Shown: positions 1-64,000 of the stretch, piece by piece | Numbering within the stretch: the stretch's first letter is position 1 | Layout of the letters: each line of letters starts with the position of its first letter | Source of the DNA: Gammaproteobacteria bacterium | Lineage (GTDB): Bacteria; Pseudomonadota; Gammaproteobacteria; Nevskiales; Nevskiaceae | Direction: 5' to 3' | Length of the DNA stretch: 64,000 bases | Assembly (NCBI GenBank): GCA_026398815.1 | Contig: JAPLSA010000022.1 | Coordinates: forward strand, 56,328-120,327 | Translations under genes and position numbers: made by a program | The notes under the pieces: model-generated | What the model was told of the DNA's origin: nothing | The model's database searches: none | Seen by the model: only the letters and a program-made list of their open reading frames with translations

Positions 1-2
1 TG

Positions 3-722
3 CAGCGCAGCCGGGTCGACGTCACGCTGACCGGCTTCCTGTGCAACGTCGCCTACGGTGTCGGCTATGCGATGGTGGTGATCTCGGCACTCGGCCAGAT
101 CGGCATCAACACCAATTCGATGGCGGCGGTGGTCGGCGGCGCGGCGCTGGCAGTCGGCCTGGCCCTGCAGGGCCAGCTCAGCTCGTTCGCGGCCGGGGTG
201 CTGCTGATCCTGTTCCGGCCGTTCAAGGTCGGCGATTTCGTCGAGGCCGGCGGCGTCAAGGGCACGGTCGAGGAAATCAAGATCATCCACACGATCCTGC
301 GCACCTCCGACAACCAGGAAGTGATCGTGCCGAACAACGCGATCACCACCGCGACCATCACCAATCACACGGCGCGCAGCACGCGGCGTCTCGACATCAC
401 CGTCGGCATCGACTACGACGCCGATCTCAAGCAGGCCAAAGCGATTCTCGAAGACCTGCTGCGCCAGCATCCGCGGGTGCTGAAGATTCCGGCACCGGTC
501 GTGCAGGTCCGCGCGCTGGGCGCCAGCTCGATCGACTTCGCGGTCTGGCCGTGGGCGGCCACCAGCGAGTGGTTCTCGGTGCAGTGCGAACTGCTGGAGC
601 AGATCAAGCTGCGCTTCGACGAAGCCGGCATCAGCATTCCGTTTCCGCAGATGGACCTGCACCTGCGCGATACCCGCAGCGACGGCGACAAGACCACCCT
701 GCAGGTCGAAAACCGGATCTGA
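3..722 (+). CDS. MscS-family mechanosensitive ion channel, 5' truncated by window edge
   Basis: Frame is open from nt 3 (QRSRVDVTLTGFLCNVAYG...); MscS core AVGLALQGQLSSFAAGVLLILFRPFKVGDFVEAGGVKGTVEEIKIIHTILRTSDNQEVIVPNNAI. Confidence 0.93.
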   Translation, partial: QRSRVDVTLTGFLCNVAYGVGYAMVVISALGQIGINTNSMAAVVGGAALAVGLALQGQLSSFAAGVLLILFRPFKVGDFVEAGGVKGTVEEIKIIHTILRTSDNQEVIVPNNAITTATITNHTARSTRRLDITVGIDYDADLKQAKAILEDLLRQHPRVLKIPAPVVQVRALGASSIDFAVWPWAATSEWFSVQCELLEQIKLRFDEAGISIPFPQMDLHLRDTRSDGDKTTLQVENRI

Positions 723-816
723 GGCGCAGCCGGTCACAGCAGGCACGCGGAGGCGGGATCGCAGCTGCACCGCGCGTGCTATCCATGACGCCCATCCCCT
801 CGGCGCAGGAGCGCGC

Positions 817-2229
817 ATGTCCCATCCCATCGTCAAGCCGCTGGCAGGCCTGGTCATCACCGCGGCACTGGGCGTCGGCCTGTCCTGGGTGATCGGCCGG
901 AAGATCGAAGCCGAAATCCGCGCCTCGATTGCCGAAGCGCCCGATCACTACCCCTACCCGGTCCGCCTGCTGCGCTATGAGCGTGGGCTGTTTTCGTCGG
1001 TCGCCGAGACGGAACACCGTTACGATCTCGGCCCGGATCCTGGCGCGATCACCGTCGATGACGACGGTCAGGCGGTGCTGCCGCCGAATCGGATTGTGCC
1101 GCTGACCCTGCTGCACCGGATCAGCCACGGGCCGCGTCTCGACGGCCTGCGGCTGGCACGCGTCATCAATACCGTGAAGCTCGACGGCGACCTGCAGGAC
1201 CGCGCGCGCCGCCTGTTCGGCGACGCAGAGCCGGTGCAGCTGACCGTCGATCTCGGCATCGGCGGCGGCATCAGCGGCGAACTGCTGTCGCCGGCGGTGG
1301 ATGCCCGCCTGCCAGGCGATGGCGAGGCGGCCGGCCGCCACGTGCAGTGGTCCGGCATCCGCGGCCGCTTCGACATATCCGGCGATCACGTGGTCGGCTC
1401 GCTCGACGCGCCGGGCCTGGACCTTGACGACGGCGTCATGGTGATGGGCCCGGTGGCCGTCAAGACCGACCTGACGCTGATCGCCGACGGCGTCTTGATC
1501 GGCCGCGTCGGCAGCAGCTTCGCGTCGTTCAGCTTCAAGGGCCCGGCCGGTGTCGCCGCGATGAGCGACATCCACCTCGATGCCGACACGGCTGACAGCG
1601 ACGGCCAGCTGAAGTCGACGACCACGATGGCGATCCGCGAACTGCGCTTCAACGACACCCGGGTCAGCGATGCGCAATTGCGGATGGTGTTCGACCGGTT
1701 CGACACCCAGGCGATGTCGGACCTGAGTCGCGCAATCAATCGCTTCAGCGCGCAGCAGATCGGCAAGCCGGCCGACAATGCCCAGGTGCAGCAGATGCTG
1801 GCGGCGATCAAGCCCTCGCTGGCGGCTGCCGCAGCCGACCAGCCGATCTTCGCGATCGAGGATCTGTCGTTCACCGCGCCGCAGGGCAAGCTGCAATTCA
1901 GCGGCAAGGTTCAGTACGTCGGCGATGCCAACCTCGACGATTTCGCGATCGGCACCGATGTCGCGGCGGACGCGAAACTGGATACGCCGGTGGCGCTGAT
2001 CGATCTGCTGCTGACCCTTCAGGCCGCGAAGGCCGTCGTTCCGGGCGCCAATGGCGAGCCGGTGCATCTGAGCCCCGAGCAGATTGCAGCGTTGGCACGG
2101 AACAACCGCGATGGCGCGGTGGCGAAGGGAATGCTGGTGGTCGAAGGCGACCGCGCCAGCACCGCAGTCCAGTTCCGGGACGGTGCGTTGACCGTCAACG
2201 GCAAGCCGCTCGGCGCCACGCCACCCTGA
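817..2229 (+). CDS. DUF945 (YdgA-like) family protein
   Basis: 470-aa ORF; N-terminal TM segment then YPYPVRLLRYERGLFSSVAETEHRYDLG typical of the DUF945 family. Confidence 0.75.
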   Translation: MSHPIVKPLAGLVITAALGVGLSWVIGRKIEAEIRASIAEAPDHYPYPVRLLRYERGLFSSVAETEHRYDLGPDPGAITVDDDGQAVLPPNRIVPLTLLHRISHGPRLDGLRLARVINTVKLDGDLQDRARRLFGDAEPVQLTVDLGIGGGISGELLSPAVDARLPGDGEAAGRHVQWSGIRGRFDISGDHVVGSLDAPGLDLDDGVMVMGPVAVKTDLTLIADGVLIGRVGSSFASFSFKGPAGVAAMSDIHLDADTADSDGQLKSTTTMAIRELRFNDTRVSDAQLRMVFDRFDTQAMSDLSRAINRFSAQQIGKPADNAQVQQMLAAIKPSLAAAAADQPIFAIEDLSFTAPQGKLQFSGKVQYVGDANLDDFAIGTDVAADAKLDTPVALIDLLLTLQAAKAVVPGANGEPVHLSPEQIAALARNNRDGAVAKGMLVVEGDRASTAVQFRDGALTVNGKPLGATPP

Positions 2230-2243
2230 GCGGCAAAGCCACG

Positions 2244-2282
2244 AAAAAGCCCCGACGCGATCGCTCGCATCGGGGCTTTTTC
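2244..2282. terminator. Rho-independent terminator, probably bidirectional
   Basis: aaaaagccccgacgcgatcgctcgcatcggggcttttt: GC-rich stem with A tract 5' and T tract 3', between convergent ORFs. Confidence 0.8.
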
Positions 2283-2301
2283 GTAATCGGGGAGGAAGGC
2301 T

Positions 2302-2403
2302 TACTTGGCCTTCTTCTTGGCCTGCTTCTCCGCCTTCTTCTCCTTCATCGTCTTCAGCGGCGCCTTCTTCTCGTTCTTCTTGCTGTCCATGCCTTTGGCC
2401 ATG
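2302..2403 (-). CDS. 33-aa lysine-rich small protein
   Basis: Read on minus strand: MAKGMDSKKNEKKAPLKTMKEKKAEKQAKKKAK*; clean ATG-to-TAA frame, terminator directly downstream; too short for the supplied ORF track. Confidence 0.6.
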
Positions 2404-2454
2404 GTCGTGCTCCGGTGGTGGGGTGGTGGGGTGGTGGTGAAATCTAGTGCAAGT

Positions 2455-2513
2455 CAGCGCGCGCGTCGCGCTTGGCACCGGTGCGCAACCGCAAGCCGTT
2501 CAAGCGGATGAAG
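2455..2513 (-). repeat. Diverged second copy of argG 3' end ([18 protein letters not shown])
   Basis: 52/59 nt identical to 2609-2667; encodes the same 18 residues and stop; all 7 differences synonymous. Confidence 0.85.
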
Positions 2514-2608
2514 CGGCAGCGCGAGCCCTCTGGCGAGGGACCCACCGTGCTTTTCGGTGGGATCGCCAGCAAGGCGAGCACGGCCAGAGGGCTTCATCAC
2601 GACGCTAT
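2514..2608. other. Structured ~95-bp insert between the two argG 3' ends; may include argG terminator
   Basis: Outer stem agccctctggc/gccagagggct (2524-2534/2583-2593), inner tggcga/tcgcca and cccaccg-tgctttt-cggtggg (2541-2561). Confidence 0.6.
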
Positions 2609-3826
2609 TCAGCGCGCGTCGCGTTTGGCACCGGTGCGCAGACGCAGGCCATTGAGGCGGATGAAGCCCTCCGCGTCCTTCTGGTTGTAAGCACCGCGAT
2701 CGTCCTCGAAGGTCGACAGCGTGGCGTCGAACAGCGAGTCCTTCGAGCGGCGACCCAGGTTGTAGATCGCACCCTTGTACAGCTTCAGGCGGACGTCGCC
2801 GTTGACGCGCTGCTGCGACTCGTCGATCAGCGCCTGCAGCATGCGGCGCTCCGGGCTCCACCAGTAGCCGTTGTAGATCAGGCTGGCGTACTTCGGCATC
2901 AGCTCGTCCTTCAGATGCGCCTGTTCGCGGTCGAGGCACAGGCTCTCGATCGCGCGGTGCGCCTTCAGCAGGATCGAGCCGCCCGGGGTCTCATAGCAGC
3001 CGCGCGACTTGATGCCGACGTAGCGGTTCTCGACCAGGTCGAGCCGGCCGATGCCGTGCTTGCCACCGAGCGCGTTCAGGCGGTCGAGGATCTGGAACGG
3101 CGTGCCGGCGACGCCATTGATCGACACCGCATCGCCACGCTCGAAGCCGATGACGATTTCTTCGGCCTCGTTCGGCGCATCTTCCGGATTCTTGGTCCAG
3201 CGCCAGATGTCATCCGGCGGGTTCCACCACGGATCTTCCAGGCCGCCGCCTTCGTAGGAGATGTGCAGCGCGTTGGCGTCCATCGAGTACGGGCTGCCGC
3301 CGCCCGGCTTCTTGGCGATCGGAATCTCGTGCTTGGCGGCATAGGCGAGCAGCGATTCGCGCGAGTTCAGGTCCCACTCGCGCCACGGCGCGATCACCTT
3401 CACCTCCGGCCACAGCGCGTAGGCGCCGAGCTCGAAGCGGACCTGATCGTTGCCCTTGCCGGTGGCGCCGTGGCTGATCGCGTCGCAGCCGGTGCTGCGT
3501 GCGATCTCGACCAGGCGCTTGGCGATCAGCGGCCGCGCGATCGAGGTGCCGAGCAGGTACTCGCCTTCGTAGACGGCGTTGGCGCGGAACATCGGGAACA
3601 CGAAGTCCCGGGCGAATTCCTCGCGCAGGTCGTCGATGAAGATTTCCTTGACGCCGAGTTGCTGCGCCTTCGGCCGGACATGGTCCAGCTCCTCGCCCTG
3701 GCCGATGTCGGCGGTGAAGGTCACCACCTCGCAGCCATAGGTGTCCTGCAGCCACTTCAGGATGACGGAGGTGTCGAGGCCGCCGGAATAGGCAAGCGCG
3801 ACTTTGCGGACCTGGGTTTTGCTCAT
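2609..3826 (-). CDS. argG: Argininosuccinate synthase
   Basis: 405 aa; [46 protein letters not shown]. Confidence 0.98.
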
Positions 3827-3920
3827 GTTTGCTCGGAAACGCCGACGGCGCGGGCGATGGGGCCGCGATTATAGCGGCGCGCCGGGCGAAACTCGCCGCA
3901 GCGCCGGCGACCGGCAACAG

Positions 3921-3953
3921 GCCCGGCGGGCCACCCGAAGGCGGCCCGCCGGG
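3921..3953. terminator. GC-rich hairpin downstream of the lipoprotein gene
   Basis: gcccggcgggcc-acccgaaggc-ggcccgccgggt; 11/12 stem, no strong T tract. Confidence 0.4.
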
Positions 3954-3976
3954 TCCGTCGATTCCTGCAAACGGGA

Positions 3977-6046
3977 TCAGCGGGTGCAGAACGGCGCGGC
4001 AGTGTCCGGCGCGGCCGGCGGCACCGGGAAGGCCGCCGTCCAGGGCTGCGAGGCCGGCAACAGCGTTGCCGTGCAATCGGCGGCGATCACGATGTCGAAC
4101 ACCGTCCAGTTGAACGTCGACGCGGTCTCGCCGGCCGGCGGCGTGAACAGCTGCAGCATGCCGTTGGCCGTCAGTTCGACGCGTGTCGGCGACGGCGTGA
4201 TACCCGGCGACGGCGTGCGCGAGAAGTTGTTGACGAAGTAGCGGTAGGTGCCGACCTTCGGCCGGATGGCCGTCACCACTTCCGGGCCGAACGACGACGT
4301 GTCATCGGTATCGAGATTGACGAACGGCTCCGACACCAGCGACCCGCGGTTCTGATACGACACCTGGCCGCCCTCGGGCAGGATGATCCGGGCATCGAGG
4401 TCGCGCGGCGTTGCGCCCCAGGTCAGGCGCACCGAGAACGGCAGGCTGTCGCGGAGCAGCTGCAGGCAGCTGCCGGTCTGATCGAGGGGGCCGCTGCCGG
4501 TCGACAGCGCCCGCGTCGAGGTCACGAGACTGCCGAGGGTGCCCGCCAGGCTGAGCTGCGAGTTCGGGCGGACCCGGATCGTGAAGCTGCCATCGGCCCG
4601 CGACACCGCCGTCGACGTGCCGGTGTAGTTGATGCCGGTGGACTTGATCGAGACGCCGGCCACCGGCAGGCCACGATCGGTGACGCAGCCGGTGACGTCG
4701 ACCGACTCGTACAGCGAATCGGCATTCCAAGTGGTGAAGTGGGCAACCTGGCCTTCGTAGTAGCGGCTGGCACCCGCCACCACCAACGCTGCTTCGCCTT
4801 CCTGCACCCAGCGGCCGGCGTCGGTGTCGTAGAACCACAGCGGGATCGTTGGCGCCGGGCTCGGATTCAGCGAGCTGACCGGGATGCGCAAGGTCGCCGT
4901 GCTGCCGGGCCGCAGGTTGACCGATGCGCCGCCGGCCGGATCGGTCAGCCGCACGCTCAGCGCGCCGAAGCTTTCGATCAGCCGCTCGCTGCCGGCGACG
5001 ATCGACGTGTAGTCACCCGGCATGTTGTCGGCCGACATCGCCGGCTGCAGGTCGGTCACCGTGACGGCGACCGGCACCGAACCGGCGATCGCCCCGGCCG
5101 GGAAGCTGGCCATGGCCGACGAGCCGGGAATCTGCACGTCGGCGCCGGCCGCGGGATCGACCATCATCGTCACGCCGACCGGCACCGCCTGCACCGACAC
5201 CATCGCCTCCTGTCCGTCCGAGACTGCGACGATCCGGTAGCTCGGTTCGAAACCATCGGCGAGAACTTCCACCGAGCGGCGCTCGGCGACCGGCACCGCG
5301 GCGATCGCGAACGCACCGCTGCTGTCGGTCCGCGCCTCGATGCCGCCGGCCCGCACCGTGCCGCCGACGATCGGGGTGCCGTCGACGGCGTTGAACGCCC
5401 GGCCCCGAAGGCTGCCGGTTGCCACCGGCACCGGCTCGGCGGCGGATGCGGTCACGCTGGCCACGGCGCTGGCGGTGCCGCCCGGCCCGGTGCAGCTCAG
5501 GGTGTAGGTCGTGGCACCGAGCACCGCTGGCGTCACGGCTTCGCTGCCGTCAGTGGCCCGGCTGCCGGCCCAGCCACCGCTGGCCGTGCAGGTGCTGGCG
5601 CCGGTCGAGGTCCAGGTCAGCGTCGACGCCGCCCCCAGGGCGACGGCGTCCGGCGCTGCGGCGATCGATACCGTCGGCGCCGCCGGCGAATTGACGGTGA
5701 CCGTGGCGGTCGCCGTGCCGGCACCGCCAACGCCGTTGCAGCGCAGGGTGTAGGTCACGGGGCCGGCGGCGGACGGCGTCTGCGACTCGTCGCCGAACAG
5801 CGCGCGAGGGCCGCTCCAGCCATCACTGGCCGTGCAGTCGGTGGCATCGCTGGACGACCAGACCAGCGTCACGGATTCACCTTGCGTCAGGGTCGTCGGA
5901 TTGGCGACGAGGGTCACGGTGGCGGCAGGCGTCGTCGGGTCGGTCGATGAATCCTTCTTCGAGATGCAGCCAGCGAGGCCGGCGATCAGCAGCAGCGGGA
6001 TACCGAACTGACCGGCGGCGTGTTTCCACGATGGATGTCGATTCAT
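3977..6046 (-). CDS. Large secreted lipoprotein with Ig-like repeats and carboxypeptidase-regulatory-like segment
   Basis: Internal start MNRHPSWKHAAGQFGIPLLLIAGLAGC (lipobox); two ~80-aa repeats with TLxWxSxxAxxCTASxGWxGxRA...TYTLxCxGxGG; later RGRAFNAVDGTPIVGGTVRAGGIEARTDSSGAFAI. Confidence 0.75.
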   Translation of the reverse strand: MNRHPSWKHAAGQFGIPLLLIAGLAGCISKKDSSTDPTTPAATVTLVANPTTLTQGESVTLVWSSSDATDCTASDGWSGPRALFGDESQTPSAAGPVTYTLRCNGVGGAGTATATVTVNSPAAPTVSIAAAPDAVALGAASTLTWTSTGASTCTASGGWAGSRATDGSEAVTPAVLGATTYTLSCTGPGGTASAVASVTASAAEPVPVATGSLRGRAFNAVDGTPIVGGTVRAGGIEARTDSSGAFAIAAVPVAERRSVEVLADGFEPSYRIVAVSDGQEAMVSVQAVPVGVTMMVDPAAGADVQIPGSSAMASFPAGAIAGSVPVAVTVTDLQPAMSADNMPGDYTSIVAGSERLIESFGALSVRLTDPAGGASVNLRPGSTATLRIPVSSLNPSPAPTIPLWFYDTDAGRWVQEGEAALVVAGASRYYEGQVAHFTTWNADSLYESVDVTGCVTDRGLPVAGVSIKSTGINYTGTSTAVSRADGSFTIRVRPNSQLSLAGTLGSLVTSTRALSTGSGPLDQTGSCLQLLRDSLPFSVRLTWGATPRDLDARIILPEGGQVSYQNRGSLVSEPFVNLDTDDTSSFGPEVVTAIRPKVGTYRYFVNNFSRTPSPGITPSPTRVELTANGMLQLFTPPAGETASTFNWTVFDIVIAADCTATLLPASQPWTAAFPVPPAAPDTAAPFCTR

Positions 6047-6303
6047 GGTTGGTTCCGAAAGAATGGGCGGGCAACGCCCAATCCGGGGCGTCGGTGCCAT
6101 CTCAGGCGGTTGCAGCGCCGAAGTCCCCACGGAATCCCATCGGAATTCCACCGAATTGCCGGCCTTCGCCACGAAGCGTGATGCCGTTCACACGGTTCGC
6201 GCGCGGCTGCGCCCGCCTTGCGCCGCAGGCGCCGGATGCGACCGGCGGCCGAGCCCCGGCACACCATCGGCTATAGTTCGCCGGTCATTTTTCCTGCCTG
6301 CTC

Positions 6304-6978
6304 ATGGAACTCCCACCCGCCCTGCTCGAGGCGTTCAAGCCCGCGCCTCGCATTGGTCAGCGTTTTCGCGGTTTCCTGCCGGTGGTCGTCGATGTCGAGA
6401 CGGGCGGCTTCAACAACCAGACCGATGCGCTGCTGGAAATCGCGGCCGTGCTGCTCAAGTTCGATCGCGATGGCAACCTGGTGCGCGATGAAACCCACCA
6501 CGCCCATGTCGAGCCGTTCAAGGGCGCGAACATCGAGAAGGCATCGCTGGAGGTCAACGGCATCGATCCCGGCAATCCGCTGCGCGGTGCGCTGAACGAA
6601 CGCGATGCGCTCGGCAAGGTGTTCAAGCCGATCCGCCAGGCGGTGTCCGACCACAGCTGCACGCGCGCGATCCTGGTCGGCCACAACGCCCATTTCGACC
6701 TCGGCTTCGTGAATGCCGCCGTCAACCGCTGCGACATCAAGCGCAACCCGTTCCACCCGTTCTCGGCGTTCGACACCGCCACCCTCGGCGGCGCCGTCCT
6801 TGGCCAGACGGTGCTGGCGCGCGCGCTGGAAGCCGCCGGCCTGCCGTACAGCAACAAGGATGCGCATTCCGCCGTCTACGACGCCGAGCGCACGGCCGAC
6901 CTGTTCTGCCTGATGATCAACCGGCTGCGCGGCGTGCATGAGTCGTTCGTCGCCGGCGGCGCAGCGGCCGGTGCCTGA
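6304..6978 (+). CDS. rnt: Ribonuclease T
   Basis: 224 aa; DEDDh exonuclease motifs [54 protein letters not shown]. Confidence 0.95.
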
Positions 6979-7058
6979 AGCCCGGCCAGTGGCCTGCCGC
7001 GAGCGGCTGGAAGGCTTCGCGTAAAATGCCGCCACTCCCGTTCGCCCAAGCTCCCCCG

Positions 7059-8609
7059 ATGACCTCGATTGACCGACGGCACTTCCGGCGGCCCGGCTGG
7101 CCGCGTTTGTGGGCTCTGGCCAGCCTGTGCTGCGCGCTGCTGCTGCCGGGCGCGGTGCTGGCCTTCGACCTCGACGACGTCGCGGTCAAGGCGCGCCAGC
7201 TCGCCGCCCAGCCGTTCCAGAAGCCGGAAGGCCGGCAGCCGAAGGCCTTGCAGCAGATCGGCTACGACCGCTACCGCGACATCCGCTACAAGGCCGATCG
7301 GGCGCTCTGGCGCGCCGAGAAGCTGCCGTTCGAGCTGCAGTTCTTTCACCAGGGCCTTTATTACGACCGGCCGGTGCGGATCAGCGAAGTCAACGGCCGC
7401 ACGGTGCGCGAGCTGAAGTTCTCGCCGGACGATTTCGACTACGGCGACAACAAGGTCGACATCGAAAGCTTCCGCGACCTCGGCTTCGCCGGCTTCCGCG
7501 TGCACTACGCGGTGAACACGCCGAAATACAAGGACGAGGTGCTGGTGTTTCTCGGCGCCAGCTACCTGCGGGCGCTCGGCAAGGGCCAGCGCTACGGCCT
7601 GTCGGCACGAGGCCTGGCGATCGATACCGGGCTGATCTCCGGCGAGGAATTCCCGCGCTTCACCGATTTCTGGATCGTCAAGCCGACCGCCACCGCGAAG
7701 GAACTGGTGATCTACGCGCTGCTCAATTCGCGGCGCGCCACCGGGGCCTACAAGTTCGTGCTGAAGCCGGGCACCGACACGGTGATCGACACCAAGGCGC
7801 GGATCTTCCTGCGCGAGAACGTCGCCAAGCTCGGTGTCGCGCCGCTGACCAGCATGTACTACTTCGGCGAGAACCAGCCCGCAGATCACGAGGACTATCG
7901 TCCGGAAGTTCATGATTCCGATGGCCTTTCGCTGGCCTCCGGAACGGGCGAGTGGATCTGGCGGCCGCTGGTCAACCCGAAGCGCCTGCTGGTGACCTCG
8001 TTCTCGATGACCAATCCGCAGGGCTTCGGCCTGATGCAGCGCGACCGCAAGTTCGAGCGCTACGAGGATCTGGAAGTGCGCCACGAGCTGCGGCCGAGCC
8101 TGTGGATCGAGCCCAAGGGTGCCTGGGGCGCAGGCCGCCTGGAGCTGGTGCAGATTCCGACTCCGGACGAGACCAACGACAACGTCGTCGCCTACTGGGT
8201 GCCGGACAAGGCGCCCGCCGCCGGCGAGCCGCTGGCGCTCGACTACCTGCAGCACTGGCAGATGGAAAGCGAAACCCGTCCGCCGCTGGCCTGGGTCGAG
8301 CAGACCCGGCGCGGTCGCGGCGGCTATGGCCGCAACGATGACGGCAGCATCGGCTTGGTGATCGATTTCGTCGGCCCGGCGCTCGACAAGCTGGGCGCCG
8401 ACGCCAAGGTCGAAGGCGTGGTGTCGGTCGATGGCAATGGCGAGCTGCTGGAGCGCACCACCTACCGCAACGAGGTGACCGGCGGCTGGCGCGTGAGCCT
8501 GCGGCTGAAGCGGGTCGACGATGGCAAGGCGGTCGAACTGCGCGCCTACCTGAAAGGCGATAACAACACGCTGTCGGAAACCTGGAGCTATGTGCTGCCG
8601 CCGGGTTGA
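7059..8609 (+). CDS. opgG: Periplasmic glucan biosynthesis protein OpgG/MdoG
   Basis: FDLDDVAVKARQLAAQPFQ...LQQIGYDRYRDIRYKADRALW; followed by opgH; ATG at 7059 leads into a signal peptide (7026 also possible). Confidence 0.95.
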   Translation: MTSIDRRHFRRPGWPRLWALASLCCALLLPGAVLAFDLDDVAVKARQLAAQPFQKPEGRQPKALQQIGYDRYRDIRYKADRALWRAEKLPFELQFFHQGLYYDRPVRISEVNGRTVRELKFSPDDFDYGDNKVDIESFRDLGFAGFRVHYAVNTPKYKDEVLVFLGASYLRALGKGQRYGLSARGLAIDTGLISGEEFPRFTDFWIVKPTATAKELVIYALLNSRRATGAYKFVLKPGTDTVIDTKARIFLRENVAKLGVAPLTSMYYFGENQPADHEDYRPEVHDSDGLSLASGTGEWIWRPLVNPKRLLVTSFSMTNPQGFGLMQRDRKFERYEDLEVRHELRPSLWIEPKGAWGAGRLELVQIPTPDETNDNVVAYWVPDKAPAAGEPLALDYLQHWQMESETRPPLAWVEQTRRGRGGYGRNDDGSIGLVIDFVGPALDKLGADAKVEGVVSVDGNGELLERTTYRNEVTGGWRVSLRLKRVDDGKAVELRAYLKGDNNTLSETWSYVLPPG

Positions 8610-8627
8610 TCCGGGCCGCAGCTGCCG

Positions 8628-11111
8628 ATGACCACGCCTGACGCCCTGTCTGCTGCCGAAGCCTACTGCGCCCGCCTGCGCCTGAGCGACGCCGCGCGCG
8701 CGGCGCTGCTGGCGGCGGCTACGGAGAGCGACGAGCCGATCGCTGAAATCCACCGCCTGCTCGATGCCGAACGGCACGATCCGGCGAATCCGGCGTTCGG
8801 CTCGATCGAACCCCGGCTGCGGATGGCGCTCGACGGTGCGACCCGGCGCGGCAACACGCTGGAGCAGCAGGCCTTCACCCGCGACGTGCAGGGACGGGTC
8901 CGGCTGGCATCGATGCCGCCGCTGAAGCGGGCTTCGTTCACCTCGCGGCCGTGGTCGAGCAATCCGCTGCGCGCGCTGCTGCGCTCGATCGGCCGCCTGC
9001 TGCTCGGCAACCGCGGCGCCGCCGGCCATGCCGGCGATCCCGGCCTGCCGACACCGGATTCGCCGGCGCCGGTCGGGGCCTGGCATGTCGCGGCCTCGAT
9101 CCGCCGCTTCATCCTGGTGTTCCTGGTGATCGCCCAGACCACGGTGGCCACCTACTACATGACGGCGGTGCTGCCGTACCACGGCCGCCATGCGCTGGAA
9201 GTGGCGATGCTGATCCTCTACGCGATCCTGTTCGCCTGGGTGTCAGCCGGCTTCTGGACCGCGATGATGGGCTTCCTGCAGCTGCTGATCGGCCAGGACC
9301 GCTATTCGGTCAACTCGAAGCGGGTGCCGGACACCCGGCTGCCGGACGGCGCGCGGACGGCGATCCTGATGCCGATCTGTAACGAGAACACTGCCCGCGT
9401 GTTCGCCGGGCTGCGCGCCACCTACGATTCGGTGATGCGCAGCGGCCAGGGCCATGCGTTCGATTTCTACATTCTCAGCGACACCTCGGACCCGGACATC
9501 CGGGTCGCCGAGCTGGAAGCCTGGCTGACGCTGTGCCGCGACGTCGGCGGCTTCGGCCGCATCCATTACCGGCGGCGCCGGCACCGGATCAAACGCAAGA
9601 GCGGCAACATCGCCGACTTCTGCCGGCGCTGGGGTTCGGACTTCAAGTACATGGTGATCCTCGACGCCGACTCGGTGATGAGCGGGGGCTGCCTGGTGCG
9701 GCTGGCGCAGCTGATGGAAGCGCACCCGAGCGCCGGCATCATCCAGACCGCGCCGCGCGCGGCCGGCCGCGACACGCTGTATTCGCGCATCCAGCAGTTC
9801 GCGACCCGTGTCTACGGCCCGCTGTTCACGGCCGGCCTGCACTTCTGGCAGCTCGGCGAAAGCCACTACTGGGGCCATAACGCGATCATCCGCGTGGCGC
9901 CGTTCCTCGCCCACTGCTCGCTGCCGCGCCTGCCCGGCCGCGGCGCACTGAGCGGCGAAATCCTCAGCCACGACTTCGTCGAAGCGGCGCTGATGCGGCG
10001 CGCCGGCTGGGCGGTGTGGATCGCCTACGACCTCGACGGCTCCTACGAGGAAATGCCGCCGAACCTGCTCGACGAACTGAAACGCGACCGCCGCTGGTGC
10101 CAGGGCAACCTGATGAACTTCCGGCTGTTCCTGACCTCCGGCCTGCACCCGGCGCATCGCGCGGTGTTCATGACCGGCGTCATGGCCTACCTGTCGGCGC
10201 CGCTGTGGTTCGTGTCGCTGCTGCTGTCGACGGCGCTGCTGGCTACCCAGACCTTCGCCGTGCCGCAGTACTTCACCGAGCCGAACCAGCTGTATCCGTC
10301 GTGGCCGGAATGGCATCCGGAATGGGCGATCGCGCTGTTCTCGGCCACCGCCACCCTGCTGTTCCTGCCGAAGATCCTGGCCGTGGTGGTGATCCTCGCC
10401 AAGGGCACGCGGAACTTCGGCGGCGGCGTGATCCTGACCTTGAGCATGCTGATGGAGCTGCTGTTCTCGGCGATGCTGGCGCCGGTGCGGATGCTGTTCC
10501 ACGCCCATTTCGTAACCGCCGCGCTGCTCGGCATCGGCATCGTCTGGAAATCGCCGCCGCGCGAGGACTCGCAGACGCCGTGGTCGGAAGCGATCGCCCG
10601 ACACGGCTTCGGCACCGTGCTCGGCCTGGCCTGGGCAGCGCTGGTCTATTACCTGGAGCCGGCCTTCCTGTGGTGGCTGCTGCCGGTGGTGGGCGCGCTG
10701 ATGCTGGCAATCCCGCTGTCGGTGTGGTCGAGCAAGGTCACGCTCGGCCGGCTGTTCAAGAGCGGCCGCTTCTTCCTGATCCCGGAGGAAGCCGTGCCGC
10801 CGCGCGAACTGCGCTGGACCGCGCTGGGCTTCAAGCGCGCGCCGGACTACGCCGACTTCAAGGCCGCCGTGGTCGATCCGGTGGCCAATGCGCTGGTCTG
10901 CGCCGCCGGCACGGCGCGCCCGTACCTGTCGGCCGCCACCCGTCGCGAGCGGCTGGCCCTGCTGCAGACCGCGCTGGTGCGCGGCCCGTCGGGGCTCGAT
11001 GCCGCGCAGAAAAACATGCTGCTGACCGATTCGCTGGCGCTGTCGCGCCTGCATCTGCTGGTCTGGACCGCCAACGACGTTCACGCTGACTGGGGCACTA
11101 AACGCACCTGA
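8628..11111 (+). CDS. opgH: Glucans biosynthesis glucosyltransferase OpgH/MdoH
   Basis: 827 aa; [20 protein letters not shown]..., [38 protein letters not shown]; multiple TM segments. Confidence 0.96.
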
Positions 11112-11113
11112 CG

Positions 11114-11169
11114 CTGTCATGAAAGCATCAAGACACCGTCATCACACTTGCACGCGCCGTTCATAGAGT
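11114..11169 (+). promoter_or_regulatory. Candidate Pho box plus -10 upstream of olsB-like gene
   Basis: CTGTCAT-gaaa-GCATCAA-gaca-CCGTCAT-caca-CTTGCAC (7-mers every 11 bp), then 10 bp, then TAGAGT. Confidence 0.5.
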
Positions 11170-11196
11170 GACAACACCCGTCTTCCGGAGCGTTCG

Positions 11197-11991
11197 ATGT
11201 CTGAAGCTGATGTGACCACGTCGCACACCGCGGGCCCGCGCTTTGTCGCCGGCGTCGCCACGTCGCCGCAGGCGATTGCCGAAACGCAGGCGCTGCGCTA
11301 CCGCATCTTCGCTGGCGAGATGGGCGCCGAGATCGACGGCGGCGAAGCCGGCCTCGATGTCGACCACTACGATCCGTACTGCCAGCACCTGACCGTGCGC
11401 GAAACCGCGACCGGTCGCCTGGTGGCCTGCACGCGCATCCTGACCGACGACCAGGCGATCCGCGCCGGCGGCTTCTACTCGGCCGGCGAGTTCGACCTGA
11501 AGATGATCGACTCCCTGCCCGGCCGGGTCATGGAAGTCGGCCGCACCTGCGTCGACGCCGAGTTCCGCAACGGCGCGGTGATCGCCGTGCTGTGGCAGGC
11601 GCTGGCCGAGTTCATCATCAAGAACGGCTTCGACTACCTGTTCGGCTGCGCCTCGATCGGCCTGGAAGACGGCGGCGCCAACGCCCACGCGATCCTGCGG
11701 CAGATCCAGCAGAAGTACATGGCCGAAAGCTGGCAGCAGGTGCGGCCACTGAATCCGCTGCCGGTGGCCGATGCCCGCCCGGCCGACAAGGCGCCGCGCC
11801 TGCCGCCGCTGCTGAAGGCCTACTTCAGCCTCGGCGCCAAGGCCTGCGGCGAACCGTACTGGGACCGCGAATTCAACTGCGCCGACGTGTTCGTGCTGCT
11901 CAACGTCACCGATCTGCATCCGCGCTACGCCCGCCACTTCCTGGATCGCTCGAAGATCGAGGAGACGACGCTTGCTGCGGGTCACGCTTAA
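11197..11991 (+). CDS. GNAT-type N-acyltransferase, OlsB-like (ornithine N-acyltransferase)
   Basis: LRYRIFAGEMGAEIDGGEAGLDVDHYDPYCQHLTVRE...GRVMEVGRTCVDAEFRNGAVIAVLWQAL; followed by overlapping PlsC-type gene. Confidence 0.75.
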   Translation: MSEADVTTSHTAGPRFVAGVATSPQAIAETQALRYRIFAGEMGAEIDGGEAGLDVDHYDPYCQHLTVRETATGRLVACTRILTDDQAIRAGGFYSAGEFDLKMIDSLPGRVMEVGRTCVDAEFRNGAVIAVLWQALAEFIIKNGFDYLFGCASIGLEDGGANAHAILRQIQQKYMAESWQQVRPLNPLPVADARPADKAPRLPPLLKAYFSLGAKACGEPYWDREFNCADVFVLLNVTDLHPRYARHFLDRSKIEETTLAAGHA

Positions 11992-12742
11992 AGGGCTGCG
12001 CATCATTGCCCACCTGCTGGTGGGCCTGCTGCTGGCGGTGTTCGTCGCGGCGTACGGCAAGGGCCGCTATTCGCGCGAAAACCTCGGCACCTGGTGGTAC
12101 CGGGTGCTGCTGCGCATCCTCGAAGTCCGCCTGGTGATCAACGGCCAGCGGCTCGAAGGCACCCGGGTGATGGTCTGCAACCACATTTCCTGGCTCGACA
12201 TCCCGGTGGTCGGTGCCTGCGAGCCGACCCGCTTCGTGTCGAAGGCCGAAGTCGGCGAATGGCCGGTGATCGGCTGGCTGGCCGACGCCGCCGGCACCTT
12301 CTACCTGCGGCGCGGCTCCGGCGGCACGCGGCAGCTGATCGAATCGATCGACCAGCATCTTGGCCACGACTCGATCGTGTTCTTCCCCGAAGGCACCACC
12401 ACCGACGGCTCGCTGGTGCTGAAATTCCAGGCGCGCCTGTTCGCCACCGCGATCGAAACCCGCCGCCCGGTGCAGCCGATCGCGCTGCGCTTCTCGACCG
12501 CCGCCGACGGCACGGCCACCGCGCCATACATCGGCGACGACGTGCTGCTCGACAACATCATCCGGCTGCTGAAGCACGGACCGATCACCGCCGAGCTGAG
12601 CTACTGCGAACCGATCGACCCGGCCGGACATGACCGCGCCAGCCTGGCGCTGGCCGCCCATACCGCGATCTGCCAGGTGGTGGCGCCCGACTCGATCCGC
12701 ACCGCGTCGCCGCGCGAACCGCGCAACGCGATCGCGGCATGA
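11972..12742 (+). CDS. 1-acyl-sn-glycerol-3-phosphate / lyso-ornithine-lipid acyltransferase (PlsC family, OlsA-like)
   Basis: [16 protein letters not shown] (HX4D-like), [29 protein letters not shown]; overlaps preceding ORF by 20 nt (TTG start). Confidence 0.85.
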
Positions 12743-12815
12743 ATGCACGCTGCGCGCCGTAGGCCGGCGCGCAGCGGCGTACACTTCCGCGCCTGACCCG
12801 CGTGTGAGTGATCCC

Positions 12816-13802
12816 GTGTCCGAGCAGCCCCCCGTCGCCCCTTCCCCTGCCCCGCTGGTTGCCGGCGTCAAGCTGCGCGCGGCCGACAAGATGGCGCGCA
12901 TCCCGGTCAAGGTCGAGCCCACCGTCAACCCGCTGCGCAAGCCGACCTGGATCCGCGCCAAGCTCGGCGAGTCCGCCGAGGTGGCCAAGGTCAAGGCGGC
13001 GCTGCGCAGCAACGGCCTGCACACGGTCTGCGAGGAAGCCAGCTGCCCGAACCTCTCGGAATGCTTCGGCAAGGGCACGGCGACGTTCATGATCATGGGC
13101 GACATCTGCACCCGGCGCTGTCCGTTCTGCGACGTCGCCCACGGTCGCCCGAAGCCGCTGGATGCCGACGAGCCGGCCAAGCTGGCGCGCACCATTGCCG
13201 ACATGGGCCTGCGTTACGTGGTGATCACCAGCGTCGATCGCGATGATCTGCGCGATGGCGGCGCCGCCCATTTCGCGGCCTGCATCCGCGAATCCCGGAC
13301 GGCCTCGCCGAAGCTGACCATCGAAGTGCTGGTGCCGGACTTCCGCGGCCGCATGGACCCGGCGCTGGCGATCTTCAAGGACAACCCGCCGGACGTCTTC
13401 AACCACAACCTGGAAACCGTGCCGCGCCTGTACAAGCAGGCCCGTCCGGGTTCCGACTACGAGTGGTCGCTGGACCTGCTGGAACGCTTCAAGGGCCTGC
13501 ATCCGAACGTTCCGACCAAGTCCGGCCTGATGCTGGGCTTAGGCGAGGAGATCGAGGAGATCGAGCAGGTGATGCGCGACCTGCGCGCCCACGGCGTCAA
13601 CATGCTGACCCTCGGGCAGTACCTGCAGCCGTCGAAGCATCACCTGCCGGTGACCCGCTATGTCCACCCGGACGAGTTCGAGCGCCTGCGCGTGCTGGGC
13701 CTGCAGATGGGCTTCGACCACGTTGCCAGCGGGCCGATGGTGCGCTCCTCGTATCACGCCGACCAGCAGGCGCACGGCGTGCTGGCCGACGCCGGCCACT
13801 GA
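12816..13802 (+). CDS. lipA: Lipoyl synthase
   Basis: Radical-SAM motif [31 protein letters not shown] start at 12816 fits. Confidence 0.97.
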
Positions 13803-13844
13803 GACCAACGCCGCCGTCGATGACGGCGGCGGATTCGGGTGCGA

Positions 13845-16004
<2,160 letters not shown>

Positions 16005-16117
16005 GGGCAGGCGGGGATCGGTGGGACGCGAGGCCGCATAGGGTAAGAGCGCGCCCGGACATTTGCACCGCGCTGGAGCCAAACCCATACTTCGGCGGCC
16101 CTGAAGGACGCCCCCGC

Positions 16118-18340
16118 TTGCAACTCTCGAAATCCAGACTGCTGCGCGCCTGCGCGGCCTTGACCGTGCTGTACGGTGCGATCGCGCAAGCCGAGCCAGC
16201 CTCCTGCCCGCAGATCGATTTCACGCGCGAACTGCCGCTGATTCCGTCCGATCCCAAGCTGGTCCTCAGCGCCGATCAGGCCGACCTGTCCGAAGGCGGG
16301 CTGTCGAGCCTGCGCGGCTCGGTTCGGGTCAGCCAGAACGGCCGCGAGTTCGCCGCCGAGCAGGTCAACTACAGCGAAGCCGAGCAGCGCATCCGCACCG
16401 ATTCGCAGACGCTGTTCCGCGATGCCAACTACGCCATCCGCAGCAGCAAGACCGACTACGACCTGAACCTCGGCAGCGGCGTGTTTCTCGACAACAGCTT
16501 CACCTTGCGGTCGATCGGCGGCCGCGGCGAAGCCGACCGCATCGCCATCCGCGACTCCGGCGAGGCGCGGCTCGACGGCGTGCGCTTCACCACCTGCGCA
16601 CCGGGCAACGAGGCATGGACGCTGTCCGCGTCGACCATCAAGTTCGACGAAGACAGCGGTCGCGGCGAAGCGACCAACGCGCTGCTGCGCTTCCAGCACG
16701 TGCCGATCTTCTACCTGCCGTGGTTCCAGTTTCCGATCGACGGCCTGCGTCATTCCGGTTTCCTGTTCCCGATCGTCGGCAACAACCAGAACACCGGCTT
16801 CGACATCCGCTGGCCGGTCTACCTGAACCTCGGCCCGAACTACGACGTGACGCTGATTCCGCGTTACCTGTCGGAACGCGGCACCCAGATCGGCGGCCAG
16901 TTCCGCTATCTGATGACGCACCAGAACGGCGACCTGTTCGGCGAATTCCTGCCCAGCGACGACCGGCTCGACAACCGCAGCCGCAGCTACATCGATTTCC
17001 AGCACGTCGGCAGACTGGGCAGCCAGGTCGGCGTCGAAGCGAAGTACGGGCGGGTCAGCGACCGCAACTACTTCACGACCTTCGGCGGCGGCGTCGATCT
17101 GACCTCCACGCCGTTTCTCGAACGCGGCGCGCGGCTGACCTACCAGGCGCCGACCAGCTTCCGCGTCGAAGCGCTGGTGCAGGACTACCAGACGCTGTCG
17201 CAGGTGCAGGCAGCGTCGGCGCTCGGCGTGGTCGATCCCTACCAGCGGCTGCCACAGATCCGCGTCGACGCCGCGTCGAAGAACAGCCTGCTCGGCGCCC
17301 GCGCCGGCTTCTTCGGCGAGTTCACCAACTTCGCCCGCAGCGATTCCGTCGAAGGCCAGCGGATGATCGCCCAGCCCTACATCCGCTGGGAGCAGGACCA
17401 GCTGTTCTGGTACGCCAACGCCCAGGCCGACCTGTCGTACACCGCCTACAACCTCACCAACGCCGCGCCCGGCGTCTCCGATGCGCCGCGCCGGACGCTG
17501 CCGCAGTTCAGCGCCGAAAGCGGCCTGCGCTTCGAACGGCTCACGGGCGACGGCGATCTGCAGACGCTGGAACCACGGCTGTTCTACCTGTACACGCCGT
17601 TCCGCGAACAGGACGAACTGCCGCTGTTCGACTCCGGCCTGCCCGACTTCGATTTTCCCCAGCTGTTCGCCCGCAACCGCTACTCGGGCTACGACCGGAT
17701 CTCCGACGCCAACCAGCTGACCTCGGCAGTCACCTCGCGCTTCATCGAAGCGGATTCCGGCATCACCCGGCTCAGCGTCACGCTCGGCCAGATCTACTAT
17801 TTCCGGGGGCCGCGCGTGGACCTGCCGGGCTTCGCGACGCCGAGCGAAGGCAGCTCGAACTTTCTCGGCAATCTCGACTACGCGCTGTCGACGCGCTGGT
17901 CGGCGCTGGCCACCACCGAAGTGTCGTCATCGTTCGACAAGGTGGTGCGCAGCTCGATCGCGCTGCGCTACCGCGACGGCGCGGGCGACGACGGTCGCCG
18001 CTTCGACCTCGCCTATCGCTACCGGCGTGCGCTGCTGGAACAGGCCGACGCCAGCTTCTCGTCGCCGGTCACCGACGCCTGGCGGCTGGCGGCGCGGCTG
18101 CGCTACAGCCTGCGCGATTCGACGACCTTGGAATCGTTCGCCGGGCTCGAGTACTCGACCTGCTGCTGGGCCGTCAGCGGCACCTACCGGCGCTATCTGG
18201 TCGGCGGCATCGACCGCTTCAACAACGGCTTCTACGTGCAGCTGGAGTTGAAAGGACTCAGCAAGATCGGCAACGGCTTCGAACGGCTGCTGCCAAGCGA
18301 TGATTTCGCCGTCGACAAGCGCAGCACCAACGGCCGCTGA
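16118..18340 (+). CDS. lptD: LPS-assembly protein LptD
   Basis: OstA domain (ADQADLSEGGLSSLRGSVRVSQNGREFAAEQVNYSE) then C-terminal beta-barrel; TTG start probable; followed by surA. Confidence 0.95.
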   Translation: MQLSKSRLLRACAALTVLYGAIAQAEPASCPQIDFTRELPLIPSDPKLVLSADQADLSEGGLSSLRGSVRVSQNGREFAAEQVNYSEAEQRIRTDSQTLFRDANYAIRSSKTDYDLNLGSGVFLDNSFTLRSIGGRGEADRIAIRDSGEARLDGVRFTTCAPGNEAWTLSASTIKFDEDSGRGEATNALLRFQHVPIFYLPWFQFPIDGLRHSGFLFPIVGNNQNTGFDIRWPVYLNLGPNYDVTLIPRYLSERGTQIGGQFRYLMTHQNGDLFGEFLPSDDRLDNRSRSYIDFQHVGRLGSQVGVEAKYGRVSDRNYFTTFGGGVDLTSTPFLERGARLTYQAPTSFRVEALVQDYQTLSQVQAASALGVVDPYQRLPQIRVDAASKNSLLGARAGFFGEFTNFARSDSVEGQRMIAQPYIRWEQDQLFWYANAQADLSYTAYNLTNAAPGVSDAPRRTLPQFSAESGLRFERLTGDGDLQTLEPRLFYLYTPFREQDELPLFDSGLPDFDFPQLFARNRYSGYDRISDANQLTSAVTSRFIEADSGITRLSVTLGQIYYFRGPRVDLPGFATPSEGSSNFLGNLDYALSTRWSALATTEVSSSFDKVVRSSIALRYRDGAGDDGRRFDLAYRYRRALLEQADASFSSPVTDAWRLAARLRYSLRDSTTLESFAGLEYSTCCWAVSGTYRRYLVGGIDRFNNGFYVQLELKGLSKIGNGFERLLPSDDFAVDKRSTNGR

Positions 18341-18394
18341 AGCCGCTCCGGGCTGCGTGCTACGCTTGCCGCTTCCGCCGTCCAGACCGTACCC

Positions 18395-19714
18395 GTGATG
18401 CTGCCCAAGTCCCTGAAATTGCTTGCTGTCGTGGTCGCTGCCGGGTGCGGCGTCGCTGTTGTCCAGGCGGCCGAGACGATCGATCGGATCATCGCCGTGG
18501 TCAACGACGGCGTGGTGCTGAGCAGCGAGATGGAGCGTTCGATGAAGCTCGCCGAAGCGCAGCTGCGGGAACGCAACATCGGCACGCCGCCGCCCGGCGT
18601 GCTGGAAACCCAGGTGCTGGAGCGGCTGATCATCACCCGCCTGCAGACCCAGCGCGCGCAGGACGCCGGCATCCGCATCGACGATCGCGAGCTGAACGAG
18701 GTGCTGACCGCCGTCGCCGCGCAGAACAAGCTGAGCCTGCCGCAGTTCATCGAGTTGGTGAAGAAGGACGGCATCGACTACGCCTCGATCCGCGAGCAGA
18801 TCCGTGACGAGGTGCTGACCCAGCGCGTGCGCCAGAAGGAAGTCGGCTCGCGGGTCATGGTCACCGACCAGGACGTCGATCTGGCCCTGGCCAATGCCAG
18901 CGCCGACGACAACATCGAATACCGGCTGTCGCACATCCTGGTGTCGGTGCCTGACGGCGCCACCGCCGAGGCCCGCGAAGCCGCCCGCGCCAAGGCCGCG
19001 ACCTTGCTGAAGCGCGCCCGGGATGGCGAGGACTTCGCACAGCTGGCGATCGCCAACTCCGACGGCCAGCAGGCGCTGTCTGGTGGCGACCTGGACTGGC
19101 GCAAGGCCTCGAACCTGCCGACCGCGTTCGCGATCGCGGCGCCGAAGCTCAAGGTCGGCGAAGTCGCCGACGTGATCGAATCGGGCAGCGGCTTCAACAT
19201 CGTCAAGCTGACCGATCTTCGCGACTCCGGCGAAAAGGCCATGGTCAGCGAGACCAAGTCGCAGCACATCCTGCTGATGAACAACCAGCTGCGCGACGAA
19301 GCCGCGACGCAGGCGCAAATCCGCGAGATTCGCGACCGCCTCGACAAGGGCGAGGACTTCGCGACGCTGGCGAAGAAGTATTCCGACGATCCGGGCTCGA
19401 AGAATTCCGGCGGCGATCTCAGCTGGCAACCGCCGGGCGTGTTCGCGCCGGAGTTCCAGGCTGCGCTCGACGCGCTGGAGCCGGGGCAGACCAGCCAGCC
19501 GTTCCGCACCCAGTTCGGCTGGCATATCGCCCGCGTGCTGGATCGCCGCACCCGCGACGCCACCATCGAAGCCCGTCGCGGCCGCGCCCGCCAGGCCATC
19601 CAGGCGCGCAAGGAAGCCGAAGAGTACGAAGCCTGGATCCGTCGCCTGCGCGAGGAAGCCTACGTCGAGTACCGCATGGCCCCGACCGATCGCGCGGCCA
19701 AGCCGGCCGGCTGA
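18395..19714 (+). CDS. surA: Periplasmic chaperone / peptidyl-prolyl isomerase SurA
   Basis: ETIDRIIAVVNDGVVLSSEMERSM; two parvulin domains (YRLSHILVSVPDG; SQHILLMNNQ...DPGSKNSGGDLSW). Confidence 0.96.
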   Translation: MMLPKSLKLLAVVVAAGCGVAVVQAAETIDRIIAVVNDGVVLSSEMERSMKLAEAQLRERNIGTPPPGVLETQVLERLIITRLQTQRAQDAGIRIDDRELNEVLTAVAAQNKLSLPQFIELVKKDGIDYASIREQIRDEVLTQRVRQKEVGSRVMVTDQDVDLALANASADDNIEYRLSHILVSVPDGATAEAREAARAKAATLLKRARDGEDFAQLAIANSDGQQALSGGDLDWRKASNLPTAFAIAAPKLKVGEVADVIESGSGFNIVKLTDLRDSGEKAMVSETKSQHILLMNNQLRDEAATQAQIREIRDRLDKGEDFATLAKKYSDDPGSKNSGGDLSWQPPGVFAPEFQAALDALEPGQTSQPFRTQFGWHIARVLDRRTRDATIEARRGRARQAIQARKEAEEYEAWIRRLREEAYVEYRMAPTDRAAKPAG

Positions 19715-19723
19715 TACGTCCGC

Positions 19724-20710
19724 ATGCGTCCGCCGTTGCCCCGGCTGATCCTGACGCCGGGCGAGCCGGCGGGAATCGGCCCTGATCTCGTTGTCACGCT
19801 GGCCCAGGCGCCGCTCGCGGCCTGCCTGTCGGTGGTCGCCGATCCCGAACTGCTGAGCGAACGCGCCGCCGCGCTGGGCCTGCCGCTGCGCCTGCTGCCG
19901 GCCAGCGATGCCGCCCACGTTCCGGGCAGCCTGCAGGTGCATCCGGTGATGACCGCCGCGCCCGTGGTGGCCGGCCAGCCCGACCCGGCCAACGCTGGCT
20001 ACGTGCTGCACACGCTGCGGGTGGCGGCCCGCGCCTGCCTGAACGGCGATGCCGATGCGATGGTCACCGCGCCGGTCCACAAGGCGGTGATCAACGATGC
20101 CGGCGTGCCGTTCTCCGGCCATACCGAATTCCTCGCCGAGCTGTGCGGCTCGGCGCTGCCGGTGATGCTGCTGGCCACGCCGCATCTGCGGGTGGCGCTG
20201 GCCACCACCCACCTGCCGCTGTCGGCCGTGCCGGCGGCGATCACCGCTGAAGGCCTGAGCGCCGTGCTGCGGATCCTGTGCGCCGACCTGCAGACCCGGT
20301 TCGGCATCGAGCGGCCGCGGGTGCTGGTCTGCGGGCTGAACCCGCACGCCGGCGAAGGCGGGCACCTGGGCCGCGAGGAGATCGAGGTGATCGGCCCGAC
20401 GCTAGCCCAGCTGCGTCGCGACGGCCTCGATCTGGTCGGCCCGCTGCCGGCCGACACGCTGTTCACGCCGCGCGGTCTCGCCGGCGCCGACGCCGTGCTG
20501 GCGATGTACCACGATCAGGGCCTGCCGGTGCTCAAGGCCAGCGGTTTCGGCGAAGCCGTCAACATCACGCTGGGGCTGCCGATCATCCGTACCTCGGTCG
20601 ATCACGGCACGGCGCTGGAACTGGCCGGCAGCGGCCGTGCCGAGGTCGGCAGCCTGCGGGCGGCGATCGACGCCGCCATCGACCTGGTATCCCGCCGGAG
20701 ACGCGCATGA
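19724..20710 (+). CDS. pdxA: 4-hydroxythreonine-4-phosphate dehydrogenase
   Basis: [18 protein letters not shown]...[20 protein letters not shown]...[43 protein letters not shown]. Confidence 0.97.
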
Positions 20711-21516
20711 GCGGTGCCCCCAAGAAACGCTTCGGCCAGCACTTCCTGCACGATCAGGCCGTGCTCGAACGAATCGTCCGGACCGTCAATCCGAAGGCCG
20801 ACGACCTGCTGATCGAGATCGGCCCCGGCCGCGGCGCCTTGAGCCGCCTGCTGCTGCCGAAGCTCGAACGCCTGCGGGTGGTCGAGATCGACCGCGACGT
20901 GATCGGCCCGCTGCGCGCGGCCTGCGGCCAGTCGGACAAGCTCGAGATCCACATGGGCGATGCGCTGGCCTTCGATTTCGCCCAGTTCGCCGAGCCCGGC
21001 CGGCCGCTGCGTCTGGTCGGCAACCTGCCGTACAACATCTCCACGCCGCTGCTGTTCCACCTGCTCGATATTGCCGGGCAGGTCCGCGACATGCACTTCA
21101 TGCTGCAGAAGGAAGTGGTCGACCGCATCTGCGCCGAACCCGGCAGCGACGATTACGGCCGGCTGACGGTGTCGATGGCGGCCCGCGCGGAATCCGTGAG
21201 CCTGTTCGACGTCGGGCCGGAAGCCTTCCACCCGCCGCCGAAGGTCGACTCCGCCGTGGTGCGGATCCGTCCCCGCCCGGCGCCGTTTCCGCTGGCCGAT
21301 CTCGAAGCCTACGAGCAGCTGGTGGCGGCGGCATTCAACCAGCGGCGCAAGACGCTGGCCAATGGCCTGAAGGGCCTGCTGTCAGCGGCGCAGATCGAGG
21401 AGGCCGGCGTGGCACCGGGCATCCGCGCCGAGCAGCTGGCGCCGGATGCGTTCGCGCGCCTTGCCGATGTCTGGAGCCGCGTGCGCGCCTCGGCTGCCGG
21501 CACGGCCCAGGGCTGA
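20707..21516 (+). CDS. rsmA: 16S rRNA (adenine1518-N6/adenine1519-N6)-dimethyltransferase
   Basis: [46 protein letters not shown]...[15 protein letters not shown]; overlaps pdxA stop. Confidence 0.97.
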
Positions 21517-21573
21517 AGCCAGGCGCAGGGCTTCGCCCCGGTTCGGCTCGGCCTTGCGGCTGCTGAAACGCGA

Positions 21574-21609
21574 ATGCCCCGGCGTTCGTGTCGACGAACG
21601 CCGGGGCAT
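21574..21609. terminator. Perfect 15-bp-stem inverted repeat between rsmA and the tad locus
   Basis: atgccccggcgttcg-tgtcga-cgaacgccggggcat. Confidence 0.7.
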
Positions 21610-21629
21610 CGGGTGTAGCAAGCGGCGGC

Positions 21630-22022
21630 TTACTTGCTGCCCGATCCGTCCGAGGCGAACGACTCGCGCTTGAACGAATCCGGAATCGGGTGCTTGAAGC
21701 TGTTCGCGTAGCGTTCGTAGGCATTGCTGGCAGCATCGCCCGGCAGCGGCCGCGCCGTCACCGACGCGGCGCTGCCGCCGGTCTGCAGATCGACCCAGCT
21801 GCGGGCACTGGCGCCAAAGCCGGTCGCCGTAGCGGTCGCGGCCGGTGCGGCGCCCGGTGCGATGGTCACTGCCGATTCCGGTTCCGGGGCCGCACCGAGA
21901 TCGATCGTCGAGGTTTCGGCGCAGGGACAGGCCGACGCGGCAGCCGGGGCATTGGCGGCCGGGCTCTGGGCGTGGCTGGCACCGGCCGCCAGCAGGGCCG
22001 TCAGCAGTATCGTTGCGCGCAT
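21630..22022 (-). CDS. DUF3613-type secreted small protein associated with tad locus
   Basis: MRATILLTALLAAGASHAQ signal peptide; SWVDLQTGGSAASVTARPLPGDAASNAYERYANSFKHPIPDSF. Confidence 0.65.
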   Translation of the reverse strand: MRATILLTALLAAGASHAQSPAANAPAAASACPCAETSTIDLGAAPEPESAVTIAPGAAPAATATATGFGASARSWVDLQTGGSAASVTARPLPGDAASNAYERYANSFKHPIPDSFKRESFASDGSGSK

Positions 22023-22089
22023 CTTCGTTCTCCTGTGTCGCGGCTGGCGTGCGGCCATCCGTCGGTACGTCGTGTTGGGGGCGGCGGGT

Positions 22090-22806
22090 TCAGCCGGGTG
22101 TGCGTCCGCTGCGGGCGAGTTGCTGGTTGCGGATCAGCTGCGCCTGGCTGCGCAACTGTTTCACGGTTTCCGGCGAGGTTCCCGATTGTTTCGCCATCTG
22201 GTCGGCTCCGACCTGATTACCGGTCAGCAGCATCAGGACGATCAGGTTGTTGCGGCTCTTCAGCTGTCCAGGCGCCAGCTCGGCGGCCGTCGACAGTTCG
22301 GGCAGCGCCTCGCCGTAGCGACCGGCTTCCATCAGCGCGTAGCCGAGATCGTTGCGGATCTCGACGTCGGTCGGCAGACGGCTCGCGGCATTGCGCAGCG
22401 CCCGGATGGCCGCGCCGAGATCCTTCGGCGCGGTCAGCAGGCCGATGCCATGCCAGGCCTTGCCTTCCAGCGGCCCGCCCATCAACCGCCGGTACAGCAG
22501 CTCCGCCTGGTCGCGCTGCTTCAGATGGCGGCGCGTCTCGGCTTCCAGATACAGCACTTCGGGATCGTCGCGCGTCTGCTGCTTCTGCGCCTCGATATGG
22601 GCGAGCGCGGCGTAGTACTGCCCCTGCTCCAGCAGCGCCTCGATCGCCTCGGTCTTGATCTGCTGCATCTTGACCGGGTCGGCGGCGGCCACTTCGTAGT
22701 TGTCGGCCGGCAGCGGCCGCGCCGGCTGGCTCTTGCAGGCCGCCAGGCCGGACAGGCCGGACAGGCCGAGCAGGCCACACAGCAGCAGGACCGATGCGCG
22801 TCTCAC
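22090..22806 (-). CDS. tadD: TadD-like TPR lipoprotein
   Basis: Lipobox LSGLAAC; TPR-like repeats; 4-nt overlap with tadC. Confidence 0.85.
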   Translation of the reverse strand: MRRASVLLLCGLLGLSGLSGLAACKSQPARPLPADNYEVAAADPVKMQQIKTEAIEALLEQGQYYAALAHIEAQKQQTRDDPEVLYLEAETRRHLKQRDQAELLYRRLMGGPLEGKAWHGIGLLTAPKDLGAAIRALRNAASRLPTDVEIRNDLGYALMEAGRYGEALPELSTAAELAPGQLKSRNNLIVLMLLTGNQVGADQMAKQSGTSPETVKQLRSQAQLIRNQQLARSGRTPG

Positions 22807-23750
22807 TGCGAGCCGCCACCTGACACCGAACCGAGCGTGCTCATGATCGACAGCGCAGCCGGGCCGGCGACGAAGATCAGCAGCGCCGGGAAGAAGAACA
22901 GCACCATCACCACGGTCATCCGACCGGAAATGACGTTGACCTTCTCGCGCAGGTCCATGCCGCGCCGTTCCTCGATCAGCTTCATCATGTCGAGCAGCGG
23001 TTCGCGCACTTCGCCGCCGTAGCGGTCAACCTGGCGCAACACGCCGAGCACGCTGCTGAGGTCGTCGACTTCCATCACGTCGCCCAGCTGCCGCAGCACG
23101 GTGCTGGTATCGGCGCCGGCATCGAACTGGCGCACGCAGGAATCGAATTCGCGGCCCAGCTCGGGCAGCACGCCGCGCCCTTCGCGGACGATCGAACCGA
23201 GCGCCTGCCGCGTCGACAGGCCGGCTTCGAACAGCAGCACCAGCAGGTGCACAAACAGCGGCACTTCGCTGCGCATCCGGGCACGGCGGCTGGAGGCGGC
23301 GCTGCGCAGCACCCAGCGCGGCAGCAGCATCGACAGGATCAGCGCCGCGATGATCATCATCACCAGCGACAGGCCCTGGAACAGCTTGCCGCCCAGCGTG
23401 ATTCCGGCCAGCACGCCCAGGCCGAGCAGGATCGGCACCAGACCCTGCAGCGCGTAGAACAGCAACCGCGCTTCCGGTCCGCGCCAGCCGGCCTGGGCCA
23501 GCAGGCGCGGCGTCTCGCCTTCCTTGTCGACCAGCTTTTCCAGCGACTGGCCCTGGCGCGCGAAGCCTTCCAGCAGCTGTTTGTGATCAGCGCCTTCGAA
23601 GTCCTCGGCACCTTCGCCGATCAACCCGAGACGACGGCGCAAGCGCCGCGCGCTGCGCGCTTCCAGCGCCATGTAGATCAGCACGCCGAGGGTGGCGACG
23701 CCGAACAGGATCGCGAACGCCACCACGAACTGGAAGATGGTCGGACTCAT
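22803..23750 (-). CDS. tadC: TadC, type II/IV secretion inner-membrane protein
   Basis: LPELGREFDSCVRQFDAGADTSTVLRQLGDVMEVDDLSSVLGVLRQVDRYGGEVREPLLDM; GspF/TadC domain. Confidence 0.93.
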   Translation of the reverse strand: MSPTIFQFVVAFAILFGVATLGVLIYMALEARSARRLRRRLGLIGEGAEDFEGADHKQLLEGFARQGQSLEKLVDKEGETPRLLAQAGWRGPEARLLFYALQGLVPILLGLGVLAGITLGGKLFQGLSLVMMIIAALILSMLLPRWVLRSAASSRRARMRSEVPLFVHLLVLLFEAGLSTRQALGSIVREGRGVLPELGREFDSCVRQFDAGADTSTVLRQLGDVMEVDDLSSVLGVLRQVDRYGGEVREPLLDMMKLIEERRGMDLREKVNVISGRMTVVMVLFFFPALLIFVAGPAALSIMSTLGSVSGGGSQ

Positions 23751-24673
23751 GAATCACTCTCGTCGATGCCCTTGAGCATCCACCACAACGCGATGAAGCC
23801 CAGGAACAGCATCGAACCCGATCCGATCAGCAGCATGCCGCCCTTCGGATCGGCCAGCATCTTGTCGTAGTACTTCGGGTTGCTGAGGTACATGTAGACG
23901 AACAGGATGACGTTGATCACCGCGAGCATCTTCGCGGAGAACCGCGTTTCCGCCGTCAGCGCCCGCAGTTCCTGCGCCGCGCCGGCGCGCTGGCGGATCA
24001 GCACGATCAGGCTCTTGAGCACGCCGCGCATGCTGCCGCCGTACTTGCGGTTGATGCTGGCCGCCATCGCCATGACCTTCAGGTCGCGCAGCCGGTGGAT
24101 GTCGCCGGCTTCCGACAGAACCTGTTCCAGCAAGGCACCGAGGCGCACCTGGCGGCTGATCGAGATGAACAGCGGCTGGATCGGATTCGGCGCCTCGCGC
24201 GCGGCCTGGTTCAGCGCCTCGTCCAGCGTGTTGCCGGCGGCCAGCACGCGGATCACGTTCTCCAGATAGGCCGGCAGCTGTTCGACGATCTTGCGCCGCC
24301 GCCATACTGCCTGCTGCACCAGCACGATGTAGAACAGCAGCAGGAACACGCCGAGCAGCGGCAGCGTGTACAGCGGCCCGAGCGCGATCAGCAGGAACAC
24401 GGCGACCGCGCCGACGATCAGCAGCAGCCGCACCACGGCGGCCGGACGGATGTCCGAACCGGTGCGCCAGAACAGGTGGCAGATCGCCCGCAGGAAGCGG
24501 TTGTTGATCACCGTGCTGCCCTGCCCGATCGCCGTCTCGTCGCTGCCGGACACCCGCAGGCGCAGCTTCAGGTCGGCATCGGTCTCCCGTTCGCGGGCCT
24601 GCAGGAACAGCCACACCGAGCCGCCGAGCAGCAGCACGGCAGCCAGCACGAACAGCACCACGACGACGTTCAT
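23747..24673 (-). CDS. tadB: TadB, type II/IV secretion inner-membrane protein
   Basis: VEQLPAYLENVIRVLAAGNTLDEALNQAARE...VMAMAASINRKYGGSMRGVLKSL. Confidence 0.93.
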   Translation of the reverse strand: MNVVVVLFVLAAVLLLGGSVWLFLQARERETDADLKLRLRVSGSDETAIGQGSTVINNRFLRAICHLFWRTGSDIRPAAVVRLLLIVGAVAVFLLIALGPLYTLPLLGVFLLLFYIVLVQQAVWRRRKIVEQLPAYLENVIRVLAAGNTLDEALNQAAREAPNPIQPLFISISRQVRLGALLEQVLSEAGDIHRLRDLKVMAMAASINRKYGGSMRGVLKSLIVLIRQRAGAAQELRALTAETRFSAKMLAVINVILFVYMYLSNPKYYDKMLADPKGGMLLIGSGSMLFLGFIALWWMLKGIDESDS

Positions 24674-25884
24674 GCAGCCTCCCGCGGCACCAGCGTGCCG
24701 GTGTCTGGTTCGTAGCGGAAGACGTCATGCATCGACAGCTCGCGCCCGTGCATGCCGCGCAGTTCGGTGATCGACATCACTCGCCGCTGGCCGCTCGGCA
24801 GGCGCGCCACCTGCACCAGCAGCTGGATCGCGGCGGCGATCTGGCCACGCAAGGTCAGCTCGCCGCCGGTATAGCCGGCAAAGCCCGCCAGCAGTTCGAT
24901 GCGGTGCATCGCGTCGCGGACGTTGTTGGCGTGCAGCGTGGTCATCGAGCCATCGTGGCCGGTGTTCATCGCCTGCAGCATGTCGAGCACTTCATCGCCG
25001 CGCACCTCGCCGACGATGATGCGGTCCGGGCGCATGCGCAGCGCGTTGCGCACCAGGTCGCGGGCAGTGATCGCCCGCTGGCCTTCCAGGTTCGGCGGCC
25101 GGGTTTCCAGCCGCACGACATGGCTGTGGCGCAGGCGCAGCTCGGCGGCATCCTCGACGGTGACGATGCGCTCGCCCGGCGGAATCCAGCTGCTCAGCAT
25201 GTTGAGGAAGGTGGTCTTGCCCGAGCCGGTGCCGCCCACCACGATCAGGTTCGCGCGGTTCTCGACGCGATGCTTGAGATAGGCGATTTCCTGCTCGGTG
25301 ATGCTGCCGCTGCGCACCAGATCTTCGGCGGTCAGCGGAATCTTGCGGAACTTGCGGATCGACAGGCAGGGCCCGTCGAGCGCGATCGGCGGAATGATCG
25401 CGTTGATGCGCGAGCCGTCCGGCAGTCGGGCGTCGACCATCGGCGTCGATTCGTCGACGCGCCGTCCCAGCGGCGCGAGGATGCGCTGGATCACGCGGAT
25501 CACGTGGTTGTCGTCGTTGAAGCGCACCGGTGCCGAGTACAGCCGGCCGGCGCGTTCGATGAAGACATTGTTCGGGCCGTTGACGACGATGTCGTTGACC
25601 GTGTCGTCGTCGACCAGGCTCTGGATCGGCCCGAAGCCCAGCAGTTCGTTGCGGGCGTCCTCGATCAGCGCTTCCGATTCGCGCTGGTTGACCGGCAGGC
25701 GCTGTTCCAGCACGTAGCGGCGCACCTGCTCGGCGACAAAGCGTTCGACCTTCTCCGCCGACCAGGTGTAGATGTCGAGCTTGCGGTCCTCGATCTGCGC
25801 GATCAGGTGCCGGTGGACGCTGCTCTTCAGCGTCTGGTACTGGTCCGACAGGCGAAACCGTTCGACCGGGTCAGCGGCGGCCAT
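24670..25884 (-). CDS. tadA: TadA/CpaF secretion ATPase
   Basis: VVGGTGSGKTTFLNMLSSWIP (Walker A), RIIVGEVRGDEVLDMLQAMNTGHDGSMTTLHAN. Confidence 0.96.
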   Translation of the reverse strand: MAAADPVERFRLSDQYQTLKSSVHRHLIAQIEDRKLDIYTWSAEKVERFVAEQVRRYVLEQRLPVNQRESEALIEDARNELLGFGPIQSLVDDDTVNDIVVNGPNNVFIERAGRLYSAPVRFNDDNHVIRVIQRILAPLGRRVDESTPMVDARLPDGSRINAIIPPIALDGPCLSIRKFRKIPLTAEDLVRSGSITEQEIAYLKHRVENRANLIVVGGTGSGKTTFLNMLSSWIPPGERIVTVEDAAELRLRHSHVVRLETRPPNLEGQRAITARDLVRNALRMRPDRIIVGEVRGDEVLDMLQAMNTGHDGSMTTLHANNVRDAMHRIELLAGFAGYTGGELTLRGQIAAAIQLLVQVARLPSGQRRVMSITELRGMHGRELSMHDVFRYEPDTGTLVPREAA

Positions 25885-25890
25885 CGTCGG

Positions 25891-27084
25891 TTACCGGAGC
25901 AGGCGGTCGAGGAAGCCCTGCTGCTGGGCCACCGGCTTCATGTCGCCCGACAGCAATGTCGTCGCGAGATCGCGCACGTCACCGCAGTAGGGGTCTTTCT
26001 TGACCAGCGTGAACAGCGGCTCGCCAGAGTTCATCGACAGCAGCCGGTTGAAGCTTTCGGTATGCAGCGCCGTCAGCAGCGGCAGCTCGAACAGCTCGGC
26101 GAGGTTGCGCGGCTCCAGGCCCAGCCGGCGGCGGTAGTTGTCGACCACCAGCGAGGCGCGCTCCAGCGAGCAGTCCTGGGCCCGCAGCGCGCGCAGCAGA
26201 TACTTGTTGTGCCGCGATTTCAGGATCGACTGGTCGGACAGCAGCAGCGTGCGATCCGCCATGTCGACCAGGCCGGCCACCGCCGCGATCGGCGCGTGAC
26301 CATCGATGGCGACCACCGTGTACGCGAACAGGCCGCGCAGCACCTGCATCAGCTTCAGCAGCTGCTCGGGTTCGAAGCTGCCGCGACCGAGCAGGTCTTC
26401 CGGCAGGCTCAGCACGTACAGGCCGCTGCCGTGCTTCGGGAACGCGGTGTCGATCAGCGTCTGGTCGCAGCGATGCGCGTCGTTGACGGCATCGAGCACG
26501 TTGTAGGTCGGGTTCAGGTTCAGGAAGATCGCCGCCGCGCCGGACGGCGTCGCGAGATCGACCAGCAGCACCCTGTCCGCCGGGCCCTGCTTTTCGGCGA
26601 TGGCCAGCGCCAGATGCTCGGCGAAGAAGGCGATCGACTCGTGCGGATGGCCGGACACGGTCAGGAAGATCTGGCCGCTGCGCGCCGGCACCACGGCGGC
26701 GGTCGACGCGGCGCTGCGCTTCAGCAGCCGGTTGATCTGGCTGCCCAGCGTGGCGTCATCGCGACCGCGGACCAGGAAATCGCGCGCGCCGGCGCGCATC
26801 GCCGCCAGCAGGCATTCCGCGTTCTCGCCGTTGCCGAGCCCGACCACCGGGATCTGCCAGTGCCGCTCGTGGAACTGCTCCACGAACGAGGCCCGCAGCA
26901 TCGCGTTGGCCGAGGTGAACTCGCAGAACACCATGTCGTAGCGGGACTGCGCCGCGACAGCCTGCAGCAGCTGCGAAGGCTCGGTGCCGCGAATCAGGAC
27001 GGCGTCCAGATTCGCGTCATCGGCGGATTCCAGCCAGTGCTCGAAGCCGGGATCATCGGCAACGACCAGCACTTTCGTTTTCAT
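25891..27084 (-). CDS. tadZ: TadZ/CpaE-like pilus assembly protein
   Basis: Response-receiver-like N-terminus followed by ParA/MinD-like domain (VLLVDLATPSGAAAIFLNLNPTYNVLDAVNDAHRCDQTLID). Confidence 0.88.
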   Translation of the reverse strand: MKTKVLVVADDPGFEHWLESADDANLDAVLIRGTEPSQLLQAVAAQSRYDMVFCEFTSANAMLRASFVEQFHERHWQIPVVGLGNGENAECLLAAMRAGARDFLVRGRDDATLGSQINRLLKRSAASTAAVVPARSGQIFLTVSGHPHESIAFFAEHLALAIAEKQGPADRVLLVDLATPSGAAAIFLNLNPTYNVLDAVNDAHRCDQTLIDTAFPKHGSGLYVLSLPEDLLGRGSFEPEQLLKLMQVLRGLFAYTVVAIDGHAPIAAVAGLVDMADRTLLLSDQSILKSRHNKYLLRALRAQDCSLERASLVVDNYRRRLGLEPRNLAELFELPLLTALHTESFNRLLSMNSGEPLFTLVKKDPYCGDVRDLATTLLSGDMKPVAQQQGFLDRLLR

Positions 27085-27126
27085 GAAGACACCATCGGCG
27101 TGCGGGGCTCGTCGGATGTCCGGGGC

Positions 27127-28488
27127 TTACTTGCTGTAACCGGTGGCCGCGTCCTGACCGAAATCGCCGGTCTCCAGGAACATCGTCTCGGCAAAGTTCG
27201 GGCGGTAGTTGTCGAGGCTGGCGCCCGGCAGCGCCGGCGTCTGCGTGCCCCGGGACATCGGGCGCACCAGATGCGGCGTGATGATCATGATCAGTTCCTT
27301 CTCGGTGCGGTTGATGCTCGTGGTCCGGAAGAACGCGCCCAGCACCGGGATGTCACCCAGCCACGGCACCTTGTCGACGTTGTTGGTCAGGTTGCTGCTG
27401 ACCAGCCCCGACAGCACGAAGGTTTCACCATCGCCCAGTTCAACCGTGGTGTCGGTGCGCCGGATGATGATGCCCGGCACTGTGGTGCCCTGGATGGTCA
27501 CCGCGTTGGTGAAGTCGAGATCGCTGACTTCCGGCGCCACCTTGACCGCGATGCGGCTGTTGGAAAGCACGGTCGGCGTCAGGTTCAGGCGCACGCCGAA
27601 CTCGCGGAACTGCACTGTGATCGCGCCGCCACCGGTCGCGCTGCCCTGCGGCACCGGATACGGGAATTCGCCGCCGGCGAGGAAGCTGGCGGTCTGGCCG
27701 CTGAGCGCGGTCAGGCTCGGTTCGGCCAAGGTCCGCGCCAGGCCCTTGCGCTCCAGCACGCTGAGGATGCCGGTGTAGCCGTTGTTGCCGAACACGATGT
27801 TGAAGGCGTCGCCGATCGGCAGGAAGCCGGTCGCGCTCAGGAAGCCGTCGCCGATGGCGTTGCCCAGCGACGTCGCTGACCGCGAGATGGTGCCCGGGTT
27901 GCCGATGCCGCCGACCGTGTTGTTGCCGAGCTTGAACAGGTTGATGCCGTACTGCTGCAGGGTCGTGCGGTTGACCTCGACGATCTTGACCTGGCTCATC
28001 ACCTGCGTTTCGCCTCCGGCGAAGCTGCGATCGGCCGGTGCCGGCGCGTCCTTGTCGCGCGGGCTGGTCGACAGCGTGGCCTTGCGGTGCGCCAGCAGGC
28101 TCGGCGTGGTGCCGTCGAGCGCGCCGCCCGGCTGGATGTTCATCCCTGACAGCTCAGGGTCCGGCGCCACTGCCGTGGCCACCGCGATCCGGTACTCGGT
28201 CGCGCCGCCGCCCCGGGTCCAGACCAGCAGGCTGGTCACGCCGCCGGACTTGCCGTTGATCAGCACCTCGCGGCCATTGACGACGTTGACGTCGGCGATC
28301 TTCGGCTGGCCCACCGCCACCCGCGCGACCGGCCCCTTGGCGCGGATCAGCTTGTGGGTGCCGGGTTCGACGGTGATCGTCTCCACCGCCCCGTCGGCGC
28401 TCGCCTGCGGCGCATGGCCGAGGACCGAGGTGGCGATCAGCGCGATGCCGAGTACGCGGGAAAGCTGTCGACCGATCGAGAAGCGCAT
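27127..28488 (-). CDS. rcpA: RcpA/CpaC-type secretin
   Basis: BON/secretin: GTHKLIRAKGPVARVAVGQPKIADVNVVNGREVLINGKSGGVTSLLVW; VNRTTLQQYGINLF; ALSGQTASFLAGGEFPYPVPQ; VPWLGDIPVLGAFFR. ORF extends to 28578. Confidence 0.94.
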   Translation of the reverse strand: MRFSIGRQLSRVLGIALIATSVLGHAPQASADGAVETITVEPGTHKLIRAKGPVARVAVGQPKIADVNVVNGREVLINGKSGGVTSLLVWTRGGGATEYRIAVATAVAPDPELSGMNIQPGGALDGTTPSLLAHRKATLSTSPRDKDAPAPADRSFAGGETQVMSQVKIVEVNRTTLQQYGINLFKLGNNTVGGIGNPGTISRSATSLGNAIGDGFLSATGFLPIGDAFNIVFGNNGYTGILSVLERKGLARTLAEPSLTALSGQTASFLAGGEFPYPVPQGSATGGGAITVQFREFGVRLNLTPTVLSNSRIAVKVAPEVSDLDFTNAVTIQGTTVPGIIIRRTDTTVELGDGETFVLSGLVSSNLTNNVDKVPWLGDIPVLGAFFRTTSINRTEKELIMIITPHLVRPMSRGTQTPALPGASLDNYRPNFAETMFLETGDFGQDAATGYSK

Positions 28489-28574
28489 GCCGGATTCCTT
28501 GCTGCCTGGAGGCGACGACCGGGCGATGTCCCGACCGCGATGAAAGAGGGAATGAATGAGAGTTCGCCGGCCGT

Positions 28575-29627
28575 TCATGGCGACACCGACTTGAGGTCAG
28601 AACCGCGGATGATCTCGATGGTCGGCGGGCTTGCCGGCGCAAGGCGCACCGGCGGCTTCTTCTTTTCCTTGGCCACCATCTTGGTCAGCTCGGTGGCAGT
28701 GATGATCTGCTCGGCTGCCAGCGCGGCCGCAGCGGCTTCGGCTTCAGCCTTGGCCTTCTCGGCCGCGGTCAGCGGCTTGGCCGGCGCCGCCGGTTCGACC
28801 GACACCGCCGCGATCGCCGGCGCATCGCCAGCCGGGGCTGCAGCCGGATCGGTGGCAGCGACCTCGGCCGGCGCGCCATGCAGCGCCAGACGCAGTTCGC
28901 CGTAGGAGGCGCCGAGCAGCACGCGGGTGACCTGCAGTTCCGGAATCGCCAGCACCGCCGTGCGCTCGCGGCGCTGCTGCTGCGGATTCTTGTTGCGGTC
29001 CTTGGAATCCTCGAGGCCTTTTGGCGGATCGACCAGATGGTCCTCGTACGCCAGCACCTTGATGTCGCGGATCAGCACGCGGGCCTGGGTGGGAATGTCC
29101 TTCTTCTCTTCTTCCTTCGCCGCTTCCTCGCCGGTCGGCGTGTCGGTCACCGACTTGATGTATACCAGCACGTCGACGATGTCGCCCGGGCGAACGAAGC
29201 CGCCGACGCCGACCACGTCGTCCACCTTCAGCGACAGCGCCCGGTGGCCTTCCGGCACGCCGCGCGCGATCAGATTGGTGTCCTTGAAGAAGCGCGGCAC
29301 CACCGGCGCACCAGCATCGATGTCGATCATCGGCGTGCGGCCGATGGCGTCGTTGACGTTGGCGAAATATTCGGTCGGCGCGATGGTCATCGGCGCGACG
29401 ACGATATCGCTGTCCTTGATCGGCACGTTGGCAGCCAGTGGACGCGTGGCCACCACCACCATGATCTGCGGCGCGGCCGGCACGGCGGCTTCGGTCTGGG
29501 CCTGTTGCTGGGCCCGCGCTGCACTTTCGGCGAACCCGCGACTCATTCGCCAGCCGACGATCACGAGCACGATCGCGATCAGTCCGAGCACGATCGCGAT
29601 CACACGAATCGCGTTGCTGTTGTTCAT
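28575..29627 (-). CDS. rcpC: RcpC/CpaB Flp pilus assembly protein
   Basis: VVATRPLAANVPIKDSDIVVAPMTIAPTEYFANVNDAIGRTPMIDIDAGAPVV (SAF-like); VGGFVRPGDIVDVLVYI. Confidence 0.9.
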   Translation of the reverse strand: MNNSNAIRVIAIVLGLIAIVLVIVGWRMSRGFAESAARAQQQAQTEAAVPAAPQIMVVVATRPLAANVPIKDSDIVVAPMTIAPTEYFANVNDAIGRTPMIDIDAGAPVVPRFFKDTNLIARGVPEGHRALSLKVDDVVGVGGFVRPGDIVDVLVYIKSVTDTPTGEEAAKEEEKKDIPTQARVLIRDIKVLAYEDHLVDPPKGLEDSKDRNKNPQQQRRERTAVLAIPELQVTRVLLGASYGELRLALHGAPAEVAATDPAAAPAGDAPAIAAVSVEPAAPAKPLTAAEKAKAEAEAAAAALAAEQIITATELTKMVAKEKKKPPVRLAPASPPTIEIIRGSDLKSVSP

Positions 29628-29725
29628 GCTGCGCAGCTCCCTTCTTGGTGTATGCCGCTGTTTTCGCGGCAGCTTAAACGATCTATGTCCGCTGTTTCAG
29701 TTTGATGCCGACGGCTTCCCGAGCC

Positions 29726-30196
29726 CTACGAAAGCCGCCCAGCGGCAGTGGCTGTGAGGACCGGCGGCAACGGCGGAACGGCACCTACCAGCGGGATCGG
29801 GATGGTCGGGAACAGGGTCGGCGTGGTCAGGCTGTAAGTGATCACGGCCACCAGCGTGTCACCGGCCGAACCGTCCTCCTGCAGCGTGTAGGACACCGTC
29901 AGCGCAGGCGGCACCGTGGCCCCCGCCGCCGTGAAATTCCGGGCGATCGCGAGATTGCCCTGCGCCTGCGCGGCAGCCAGGTAAGCACCGGAGTTATTGC
30001 CAGGCGCTACCGCGATCGCGGCCCGTACCGCTTCCTGCGCCAGGAAGTTGATGCGCTGCTGCAGGAAGTAGATGTAGCCGTAGCAGATGCCGCCGTAGAC
30101 GATGGCGAACACGATCGGGAAGATCAGGGCGAACTCGATGGCCGAGGCACCGGCAAGCCGGCGCGGCAGTCGACGGACAAGGCGATCAGAAGCCAT
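29726..30196 (-). CDS. tadE: TadE-family pseudopilin-like protein
   Basis: RRLAGASAIEFALIFPIVFAIVYGGICYGYIYFLQQRINFLAQEAVRAA. Confidence 0.88.
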   Translation of the reverse strand: MASDRLVRRLPRRLAGASAIEFALIFPIVFAIVYGGICYGYIYFLQQRINFLAQEAVRAAIAVAPGNNSGAYLAAAQAQGNLAIARNFTAAGATVPPALTVSYTLQEDGSAGDTLVAVITYSLTTPTLFPTIPIPLVGAVPPLPPVLTATAAGRLS

Positions 30197-30650
30197 GGGC
30201 GAAATTTCCGGACAGGATCAGAAGCAGCAGGAAACCAGATGACAGCGCGATCGCCGCCGGCATGCGGCCCGGCCGGCGCCGCTGCAGGCGGGCGACGACA
30301 GCCAGTGAAACGGCCATCAGACCAAGCAAAAGCGCAGCCACCAGCGTGATCGCAAGAATACCCCGGGGGCCGCAGAGCAAGCCGAGCACTGCCATGTACT
30401 TGACGTCCCCGGCGCCAAACTGGCGCAGCGCATAACCCGGCAGGCCGAGCAGCAGCCCGATACCGAAGCCGCTCAGTGCATCGGCGTTGCCGACGCCCAG
30501 CAGGCCGGCACCCTGGATCAGCTGCATCAGTGCTGCGGGCACCAGCACCAGCAGCAGCAACGAATTGGGCACCCGCAACTGCCGGAAATCGGTTCCGGCA
30601 ATCACGAGTGCCCAGAGGGACAGCAGTCCGGAGGTCAGTGCGATCGGCAC
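30186..30650 (-). CDS. tadV: TadV/CpaA prepilin peptidase (A24 family)
   Basis: TDFRQLRVPN and GAGDVKYMAVLGLL (aspartyl protease motifs). Confidence 0.9.
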   Translation of the reverse strand: MPIALTSGLLSLWALVIAGTDFRQLRVPNSLLLLVLVPAALMQLIQGAGLLGVGNADALSGFGIGLLLGLPGYALRQFGAGDVKYMAVLGLLCGPRGILAITLVAALLLGLMAVSLAVVARLQRRRPGRMPAAIALSSGFLLLLILSGNFAHGF

Positions 30651-30671
30651 CTGCCGGACAGGCCGGTCAGA

Positions 30672-30854
30672 TTAGCCGCCAGCCGCCGCGGTCGACAGGG
30701 CGCCGGAGATGTTGGTGAACAGCGACTGCAGGCTCTGGCCCGAAGTGATCAGCACACCGACGATGACGACGGCGATCAGGCCGACAATCAGGCCGTATTC
30801 AACGGCGCTCGCGCCTTCTTCACGAGTCAGGAAATTCTGGATTTTCTTCAGCAT
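30672..30854 (-). CDS. flp: Flp/Fap-type pilin
   Basis: 60 aa; MLKKIQNFLTREEGASAVEYGLIVGLIAVVIVGVLITSG. Confidence 0.95.
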   Translation of the reverse strand: MLKKIQNFLTREEGASAVEYGLIVGLIAVVIVGVLITSGQSLQSLFTNISGALSTAAAGG

Positions 30855-30980
30855 GGGAGCACTCCGGTTGACGCGTTTGTGGGGGCGGTACGGGCGGGTA
30901 CTGCCCGTGACGAAACCTTATGACAGGGGGTGTGGGCCGTCAAAGCAGCTGATTCCGGCAACTTCTACCGCTCATCGGTT

Positions 30981-31856
30981 ATGGTGCCGGCCGGTTCCGT
31001 ACACCTTCCCTTTCCCGTGGCGATCTACGCAATCGGCGATGTCCAGGGCTGTTGCGACGCCCTCCAGCGGCTGCTCGACCATCTGCATTTCGACCCGGCA
31101 TCCGACCAGCTCTGGCTGGCGGGCGACCTGGTCAATCGCGGCCCGCAGTCGGCGGCCACGCTGCGGCTGGTCCGCTCGCTCGGCGATCGTGCCATCACCG
31201 TGCTCGGCAACCACGACCTGCACCTGCTGGCGGTGGCGGCCGGTGGCAAGCGCGGCCGGCGCGACACGCTGGAGGACGTGCTCGATGCGCCCGACCGCGA
31301 CGAGCTGCTGCACTGGCTGCGCCAGCAGCCGTTGATGCACGCAAGCCGCGACGGCCGCTGGCAGATGCTGCATGCCGGCCTGCCGCCGCAATGGACGATT
31401 GCCGAAGCCGCCGCCCATGCACGGGAAGTCGAGGCGCTGCTGCGCGGCCCGGACGCAAGCCCGCTGCTGCGCCACATGTATGGCGACCAGCCGGACTGCT
31501 GGGACCCAGAACTGACCGGCTGGCCACGGCTGCGCTTCATCGTCAACGCCTTCACGCGGCTGCGTTATTGCACGCCGGACGGCCGCTTCGCCGCCGAGCC
31601 GAAGGGCGCGCCGGGCAGCCAGCCGGACGGTCTGCTGCCGTGGTTCGCGGTGCCTGGCCGGCGCAGCGCCGGCAGCCGCATCGTGTTCGGCCACTGGTCG
31701 ACGCTGGGCCAGGTGCACTGGCCGGACGCCCGGGTCTGGGGGCTCGACACCGGCTGCGTCTGGGGCGGGCGGCTGAGCGCGCTGCGGCTCGACGACGAGA
31801 AGCTGTCCGGCGTCGACTGCGCGCAGTACCGCAGGCCGGGGCACGAGGGCGACTGA
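30981..31856 (+). CDS. apaH: Symmetrical bis(5'-nucleosyl)-tetraphosphatase ApaH
   Basis: YAIGDVQGCCDALQRLLDHLHFDPASDQLWLAGDLVNRGPQSAATLRLVRSLGDRAITVLGNHDLHLLAVA; start 30981 or 31017 (GTG). Confidence 0.95.
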   Translation: MVPAGSVHLPFPVAIYAIGDVQGCCDALQRLLDHLHFDPASDQLWLAGDLVNRGPQSAATLRLVRSLGDRAITVLGNHDLHLLAVAAGGKRGRRDTLEDVLDAPDRDELLHWLRQQPLMHASRDGRWQMLHAGLPPQWTIAEAAAHAREVEALLRGPDASPLLRHMYGDQPDCWDPELTGWPRLRFIVNAFTRLRYCTPDGRFAAEPKGAPGSQPDGLLPWFAVPGRRSAGSRIVFGHWSTLGQVHWPDARVWGLDTGCVWGGRLSALRLDDEKLSGVDCAQYRRPGHEGD

Positions 31857-31877
31857 GCGCGTGCCCCGCGTTGCGCT

Positions 31878-34340
31878 TCAGTCGCGTCCGGCCCGGGCCG
31901 GCGCACCGGCGAGCAGCAGGCTGGCGAACGCCGGCAGCACCAGCAGGCCGGACACCGCGATCACCGACCAGCCGATCGCCAGCAGCTTGCCGGCGCCGCG
32001 CTGCGCCGGATAGTCGGCCAGGATCCACAGCGCGAAGCCGGCCGCCATCGCCAGCGCCACCAGCAGGATACGGCCGTGCGCGACCAGCGCCGCACGCAGC
32101 GCCGCCATCAGCGGATGGCCGGCCTTCAGCCGGTCGTGCAGATGACGGACGATCAGCAGATGGCCGACCAGCCCGGCCGCCAGGCACATCAGCCATAGCG
32201 TCAGCGTCAGCTGGGTCAGCGCCAGCCCGCTGATGGCCATCAGGCCCAGGCCGATCCAGCCGGCCAAGGCCAGCGGCAGCAGCACGGCAACGGTCGCCAG
32301 CGCATCGCCGAGCAGCAGCCAGCAACCGGCGGCCAGCGCCGCCGCCAGCACCAGCGCCGCCGGTCCCCGGAACGCCAGCAGCGCCTGCTGCCGCGCAAGG
32401 CTGGCACCAAGCGGCCCGGCCGCCAGCTGGCCTTCGACCGGACAGCTGCGGCGCATCGGCTCCGGCAGCGGACCCAGCGGCCGCAGACGGCGCTGTTCGG
32501 CGCAGTAGGCGGCATCGACATCGCGATGGCTGTCGAAGAACTCCGCTGCATTGGCGGTGTTGAAACGCTCGACTTCGTTGGCGACCGCCAGCAGCGATTC
32601 GGCGTCGCGCCGCGACAGGTACAGGGAAATCGGCAGGGTCGCGCAGCCATCGGCGTGCAGGCCGGTATCGGCGCTAATCGGCGCCATCGCCTGGCGCAGG
32701 GTTTCGCGATTGCGCGGCAGCACGCGGAACTTCGGAGAGCCGTCGGCGAACGCCGTCAGCACTCGCCGCTGCGCCTGCGGCAGCGCGGTGCTGCCGGTGA
32801 CCATCGGCAAGTTCTCCAGCTGCCAGACCAGGCGGTCGACCTGTTCCATCACTTCCGGATCGGTGCAGGCATCCGGATCGGCTTCGACGATCACCCGGAA
32901 CTCGCGCACGTTGCGCGGGAACGCCGCCGCCAGCTTGGCGCCATCGGCCTTGGCTGGATTGGCTGGCGACAGGCGGGCCAGATCGGTGGCGGCCGGCTCC
33001 ACCGGTTGATCGCGCTGCAGCCAGCCGCTGACGCCGGCCAGCGCGCCGACGGCGACCATCACGAACAGGCCCAGCCATGGCCGCGCCAGCTGGCCGAGGC
33101 TGGCCAACCGGGCGTCGAACCAGTCCGCCAGCCGCCAGCCGATGCGCGCCGTGCCGGTCCAGCTCAGCAGGATCGGCAGCGCCAGCAGCGTGATCGGCAA
33201 CGCCGCCAGCAGACCCAGCGCGGTCACCACGGCGATCTGCCGGATCAGCGGCACATCACTGATCAGCGCCAGCGCGGCGGCAGCGGCTGTCGCGGTCAGC
33301 AGCACCACCGTCAGCGGCCAGGCCAGCTGATGCCAGCTGCGCAGGCTGGCGCTGAAGCCGGCGTGGCCACCATCGGCCGAGTTGTCGAGCCAGCGCAGGC
33401 CGAACTGCGCCATCGACAACAAGCCGGCCGTCGCCGTCACCGCCAGCGCCCAGGCGGCATCGGGATCGAGCCGCAGACCTGCCAGCTGGATCAGGCCGAG
33501 CTGCCAGATCATCTGGATCACCATGCAGCTGAGGCTGATGGTCGCCACCCGCGCCGCGCCGATCATGAACACCAGCAGCACCGCGCTGAGCAGCAGCCCG
33601 CCGGCGGCTACCAGCAAGGCTTGCGGCACTTCCTCGGCCAGCGCACGGGCAAGCGCCGGCGCACCGCTGACGTGCACGCTGAAGTCGCCACCGCTGGTGG
33701 CCCGCGCGGCCCGCAGCACGTCGTCGATGCCCTGCATGATCTGGTGCTGGTCGAACGGCTGCCCGGTATCGGGATCGCGTGCCAGCCAGGCCGCTTCGAT
33801 CAGCACGCCGCGCCGGTCGGCGCTGACGTAGCGGCCGGTGATGCCGGCCTTGGCGACGTTGCGGCGCAGCCGCGCCAGCTCAGCTGGAGTGGCGTGCTCC
33901 GGATCGAACTCCGCCGGCACCACGCTGCCGCCGAAATAGCGCCCTTCGACTACCTCGACATAGCGGACTTCCGGCGTGAACAGCGAGCGCAGATGGCGGC
34001 GATCGATGCCGGGCAGCGCAGCCAGGCCATCGGTCAGCGCCTTGACGCGCATCAGGAACACCGGGTCATAGAGATCACCGTCGCTACGCAGCACGGCGAT
34101 GCGGACCGGATTGGCGCCGTCGAAGACATCGCGATGGCGAAGGTCGACCTGGCTGTACGGATGGCGCACCGGCTGGGCGCGGTCGAAACCTGCTTCGAGC
34201 GTCAGTCGCGATGCCTGCTCGGCGAGCAGCAGGGTGATCGCCAGCAACACCGCCAGCAGCAGCCGGCGGTGCGCGAAAATCACCGATTCCAGCGCCGACT
34301 TCAGTCGGGCGCCGACGCGTCTGCGCGGTCGGGTACTCAT
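31878..34340 (-). CDS. RND/MMPL family transporter
   Basis: 820 aa, ~12 TM pattern, large periplasmic loops, MMPL-like; 4-nt overlap with upstream gene. Confidence 0.88.
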   Translation of the reverse strand: MSTRPRRRVGARLKSALESVIFAHRRLLLAVLLAITLLLAEQASRLTLEAGFDRAQPVRHPYSQVDLRHRDVFDGANPVRIAVLRSDGDLYDPVFLMRVKALTDGLAALPGIDRRHLRSLFTPEVRYVEVVEGRYFGGSVVPAEFDPEHATPAELARLRRNVAKAGITGRYVSADRRGVLIEAAWLARDPDTGQPFDQHQIMQGIDDVLRAARATSGGDFSVHVSGAPALARALAEEVPQALLVAAGGLLLSAVLLVFMIGAARVATISLSCMVIQMIWQLGLIQLAGLRLDPDAAWALAVTATAGLLSMAQFGLRWLDNSADGGHAGFSASLRSWHQLAWPLTVVLLTATAAAAALALISDVPLIRQIAVVTALGLLAALPITLLALPILLSWTGTARIGWRLADWFDARLASLGQLARPWLGLFVMVAVGALAGVSGWLQRDQPVEPAATDLARLSPANPAKADGAKLAAAFPRNVREFRVIVEADPDACTDPEVMEQVDRLVWQLENLPMVTGSTALPQAQRRVLTAFADGSPKFRVLPRNRETLRQAMAPISADTGLHADGCATLPISLYLSRRDAESLLAVANEVERFNTANAAEFFDSHRDVDAAYCAEQRRLRPLGPLPEPMRRSCPVEGQLAAGPLGASLARQQALLAFRGPAALVLAAALAAGCWLLLGDALATVAVLLPLALAGWIGLGLMAISGLALTQLTLTLWLMCLAAGLVGHLLIVRHLHDRLKAGHPLMAALRAALVAHGRILLVALAMAAGFALWILADYPAQRGAGKLLAIGWSVIAVSGLLVLPAFASLLLAGAPARAGRD

Positions 34341-35320
34341 GAACCTGACGGCCGCTTGAGCAGATGCAGGCCGCGCTCGCCGGCCAGCACGGTGGCGCCG
34401 CTGCCGTCGCCGACCGCGATCGCCGACCAGGTGCCCGCCGCCGGGCTTTTCAGCCGCTGCGCCTGGCGCCGGGCGAGATCGGCCAGCAGCACCGTGCCCT
34501 CTGCCCCGGCCAGCAGTGCCTGACTGCGCCCGAACACCGCGCAGGCGTGCAGCGCCTGGCCGGAACCGGTGGCAATCGCCTGCCAGCCGCCGTCGCGCAC
34601 CGCCTTGCTGAGCCAGGCCTGGCCGCGCAGCCCGCAGATCAGCGAACCGCTGCTGCCGTAGGCGGCGGCAGCGAACACCGTGGCTTCCATCGGCGAGACC
34701 TGCTTCGACCAGCTGCGGCCGGCGTCGGTCGACAACAGCAGCCGGCCCTGCTCGCCGACGATCAGCAGGTCGTCGTTGCCGAGTCTGACGATCGCGTGCA
34801 GGTTCAGCTCGTCCTCGTCGACCACCGGGGCATTGACCGGCGACCAGCTGGCGCCGCCATCGACCGTGCGCAGGAACAGGCCGAAGGCGCCGACCGCGAA
34901 GCCGCGCCGGCGATCGACGAACAGCACGTCGAGCAGCGGCTTCTCCATCTCCGGTTCGAACTGCTGCAGCGCCCAGCTGGCACCGCCGTCGCGGGTCGAC
35001 AGGATCACGGCGTCATGGCCGACCGCCCAGCCGTTGCGGGCATCGACGAAGCTGATCGCGGTCAGCGCGGCACGGACCGGCACCGGAACCTGCCGCCATT
35101 TCTTGCCGTCGGCCGAACGCAGGATCTGGCCGCGTTCACCGACCGCGACATAGCCGGACCCGACCTGCGCCACATCGAGCATCAGGCTGCTGGCCGCCCG
35201 AGGCGCCATCAGCGCCGGACGCGGCGCGATGGCGGCCGGCGCCGCCCGCAGCGACGGCAGCGTGAACAGCGCGCCGACCAGCAGCGCGCACGACAGTCGA
35301 GCCAGATTCGGCATCGGCAT
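34337..35320 (-). CDS. YCF48/BNR-repeat secreted protein (photosystem II stability factor-like)
   Basis: GYVAVGERGQILRSADGKKWRQVPVP...DARNGWAVGHDAVILSTRDGGASW...FLRTVDGGASW; repeated DGGxSW blades. Confidence 0.88.
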   Translation of the reverse strand: MPMPNLARLSCALLVGALFTLPSLRAAPAAIAPRPALMAPRAASSLMLDVAQVGSGYVAVGERGQILRSADGKKWRQVPVPVRAALTAISFVDARNGWAVGHDAVILSTRDGGASWALQQFEPEMEKPLLDVLFVDRRRGFAVGAFGLFLRTVDGGASWSPVNAPVVDEDELNLHAIVRLGNDDLLIVGEQGRLLLSTDAGRSWSKQVSPMEATVFAAAAYGSSGSLICGLRGQAWLSKAVRDGGWQAIATGSGQALHACAVFGRSQALLAGAEGTVLLADLARRQAQRLKSPAAGTWSAIAVGDGSGATVLAGERGLHLLKRPSGS

Positions 35321-36063
35321 CAGTGGGGATCGATCCAGACCAGGGCCGCCATCCGGCCACAGATGCCGTCGCGGCGAAACGAGTAGAAACGTGCCGGATC
35401 GGCGTGGGTGCTGATGCCGCCGCCGTAGACACGGCGCAGGCCTGCTGCCGCCAGCCGTTGCCGGGCCAGCGCGAACAGGTCGCCGTAATGCTTGCCCGGC
35501 GCATTGCCGGGCCGGAAGCAGGCAGCGGCGGCGGAATCGGCCGCGATGAAGGCGGCGCGGACTTCGTCACCGACCTCGAAGGCTTCCGGACCGATCGCCG
35601 GCCCGAGCCAGGCCAGCAGCCGCGCCGGATCGCAGTCGAGCGCGGCGACCGTACGCTCCAGCACGCCGCTGCACAGGCCACGCCAGCCGGCATGAGCGGC
35701 GGCCACCCGCGAGCCGTCATCGGCGCACAGCAGCACTGGCAGGCAGTCGGCAGCCTGCACGGCGCAGACCACTCCGGGCTGCCGGGTGAATGCCGCATCG
35801 GCCTCCGGCTCGATCCGCGCCTGCGGCCATTCGATGACCTGCGTGCCGTGCACCTGGCGCAGCCAACCCGGGGCTTGCGGCAGCTGCAGCGCCGAGGCCA
35901 GCAGGCGGTGGTTCTCGGCCACCGCCTCGGCATCGTCGCCGCAGTGGCGGCCGAGGTTCAGGCCGGCGTGGGCGGCGGTGCTGACGCCGCCCGCACGCGT
36001 GGTGAAGGCGGCGCGAACGGCCGGCGGAGCCGGCCAGTCCGGAATGATCGGCTGCAGGCTCAT
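35320..36063 (-). CDS. pgeF: Peptidoglycan editing factor PgeF (YfiH / polyphenol oxidase family)
   Basis: FTTRAGGVSTAAHAGLNLGRHCGDD, HAGWRGLCSGVLERTV, YGGGISTHADPARFYSFRRDGICGRMAALVWI. Confidence 0.95.
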   Translation of the reverse strand: MSLQPIIPDWPAPPAVRAAFTTRAGGVSTAAHAGLNLGRHCGDDAEAVAENHRLLASALQLPQAPGWLRQVHGTQVIEWPQARIEPEADAAFTRQPGVVCAVQAADCLPVLLCADDGSRVAAAHAGWRGLCSGVLERTVAALDCDPARLLAWLGPAIGPEAFEVGDEVRAAFIAADSAAAACFRPGNAPGKHYGDLFALARQRLAAAGLRRVYGGGISTHADPARFYSFRRDGICGRMAALVWIDPH

Positions 36064-37031
36064 CGCGCCGCGGCCGCGCGCTGCTGGACATCGGCGCGCA
36101 GCCGATCCAGCAGCCGCAGCATGTCGGCCGGCGGCTCGGCGCTGAATTCCAGTTCTTCGCCGGTCACCGGATGTTCCAGCCGCAGCTCGCGGGCGTGCAG
36201 CGCCTGCCGGGGAAAGCCGTTCAGCGCGGCGCGCAGGGTGTCGTCGATGTTGCGGCCGCGCGTCACCTTGCCGCCGTAGACCGCGTCGCCGACGATCGGA
36301 TGAAGGATCTGCGCCATGTGCACGCGGATCTGGTGGGTGCGGCCGGTTTCCAGGCGCACACGCAGCAAGGTGTGGTTCGGGAAGCGCTCCTGCACGCGGT
36401 AATGGGTGACGGCCGGGCGGCCATCGCTGACCACCGCCATCTTCAGCCGGTTGCGCGGATCGCGGCCGATCGGCGCATCGACGGTGCCGCCGGCGGTCAT
36501 CGCGCCGTTGACCAGCGCGTCGTACTCGCGGTTGATCTCGCGCGCCGCCATGTCGCTGACCAGCCGCGTGTAGGCGGTCAGCGTCAGGCCGACGATCAGC
36601 AGTCCGCTGGTGTCCTTGTCGAGCCGGTGGACGAGCCCGGCGCGCGGCAGCAGCTCGGTTTTCGGGAACCGGTGCAGCAGCGCGTTCTGCATCGTCGAGT
36701 CGCTCTGCCCGGCACCGGGGTGCACGGTCAGGCCCGGCGGCTTGTTGATCACCGCGATGTCGTCGTCCTCGAACACCACCTCCAGCGGGATCGCCTGCGG
36801 ACGGTCGTTGCCGGCCAGCGGGGATTCCTCGGCGGTCAGGCTCAGGCAGTCACCGGTGGCCACCGGCTGCCGGGACTTCTCGGCGGCGACGCCGTTGACG
36901 GTCAGCGCGCCGTCGTCGATCCACGACTTCAGCCGCGATCGCGACCACGCCGGGAACAACTGCGCGGCCACCGCGTCCAAGCGCTGGCCATCGAGGTGTT
37001 CGGGGACTTCCGCCTGCTCGATCCGGCTCAT
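36060..37031 (-). CDS. rluD: 23S rRNA pseudouridine synthase RluD
   Basis: S4 domain; VINKPPGLTVHPGAGQ; RAGLVHRLDKDTSGLLIVGLT; ETGRTHQIRVHMAQILHPIVGD. Confidence 0.96.
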   Translation of the reverse strand: MSRIEQAEVPEHLDGQRLDAVAAQLFPAWSRSRLKSWIDDGALTVNGVAAEKSRQPVATGDCLSLTAEESPLAGNDRPQAIPLEVVFEDDDIAVINKPPGLTVHPGAGQSDSTMQNALLHRFPKTELLPRAGLVHRLDKDTSGLLIVGLTLTAYTRLVSDMAAREINREYDALVNGAMTAGGTVDAPIGRDPRNRLKMAVVSDGRPAVTHYRVQERFPNHTLLRVRLETGRTHQIRVHMAQILHPIVGDAVYGGKVTRGRNIDDTLRAALNGFPRQALHARELRLEHPVTGEELEFSAEPPADMLRLLDRLRADVQQRAAAAR

Positions 37032-37139
37032 CGGTACCCGTATCCCGGTCGTTGCACGGGCGCTGCGGCCGCTGGGAATTGGGGCCCGCAGCCATGGGCT
37101 ATACTCGTTTTTTGACTCAACGTGCTGATGCTCCGCGTA

Positions 37140-38576
37140 ATGATCAATCGTTCCTTCCGCGGTCCTTCCGCGTCGCGCACGCTGCGCGTTCTCTGCCTGC
37201 TGTCGCTCGTTGCCGCCACCGCCGGCTGTGCTTCCAAGGAGAAGCGCGACAACCCCGACAACCCGTTCCGGGCCGGCACCGATGTCGGCTCCGGCGGCGT
37301 GCCGCAGTCCGAGGCGGTGCTCCGCCAGCAGGCGATGAAGGCCTACGCCAAGGCGCATTCGGCACTGCTGAACACCGACTACGAAGCGGCGGTCGACCAG
37401 TTCACGCAGCTGATCGCCCGCTACCCGTTCACCGAGTTCGCCACCCAGGCCGAGCTTGAAAAGGTCTTCGCGCAGTATCGCAGTTTCAAGCCGGACGAGG
37501 CGCTGCTGGGTGCCGACCGTTTCCTGCGCGAACACCCGCGCCACAAGAGCGCCGACTACGTCCAGTATCTCAAGGGCCTGATCAACGCCGCGCGCACCGA
37601 ATCGGTCAGCGACTTCCTGCCGATCGACAGCAGCAAGAAGGACGTCAATGCCGAACGCCGCGCCTACGAGGACTTCGCGGTGCTGGTGCAGCGCTACCCG
37701 AACAGCGTCTACACCGGCGATGCGCGCAAGCGGATGATCTACCTGCGCAACCGCATTGCCAGCCACGAGCTGTCGATCGTCCGCTTCTACATCAAGCGTC
37801 AGGCCTGGGTCGCGGTGTCGAAGCGCGCCGAGAACCTGATCGCCGAATACCCCGGCGCACCGGCCACCGTCGAGGCGCTGTCACTGCTCCGGCTGAGCTA
37901 CGAGAAGCTCGGCCAGACCTCGCAGATCGCCGATCTCGACCGGATCATCGCCGCCAACCAGGAATCGATCCGGCAGGCTGGTGTGCCGAAGGTCAAGCCG
38001 GGCCCGCGCAGCCGCATCGGCTTCCCCGAAGAGGCGGCCTCCACCGCCCAGGCCCCGGCCACCGAGGCTGCGACCGCCGCCGCCAGCCCCGCCGAAGCGC
38101 AGCAGGAAGAGCCGAAGGGCCTCTTCGGCAAGCTCTCCGGCTTCCTGAACGGGCTCAACAAGAGCTACACGCTGGATGCCGACAAGACCGCGAAGGCTGC
38201 CGACGGCACTGCCGGCGAGGCCCGCAAGGCACCGGCTGCTGACGAGGCCAAGCATCCGGTCGGCGACGCCTCGCTGGTCACCGGGCCGTACACCGGGGAG
38301 CCGGTGGTGGTCGACGTGCCGCCGGTATTTTCGGATAGTGGCGTGGCGCCGGCCGCGAAGCCGGACAGCGCACCGGCCGCCGCAGCTGCGGCCAGCAGCG
38401 ATGCCGCCAAGGCCGAGCCGCAGAAGGATGAAGGGGGTGGCCTGTTCGACTTCCTGAACAAGAGCTACACCATCGGCGGCGACAAGAAAGCCGAACCGGC
38501 CGCCGATCGCTCCACCGGGACACCGGACACCGCCACGCCGGAAGCCGCACCGGCCGAGCCGGCTGCCGCCAAGTAA
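37140..38576 (+). CDS. bamD: Outer-membrane assembly lipoprotein BamD with long C-terminal extension
   Basis: Lipobox TAGC; AKAHSALLNTDYEAAVDQFTQLIARYPFTEFATQAELEKVFAQYRSFKPDEALLGADRFLREHPRHKSADYVQYLKGL; divergent from rluD. Confidence 0.92.
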   Translation: MINRSFRGPSASRTLRVLCLLSLVAATAGCASKEKRDNPDNPFRAGTDVGSGGVPQSEAVLRQQAMKAYAKAHSALLNTDYEAAVDQFTQLIARYPFTEFATQAELEKVFAQYRSFKPDEALLGADRFLREHPRHKSADYVQYLKGLINAARTESVSDFLPIDSSKKDVNAERRAYEDFAVLVQRYPNSVYTGDARKRMIYLRNRIASHELSIVRFYIKRQAWVAVSKRAENLIAEYPGAPATVEALSLLRLSYEKLGQTSQIADLDRIIAANQESIRQAGVPKVKPGPRSRIGFPEEAASTAQAPATEAATAAASPAEAQQEEPKGLFGKLSGFLNGLNKSYTLDADKTAKAADGTAGEARKAPAADEAKHPVGDASLVTGPYTGEPVVVDVPPVFSDSGVAPAAKPDSAPAAAAAASSDAAKAEPQKDEGGGLFDFLNKSYTIGGDKKAEPAADRSTGTPDTATPEAAPAEPAAAK

Positions 38577-38606
38577 AACGGCCACGCCGCGCGAGCGGCG
38601 CTGGCG

Positions 38607-40235
38607 CTACAGATCGCCGTAGCGCGCCGTGATCGGGTAACGCCGCTCGCGCCCGAATGCCCGCTGCGTGACCTTCGGCCCCGGCGGTGCTTGCCGGCGC
38701 TTGTACTCCGAACGGCGCACCAGGCTCGCCACGCGACGCACGGTCGCTTCCTCGAAACCCATCGCGACGATCTCGGGAATCGAGCGGCACTGCTCGACAT
38801 AAGCCTCGAGGATCGGGTCCAGCACTTCGTACGGTGGCAGCGAATCGGAATCCTTCTGGTCCGGCCGCAGCTCGGCGGTCGGCGGGCGTTCGATCACCCG
38901 CTCTGGAATCACCGGCCGGCCGGCTGGCGCCAACGAGTTCCGGTAGCGCGACAAGGCATAGACGCGCGTCTTGTAGACGTCCTTGATCGGCGCGAAGCCG
39001 CCGCACATGTCGCCGTACAGCGTCGCGTAGCCGACCGCCATCTCGCTCTTGTTGCCGGTGGTCAGCACCACGCTGCCGAACTTGTTCGACAGCGCCATCA
39101 GCAGCACGCCTCTGGAGCGCGACTGCATGTTTTCCTCGGTCAGGTCGATCGGCCGGTCGCCGAACAGCGGCGCCAGGGTCTCGCCGAATGCGGCGAACGG
39201 CTTTTCGATCGGCAACACCGAGTAGCGGATGCCGAGCCGCTCGGCCTCGATGCGGGCATCGTCGTTGGACATGTCGAGCGTGTAGCGGGACGGCAGCGAT
39301 ACCGCCCAGACCTGGTCCGGCCCGAGCGCATCGGCGGCGATCGCCGCGATCAACGCCGAGTCGATGCCGCCGGACAAGCCCAGCAGCACGCCGGGGAAGC
39401 CGTTGCGGGTCACGTAGTCGCGCGTGGCCTGCACCAGCCCGGTGTAGATCTCCGCTTCGACCGAGGCCTCGGCGCGCAGCGCGCCGCGCGGCTGGCCGGC
39501 GTCGATCGCGATCGGATACACGCCTTCCTCGAACAGCGGCGCGCGGAAGCCCGGCATGCCGTCGGCGGCGACCGCCATCGAGTCGCCATCGAACACCAGC
39601 TCGTCCTGGCCGCCGGTGCAGTTGACGTAGACGATCGGCAGGCCGACCTCGGCCACCCGCTGGCGCAGCACGGCCAGACGCTCGGCCGGCTTGCCGACGT
39701 GGTACGGCGAGGCGTTGATGTTCAGCAGCAGTTCGGCGCCGGCGGCCTTCGCGGCGGCGGCCGGCCCCGGCCCCCAGATGTCTTCGCAGATGCACAGGCC
39801 AATCTGCAGGCCCTCGAGCGCGAACACGGTGGCGCCGGCAGCGCCCGGTTCGAAGTGGCGCTTCTCGTCGAACACGCCGTAGTTCGGCAGCAGCTGCTTG
39901 CGGGCGCGGGCGACGAGCAGGCCATCGCGATAGACCGAGGCCGCGTTATAGGTTCGGCCGTCGGCCCATTCGGGATGGCCGACGACGATGTGGATGCCCT
40001 GCGAGGCGGCGGCGATCTGCGCCAGCGCCGCGTCGATTGCCTGCGGAAGCGCGGTGCGCAGCAGCAGGTCATCGGGCGGATAGCCGAGCAGCGAGAGTTC
40101 CGGCGTCGCGACCAGCTGGGCGCCCAGTTCATCGCGCGCCTTGACGGCCGACGCGATGATCTTCGCGACATTGCCGTCGAGGTCACCGACCCAGAGGTTC
40201 AGCTGGGCGGCAGCAAGGACCAGCGGCTTGTTCAT
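38607..40235 (-). CDS. nadE: Glutamine-dependent NAD+ synthetase
   Basis: Nitrilase domain (KPLVLAAAQLNLWVGDLDGN) plus NadE domain (LLGLSGGIDSALIAAIAADALG). Confidence 0.96.
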   Translation of the reverse strand: MNKPLVLAAAQLNLWVGDLDGNVAKIIASAVKARDELGAQLVATPELSLLGYPPDDLLLRTALPQAIDAALAQIAAASQGIHIVVGHPEWADGRTYNAASVYRDGLLVARARKQLLPNYGVFDEKRHFEPGAAGATVFALEGLQIGLCICEDIWGPGPAAAAKAAGAELLLNINASPYHVGKPAERLAVLRQRVAEVGLPIVYVNCTGGQDELVFDGDSMAVAADGMPGFRAPLFEEGVYPIAIDAGQPRGALRAEASVEAEIYTGLVQATRDYVTRNGFPGVLLGLSGGIDSALIAAIAADALGPDQVWAVSLPSRYTLDMSNDDARIEAERLGIRYSVLPIEKPFAAFGETLAPLFGDRPIDLTEENMQSRSRGVLLMALSNKFGSVVLTTGNKSEMAVGYATLYGDMCGGFAPIKDVYKTRVYALSRYRNSLAPAGRPVIPERVIERPPTAELRPDQKDSDSLPPYEVLDPILEAYVEQCRSIPEIVAMGFEEATVRRVASLVRRSEYKRRQAPPGPKVTQRAFGRERRYPITARYGDL

Positions 40236-40279
40236 CGGTTGTTCGGATCCACGTGAAAGACGGGCCACGATAAACGAGA

Positions 40280-40305
40280 AAGGGCGCGACGAATCGCGCC
40301 CTTCC
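40280..40305 (-). terminator. Rho-independent terminator of sucCD
   Basis: Minus strand gggcgcga-ttcg-tcgcgccctttct. Confidence 0.7.
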
Positions 40306-40331
40306 CGGTTACTTCAGCTGCCGCGAGACGA

Positions 40332-41201
40332 TCAGAGCAGCGACTTCATCGCCGCGCCGAGGTCGGCCGGCGAGCGGACGGTCTTGACACCCGCCGCTTC
40401 CAGCGCCGCGAACTTTTCGTCGGCCGTGCCCTTGCCGCCGGCGATGATCGCGCCGGCATGGCCCATGCGCTTGCCGGCCGGCGCGGTGACGCCGGCGATG
40501 TAGGCGACCACCGGCTTCTTGATGTGCGCCTTGATGTAGGCCGCCGCTTCTTCTTCGGACGAGCCGCCGATTTCGCCGACCATGATCATGCCGTCGGTTT
40601 CCGGATCGGCTTCGAAGCGCTTCAGCACGTCGATGAAGCCCAGGCCGCGTACCGGGTCGCCGCCGATGCCGACGCAGGTCGACTGGCCGAGGCCGTTCTG
40701 GGTGGTCTGGTGCACGGTCTCGTAGGTCAGCGTGCCCGAACGCGAGACGATGCCGATGCGGCCCGGCTTGTGGATGTGGCCCGGCATGATGCCGATCTTG
40801 CACTGGCCCGGGGTGATCACGCCGGGGCAGTTCGGGCCGATCAGCACGGCGTCCGGATAGGCCTTCAGCGCGGCCTTGACCTTGACCATGTCGATCACCG
40901 GAATGCCTTCGGTGATGCAGATGATGACCTTGATGCCGGCATCGGCCGCTTCGAGGATCGCGTCGGCCGCGCCCGGGGCCGGCACGTAGATCATCGTCGC
41001 GTCGGCGCCGGTGGCCTTGACCGCGTCATGCGCGGTGCTGAACACCGGCAGGCTCAGATGGGTGGTGCCGCCCTTGCCGGGCGACACGCCGCCGACCATC
41101 TTGGTGCCGTAGGCGATCGCCTGTTCGGAGTGGAAGGTGCCCTGCTTGCCGGTGAAGCCCTGGCAGATGACCTTGGTGTCTTTGTTGATCAGGATGCTCA
41201 T
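40332..41201 (-). CDS. sucD: Succinyl-CoA synthetase alpha subunit
   Basis: [45 protein letters not shown]. Confidence 0.98.
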
Positions 41202-41210
41202 TGCGGTCTC

Positions 41211-42374
<1,164 letters not shown>

Positions 42375-42572
42375 GCAGCCCCCAAGGGTGATAAAGACAG
42401 AATGCATTGGTACAACTGTGCGCCAATGCCTGTGCGGAATTGATACAGACTGGTTTTTGCAGCGCGCGCATTTTCCATGAATCTACCGGTGCAGGCAAAG
42501 CATTCGCACCGCTACACTTTTACGACATTCACGAAAAAACACTTCGTGAAATCAATCATCAGCGAAACCAAC

Positions 42573-42785
42573 ATGTCACTACTCATTCGGGTGTTCTTTC
42601 TCGCTGCCGTGGTCTGGCTGCTGTATCGGGCCTATATCCGCTGGCAGACGGGCAACCGCGGCGACACCCCACCTCAGGATGCGCTGCAGACGGTCGCCCG
42701 CTGCGAGGGCTGCGGGGTCTATCTGCCGGTGCAGACGCTGTCGCCGCTGGGCCGCTGCGGAGCCTGCGAGCAGAAGCGGCCGTGA
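42573..42785 (+). CDS. PP0621-like small membrane protein with CxxC pairs
   Basis: MSLLIRVFFLAAVVWLLYRAYIRW...CEGCGVYLPVQTLSPLGRCGACEQKRP; directly upstream of pilSR. Confidence 0.75.
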   Translation: MSLLIRVFFLAAVVWLLYRAYIRWQTGNRGDTPPQDALQTVARCEGCGVYLPVQTLSPLGRCGACEQKRP

Positions 42786-42811
42786 GCCCGCGCCGCAGCT
42801 GAACACGGCGC

Positions 42812-44398
42812 ATGGACAGCCGCGAGCGCAGCCATTTCCTCGATCCGGAAGACTGGCGGATCCTGATCACGCTGGCGGCCTACCGGCTGGTGCTGGTCGC
42901 GCTGCTGGCCGTGGTCCACGGTTTCAAGCTGGTGCCGTATTTCTTCGATCACGCCGATCCGGGCCAGTTTTTCGCAATCGTCCTGGTCTACACGCTGCCG
43001 GCCGTGGCGCTGCTGGCGGCGGCGCTGACGCGGCAGCCGGCGCTGAGCACGCAGGCGCATTTCTCGTTCGTCATCGACACGCTGGCGATCGTCTCGATGA
43101 TGTATGCGGCCAACGGCGTGTCGTCCGGCCTCGGCGTGCTGCTGATCACGCCGGCGGTCGGCTGCAGCCTGGTGCTGCCGCCGCGGCTCGGCCTGCTGCA
43201 TGCCGCGCTCGGCACTTTCGCGGTGTTCGGCGCGGAACTGTGGCGGCAATCGCAGCGGCAGTTCGAGACCGCCGACATCACCAACGCCGGCCTGATCGGC
43301 CTGATGCTGTTCGCCACCTCGCTGGGCGCCGGCGCCGTCGCCCAGCGGGCGCGCAGGAGCGAAGCGCTGGCAGCCCGTTTCGGCAGCGATCTGGCCAGCC
43401 TGTCGCGGCTCAACGAGCGGATCGTCGAAAGCATGGACACGCCGGTGCTGGTGATCGACGAGGAACGCCGGCTGCGCGTGCAGAACGCCGCCGGGCGGCG
43501 GCTGCTGGCCAGCCCGGCGCTCGATGGCCGGCCGCTGGCCAGCGCGCTGCCGACGCTCAACGGCGCGCTCGAGCAGTGGCAGGAAGCGCCGAACCGCAGC
43601 CCGCAGCCGATCAGCCTGAGCATCGGCGGCCCGGAACTGCTGCCGCGCTTCACGCGCCTCGGCTTCAATGCCTGGGCACCGGTGCTGGTGCTGCTCGATG
43701 ACGCCGCCCGGGTTCGCGAACAGGCGCAGCAGCTGAAGCTGGCGGCGCTCGGGCGGCTGTCCGCCGGCATCGCCCACGAGATCCGCAATCCGCTGTCGGC
43801 AATCCGCCACGCCGGCCAGCTGCTGGCCGAGTCGCCGGATCTGCCGGCCGAAGACCAGCGCCTGCTGGAGATGATCCAGCGCCACAGCACGCGCATCGAC
43901 AAGATCGTCGAGGACGTGCTGCGGCTGTCGCGTCGCGAGGCCGCCGTGCCGCGCACCCTGCCGCTGCGCGCGTTCCTGCAGCGCTGCATCGCGGTGTGGT
44001 CGGAAGGCTGCCCGGACGGCGCGCGGACGGTGACCCTGGAGGGCGTCAGCGAAGCGCTGACCGTGCGCTTCGACCCCGACCAGCTGCAGCAGGTGCTGCA
44101 CAACCTCTGGCAGAACAGTTTCGATCACGGCGCCGCCGATGGCCGTGCGGTGACCGTGCGGCTGAGCGCCGGCCGAATGAACCCCGGCCACCGGCCGTAT
44201 CTCGACGTCAGCGACGACGGCAGCGGCATCCCCGCCCAGGTCAGCGAACAGCTGTTCGAACCGTTCTTCACCACCGCCAGTCGCGGCACCGGCCTCGGAC
44301 TGTATCTGTCGAGAGAAATATGTGAATACAATCAAGCACGTCTCATGCACCTGCCGAGCGAGACGGGCACCCGCTTCCGGCTGATCTTCGCCGGCTGA
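42812..44398 (+). CDS. pilS: Sensor histidine kinase PilS
   Basis: N-terminal TM segments; GRLSAGIAHEIRNPLSAIRHAGQLLAESPDL; HATPase domain; adjacent pilR. Confidence 0.9.
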   Translation: MDSRERSHFLDPEDWRILITLAAYRLVLVALLAVVHGFKLVPYFFDHADPGQFFAIVLVYTLPAVALLAAALTRQPALSTQAHFSFVIDTLAIVSMMYAANGVSSGLGVLLITPAVGCSLVLPPRLGLLHAALGTFAVFGAELWRQSQRQFETADITNAGLIGLMLFATSLGAGAVAQRARRSEALAARFGSDLASLSRLNERIVESMDTPVLVIDEERRLRVQNAAGRRLLASPALDGRPLASALPTLNGALEQWQEAPNRSPQPISLSIGGPELLPRFTRLGFNAWAPVLVLLDDAARVREQAQQLKLAALGRLSAGIAHEIRNPLSAIRHAGQLLAESPDLPAEDQRLLEMIQRHSTRIDKIVEDVLRLSRREAAVPRTLPLRAFLQRCIAVWSEGCPDGARTVTLEGVSEALTVRFDPDQLQQVLHNLWQNSFDHGAADGRAVTVRLSAGRMNPGHRPYLDVSDDGSGIPAQVSEQLFEPFFTTASRGTGLGLYLSREICEYNQARLMHLPSETGTRFRLIFAG

Positions 44399-44420
44399 CC
44401 TTCTCCGATCCGATCGCTTC

Positions 44421-45776
44421 ATGAGCAAAGCACTGGCGCTGATCGTCGACGATGAAGCCGATATCCGCGCCCTGCTGGAGATCACGCTGTCGCGCATGGG
44501 CCTGCGTACGGCGGCGGCCGGTTCGCTGCGCGAGGCCCGCGCGCTGCTGGCCGAGCACAGCTTCGACCTCTGTTTCACCGACATGCGGCTGCCGGACGGC
44601 AACGGCATCGAGCTGGTGACGCTGATCCAGAAGAAGCACGCCGGCTTGCCGGTTGCCGTGATCACCGCCTACGGCAGCGCCCAGGCGGCAGTCGAAAGCC
44701 TGAAGGCCGGCGCCTTCGATTTCGTCTCCAAGCCGATCGACCTCGGTCAGCTGCGCAAGCTGGTCGACACCGCGCTGAAGCTGCGCGCCAGCCCCGATGC
44801 CGACGACGGCGGCCTGCTCGGCCGCACGCCGGCGATCGAGGCGCTGCGGGCGCTCATCGAGCGGCTGGCGCGCAGCCAGGCGCCAGTGCACATCACCGGC
44901 GAATCGGGCACCGGCAAGGAACTGGTGGCACGCCTGATCCACAGCCGCAGCCCGCGCGCTGACGCGCCGTTCGTGCCGGTCAACTGCGGCGCGATCCCGG
45001 CCGAGCTGATGGAATCCGAATTCTTCGGGCACCTGAAAGGCAGCTTCACCGGTGCCAGCCGCGACAAGGCCGGGCTGTTCCAGGCGGCGGAGGGCGGCAC
45101 GCTGTTTCTCGACGAGGTCGGCGACCTGCCGCTGCACATGCAGGTCAAGCTGCTGCGGGCGCTGCAGGAACGCGCGGTGCGGCCGGTCGGCGGCGAGACC
45201 GAGGTGACGGTCAATGTCCGGGTGATTTCCGCCACCCACAAGGACCTCGCCGCGCTGACCGCCGCCGGCAGCTTCCGCCAGGATCTCTACTACCGGCTCA
45301 ATGTCATCGAGGTGCGCACGCCGAGCCTGCGCGACCGCCAGGACGACATCCCGCTGCTGGCCGAGGCGATCCTGGCCCGGCTGGCGCGCGACAACGGCCT
45401 CGACCCGCCACCGCAGCTCGATGGCGCCGCGTTGGCCCGGCTGTGCGACTACCCGTTTCCCGGCAATGTCCGCGAGCTGGAAAACGTGCTGGAACGCGCG
45501 GTGACGCTCAGCGACGGCCAGCGCATCTCGGTGGCCGATTTGCGCCTGCGCTGCGACCTGCCGGCAGCGCCGGCAGCTGCAGCCGTGCCTTCGACTGCAG
45601 CGCCGGCCGGCGGCAGCGCCGGCAGCGACCTCGAAGGCCAGATGGAAGAGCTGGAGCGCCGCGCGATCATCGAAGCGCTGGAAAAGGCGCGCTACAACAA
45701 GACAAGGGCCGCCGCGCTGCTGGGCATGACGTTTCGCTCGCTGCGCTACCGGATCAAGAAACTGAACATCGAATGA
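44421..45776 (+). CDS. pilR: Sigma-54-dependent response regulator PilR
   Basis: ALIVDDEADIRALLEITLSRMGL; GESGTGKELVARLIH; GSFTGASRDKAGLFQAAEGGTLFLDEVGDLPL; C-terminal Fis-type HTH. Confidence 0.93.
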   Translation: MSKALALIVDDEADIRALLEITLSRMGLRTAAAGSLREARALLAEHSFDLCFTDMRLPDGNGIELVTLIQKKHAGLPVAVITAYGSAQAAVESLKAGAFDFVSKPIDLGQLRKLVDTALKLRASPDADDGGLLGRTPAIEALRALIERLARSQAPVHITGESGTGKELVARLIHSRSPRADAPFVPVNCGAIPAELMESEFFGHLKGSFTGASRDKAGLFQAAEGGTLFLDEVGDLPLHMQVKLLRALQERAVRPVGGETEVTVNVRVISATHKDLAALTAAGSFRQDLYYRLNVIEVRTPSLRDRQDDIPLLAEAILARLARDNGLDPPPQLDGAALARLCDYPFPGNVRELENVLERAVTLSDGQRISVADLRLRCDLPAAPAAAAVPSTAAPAGGSAGSDLEGQMEELERRAIIEALEKARYNKTRAAALLGMTFRSLRYRIKKLNIE

Positions 45777-45835
45777 GGCGGCGGCCGCGCGCCCGAAGCG
45801 CGCCCGGCCCGCTGCTCGCCTGACTGGGGAATGAC

Positions 45836-47707
45836 GTGAAGACGATCCACTACACCACGGCCCTCGCCGTGGCCCTGCTGGCCGGCGGCTGCGCCGGCAA
45901 GGCCGCGAAGCCGCCGGTGGCCGCCGTGCCGCCGGCCGTGCTGGCCCTGAAGGCGCCACCGGCCAATGTCGACCCGGCGAAGCAGCTGTCCGAGCTGCTC
46001 GCTGCGGAATGGCAACGCTGGCTGCGCAACAATCCCGAGGAAGCCTCGCTGCTCGGCGACCACCGCTACGACGACCGCTGGAGCGACTACAGCCTGGCGA
46101 CGATCGAGGCCCGTCACCGCGCCGATGCCGCAGCGTTGCTGAAGCTGCTGGAGATCGACCGCGAACGCCTGAGCCCGGCCGGCCAGCTGAACTTCGATCT
46201 CTACCGGCAGCAGCTCGAACGGGCGATCGAGGATCACCGCTACCGTAATTTCCTGATGCCGCTCCACCATCTGAGCGGCCCGCAGCTGGCCGACCAGATG
46301 ACCGAGCTGCTGCAGCTGGCGACGGTGGCTGACTACGAGCACTGGATCGCCCGCATTCGCGGCGTCGCGCCGATGGTCGAGCAGACCATCGAACTGCTGC
46401 GCACCGGGCTTGCCGAGGGCCGCAGCGCGCCGGCGATCACCGTCAAGCGCGTGCCAGCGCAGATCGACCGGCAACTGGTCCGCAAGCCGGACGCCAGTCC
46501 GTTCTACGCCCCGTTCGTGCAGCTGCCGGACAGCATTCCGGCGGCCGAGCAGGCGCGCCTGCGGGCGTCGGCGCAGGCGGCGATCAGCGAAGCCCTGCTG
46601 CCCGCCTACCAGCAGCTGCGGCGCTACGTGGTCGATGACTACCTGCCGCACTGCCGAGACAGCATCGGCCTGGCGGCGATCACCGATGGTCGTGATGCCT
46701 ACATCTTCGCCGCCCGCACCAGCACCACCACGGACTTGAGCCCGGACGAGATCCACGAACTGGGGCTGCGGGAAGTGGCGCGCATCCGCGGCGAGATGGA
46801 AGCGATCCGCAAGTCGGTCGGCTACGGCGGCAACCTGAAGTCATTCTTCGGCTACCTGCGCAGCGACCCAAAGTTCTTCCACAAGGATGGCGCGGCGCTG
46901 CTGCTGGCCTATCGCGACATCGCCAAGCGGATCGACCCGGAGCTGCCGAAGCTGTTCGGCAAGCTGCCGCGCCAGCCTTACGGCGTGCGCGCGGTGCCGG
47001 CCGCCCAGGCGCCGGACACCCATACCGCGTACTACCAGCCGGGGGCCGCCGATGGCAGCCGGGCCGGCAATTTCTACGCAAACCTCTACAAGCCGGGTTC
47101 GCGGCCGAAGTGGGAGCAGGAAGCGCTGACCGCCCATGAAGCGGTGCCCGGCCACCATCTGCAGATTGCCCTGCAGCAGGAACTGGTGGCCGATGCCGGC
47201 GGCGCGCTGCCCGACTTCCGCAGCCAGATTTCCTTCACTGCGTTCGTCGAGGGCTGGGCGCTGTACGCCGAAAGCCTCGGCCCGGAGATCGGCCTGTACC
47301 AAGACCCGTACTCCAAGTTCGGCCAGCTGACCTACGAGATGTGGCGCGCGGTACGGCTGGTGGTCGACACCGGCATGCACTGGAAGGGCTGGAGCCGCCA
47401 GCAGGCGATCGACTTCTTCAAGGCCAACACGCCGAGAGCGGAGTTGGACATCGTCAACGAGATCGATCGCTACATCGCCTGGCCGGGCCAGGCACTGGCC
47501 TACAAGATCGGCGAGCTGAAGATCAAGGAACTGCGCGCCCGCGCCCAGGCAGCGCTGGGACCGAACTTCGACCTGCGCAGCTTCCACGACACCGTGCTCG
47601 GCAGCGGCGCGATTCCGCTCGACATGCTGGAGCGCAACATCGACGCCTGGATCGCCGCGCGGCAAGCCGGCGTGGTGGTGAAACTGCGCGACGCGCCGGC
47701 GCCCTGA
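45836..47707 (+). CDS. DUF885 family lipoprotein
   Basis: Lipobox LLAGGC; HEAVPGHHLQIALQQEL...FTAFVEGWALYAESLGPEIGLYQDPYSKFGQLTYEMWRAVRLVVDTGMHWKGWSRQQAIDFF. Confidence 0.93.
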   Translation: MKTIHYTTALAVALLAGGCAGKAAKPPVAAVPPAVLALKAPPANVDPAKQLSELLAAEWQRWLRNNPEEASLLGDHRYDDRWSDYSLATIEARHRADAAALLKLLEIDRERLSPAGQLNFDLYRQQLERAIEDHRYRNFLMPLHHLSGPQLADQMTELLQLATVADYEHWIARIRGVAPMVEQTIELLRTGLAEGRSAPAITVKRVPAQIDRQLVRKPDASPFYAPFVQLPDSIPAAEQARLRASAQAAISEALLPAYQQLRRYVVDDYLPHCRDSIGLAAITDGRDAYIFAARTSTTTDLSPDEIHELGLREVARIRGEMEAIRKSVGYGGNLKSFFGYLRSDPKFFHKDGAALLLAYRDIAKRIDPELPKLFGKLPRQPYGVRAVPAAQAPDTHTAYYQPGAADGSRAGNFYANLYKPGSRPKWEQEALTAHEAVPGHHLQIALQQELVADAGGALPDFRSQISFTAFVEGWALYAESLGPEIGLYQDPYSKFGQLTYEMWRAVRLVVDTGMHWKGWSRQQAIDFFKANTPRAELDIVNEIDRYIAWPGQALAYKIGELKIKELRARAQAALGPNFDLRSFHDTVLGSGAIPLDMLERNIDAWIAARQAGVVVKLRDAPAP

Positions 47708-47738
47708 AACCGCAGCGGGCCGGCGCGCCGCCCGTCGA

Positions 47739-48527
47739 TCAGGCGATGGTGCGCACCAGCCCGCCCTCGGCGCGGATCGCCGCGCCGTTGATCGCCGCCG
47801 CACGCGGGCTGCTGATGAAAGTCACCACGTCGGCGATCTCCTTCGGCGCGATCATCCGGCCGATCAGTGAGGTCGGCCGGTTCTCGGCGATGAAGCGCCG
47901 TTCGGCCTCGGCGAGATCGACGCCGGGGAACAGGTTGCCGATGAACTTCTCGACATTGGCGGTCCGGGTCGGGCCCGGCAGCACCGAATTGACGGTGACC
48001 GATGTGCCCTTGGTCAGCTCGGCCAGCGCCCGGGCGATGCCCAGCTGCATGGTCTTGGTGGCGCTGTAGTGCGCCATTTCCGGCGCCGGGTTCAGGCCCG
48101 ATTCGCTGGAGATGAACACCACTCGCCCCTCGCCCCTCGCAATCATGCCGCGCAGGTAGTGACGCGCCAGGCGCACGCCGCTCATCACGTTGACCTCGAA
48201 CAGCCGCTGCCAGTCGGCATCGGTCTCGTCGAAGAAGCCGACGGCTTCGTAGATGCCGAGGTTGTTGATCAGGATGTCGATCTCGGGCAGCGCGGCGATG
48301 GTCGCCTCGCAGCCTTCGGCACTGCCGTTGTCGGCCACCAGCGAGCGCAGTCGGGCCTCCGGCTGGCGCGACTTCAGATCGGCGATCGCCGCGTCGACCA
48401 CCGCCTGGCTGCGGCCGTTGATGACCACCGTCGCACCTTCGCCGGCCAGCGCCCGGGCGATTTCGAGGCCGATGCCGCCGCTGGAAGCGGTGACCAGGGC
48501 GGTCTTCTGTTCAAGATCGAGTTTCAT
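47739..48527 (-). CDS. SDR-family oxidoreductase
   Basis: [46 protein letters not shown]. Confidence 0.93.
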
Positions 48528-48540
48528 GCGGAATCCGTTG

Positions 48541-48579
48541 GAAAAAGAAAAGGCGCGGCACCGGAACGGATGCCGCGCC
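48541..48579 (-). terminator. Rho-independent terminator
   Basis: Minus strand ggcgcggca-tccgttccgg-tgccgcgccttttctttttc. Confidence 0.8.
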
Positions 48580-48625
48580 GAAGGGTAGCGCAGGGTGACT
48601 GCGCGAGGAGACGAAGACGGCCGGA

Positions 48626-49066
48626 TCAGGCGGCGCGTGCGTACTGCGGAGTGGGCTGCGGGCGGGTCCCGGTAACAGTCCCCGCAGCGCGGCTGCCAGC
48701 AAGCGGCCCGAATACGGCGCGAACGTTGTCGACCGTCACCGCCGCTTCCAGAATCGCCAGCCGCGACAGACCTTCACCTTGCGCGCGATCCCGCTCGGCG
48801 CGGGCATCGCGACCGGCCACCAGCGCCTCGACGTAGGCAGACAGCGCCTTCAGGCGCGGCGTCTGCAGCGCCGGAACCGGCAGCGGCGCCAGGCCGTCGA
48901 TCGTCGGCAGGCGGCCCTGCACCACCGCCTGCTCGGCGGCGCCGAGCTGTGAATCACGGCCGAACAGGCCACGGCGGCGGAACAGATCGGCCAGCACACG
49001 GCGCGGCAGGCCGGTGGCGCCAAGGATGGTGCCGCGAGTTTCCGAATTCAGGTTCTGGGTGTTCAT
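48626..49066 (-). CDS. Hypothetical protein divergent from LysR regulator
   Basis: 146 aa [42 protein letters not shown]...; own terminator; no recognised domain. Confidence 0.6.
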
Positions 49067-49170
49067 CTGAGCGACTCCTTGCTGCGACGCCGCGAAGGGC
49101 TGGCGTTTCATGGCCTGCACTCTGCGCTTTGCCTTGTTGCAAAAGAAGCCGCAATTAACGCACTCTGGAT

Positions 49171-49184
49171 TTGCATTTTTGCAA
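49171..49184. promoter_or_regulatory. Candidate LysR-type operator (TTGCA-N4-TGCAA)
   Basis: Perfect palindrome ttgcattttgcaa-type arm pair ttgca/tgcaa in the divergent intergenic region; second ttgcaa at 49137-49142. Confidence 0.4.
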
Positions 49185-49201
49185 TCAACAGCAGCCCTGC
49201 C

Positions 49202-50098
49202 ATGGACTGGGACGATCTCCGCTACGTGCTGGCCATCTCCCGCGCTGGCGGCCTGAACGGCGCGGCCCGAGCGCTGGGCGTCAACCCGTCCAGCGTCTAC
49301 CGGCGTCTCGAAGCGCTGGAAAAGACGCTGGAAGTGCGCCTGTTCGAACGGCTGCGCGCCGGCTACCGGCTGACGCCCGGCGGCGAGGCGCTGGCCGAAG
49401 CTGCCGGGCGCATGGAACGCGAGGCGCTGGGTGTGGAGAACCGCATCAAGGGCACCGACGTGCGGCTGGAAGGCCATCTGCGGGTGTCGACCAGCGAAGC
49501 CGTGACCCTGCATCTGCTGCCACGCTGGCTGGCCGAGTTCCGCGACACCTATCCGGGACTGACGCTCGACATCGCCTCGACCAACCAGATCGTCGACCTG
49601 TCGAAGCGCGAGGCCGACGTGGTGATCCGCGGCACCGATCGCCCGCCGCCGCATCTGGTCGGCCGCCGCTGCGCGCCGATCGTCTTCGCTGCCTACGCCT
49701 CGACCCGCTACCTGGACAAGGCCGGGCGCGGCCGGCCGCTGGCCGACTACGAATGGCTCGGCTTCGACGGCCCGATGCTGCGCGTGCAGCAGGCCAAGTG
49801 GCTGGCCGAGCAGGTGCCGGAATCACGCATCCGGTTGCGCTACGACAGCTTCGCGCCGATCCGGTTGGCCACCGCCGCCGGCCTTGGCTGCGCGGCGCTG
49901 CCCTGCTTCGCCTGCGAGGAAGACCCGGCGCTGGAACGGCTGCCGGGCACCATGAACGCCACCACCTACCACTTCTGGGTGCTCACCCACCCGGACCTGC
50001 GCCGCAGTGCCCGGGTGCGCGCCTTCCTGCAGTTCTTCGGCACCCGGCTGGCGGCGCTGGATGAATCGGTGATGGGTGCCGCTGCGACGCCGGCCTGA
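49202..50098 (+). CDS. LysR-family transcriptional regulator
   Basis: MDWDDLRYVLAISRAGGLNGAARALGVNPSSVYRRLEALEKTLEVRLFERLRAGYRLTPGGEALAEAA. Confidence 0.93.
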   Translation: MDWDDLRYVLAISRAGGLNGAARALGVNPSSVYRRLEALEKTLEVRLFERLRAGYRLTPGGEALAEAAGRMEREALGVENRIKGTDVRLEGHLRVSTSEAVTLHLLPRWLAEFRDTYPGLTLDIASTNQIVDLSKREADVVIRGTDRPPPHLVGRRCAPIVFAAYASTRYLDKAGRGRPLADYEWLGFDGPMLRVQQAKWLAEQVPESRIRLRYDSFAPIRLATAAGLGCAALPCFACEEDPALERLPGTMNATTYHFWVLTHPDLRRSARVRAFLQFFGTRLAALDESVMGAAATPA

Positions 50099-50102
50099 GC
50101 AC

Positions 50103-50717
50103 TCAGGGAGACACGTAACGAACCGTGAGCTTGTCGACGAAGAACGTGTAGCCCGCGTAGTAGTTGGTATTCGCCGAATAGCGCAGGCCGATGCTCAAGG
50201 TGTTGCTGCCAGCGTTGAGGCGCACCAGCTGGTTCATCGTCACGCTCGGCCCATGAACGCCGACCGGGCCGGGACTCATCGCGCTGTCCGGCACGCTCAG
50301 CACCTCGACGCCCGCTGCCTTGATGACGAGGGCCTGATTGGCGACCTCGGTGACGGTGGTGTTGCTCTGCAGCTTGTTGGCCACCGCCCGCACGTCATAC
50401 AGGCCGGCGACCGGCACCGTGATCGTCTGCCACCAGGTGGGATTCACCGGCGCCGCCTGCAGCGTGCTCGGCGTGCTGCCCGGCTTGCTCGACACGATGC
50501 CGAGACGGGTGTCCCGATAGCTGCAGCGGCGGTTGAAGCGCGGGAAGTTGGTGCAGGCCCAGCTGTCCGGCACCCGGTAACCGCTGCCGGGCGTGACCGT
50601 GTACGCCGACATCGTCGGATTGGCGACCAGCTGATCGCCGACCACCACGGCATGAGCGGCAGTGGCGAAAAAGGCCGACGCAACGGCGACGGCAGTACTG
50701 ATCGTAAAGGTGTTCAT
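50103..50717 (-). CDS. Secreted hypothetical protein
   Basis: 204 aa; signal peptide MNTFTISTAVAVASAFFATAAHA; lectin/CBM-like beta-rich composition; no family recognised. Confidence 0.65.
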   Translation of the reverse strand: MNTFTISTAVAVASAFFATAAHAVVVGDQLVANPTMSAYTVTPGSGYRVPDSWACTNFPRFNRRCSYRDTRLGIVSSKPGSTPSTLQAAPVNPTWWQTITVPVAGLYDVRAVANKLQSNTTVTEVANQALVIKAAGVEVLSVPDSAMSPGPVGVHGPSVTMNQLVRLNAGSNTLSIGLRYSANTNYYAGYTFFVDKLTVRYVSP

Positions 50718-50921
50718 GGAAGGTTCGGAGAAAGGGGCGGATGGGGCGCGCCGCAGTCCCGAGCAGCGGTCTCCGCCGGCTGCGAACTGCGCTGCGCGCG
50801 CCGCATCCTATCGCCAGTCTGATGCGAATCTGTTTGATTGCATTGATTTAATTGCCCGGCAAGATGGCGGCAAGGTGGCCGACGCCGGGGCTCGCCGTCG
50901 ACCGGCAACGCTGCGGGCCGT

Positions 50922-51407
50922 TCAGCCGCCCGGCTGCTCGCGGATCAGCAGGAACGGCAGCCGCAGCCACGGCAGGCCGCGCGTCCAGCGCCAGTCGGTG
51001 CGCGCCATGCCGAGCCAGACCTCGCCGCTCCCGGTCGGCCAGCGCCGCAGTTCATCGACCACGGCCGGCCACGGGAAACGGGCCGCCGCGTCGTAACCTA
51101 CGCGCACCACCGCGCGGCCGTCGTACGGCGAACGATCGAGCCGCAGCTGCATCACCAGACGCTCGACCGGCGGCCCGCCTTCGGTCGCCGCACGCAACAG
51201 GTTCACGCCACTGCCATCGACCCGGAACCGCTTGCCCTGCCAGCGCGGCAGCCCGCCGATCGCCAGCCCGAGTGCTGCGAAACGCCGGAACCAGGCCGGG
51301 CCCAGCAGCACGGCGCGGTAGTCGCCGACCGGCAGCGCAGCGGGTTCCGGCAGCTGCGGGTATCGGGCGCGGGTGTCTCGGAGGCTGAGGGTGTCGGCGT
51401 GGGTCAT
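50922..51407 (-). CDS. Hypothetical protein
   Basis: 161 aa; typical protein composition (LPVGDYRAVLLGPAWFRRFAALGLAIGGLPRWQGKRF), same strand as Rieske gene; no family recognised. Confidence 0.5.
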   Translation of the reverse strand: MTHADTLSLRDTRARYPQLPEPAALPVGDYRAVLLGPAWFRRFAALGLAIGGLPRWQGKRFRVDGSGVNLLRAATEGGPPVERLVMQLRLDRSPYDGRAVVRVGYDAAARFPWPAVVDELRRWPTGSGEVWLGMARTDWRWTRGLPWLRLPFLLIREQPGG

Positions 51408-51485
51408 CAGCGGGACGGGTCTACAGCCAGCCGCAACGGTCTGCGCGCTTTCCGTCGTTCGCTGCGCGCACGCGACCGGTGCCGA

Positions 51486-52622
51486 TCAAGCCCGCGGCAG
51501 ATCCGCCAGCTTCACCACCCCACCCTTCGCATACGCCGGCACCGGCACGCTCTTGTCGATCAGCAGCGCGCGCAGCTCCTGGATCGCCGGGAAGATCTCC
51601 TGATTCCAGTCCTCGCCCTGGGCGTCGAACGCGGCCTGTTCGGCTTCGACGATCTCGGTGTCCTGGCCGAAGATGCCGTTGGTGAAAGCGACGATGAACG
51701 GCCAGATCACGTGGATCATTCCCGGGATCGGCGGCTTGCGGATCATCATCAGGCCGTAGGTCTGGTTCTTGCGCTGCTCGGCGTCGGTCGGCCAGTAGCA
51801 GTTCCACAGGTCCAGCGCCGGCTCGTCCTTGGGGCTGCCGGCGGTCCAGAACTTCAGCGTCTGGTACGGGTATTCGGTGCGGATCGTCATCATGTCGATC
51901 GAGCCGTCATCGACCTTGGCCGCGCCCTTGCGGTTGATCATGAAACGCTCGCCGATCGGCTGCTTGCCGGCGGCGCGGCTGAACGTGTAGTCGCACTCCA
52001 CCCAGCCGTCGCCCTTGCGCACGTCGAGGCAGGTGGCGCGAATCGAGCCCATCAGGCTGCGGTGCAGAAACTGATGGTTCATGTCCATCAGGTTTTCATG
52101 CATGAACGACCAGTGGCAGCCGATGGTGCGATCCAGCGTGCGGGTCTTGTACTCGCCCTTGGCGAAGGTCGAGACATCCGGGAAGGCGGCAAAGCCGGGC
52201 GCCGACTGATCGCCGGTGTAGACGAACAGGAAGCCGTAGGCCTCGCGCACCGGATAGCTCTTGACGCCGTTCGGCAGCTGCTTGCTTTCATCCAGATACG
52301 GCACGTTGACGCAGGCGCCGGTGCGGTCGTAGGTCCAGCAGTGGTAGTGACACTGCAGGCGTTCGCCACGGACGACACCCATGGTCAGCGGCACCTGCCG
52401 GTGGGCGCAGCGGTCTTCGAGCGCGAATACCTCGCCCTTCTCGGGGCGCACCAGCGCGATCGGCTCGCCGGCAAAGCTGACCGCCAGCGACTTGCCGGCC
52501 TTCAGCTGCTTCGAGCGCGCCAGCGGGTACCAGAAATTCGGATCGAGCCCGGATTTGCGCAGATCCGCAGCCTCGAACTTCGGGGCGGGTGCGTGGCGGC
52601 GGAGGGCGGTGATCGAGGACAT
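51486..52622 (-). CDS. Rieske [2Fe-2S] aromatic ring-hydroxylating oxygenase, alpha subunit-like
   Basis: FALEDRCAHRQVPLTMGVVRGERLQCHYHCWTYDRTG (Rieske CxH...CxxH); NLMDMNHQFLHRSLMG iron-site region. Confidence 0.92.
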   Translation of the reverse strand: MSSITALRRHAPAPKFEAADLRKSGLDPNFWYPLARSKQLKAGKSLAVSFAGEPIALVRPEKGEVFALEDRCAHRQVPLTMGVVRGERLQCHYHCWTYDRTGACVNVPYLDESKQLPNGVKSYPVREAYGFLFVYTGDQSAPGFAAFPDVSTFAKGEYKTRTLDRTIGCHWSFMHENLMDMNHQFLHRSLMGSIRATCLDVRKGDGWVECDYTFSRAAGKQPIGERFMINRKGAAKVDDGSIDMMTIRTEYPYQTLKFWTAGSPKDEPALDLWNCYWPTDAEQRKNQTYGLMMIRKPPIPGMIHVIWPFIVAFTNGIFGQDTEIVEAEQAAFDAQGEDWNQEIFPAIQELRALLIDKSVPVPAYAKGGVVKLADLPRA

Positions 52623-52761
52623 GGAGGGACATTCCGGAGGTGAAAATTTCGGGCGAAAGCCTAGCACGGGGTCTGCGAAGGCTTGCCGTTCAGCGCTTTC
52701 AAGGCTGCGGCACCGGACGAGGACGTGGCTCAGCACCGCAACGACTACGCCCGCCCGATTC

Positions 52762-52848
52762 CGTCATTCCGGCGCAGGCCGGAATCCAGTACACGACCTT
52801 CGACGGTCCAGATGCCGGCCCTGGGTTCCGGCTTTCGCCGGAATGACG
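52762..52848. repeat. MITE/REP-like inverted-repeat unit, copy 1
   Basis: cgtcattccggc...gccggaatgacg termini; internal cgcaggccggaatccag / ctgggttccggctttcg. Confidence 0.85.
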
Positions 52849-52944
52849 ATTGCGAGGGTGCGGCGCACAGGACGCAGATCATCAGAGCACGTGGCCAGCC
52901 AACACCCGTAGCGACGCCCGAACCAACCGCGCTCTGCCCGATTC

Positions 52945-53031
52945 CGTCATTCCGGCGCAGGCCGGAATCCAGTACACGACCTTCGACGGTCCAGATGCCG
53001 GCCCTGGGTTCCGGCTTTCGCCGGAATGACG
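52945..53031. repeat. MITE/REP-like inverted-repeat unit, copy 2
   Basis: Nearly identical to copy 1, 183-bp offset; flanking spacer also repeated. Confidence 0.85.
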
Positions 53032-53126
53032 ATTGCGAGGGTCGGCGCGCAGGACGCAGGTCATCAGAGCATGGGGCCAGCCAACACCCGCAGCGACGCC
53101 TGAACCAGCCGCGCCCTGCCCGATTC

Positions 53127-53213
53127 CGTCATTCCGGCGCAGGCCGGAATCCAGTACACGACCTTCGAAGGGCCGGATGCCGCCCCCTGGGTTCCGGCTT
53201 TCGCCGGAATGAC
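53127..53213. repeat. MITE/REP-like inverted-repeat unit, copy 3 (slightly diverged)
   Basis: 182-bp offset from copy 2; a few substitutions (cgaagggccggatgccgcccc). Confidence 0.85.
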
Positions 53214-53275
53214 AGCAACAAATTCTCGGGTGGCCCCTGCGCCCATCCGGCGCCGAACGCGGGGGCCAACCGAAC

Positions 53276-56104
<2,829 letters not shown>

Positions 56105-56276
56105 GGACGGGAGGGGTCAAAAAGGGACCGGCAACTATATCGGGATTGGCGCCCCCGCCTGTGCCCGCCGCCTGGCCGCGCTGCGCAGACCGCCGGCGGC
56201 GCTGTCATCGCACGGTCACGGCGCTGTCACCGCGCCTGCGCAAGATCGCTGCACCCTCCCCCGCCGGCCGCACTCG

Positions 56277-57647
56277 ATGACCGACCGCCCGCTGAACCTC
56301 GCGATCTTCGACATGGGTCTGCTGAAGGCGCCGTTCTTTCTGGGCCTGCGCGAGCACCTGGCACCGACGATCCACTGCCAGTACTGGTCGCGACGGCTGC
56401 TGATGCGGCGCTATGCGCAGTCCGCCGGCATTCCGGTATTCCCGGTCTCGCTGGCCGAGCCCGCGCAGCGCGCGCAGTTGTCCGACGACGAACTGCGGGC
56501 GGCGATCGGCGTCAAGGCGCAGCTGCGCGGCGCAGCCGGCAAGCTCGATCAGGCGCGCCGCCGCTATGCCGAGATCGAAGCCTTCCTGGACCAGCAGGCG
56601 ATCGATGCGCTGCTGGTCTGGAACGGCTCGAACCGGCTGCTGTCGCTGGCCATCCACGCGGCTCGGCAACGCGGCCTTCCGGTGATCCATGCCGAACACG
56701 GCTATTTCCCCGGCTCGATGCAGCTCGACCGCGATGGCGTGAACCAGGATTCGTCACTGACCCGGCTGATCCGCCAGGGTCTCGCCTGGCGCCCGCCGTC
56801 GACAGCGCTCGATGCCCGGCTCGACGCGATCATCGCGGCGGTGCGCGGCGCCGCGCCGTCGCGTGTCGTGCGCACCGCGATCCCGCCGCAGTACCTGCGG
56901 ACCCGGCAGGCGCGCAGCCTGAATGCGCTGTTCTACCGACTGCGGCCTTACGGTCTCGGCAAACCGCTGTTGCCCGGCTACCAGGACCCGCCGCTGCCAG
57001 CCGAGCCCTTCGTGTTCTATCCGCTGCAGGTCCGCAAGGATTCCCAGCTGCTGCTCCATTCGCCGATCTGGGGCAACGACCACGCGGCGGTGATCGCGGC
57101 GCTGTCGACCCAACTGGCGCAGATGCAGCCGCCGCGCCGGCTGGTGGTCAAGTTCCATCCGCAGGAAGACCGGCTGGCGCAGATCCGCAACGACGCGCTG
57201 ATCCGCCAGTTCCCGGAAGTCACCTTCGTCTGCAACGTCCCGGCAACGGAACTGATCCAGCGCGCCCGCTTCGTGGTGACGATCAATTCCAGCGTCGGCT
57301 TCGAGGCGATCCTGCTCGACAAGCCGCTGGTCACGCTCGGCAACAGCTTCTACGCGGTGCCGGCACTGGCCGAAGTGGTGCGCGACCGGTCGGAACTGCG
57401 CGCCGCGCTCGACGCCGCCGACCGGCTGCCGGTGAAGACCGAGGCGCGCCGCGCGGTATTGCGCTACTGCCTGGCTGATTTCTTCACGTTCGGCACCTAC
57501 TTCGACCATCGCCCGGACAGCTATGCCGCCGTGGCCGAGCGGGTCCGGGCCCTGCTGAACCCGCTGGCAACGTCGCTGCCGGTCCGGCCATTACCTGCCC
57601 GGCACGCCGACTGGCAGCCGGCCGCGCCGCTGCTGTCGCGCGCCTGA
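56277..57647 (+). CDS. Capsule polysaccharide biosynthesis-type glycosyltransferase (KpsS/Capsule_synth-like)
   Basis: [21 protein letters not shown]...[17 protein letters not shown]...[27 protein letters not shown]. Confidence 0.8.
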
Positions 57648-57648
57648 T

Positions 57649-58785
57649 TCAGCGCGGCCGTTCGAGGAACGCCGCGATCGCCGCCGCACCAGCCGCCGCC
57701 GAGCGGCCGATGGCATCCGGCTCGGCATCGAAGGTGGCGCGGAAGTAGTCGCGCTGGCGTTCGATCCACTGCGGGTGGCTGGCCACCGCCTCGCGCAGCG
57801 CCGGGCCCAGCGCCTCGGCGTTGTCGATCACCGGCCCCAGCTCCCAGAACAGGTAGTCCGGATTGCCCTGCCAGCGCACGCCGTGGCTGTTGATGAACAG
57901 GCAGGGCCGCGGCCGGACCATGAATTCAGCGATCTGGCTCGACACGTCGCCGAGATAGACATCGGCGCCCTGGGTGTAGGTCATGTCGATCGAGGCATCG
58001 CTGCCGGTGTCGATCCGCAGGTGCGGCAGGCCGCGGTATTTCGCAAGCTTCGCCAGCCACTCCGGCTGGTGGCGGTCGAACATGCGGATGTGCGGCGCGA
58101 AGATCAGGTTCCAGTCGCGCGATTCGGCGAAGAAATCCAGCACCCGGAAGCCGTCGCGCGGCCAGGACGACAGCTCGGGCTCGAAGTGCGGGTTGTAGAG
58201 CACGGTCGGCCGGTCGTTGGCGAACAGCTTTTCGCGGCGGGCGTCGAGCCGGGCCACGAGGTCGAATTTCGCGTAGGTGCCGGTGTGGTAGCCGCCCTCG
58301 CGCAAGGTGCCCTGCTCACGCATCCGCGCCGCCTGCCGCTCGCCGGCCAGCAGCACGAAATCGAATTCGATCAGGTCGTCGGCGTAGGTCACCGCACGGC
58401 CCGGTGCACCGTGATTGGTCCAGATCATCCGCAGCCGCGGCAGCCACAGCTTGCGCAGGATCAGCGAGGTGCGCTCCGGCACCACCACGGCGTCCGCCTC
58501 GGTGAACAGCCGGCGGTTGCGGATCAGGGTCAGCGACTTCTCCGGAATGCCGGAGCCCAGCCGCTTCTGCAGCCAGAGGATGAAAGCGTTGGGCCGGAAG
58601 CGTTCGATCGGCAGCCGCGCCTGCGGATACAGCGCCACCAGCCGCCGGACCACGCGTTCCTGCGCGTCGGACGAACAGACCAGACGGATGTCCCAGTCCG
58701 GCCGCTGCATCGACAGCTCGGCGGCGATCGGCAGGCTGTGCGGAATCTGGTGGGTCTGGGCGATATACGGAAAGACGACTTTCAT
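57649..58785 (-). CDS. CDP-glycerol glycerophosphotransferase-like / polysaccharide transferase
   Basis: VLYNPHFEPELSSWPRDGFRVLDFFAE...LIFAPHIRMF...DTGSDASIDMTYTQGADVYLGDVSSQIAEFMVRPRPCLFINSHG. Confidence 0.75.
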   Translation of the reverse strand: MKVVFPYIAQTHQIPHSLPIAAELSMQRPDWDIRLVCSSDAQERVVRRLVALYPQARLPIERFRPNAFILWLQKRLGSGIPEKSLTLIRNRRLFTEADAVVVPERTSLILRKLWLPRLRMIWTNHGAPGRAVTYADDLIEFDFVLLAGERQAARMREQGTLREGGYHTGTYAKFDLVARLDARREKLFANDRPTVLYNPHFEPELSSWPRDGFRVLDFFAESRDWNLIFAPHIRMFDRHQPEWLAKLAKYRGLPHLRIDTGSDASIDMTYTQGADVYLGDVSSQIAEFMVRPRPCLFINSHGVRWQGNPDYLFWELGPVIDNAEALGPALREAVASHPQWIERQRDYFRATFDAEPDAIGRSAAAGAAAIAAFLERPR

Positions 58786-59029
58786 CGGGGCGGGCAGGCG
58801 CGGCGCAGGGTTCGCGATGGCGAACCCCAGCTGAACGCGGTAAGGGCCGGATATAGTAACGGCACGCCCGTTGCTGACTGATCGGCAACGGCGCCGGACG
58901 CCCCGCCATTGCCGCCGGGGAACTAGTCGGCGTTGACGCAATCAAGATCCGCAGCGTCGTCACCCGTTCCGTGCTGCCCCACTCCTTCTGCCACCGAGGC
59001 CCGCTAACGATCAGCCGGGCCAGTCCGCC

Positions 59030-59089
59030 ATGAATCGCGACACCCTCCGCTTTCCCGCCAGCCGCCGCGCGTCTGGAATCCCGTCATGA
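59030..59089 (+). CDS. Possible 19-aa upstream ORF overlapping MFS start
   Basis: MNRDTLRFPASRRASGIPS*; its TGA overlaps the ATG of the MFS gene (ATGA). Confidence 0.25.
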   Translation: MNRDTLRFPASRRASGIPS

Positions 59090-60264
59090 ACCGCGACGAA
59101 ATCCGCGCCACCGCCGGCCTCAGCGTGATCTACGCGCTGCGCATGTTGGGGATGTTCATGATCCTGCCGGTGTTCGCGCTGTACGCCCGCGAACTGCCGG
59201 TGCCGGCCACCGCTGCGCAAGCCGGGCTAGCGGTCGGCTTGTACGGGCTGGTGCAGGCGGCGCTGCAGATTCCGTTCGGCTGGCTGTCGGACCGCATCGG
59301 CCGCAAGCCGGTGATGGTCGGGGGCTTAACGCTGTTCGCGCTCGGCAGCGCGCTGGCCGGCGCCACCGACGACATCCACTGGATCATGGCCGGCCGCGCG
59401 CTGCAGGGCGCCGGGGCGATTTCCGGCGCTGCTTCGGCCTGGCTGGCCGACGTCACCCGGCCGCAAGTGCGCAGCACGGCGATGGCGATCCTCGGCGCCG
59501 GCATGGGCGTGTCGTTCATCGTCGCGCTGGTGCTCGGCCCGGTGGTCGCCGGCTGGGTCGGCGTGTCGGGCATCTTCGATCTGACCGCGCTGCTGGCCGC
59601 GCTCGGCATTCCGCTGGTGATCTGGGGGCTGCCGGCGGCGCCGAGGCTGCCGGCGGACGGCCAATCGGCCTCGCTGCGCGCCGCGCTGGTCGATCCGCAG
59701 CTGCTGCGGCTCGACGCCGGCATCTTCCTGCTGCACGCGGCGATGACCGCCGTGTTCGTCGCCTCGCCGCTGGCGCTGAAGCAGACGCTAGCGCTGCCTG
59801 GCGAGCAGCACTGGAAGATCTGGCTGCCGCTGCTGGTGCTGTCGCTGCTGCCAGTGTTCGCGCTGTTCCGGGTGGTGGAGCGGCGCCGGCTGGGCCGCGC
59901 GGCCTACATCGCGGCGGTGGCGCTGATCGGCCTGTCGATGCTGCTGGCGATCGAGCTGTGGATGTCGGTGACCGGCCTGCTGCTGGCGCTGCTGCTGTTC
60001 TTCGCCGCCTTCAATTACCTGGAAGGCGCGCTGCCGTCGATGATCTCGCGGCGGGTGCCACCGGAGCGCAAGGGCGCGGCACTCGGCGTCTATTCCAGCG
60101 CGCAGTTCCTTGGCGGCTTCGCCGGCGGTTCACTCGGCGGTCTGGCGCTGGGCCGCTGGGGCCTGGCCGGCACCTATGGTCTGGTCGCCGCGCTGGCCGC
60201 GATCTGGCTGATAATGGCGTTCGGCCTACAGGCCAGCGAAGAACCGCTCGCCGCACCCCGGTAG
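59086..60264 (+). CDS. MFS transporter
   Basis: 12-TM pattern; FGWLSDRIGRKPVMVGGLTLFALGSALAGATDDIHWIMAGRALQGAGAISGAASAWLADVTRPQVRSTAMAILGAGMG. Confidence 0.93.
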   Translation: MNRDEIRATAGLSVIYALRMLGMFMILPVFALYARELPVPATAAQAGLAVGLYGLVQAALQIPFGWLSDRIGRKPVMVGGLTLFALGSALAGATDDIHWIMAGRALQGAGAISGAASAWLADVTRPQVRSTAMAILGAGMGVSFIVALVLGPVVAGWVGVSGIFDLTALLAALGIPLVIWGLPAAPRLPADGQSASLRAALVDPQLLRLDAGIFLLHAAMTAVFVASPLALKQTLALPGEQHWKIWLPLLVLSLLPVFALFRVVERRRLGRAAYIAAVALIGLSMLLAIELWMSVTGLLLALLLFFAAFNYLEGALPSMISRRVPPERKGAALGVYSSAQFLGGFAGGSLGGLALGRWGLAGTYGLVAALAAIWLIMAFGLQASEEPLAAPR

Positions 60265-60299
60265 CAACACACAACCATCTTGCGGCGCTTGGACCGTTT

Positions 60300-60853
60300 G
60301 CTACGCAGTTGCAGGCGTTCTTCAACGTAGAGCAGGTATATCTGACCCTTCCCAGCTGCCAGCCTTCACGACGCAGTAGGAAGTGAATTCGCCGATAACC
60401 GTTCCGGCTCCGAACCCAGGCCAGCTCCTGCATCCGTCGTTGCAATGCCAGCTGCGGATCTTTCACCGACCGGTAGTACCGCATGCTGCGACGCTGCGAT
60501 GCTGCCCGACAAGTCGGCAGGCCCGCCGCTGACCGATGGCCTAATGCGTCACCGCGTACGCCACAGCCTGCTGCTTCAACGCGGGCCGGACCTTTTATCT
60601 GAGCTGATGTCCTGCAGGATCGCCTTGTCCAGGCTCAGTTCCGCCACGAGCCTCTTCAGCCGAGCATTCTCGCCCTGCAGTTGCTTGAACTCCCGAACCT
60701 GATCCGATTGCAGCCAGGCGTCTGCTTCGTCCAGCGACAAAACGTTTGCTCGGAAATGCCCATCTGCCGAGTGACATCAGCCACCGACATCCCCATTTCC
60801 GCCCGCTTCAATACCGCCACAATCTGCTCGACCGAAAGCCGCTTCTTCTTCAC
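60300..60853 (-). pseudogene. Decayed IS3-family transposase (frameshifted orfA, truncated orfB)
   Basis: orfA start MKKKRLSVEQIVAVLKRAEMGMSVADVTRQMGISEQTF, continues in another frame (LQSDQVREFKQLQGENARLKRLVAELSLDKAILQD); orfB fragment RYYRSVKDPQLALQRRMQELAWVRSRNGYRRIHFLLRREGWQLG. Confidence 0.8.
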
Positions 60854-60939
60854 GGCAATCTCCCCGCCCCAACAGGGGCCAGATTGCCGGAAAACTAACC
60901 CTCAAATTGGTCCGGCTTCGTCATAGCGGCTCAGCGACC

Positions 60940-61183
60940 GGCCGCAGCTCGGCCTTGAGCCGGCGCACCTCGCAGATTCTCTGTCCGCCGCAATAGCCGG
61001 GCGTCGAGTCCGCAGCCGTTCTCGAACTCTAAACCCGGCCATACAGCGTGCGATTGGGACCCCGGACCCGTGTCGCCACGTCAACCACAGTAAAGCCGCG
61101 CTCCACGACCTGCTTCACCGCCTCGCTCTTGAACTCATCCGTGTACTGCGGATTGCAGTTCATAAACATCTCGCTCATTGCCA
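60940..61183 (-). pseudogene. Second IS3-family orfA remnant
   Basis: MSEMFMNCNPQYTDEFKSEAVKQVVERGFTVVDVATRVRGPNRTLYGRV* then RLKAEL-like residues in another frame; upstream tgaggtgtctacaaaaatctggccggtcc resembles an IS3 terminus. Confidence 0.7.
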
Positions 61184-61476
61184 TCAATTATGGCCACTGA
61201 GGTGTCTACAAAAATCTGGCCGGTCCAACCGCCGCATCTCCTCATAAAGCTGAACTTGAGGCGGACGCGCAGCGGTGCAGATCAGAGAAATCAGAAATTC
61301 CATCGAATTGCCCCAAAAATTGTCCTGCTTCATTCCAAAAACTTAGCCGTTCGAACTCGCGCCGAGCAACTGGCTCCATCAAATATGCATAGGCTGGTTC
61401 TACCAGAGTACCAAGCGCTTATTGATACTGCCCCGGGAGTAGTAATGGGCGATTGGGACTAACGGGCGGGGGAGCT

Positions 61477-63579
61477 ATGAAGGTTTGCAAGACCAAGTAT
61501 TGCGGGTTGATCGCGACTGGTATCGTCGCTGTCATGAGCAGTGGAGCGAAGGCAGCAGGTGGTGCCGGTTCGAAGTTCCTCGGTGCCGATTTCTCCTATA
61601 ACGGCTTCGTTCGTCTTGAGCTGGCATTCAGCACTGACGATCGCGTACAGCAGGCCAACCAGCTCGGCGACCTTGCAAATGGCGTACCGATTCGCCGCGA
61701 ACCCGGCAACCCGGTGCTGAACTTTGCCGTTCCGCTGCAGCCAACCGACGCCTTGATCGGACCGGCCGGCATCATTCCGTTATCCGGCATCGGCGTGCTG
61801 CCACCGACGGCGGGGGTCAGCAATCAAGTCGGCGTCAACGACACGATCACCCGTTACATGCCGCTAAAGAACCAGCTGCTGAACTATCACCTGCTGCGCT
61901 TCGAACTGGCGCCGACCCTGTCCTGGGGGGACTGGTCACTAATCACACGTCTGCGTGCGGTCTACGATCCGGACGATCTCGGATACACCGATTTTGACTA
62001 TCGGGACTACGACCACATCAACGGCGGTATCAGCGGAGGTATGTCGCGCCAGTTCCACACCACGCCGGACAAGCTCGGCTACCAGGTCGAAGGCAACAAG
62101 AACCCGATCTTCTTCGAGCGTTCGGGTCGTAACTACATGGTCGATCTGCCGGCGTTCTTCGTGCAGTGGAACAGCGGCAACACCACGGTGAGAGTCGGCA
62201 ATCAAGCAATCGCCTGGGGCCAGCTGCTGTTCTTCCGCATCATGGATACAGCCAACGGCCTCGACCTGCGCCGTCATGTGATCCTCAGTCGTGCGCTTGA
62301 GGAGTATGCCGATGTCCGCTCTTCCGCCCCTGGCATTCGTGTAACCAGTCAGATCACCGACTCGATCAATGTCGACTTCTTTGCCCAGCAGTTCATCCCG
62401 ACGGTACTGAATAATTTGAATACTTCGTACAACGTGGTCCCGTCGCAGTTCACGATCCACGATCGCTACGATCAGGGTGGCTACAACAAGAACGTCAACT
62501 ACGGCATCCGCTTCAAGGGTGAATTCGGCAACTTCAATCTGCAGGCGATGGCTACCCATCGCTACAACCCGCTGGGTGCAATCCGCTGGACCAAATCCGA
62601 AGTCAACAAAGCGCTGCCGAACTCGAACATCCTCGGTGCTGCATTCAACCAATACTGCAACCTGGTGCTCGGCACAGGCGGTCAGGGTTGCGGACCGATC
62701 CTTGCTGGCACGCCGTTCGAAGTGGCTCCGGGTGGTGTAATGAGTGCCGAGGAATGGTTCAACTACGCCGGCTATATCAAACTCGATGCTCTTGATGGCC
62801 TGAACAAAGCCGTCGATGACTTCGATTCGGCTCAAATGCTGCTGGCGAGAAACGTTGGGCATAACTATGACGCTGCGGCAAATCAACTGAACGCCTTCTT
62901 CAGCGCTGGTGAAGGCTTACGTGGTCACATCGAACGCCAGTACTTTGCCGAGAACGTATTCGGCCTCGGCGGCGGCCTTGTTACCGAAGCGGAGCCGGGC
63001 TCGATCTTCGATCAGATCATCATGAATTTGGAAACGACCTATACGCCGAAGCGGGTATTCACTTCGCCTGATCTCGGCAAGGACTTCCTCAAACAAAACG
63101 AAATCCAGATTGGCTTCGTTGCCGAGAAATATCAGCGCTTTTCAACTGACTTCCCAGCAACCTATTTGGTGTTTCAGTACCTCTGGCAGAAGAACAGCGA
63201 TCTGGTGGGTCTGGCGCTCGATGGTTACGGGAGCGAGAACTACAGCCGTCACGGCGTCGTACTTGATCCGCACGTCCCGACCAGCGCTACTCCGAAGATC
63301 AATCCGGGTATCAGCCCTGGCGCCAACTACGTGGTGTTCGCAGTGCTGCAGCCATTCCCGGATTACATCTATGAACTCAGTGCTGCGACGCTGATCGACG
63401 TCCAAGGTGGTGTGCTTTTCCAGCCAGGCTTGCAGTGGAAGCCGCGCGGCAACATAACGGTGAATATGTTCTACAACCTATTGCTCGACAATGCCTGGGG
63501 CAACAACCCGAACAAGAATGTCATTCACCTGCTCAGCCAGGCCAATGAATTCGCACTTCGTTTCGGCTATCAGTTCTGA
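61477..63579 (+). CDS. DUF1302-family outer-membrane protein
   Basis: ~700 aa; signal peptide; YNGFVRLELAFSTDD...NQLLNYHLLRFELAPTLSWGDWSLITRLRAVYD...FFVQWNSGNTTVRVGNQAIAWGQLLFFRIMDTANGLDLRR; C-terminal aromatic residue (GYQF). Confidence 0.88.
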   Translation: MKVCKTKYCGLIATGIVAVMSSGAKAAGGAGSKFLGADFSYNGFVRLELAFSTDDRVQQANQLGDLANGVPIRREPGNPVLNFAVPLQPTDALIGPAGIIPLSGIGVLPPTAGVSNQVGVNDTITRYMPLKNQLLNYHLLRFELAPTLSWGDWSLITRLRAVYDPDDLGYTDFDYRDYDHINGGISGGMSRQFHTTPDKLGYQVEGNKNPIFFERSGRNYMVDLPAFFVQWNSGNTTVRVGNQAIAWGQLLFFRIMDTANGLDLRRHVILSRALEEYADVRSSAPGIRVTSQITDSINVDFFAQQFIPTVLNNLNTSYNVVPSQFTIHDRYDQGGYNKNVNYGIRFKGEFGNFNLQAMATHRYNPLGAIRWTKSEVNKALPNSNILGAAFNQYCNLVLGTGGQGCGPILAGTPFEVAPGGVMSAEEWFNYAGYIKLDALDGLNKAVDDFDSAQMLLARNVGHNYDAAANQLNAFFSAGEGLRGHIERQYFAENVFGLGGGLVTEAEPGSIFDQIIMNLETTYTPKRVFTSPDLGKDFLKQNEIQIGFVAEKYQRFSTDFPATYLVFQYLWQKNSDLVGLALDGYGSENYSRHGVVLDPHVPTSATPKINPGISPGANYVVFAVLQPFPDYIYELSAATLIDVQGGVLFQPGLQWKPRGNITVNMFYNLLLDNAWGNNPNKNVIHLLSQANEFALRFGYQF

Positions 63580-63866
63580 ATTGATCGAGCCTAAGTGATA
63601 CGGAAGGCGCTGGATGAGCCATTACCAATTTATCAAGCCGCCATTTAAATGGCGGCAGAAATTCTGGTTGGCATGTTGGCTTCAGAGATTCAGGATCAGA
63701 ACAGCTGCTTATCTCGGCGCGACCGAAAGCTGAGGCGGACCGATGCTCAGGCAATTTATTTTGAAGTACTCCATCGAAAGGTCGTTAGATAGCTCTACGG
63801 AGCTGGAGAAGATTGCGACCTTGGCCATTAGCTATTTCGCAGAAAGATATTCGGCTTATACTGACC

Positions 63867-64000
63867 TGCCCCCACAAATAGTGCCGATTGCTTGTTAGTG
63901 AGTCCGCTGTGGGTGGTTACTGCTCGATGGTCGTTGTAGCAGTGGAAGCGCCCTTTCGGTGCTCGGCGGCACGCTCGGCAGGCGTGCGGTAGCCGAGGCT
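63867..64000 (-). mobile_element. End of an IS3/IS481-like transposase running off the window
   Basis: Minus-strand reading from edge: SLGYRTPAERAAEHRKGASTATTTIEQ*; tgacctgcccccac at 63867 resembles an IS terminal repeat. Confidence 0.55.

What the first reader, a model, noticed from the sequence alone, without database searches (positions are those of the whole stretch)
2455..2667. Diverged duplicate of the argG 3' end with only synonymous differences, flanking a 95-bp structured insert
The last 18 codons plus stop of argG (2609-2667) recur at 2455-2513. The copies differ at 7 of 59 nt, yet both read [18 protein letters not shown] (ctc/ttg, aat/aac, ctg/ttg, cgt/cgg, ctg/ttg, aaa/aag). Neutral decay of a local duplication would not give only silent changes, so both copies appear to come from functional argG genes. 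This is the expected footprint of an element that integrates at the argG 3' end and restores it with its own att copy, since mostly excised or collapsed. argG as an integration site in this lineage would be worth knowing.
Basis: partly seen in the sequence, partly recalled or inferred. Interest (0 to 1): 0.7.

Follow-up and report, generated by a model that had tools for sequence, protein, structure and literature searches.

The report
Gene-end-copying mobile DNA hairpin family
Next to the arginine-synthesis gene argG sits one copy of an apparently undescribed family of about 75-base DNA hairpins that have repeatedly inserted at the very ends of essential genes in one bacterial family, each time leaving the gene intact by supplying a second copy of its end, and each carrying a short stretch complementary to its own insertion point.

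Summary
The repeat is real, with one correction: the outer copy has a 2-nt insertion and no in-frame stop. It is not a relic of a large island. The insert belongs to a multi-copy structured family: four copies in this genome (argG, pntB, htpX, dgt), 35 of 58 genomes of the bacterial family, rare outside (1 of 27 other order genomes, 1 of 273 class, 1 of 398 phylum). Each unit is a ~75-nt hairpin with conserved internal loops and covarying stems; a direct repeat of a housekeeping-gene end (30-105 bp) starts at a fixed point ~20 nt after the core. Just 5' of the hairpin lies a 9-12-nt segment complementary to the target across the insertion point (mean match 8.3 against 5.6 permuted). Targets recur (argG, rlmN, dcd, dgt, htpX, metF, smpB, tsaB, pntB), often as tandem arrays. 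In-gene and outer copies differ almost only silently (133 silent, 21 amino-acid-changing codons), so both were coding when they diverged. Best reading: a small non-autonomous, possibly base-pair-guided mobile hairpin that preserves the gene it enters. Y1/REP transposase, integron integrase and IS110 do not track it; the enzyme is unknown. No description was found in the papers searched.

The parts
2609..3826 (-). argG, argininosuccinate synthase, 405 aa; target gene
   Evidence: NCBIfam NF001770 at 621 bits, cut-off 334; Pfam PF20979 and PF00764
2609..2667 (-). in-gene (proximal) copy of the repeated gene end, D'; encodes [18 protein letters not shown]
2660..2671 (-). target GAGG|GCTTCATC spanning the insertion point (between 2668 and 2667)
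   Evidence: 12-nt perfect complement of the guide-like segment
2587..2598 (-). guide-like segment GATGAAGCCCTC, reverse complement of the target across the insertion point
2534..2581 (-). conserved left arm (GTGCTCGCCTTGCTGG) and hairpin core (CGATCCC-stem-loop-GGGTCCCTCG)
   Evidence: model R1, 75.3 bits, E 2e-15 in own genome; covariation over 29 diverse relatives
2515..2533 (-). right arm and right end of the unit (CCAGAGGGCTCGCGCTGCC); the native gene end begins directly after
   Evidence: fixed boundary over the family
2515..2667 (-). whole repeating unit, 153 nt: D' + spacer + guide-like segment + hairpin + right end; the same unit is tandemly repeated in relatives
2454..2514 (-). outer (native) copy of the argG end, now displaced; 7 silent substitutions and a 2-nt insertion
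2433..2453 (-). native flank after argG, shared with the empty site of relative G010

Best explanation
The insert is one copy of a small non-autonomous mobile hairpin family confined almost wholly to this bacterial family. The mobile part is about 75-80 nt: a 9-12-nt guide-like segment, an imperfect hairpin with conserved internal loops, and a fixed right end. It enters near the end of a gene at a point whose sequence is complementary to the guide-like segment. The gene end downstream of that point is present again on the unit's other side, so the gene keeps its C-terminus and stop codon (or its N-terminus and start codon) and the native end is displaced outward. Further units at the same point, or duplication of units, give tandem arrays. 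Shown: family, structure, fixed right boundary, gene-end repeats, guide-target complementarity, repeated use of the same genes, arrays, silent-only divergence, empty sites in relatives. Inferred: that units move (as single-stranded hairpins or circles), that the guide-like segment directs target choice rather than being copied from the target, and that a recombinase acts in trans. The enzyme is unknown.
For: Four copies in the own genome at unrelated genes: argG, pntB (51-bp perfect repeat), htpX (51 bp, 4 mismatches), dgt. Family model: 35 of 58 family genomes, about 130 copies, up to 11 per genome. 79 of 129 copies have a long flanking direct repeat (null maximum score 12.5), 64 of them starting within -8..+7 nt of the model end, 22 at exactly -1. 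Guide-target complementarity: mean 8.34 against 5.59 for permuted targets, maximum of 300 permutations 6.27, usually spanning about -5..+8 of the insertion point. The segment fits its own genome's target better than the same gene's target in other species (Wilcoxon p 8e-6). At argG, different insertion points (GAGG|GCTTC, TACA|ACCAG, GCTT|ACAACC) go with different matching segments. Silent-only divergence. The non-coding module is 92-94% identical between genera whose argG loci are 79-83% identical. Covarying stems with no G-T excess (20 GT/TG against 31 AC/CA) fit a DNA hairpin better than an RNA.
Against: No enzyme family tested tracks the elements, and no autonomous copy was found. 50 of 129 copies have no detected long repeat; many of these sit at a stop codon of an opposing gene or at a ribosome site plus ATG, so a long repeat is not universal. 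The guide match is poor in some copies (argG of G051, G047, G040; 5-6 nt). Movement was inferred from comparison, not observed. Silent-only divergence could also arise by allele replacement of the gene body after a plain target-site duplication.
Confidence: 0.62

Rival explanations
1. REP-like element moved by a Y1 (HUH) REP-associated tyrosine transposase, by IS200/IS605-type single-strand chemistry with an unusually long guide. This is the most specific enzyme version of the best explanation.
For: Layout matches: a guide 5' of an imperfect hairpin and a cut site 3' of it, as described for REP and IS200/IS605 ends (PMC6006769). In the own genome and in G013 and G007 units lie between dgt and a REP-type Y1 transposase gene (NF047646, 90.8 bits against cut-off 80). 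Structure looks DNA-level.
Against: No GTAG/GTGG tag at the hairpin foot. Y1 genes do not track elements (19/16/8/15, Fisher p 0.18); near-complete genomes G019 and G047 have elements but no Y1 match. The dgt-linked transposase has its own different repeats downstream and also lies after dgt without a unit in G015.
Confidence: 0.25
2. Plain long target-site duplication: an unknown enzyme makes staggered cuts 50-100 bp apart, and only insertions at gene ends survive because the duplication keeps the gene whole. Later allele exchange explains the silent differences.
For: Some repeats extend past the stop codon to just before the guide-like segment (argG of G040); some are perfect (pntB, 51 of 51). 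All insertions inspected preserve gene ends, as a survival filter would give.
Against: Does not by itself explain complementarity to the target, nor 14 silent with 0 non-silent differences in rlmN of G016.
Confidence: 0.25
3. Integron-like system: the hairpin is an attC-like folded single-strand site recombined by an integron integrase.
For: 38 of 58 family genomes, the own one included, carry an integron integrase above cut-off. The unit layout (outer arm pairing with sequence past the cut) recalls attC, and arrays form.
Against: No conserved GTT/AAC boxes at the junction. No association with the integrase (25/10/13/10, p 0.27). G019, G023 and G002 have elements but no integron integrase above cut-off.
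Confidence: 0.07
4. Relic of a larger island that integrates at argG by a tyrosine recombinase.
For: Gene-end restoration with silent differences is the classic sign of such islands.
Against: Same small unit at nine or more genes, tandem arrays of it, no island between repeats in relatives.
Confidence: 0.03
5. A 3'-UTR hairpin with local tandem duplication by replication slippage; no mobility.
For: Hairpins cause slippage; arrays of near-identical units exist (G023, four units).
Against: In single-unit cases the outer gene end is followed by native flank without a hairpin, which tandem duplication of gene end plus hairpin does not give. The module is shared by unrelated genes and is more conserved between genera than the genes.
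Confidence: 0.08

Closest known systems
REP sequences and REP-associated tyrosine transposases (TnpA_REP/RAYT); REPINs
   Same: Short non-autonomous palindrome, many intergenic copies, guide 5' of an imperfect hairpin, presumed single-strand DNA substrate; one unit group lies beside such a transposase gene
   Different: No GTAG/GTGG tag; 9-12-nt target-specific complementary segment; flanked by 30-105-bp copies of a gene end; no co-occurrence with Y1 genes
IS200/IS605 family end recognition
   Same: Hairpin plus guide pairing with a cut or target site; insertion next to the site recognised
   Different: Guide is a few nt there and here spans both sides of the cut; unit carries a gene end; no transposase gene in the unit
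Integron attC sites and cassette arrays
   Same: Folded imperfect hairpin, outer arm pairing across a junction, head-to-tail arrays
   Different: No RYYYAAC/GTTRRRY boxes, no attI, no cassette genes, many chromosomal sites
Genomic islands integrating in gene ends (e.g. at dusA or the trmE 3' end, PMC8409611)
   Same: Integration restores the gene end with an element-borne copy
   Different: About 150-bp unit with no integrase; many different genes; both gene ends and gene starts
MITEs and Rickettsia palindromic elements
   Same: Small, palindromic, can lie within or at genes without destroying them
   Different: No terminal inverted repeats with short fixed target duplication; gene-end repeats instead

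Membership tests
REP / RAYT | GTAG or GTGG tetranucleotide at the 5' foot of the hairpin | tested here: not met
   Consensus of 29 diverse copies around the hairpin foot reads CCACTCGCCTTGCCG-core; no GTAG/GTGG
REP / RAYT | cognate Y1 transposase gene flanked by the element | tested here: inconclusive
   Beside the transposase at dgt in three genomes, but no co-occurrence over 58 genomes
REP / RAYT | transposase cleaves the element in vitro | not testable with these tools
   needs biochemistry
Integron attC | R'' (RYYYAAC) and R' (GTTRRRY) boxes at the recombination point | tested here: not met
   Junction composition shows no GTT/AAC; only A at +1 in 58-65%
Integron attC | presence of an integron integrase | tested here: inconclusive
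   25 of 35 element-bearing and 13 of 23 element-free genomes have it, p 0.27
MITE | terminal inverted repeats with short fixed target-site duplication | tested here: not met
   Repeats are 30-105 bp, variable, and consist of gene ends; only the right end is fixed
Integrase-borne island at a gene 3' end | integrase gene and cargo between att repeats | tested here: not met
   About 95 nt between repeats; no larger state in relatives
IS110/IS1111 (bridge RNA) | DEDD transposase in the host | tested here: not met
   No PF01548 match in the own genome, G019, G047, G023 and others that carry elements
Known RNA families | Rfam match at gathering score | tested here: not met
   Only two sub-threshold matches, neither on the insert

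The most novel reading that the evidence does not exclude
A new class of minimal mobile cassette in which a hairpin-borne DNA guide of about 10 nt chooses a housekeeping-gene end by base pairing, and the cassette carries a functional replacement of that gene end so that insertion is harmless. It would be a naturally retargetable, gene-preserving insertion system acting on single-stranded DNA.
Probability: 0.33. Interest if true: 0.9.

Novelty: new variant of a known kind. Interest (0 to 1): 0.74.

Why it matters
If right, bacteria have a family of tiny mobile hairpins that enter the ends of essential genes without harm by restoring the gene end, with a target choice that looks programmable by base pairing. 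That would link REP-like repeats, guide-based insertion and gene-end integration, and explain small tandem duplications of gene ends. It also gives a testable substrate for finding an unknown recombinase or a new activity of a known one. Silent-only divergence between the copies records exchange of housekeeping-gene ends between species.

Tried and rejected
Larger argG island: rejected. Rfam family: none. Phage or plasmid origin: one unrelated viral-contig match without repeat (L174), no convincing plasmid match. Reverse transcriptase and IS110: patchy, and absent from several element-rich genomes; rejected as general partners. Integron integrase and Y1 transposase: not significantly associated. 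Automatic codon counts over all repeats contained wrong frames and were replaced by 29 curated pairs. Six literature searches found no description; the library is open-access only.

Full report
1. Observation. argG lies on the minus strand (3826-2609). Its last 59 nt recur at 2454-2514 after a 95-nt structured insert. The outer copy is followed by the same flank that directly follows argG at the empty site of relative G010 (TGACTTGAACTAGATTCC...), so the outer copy is the native end and the in-gene copy came with the insert.

2. It is not confined to this genome. Among relatives, about a quarter of family members have argG followed by one to four units of 150-162 bp, each made of a structured insert and a further argG-end copy. 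In arrays the outermost copy is usually the most diverged from the in-gene copy (G007 47, 46, 45, 44 of 48; G047 46, 46, 41; G045 48, 47, 44). Other relatives have no insert (G010, G002) or an unrelated hairpin (G015, G016). No larger island between repeats was seen.

3. It is not confined to argG. The inserts share CGATCCC-stem-loop-GGGNCCCTCG. In the own genome this pattern occurs three times: argG, the pntB start with a 51-bp perfect repeat, and the htpX end with a 51-bp repeat. A fourth, variant copy lies at the dgt end. A pattern search gave matches in 20 of 59 genomes with none for the reversed control pattern. A covariance model from 29 diverse copies, with 9 of 15 pairs showing double compensatory change, finds 35 of 58 family genomes and 8 of 12 genera, but 1 of 27 other genomes of the order, 1 of 273 others of the class and 1 of 398 others of the phylum. 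Two members of the family appear in public records as 'Lysobacteraceae bacterium BC.045' and 'Nevskiaceae bacterium FW106-02_bin.14', inferred from matching contig lengths.

4. Anatomy. Of 129 copies at 94 loci, 79 copies (51 loci) have a direct repeat between left and right flank with score at least 15 (null maximum 12.5). In 64 of 79 the repeat begins within -8..+7 nt of the model end, with a sharp mode at -1; the -8 values are mostly array units where the repeat runs on into the neighbouring unit. The right boundary is thus fixed, about 20 nt after CCCTCG, and the left is not. The repeats are gene ends: 3' ends with stop codon of argG, rlmN, dcd, dgt, htpX, metF and smpB, and 5' ends with start codon of pntB and tsaB. 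rlmN, dcd, smpB and argG were identified by Pfam/NCBIfam; the others were recognised from sequence. Copies without a long repeat often end in TTA or CTA, completing the stop codon of an opposing gene, or sit at a ribosome site plus ATG. In every case inspected gene integrity is kept.

5. Guide-like segment. Just 5' of the hairpin lies a segment complementary to the target gene across the insertion point. In 41 target-distinct cases the mean best match is 8.34 against 5.59 for permuted targets (maximum of 300 permuted means 6.27), and typical pairings cover about -5 to +8. At argG it is 12 nt, GATGAAGCCCTC against GAGG|GCTTCATC. Within one gene, segments match their own genome's target better than other species' targets (9.1 against 7.6, p 8e-6). 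This could be cause (guide) or consequence (copied during insertion). Apart from A at +1 in 58% of targets and no T there, no target consensus was seen.

6. Silent-only divergence. In 29 curated gene-end pairs there are 133 silent and 21 non-silent codon differences. If the outer copy were neutral since insertion and the gene copy accepted only silent changes, about 57% should be non-silent; P about 2e-29. Against a more lenient 36.5% expectation P is 2e-10. Pairs are not fully independent, since several share a gene and ancestry. Both ends therefore diverged while coding: the in-gene end was carried in by the unit, or the gene body was later replaced by another species' allele. Older outer copies do lose coding sense (G007 copies 3 and 4).

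7. Spread. The non-coding module at argG is 92-94% identical among G047, G045, G040 and G030, whose argG loci are 79-83% identical across genera. This points to horizontal spread or strong constraint.

8. DNA or RNA. Non-Watson-Crick cells in the stems are 20 GT/TG and 31 AC/CA. A conserved RNA should show an excess of G-U. This favours a DNA hairpin, weakly.

9. Enzyme. Y1_Tnp (19 of 35 element genomes, 8 of 23 others), integron integrase (25 of 35, 13 of 23), RVT_1 and IS110 were tested; none tracks the elements. A REP-type Y1 transposase (NF047646) lies next to units at dgt in three genomes, which is suggestive, but near-complete genomes G019 and G047 have elements without any Y1 match.

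10. Verdict. A real, apparently undescribed family of small hairpin elements with gene-end repeats and target-complementary segments. Mobility and guidance are inferred. It works somewhat like REP/IS200-IS605 ends and somewhat like attC, but fails the defining sequence tests of each. I file it as a new variant of small non-autonomous palindromic elements, with a categorically new mechanism possible.

Noticed in passing
own genome G000:C29:1771-2712 (outside the window, same contig): Integron integrase (TIGR02249, 477 bits); 38 of 58 family genomes have one above cut-off, so this bacterial family is rich in integrons.
   Followed up: partly
L255:1159-1866 (own genome, contig C25): REP-type Y1 transposase directly downstream of dgt and a variant unit; a TCTGACCCCAATTA-type repeat follows the gene.
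   Followed up: partly
L005 and L009 (G016, G015), directly after argG: A different insert at the same place: inverted repeat TCTCACGCAGAGAACGC...TTCTCTGCGTGAGAA, unrelated to the described family.
   Followed up: no
L153, L184 (G025, G036): Tandem hairpin units of 111 bp at an operonic gene start; the unit is open in frame on the opposite strand (MSHPARDPRSGIAGKAS...), so it may be translated as an N-terminal extension.
   Followed up: partly
window 2302-2402, minus strand: Small lysine-rich ORF (MAKGMDSKKNEKKAPLKTMKEKKAEKQAKKKAK) after the argG unit, conserved in relatives, followed by a terminator-like hairpin near 2243-2283.
   Followed up: no
L112 (G019 argG array): The third hairpin is cut off after its core and has no gene-end copy behind it, perhaps a decayed or ancestral unit.
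   Followed up: no
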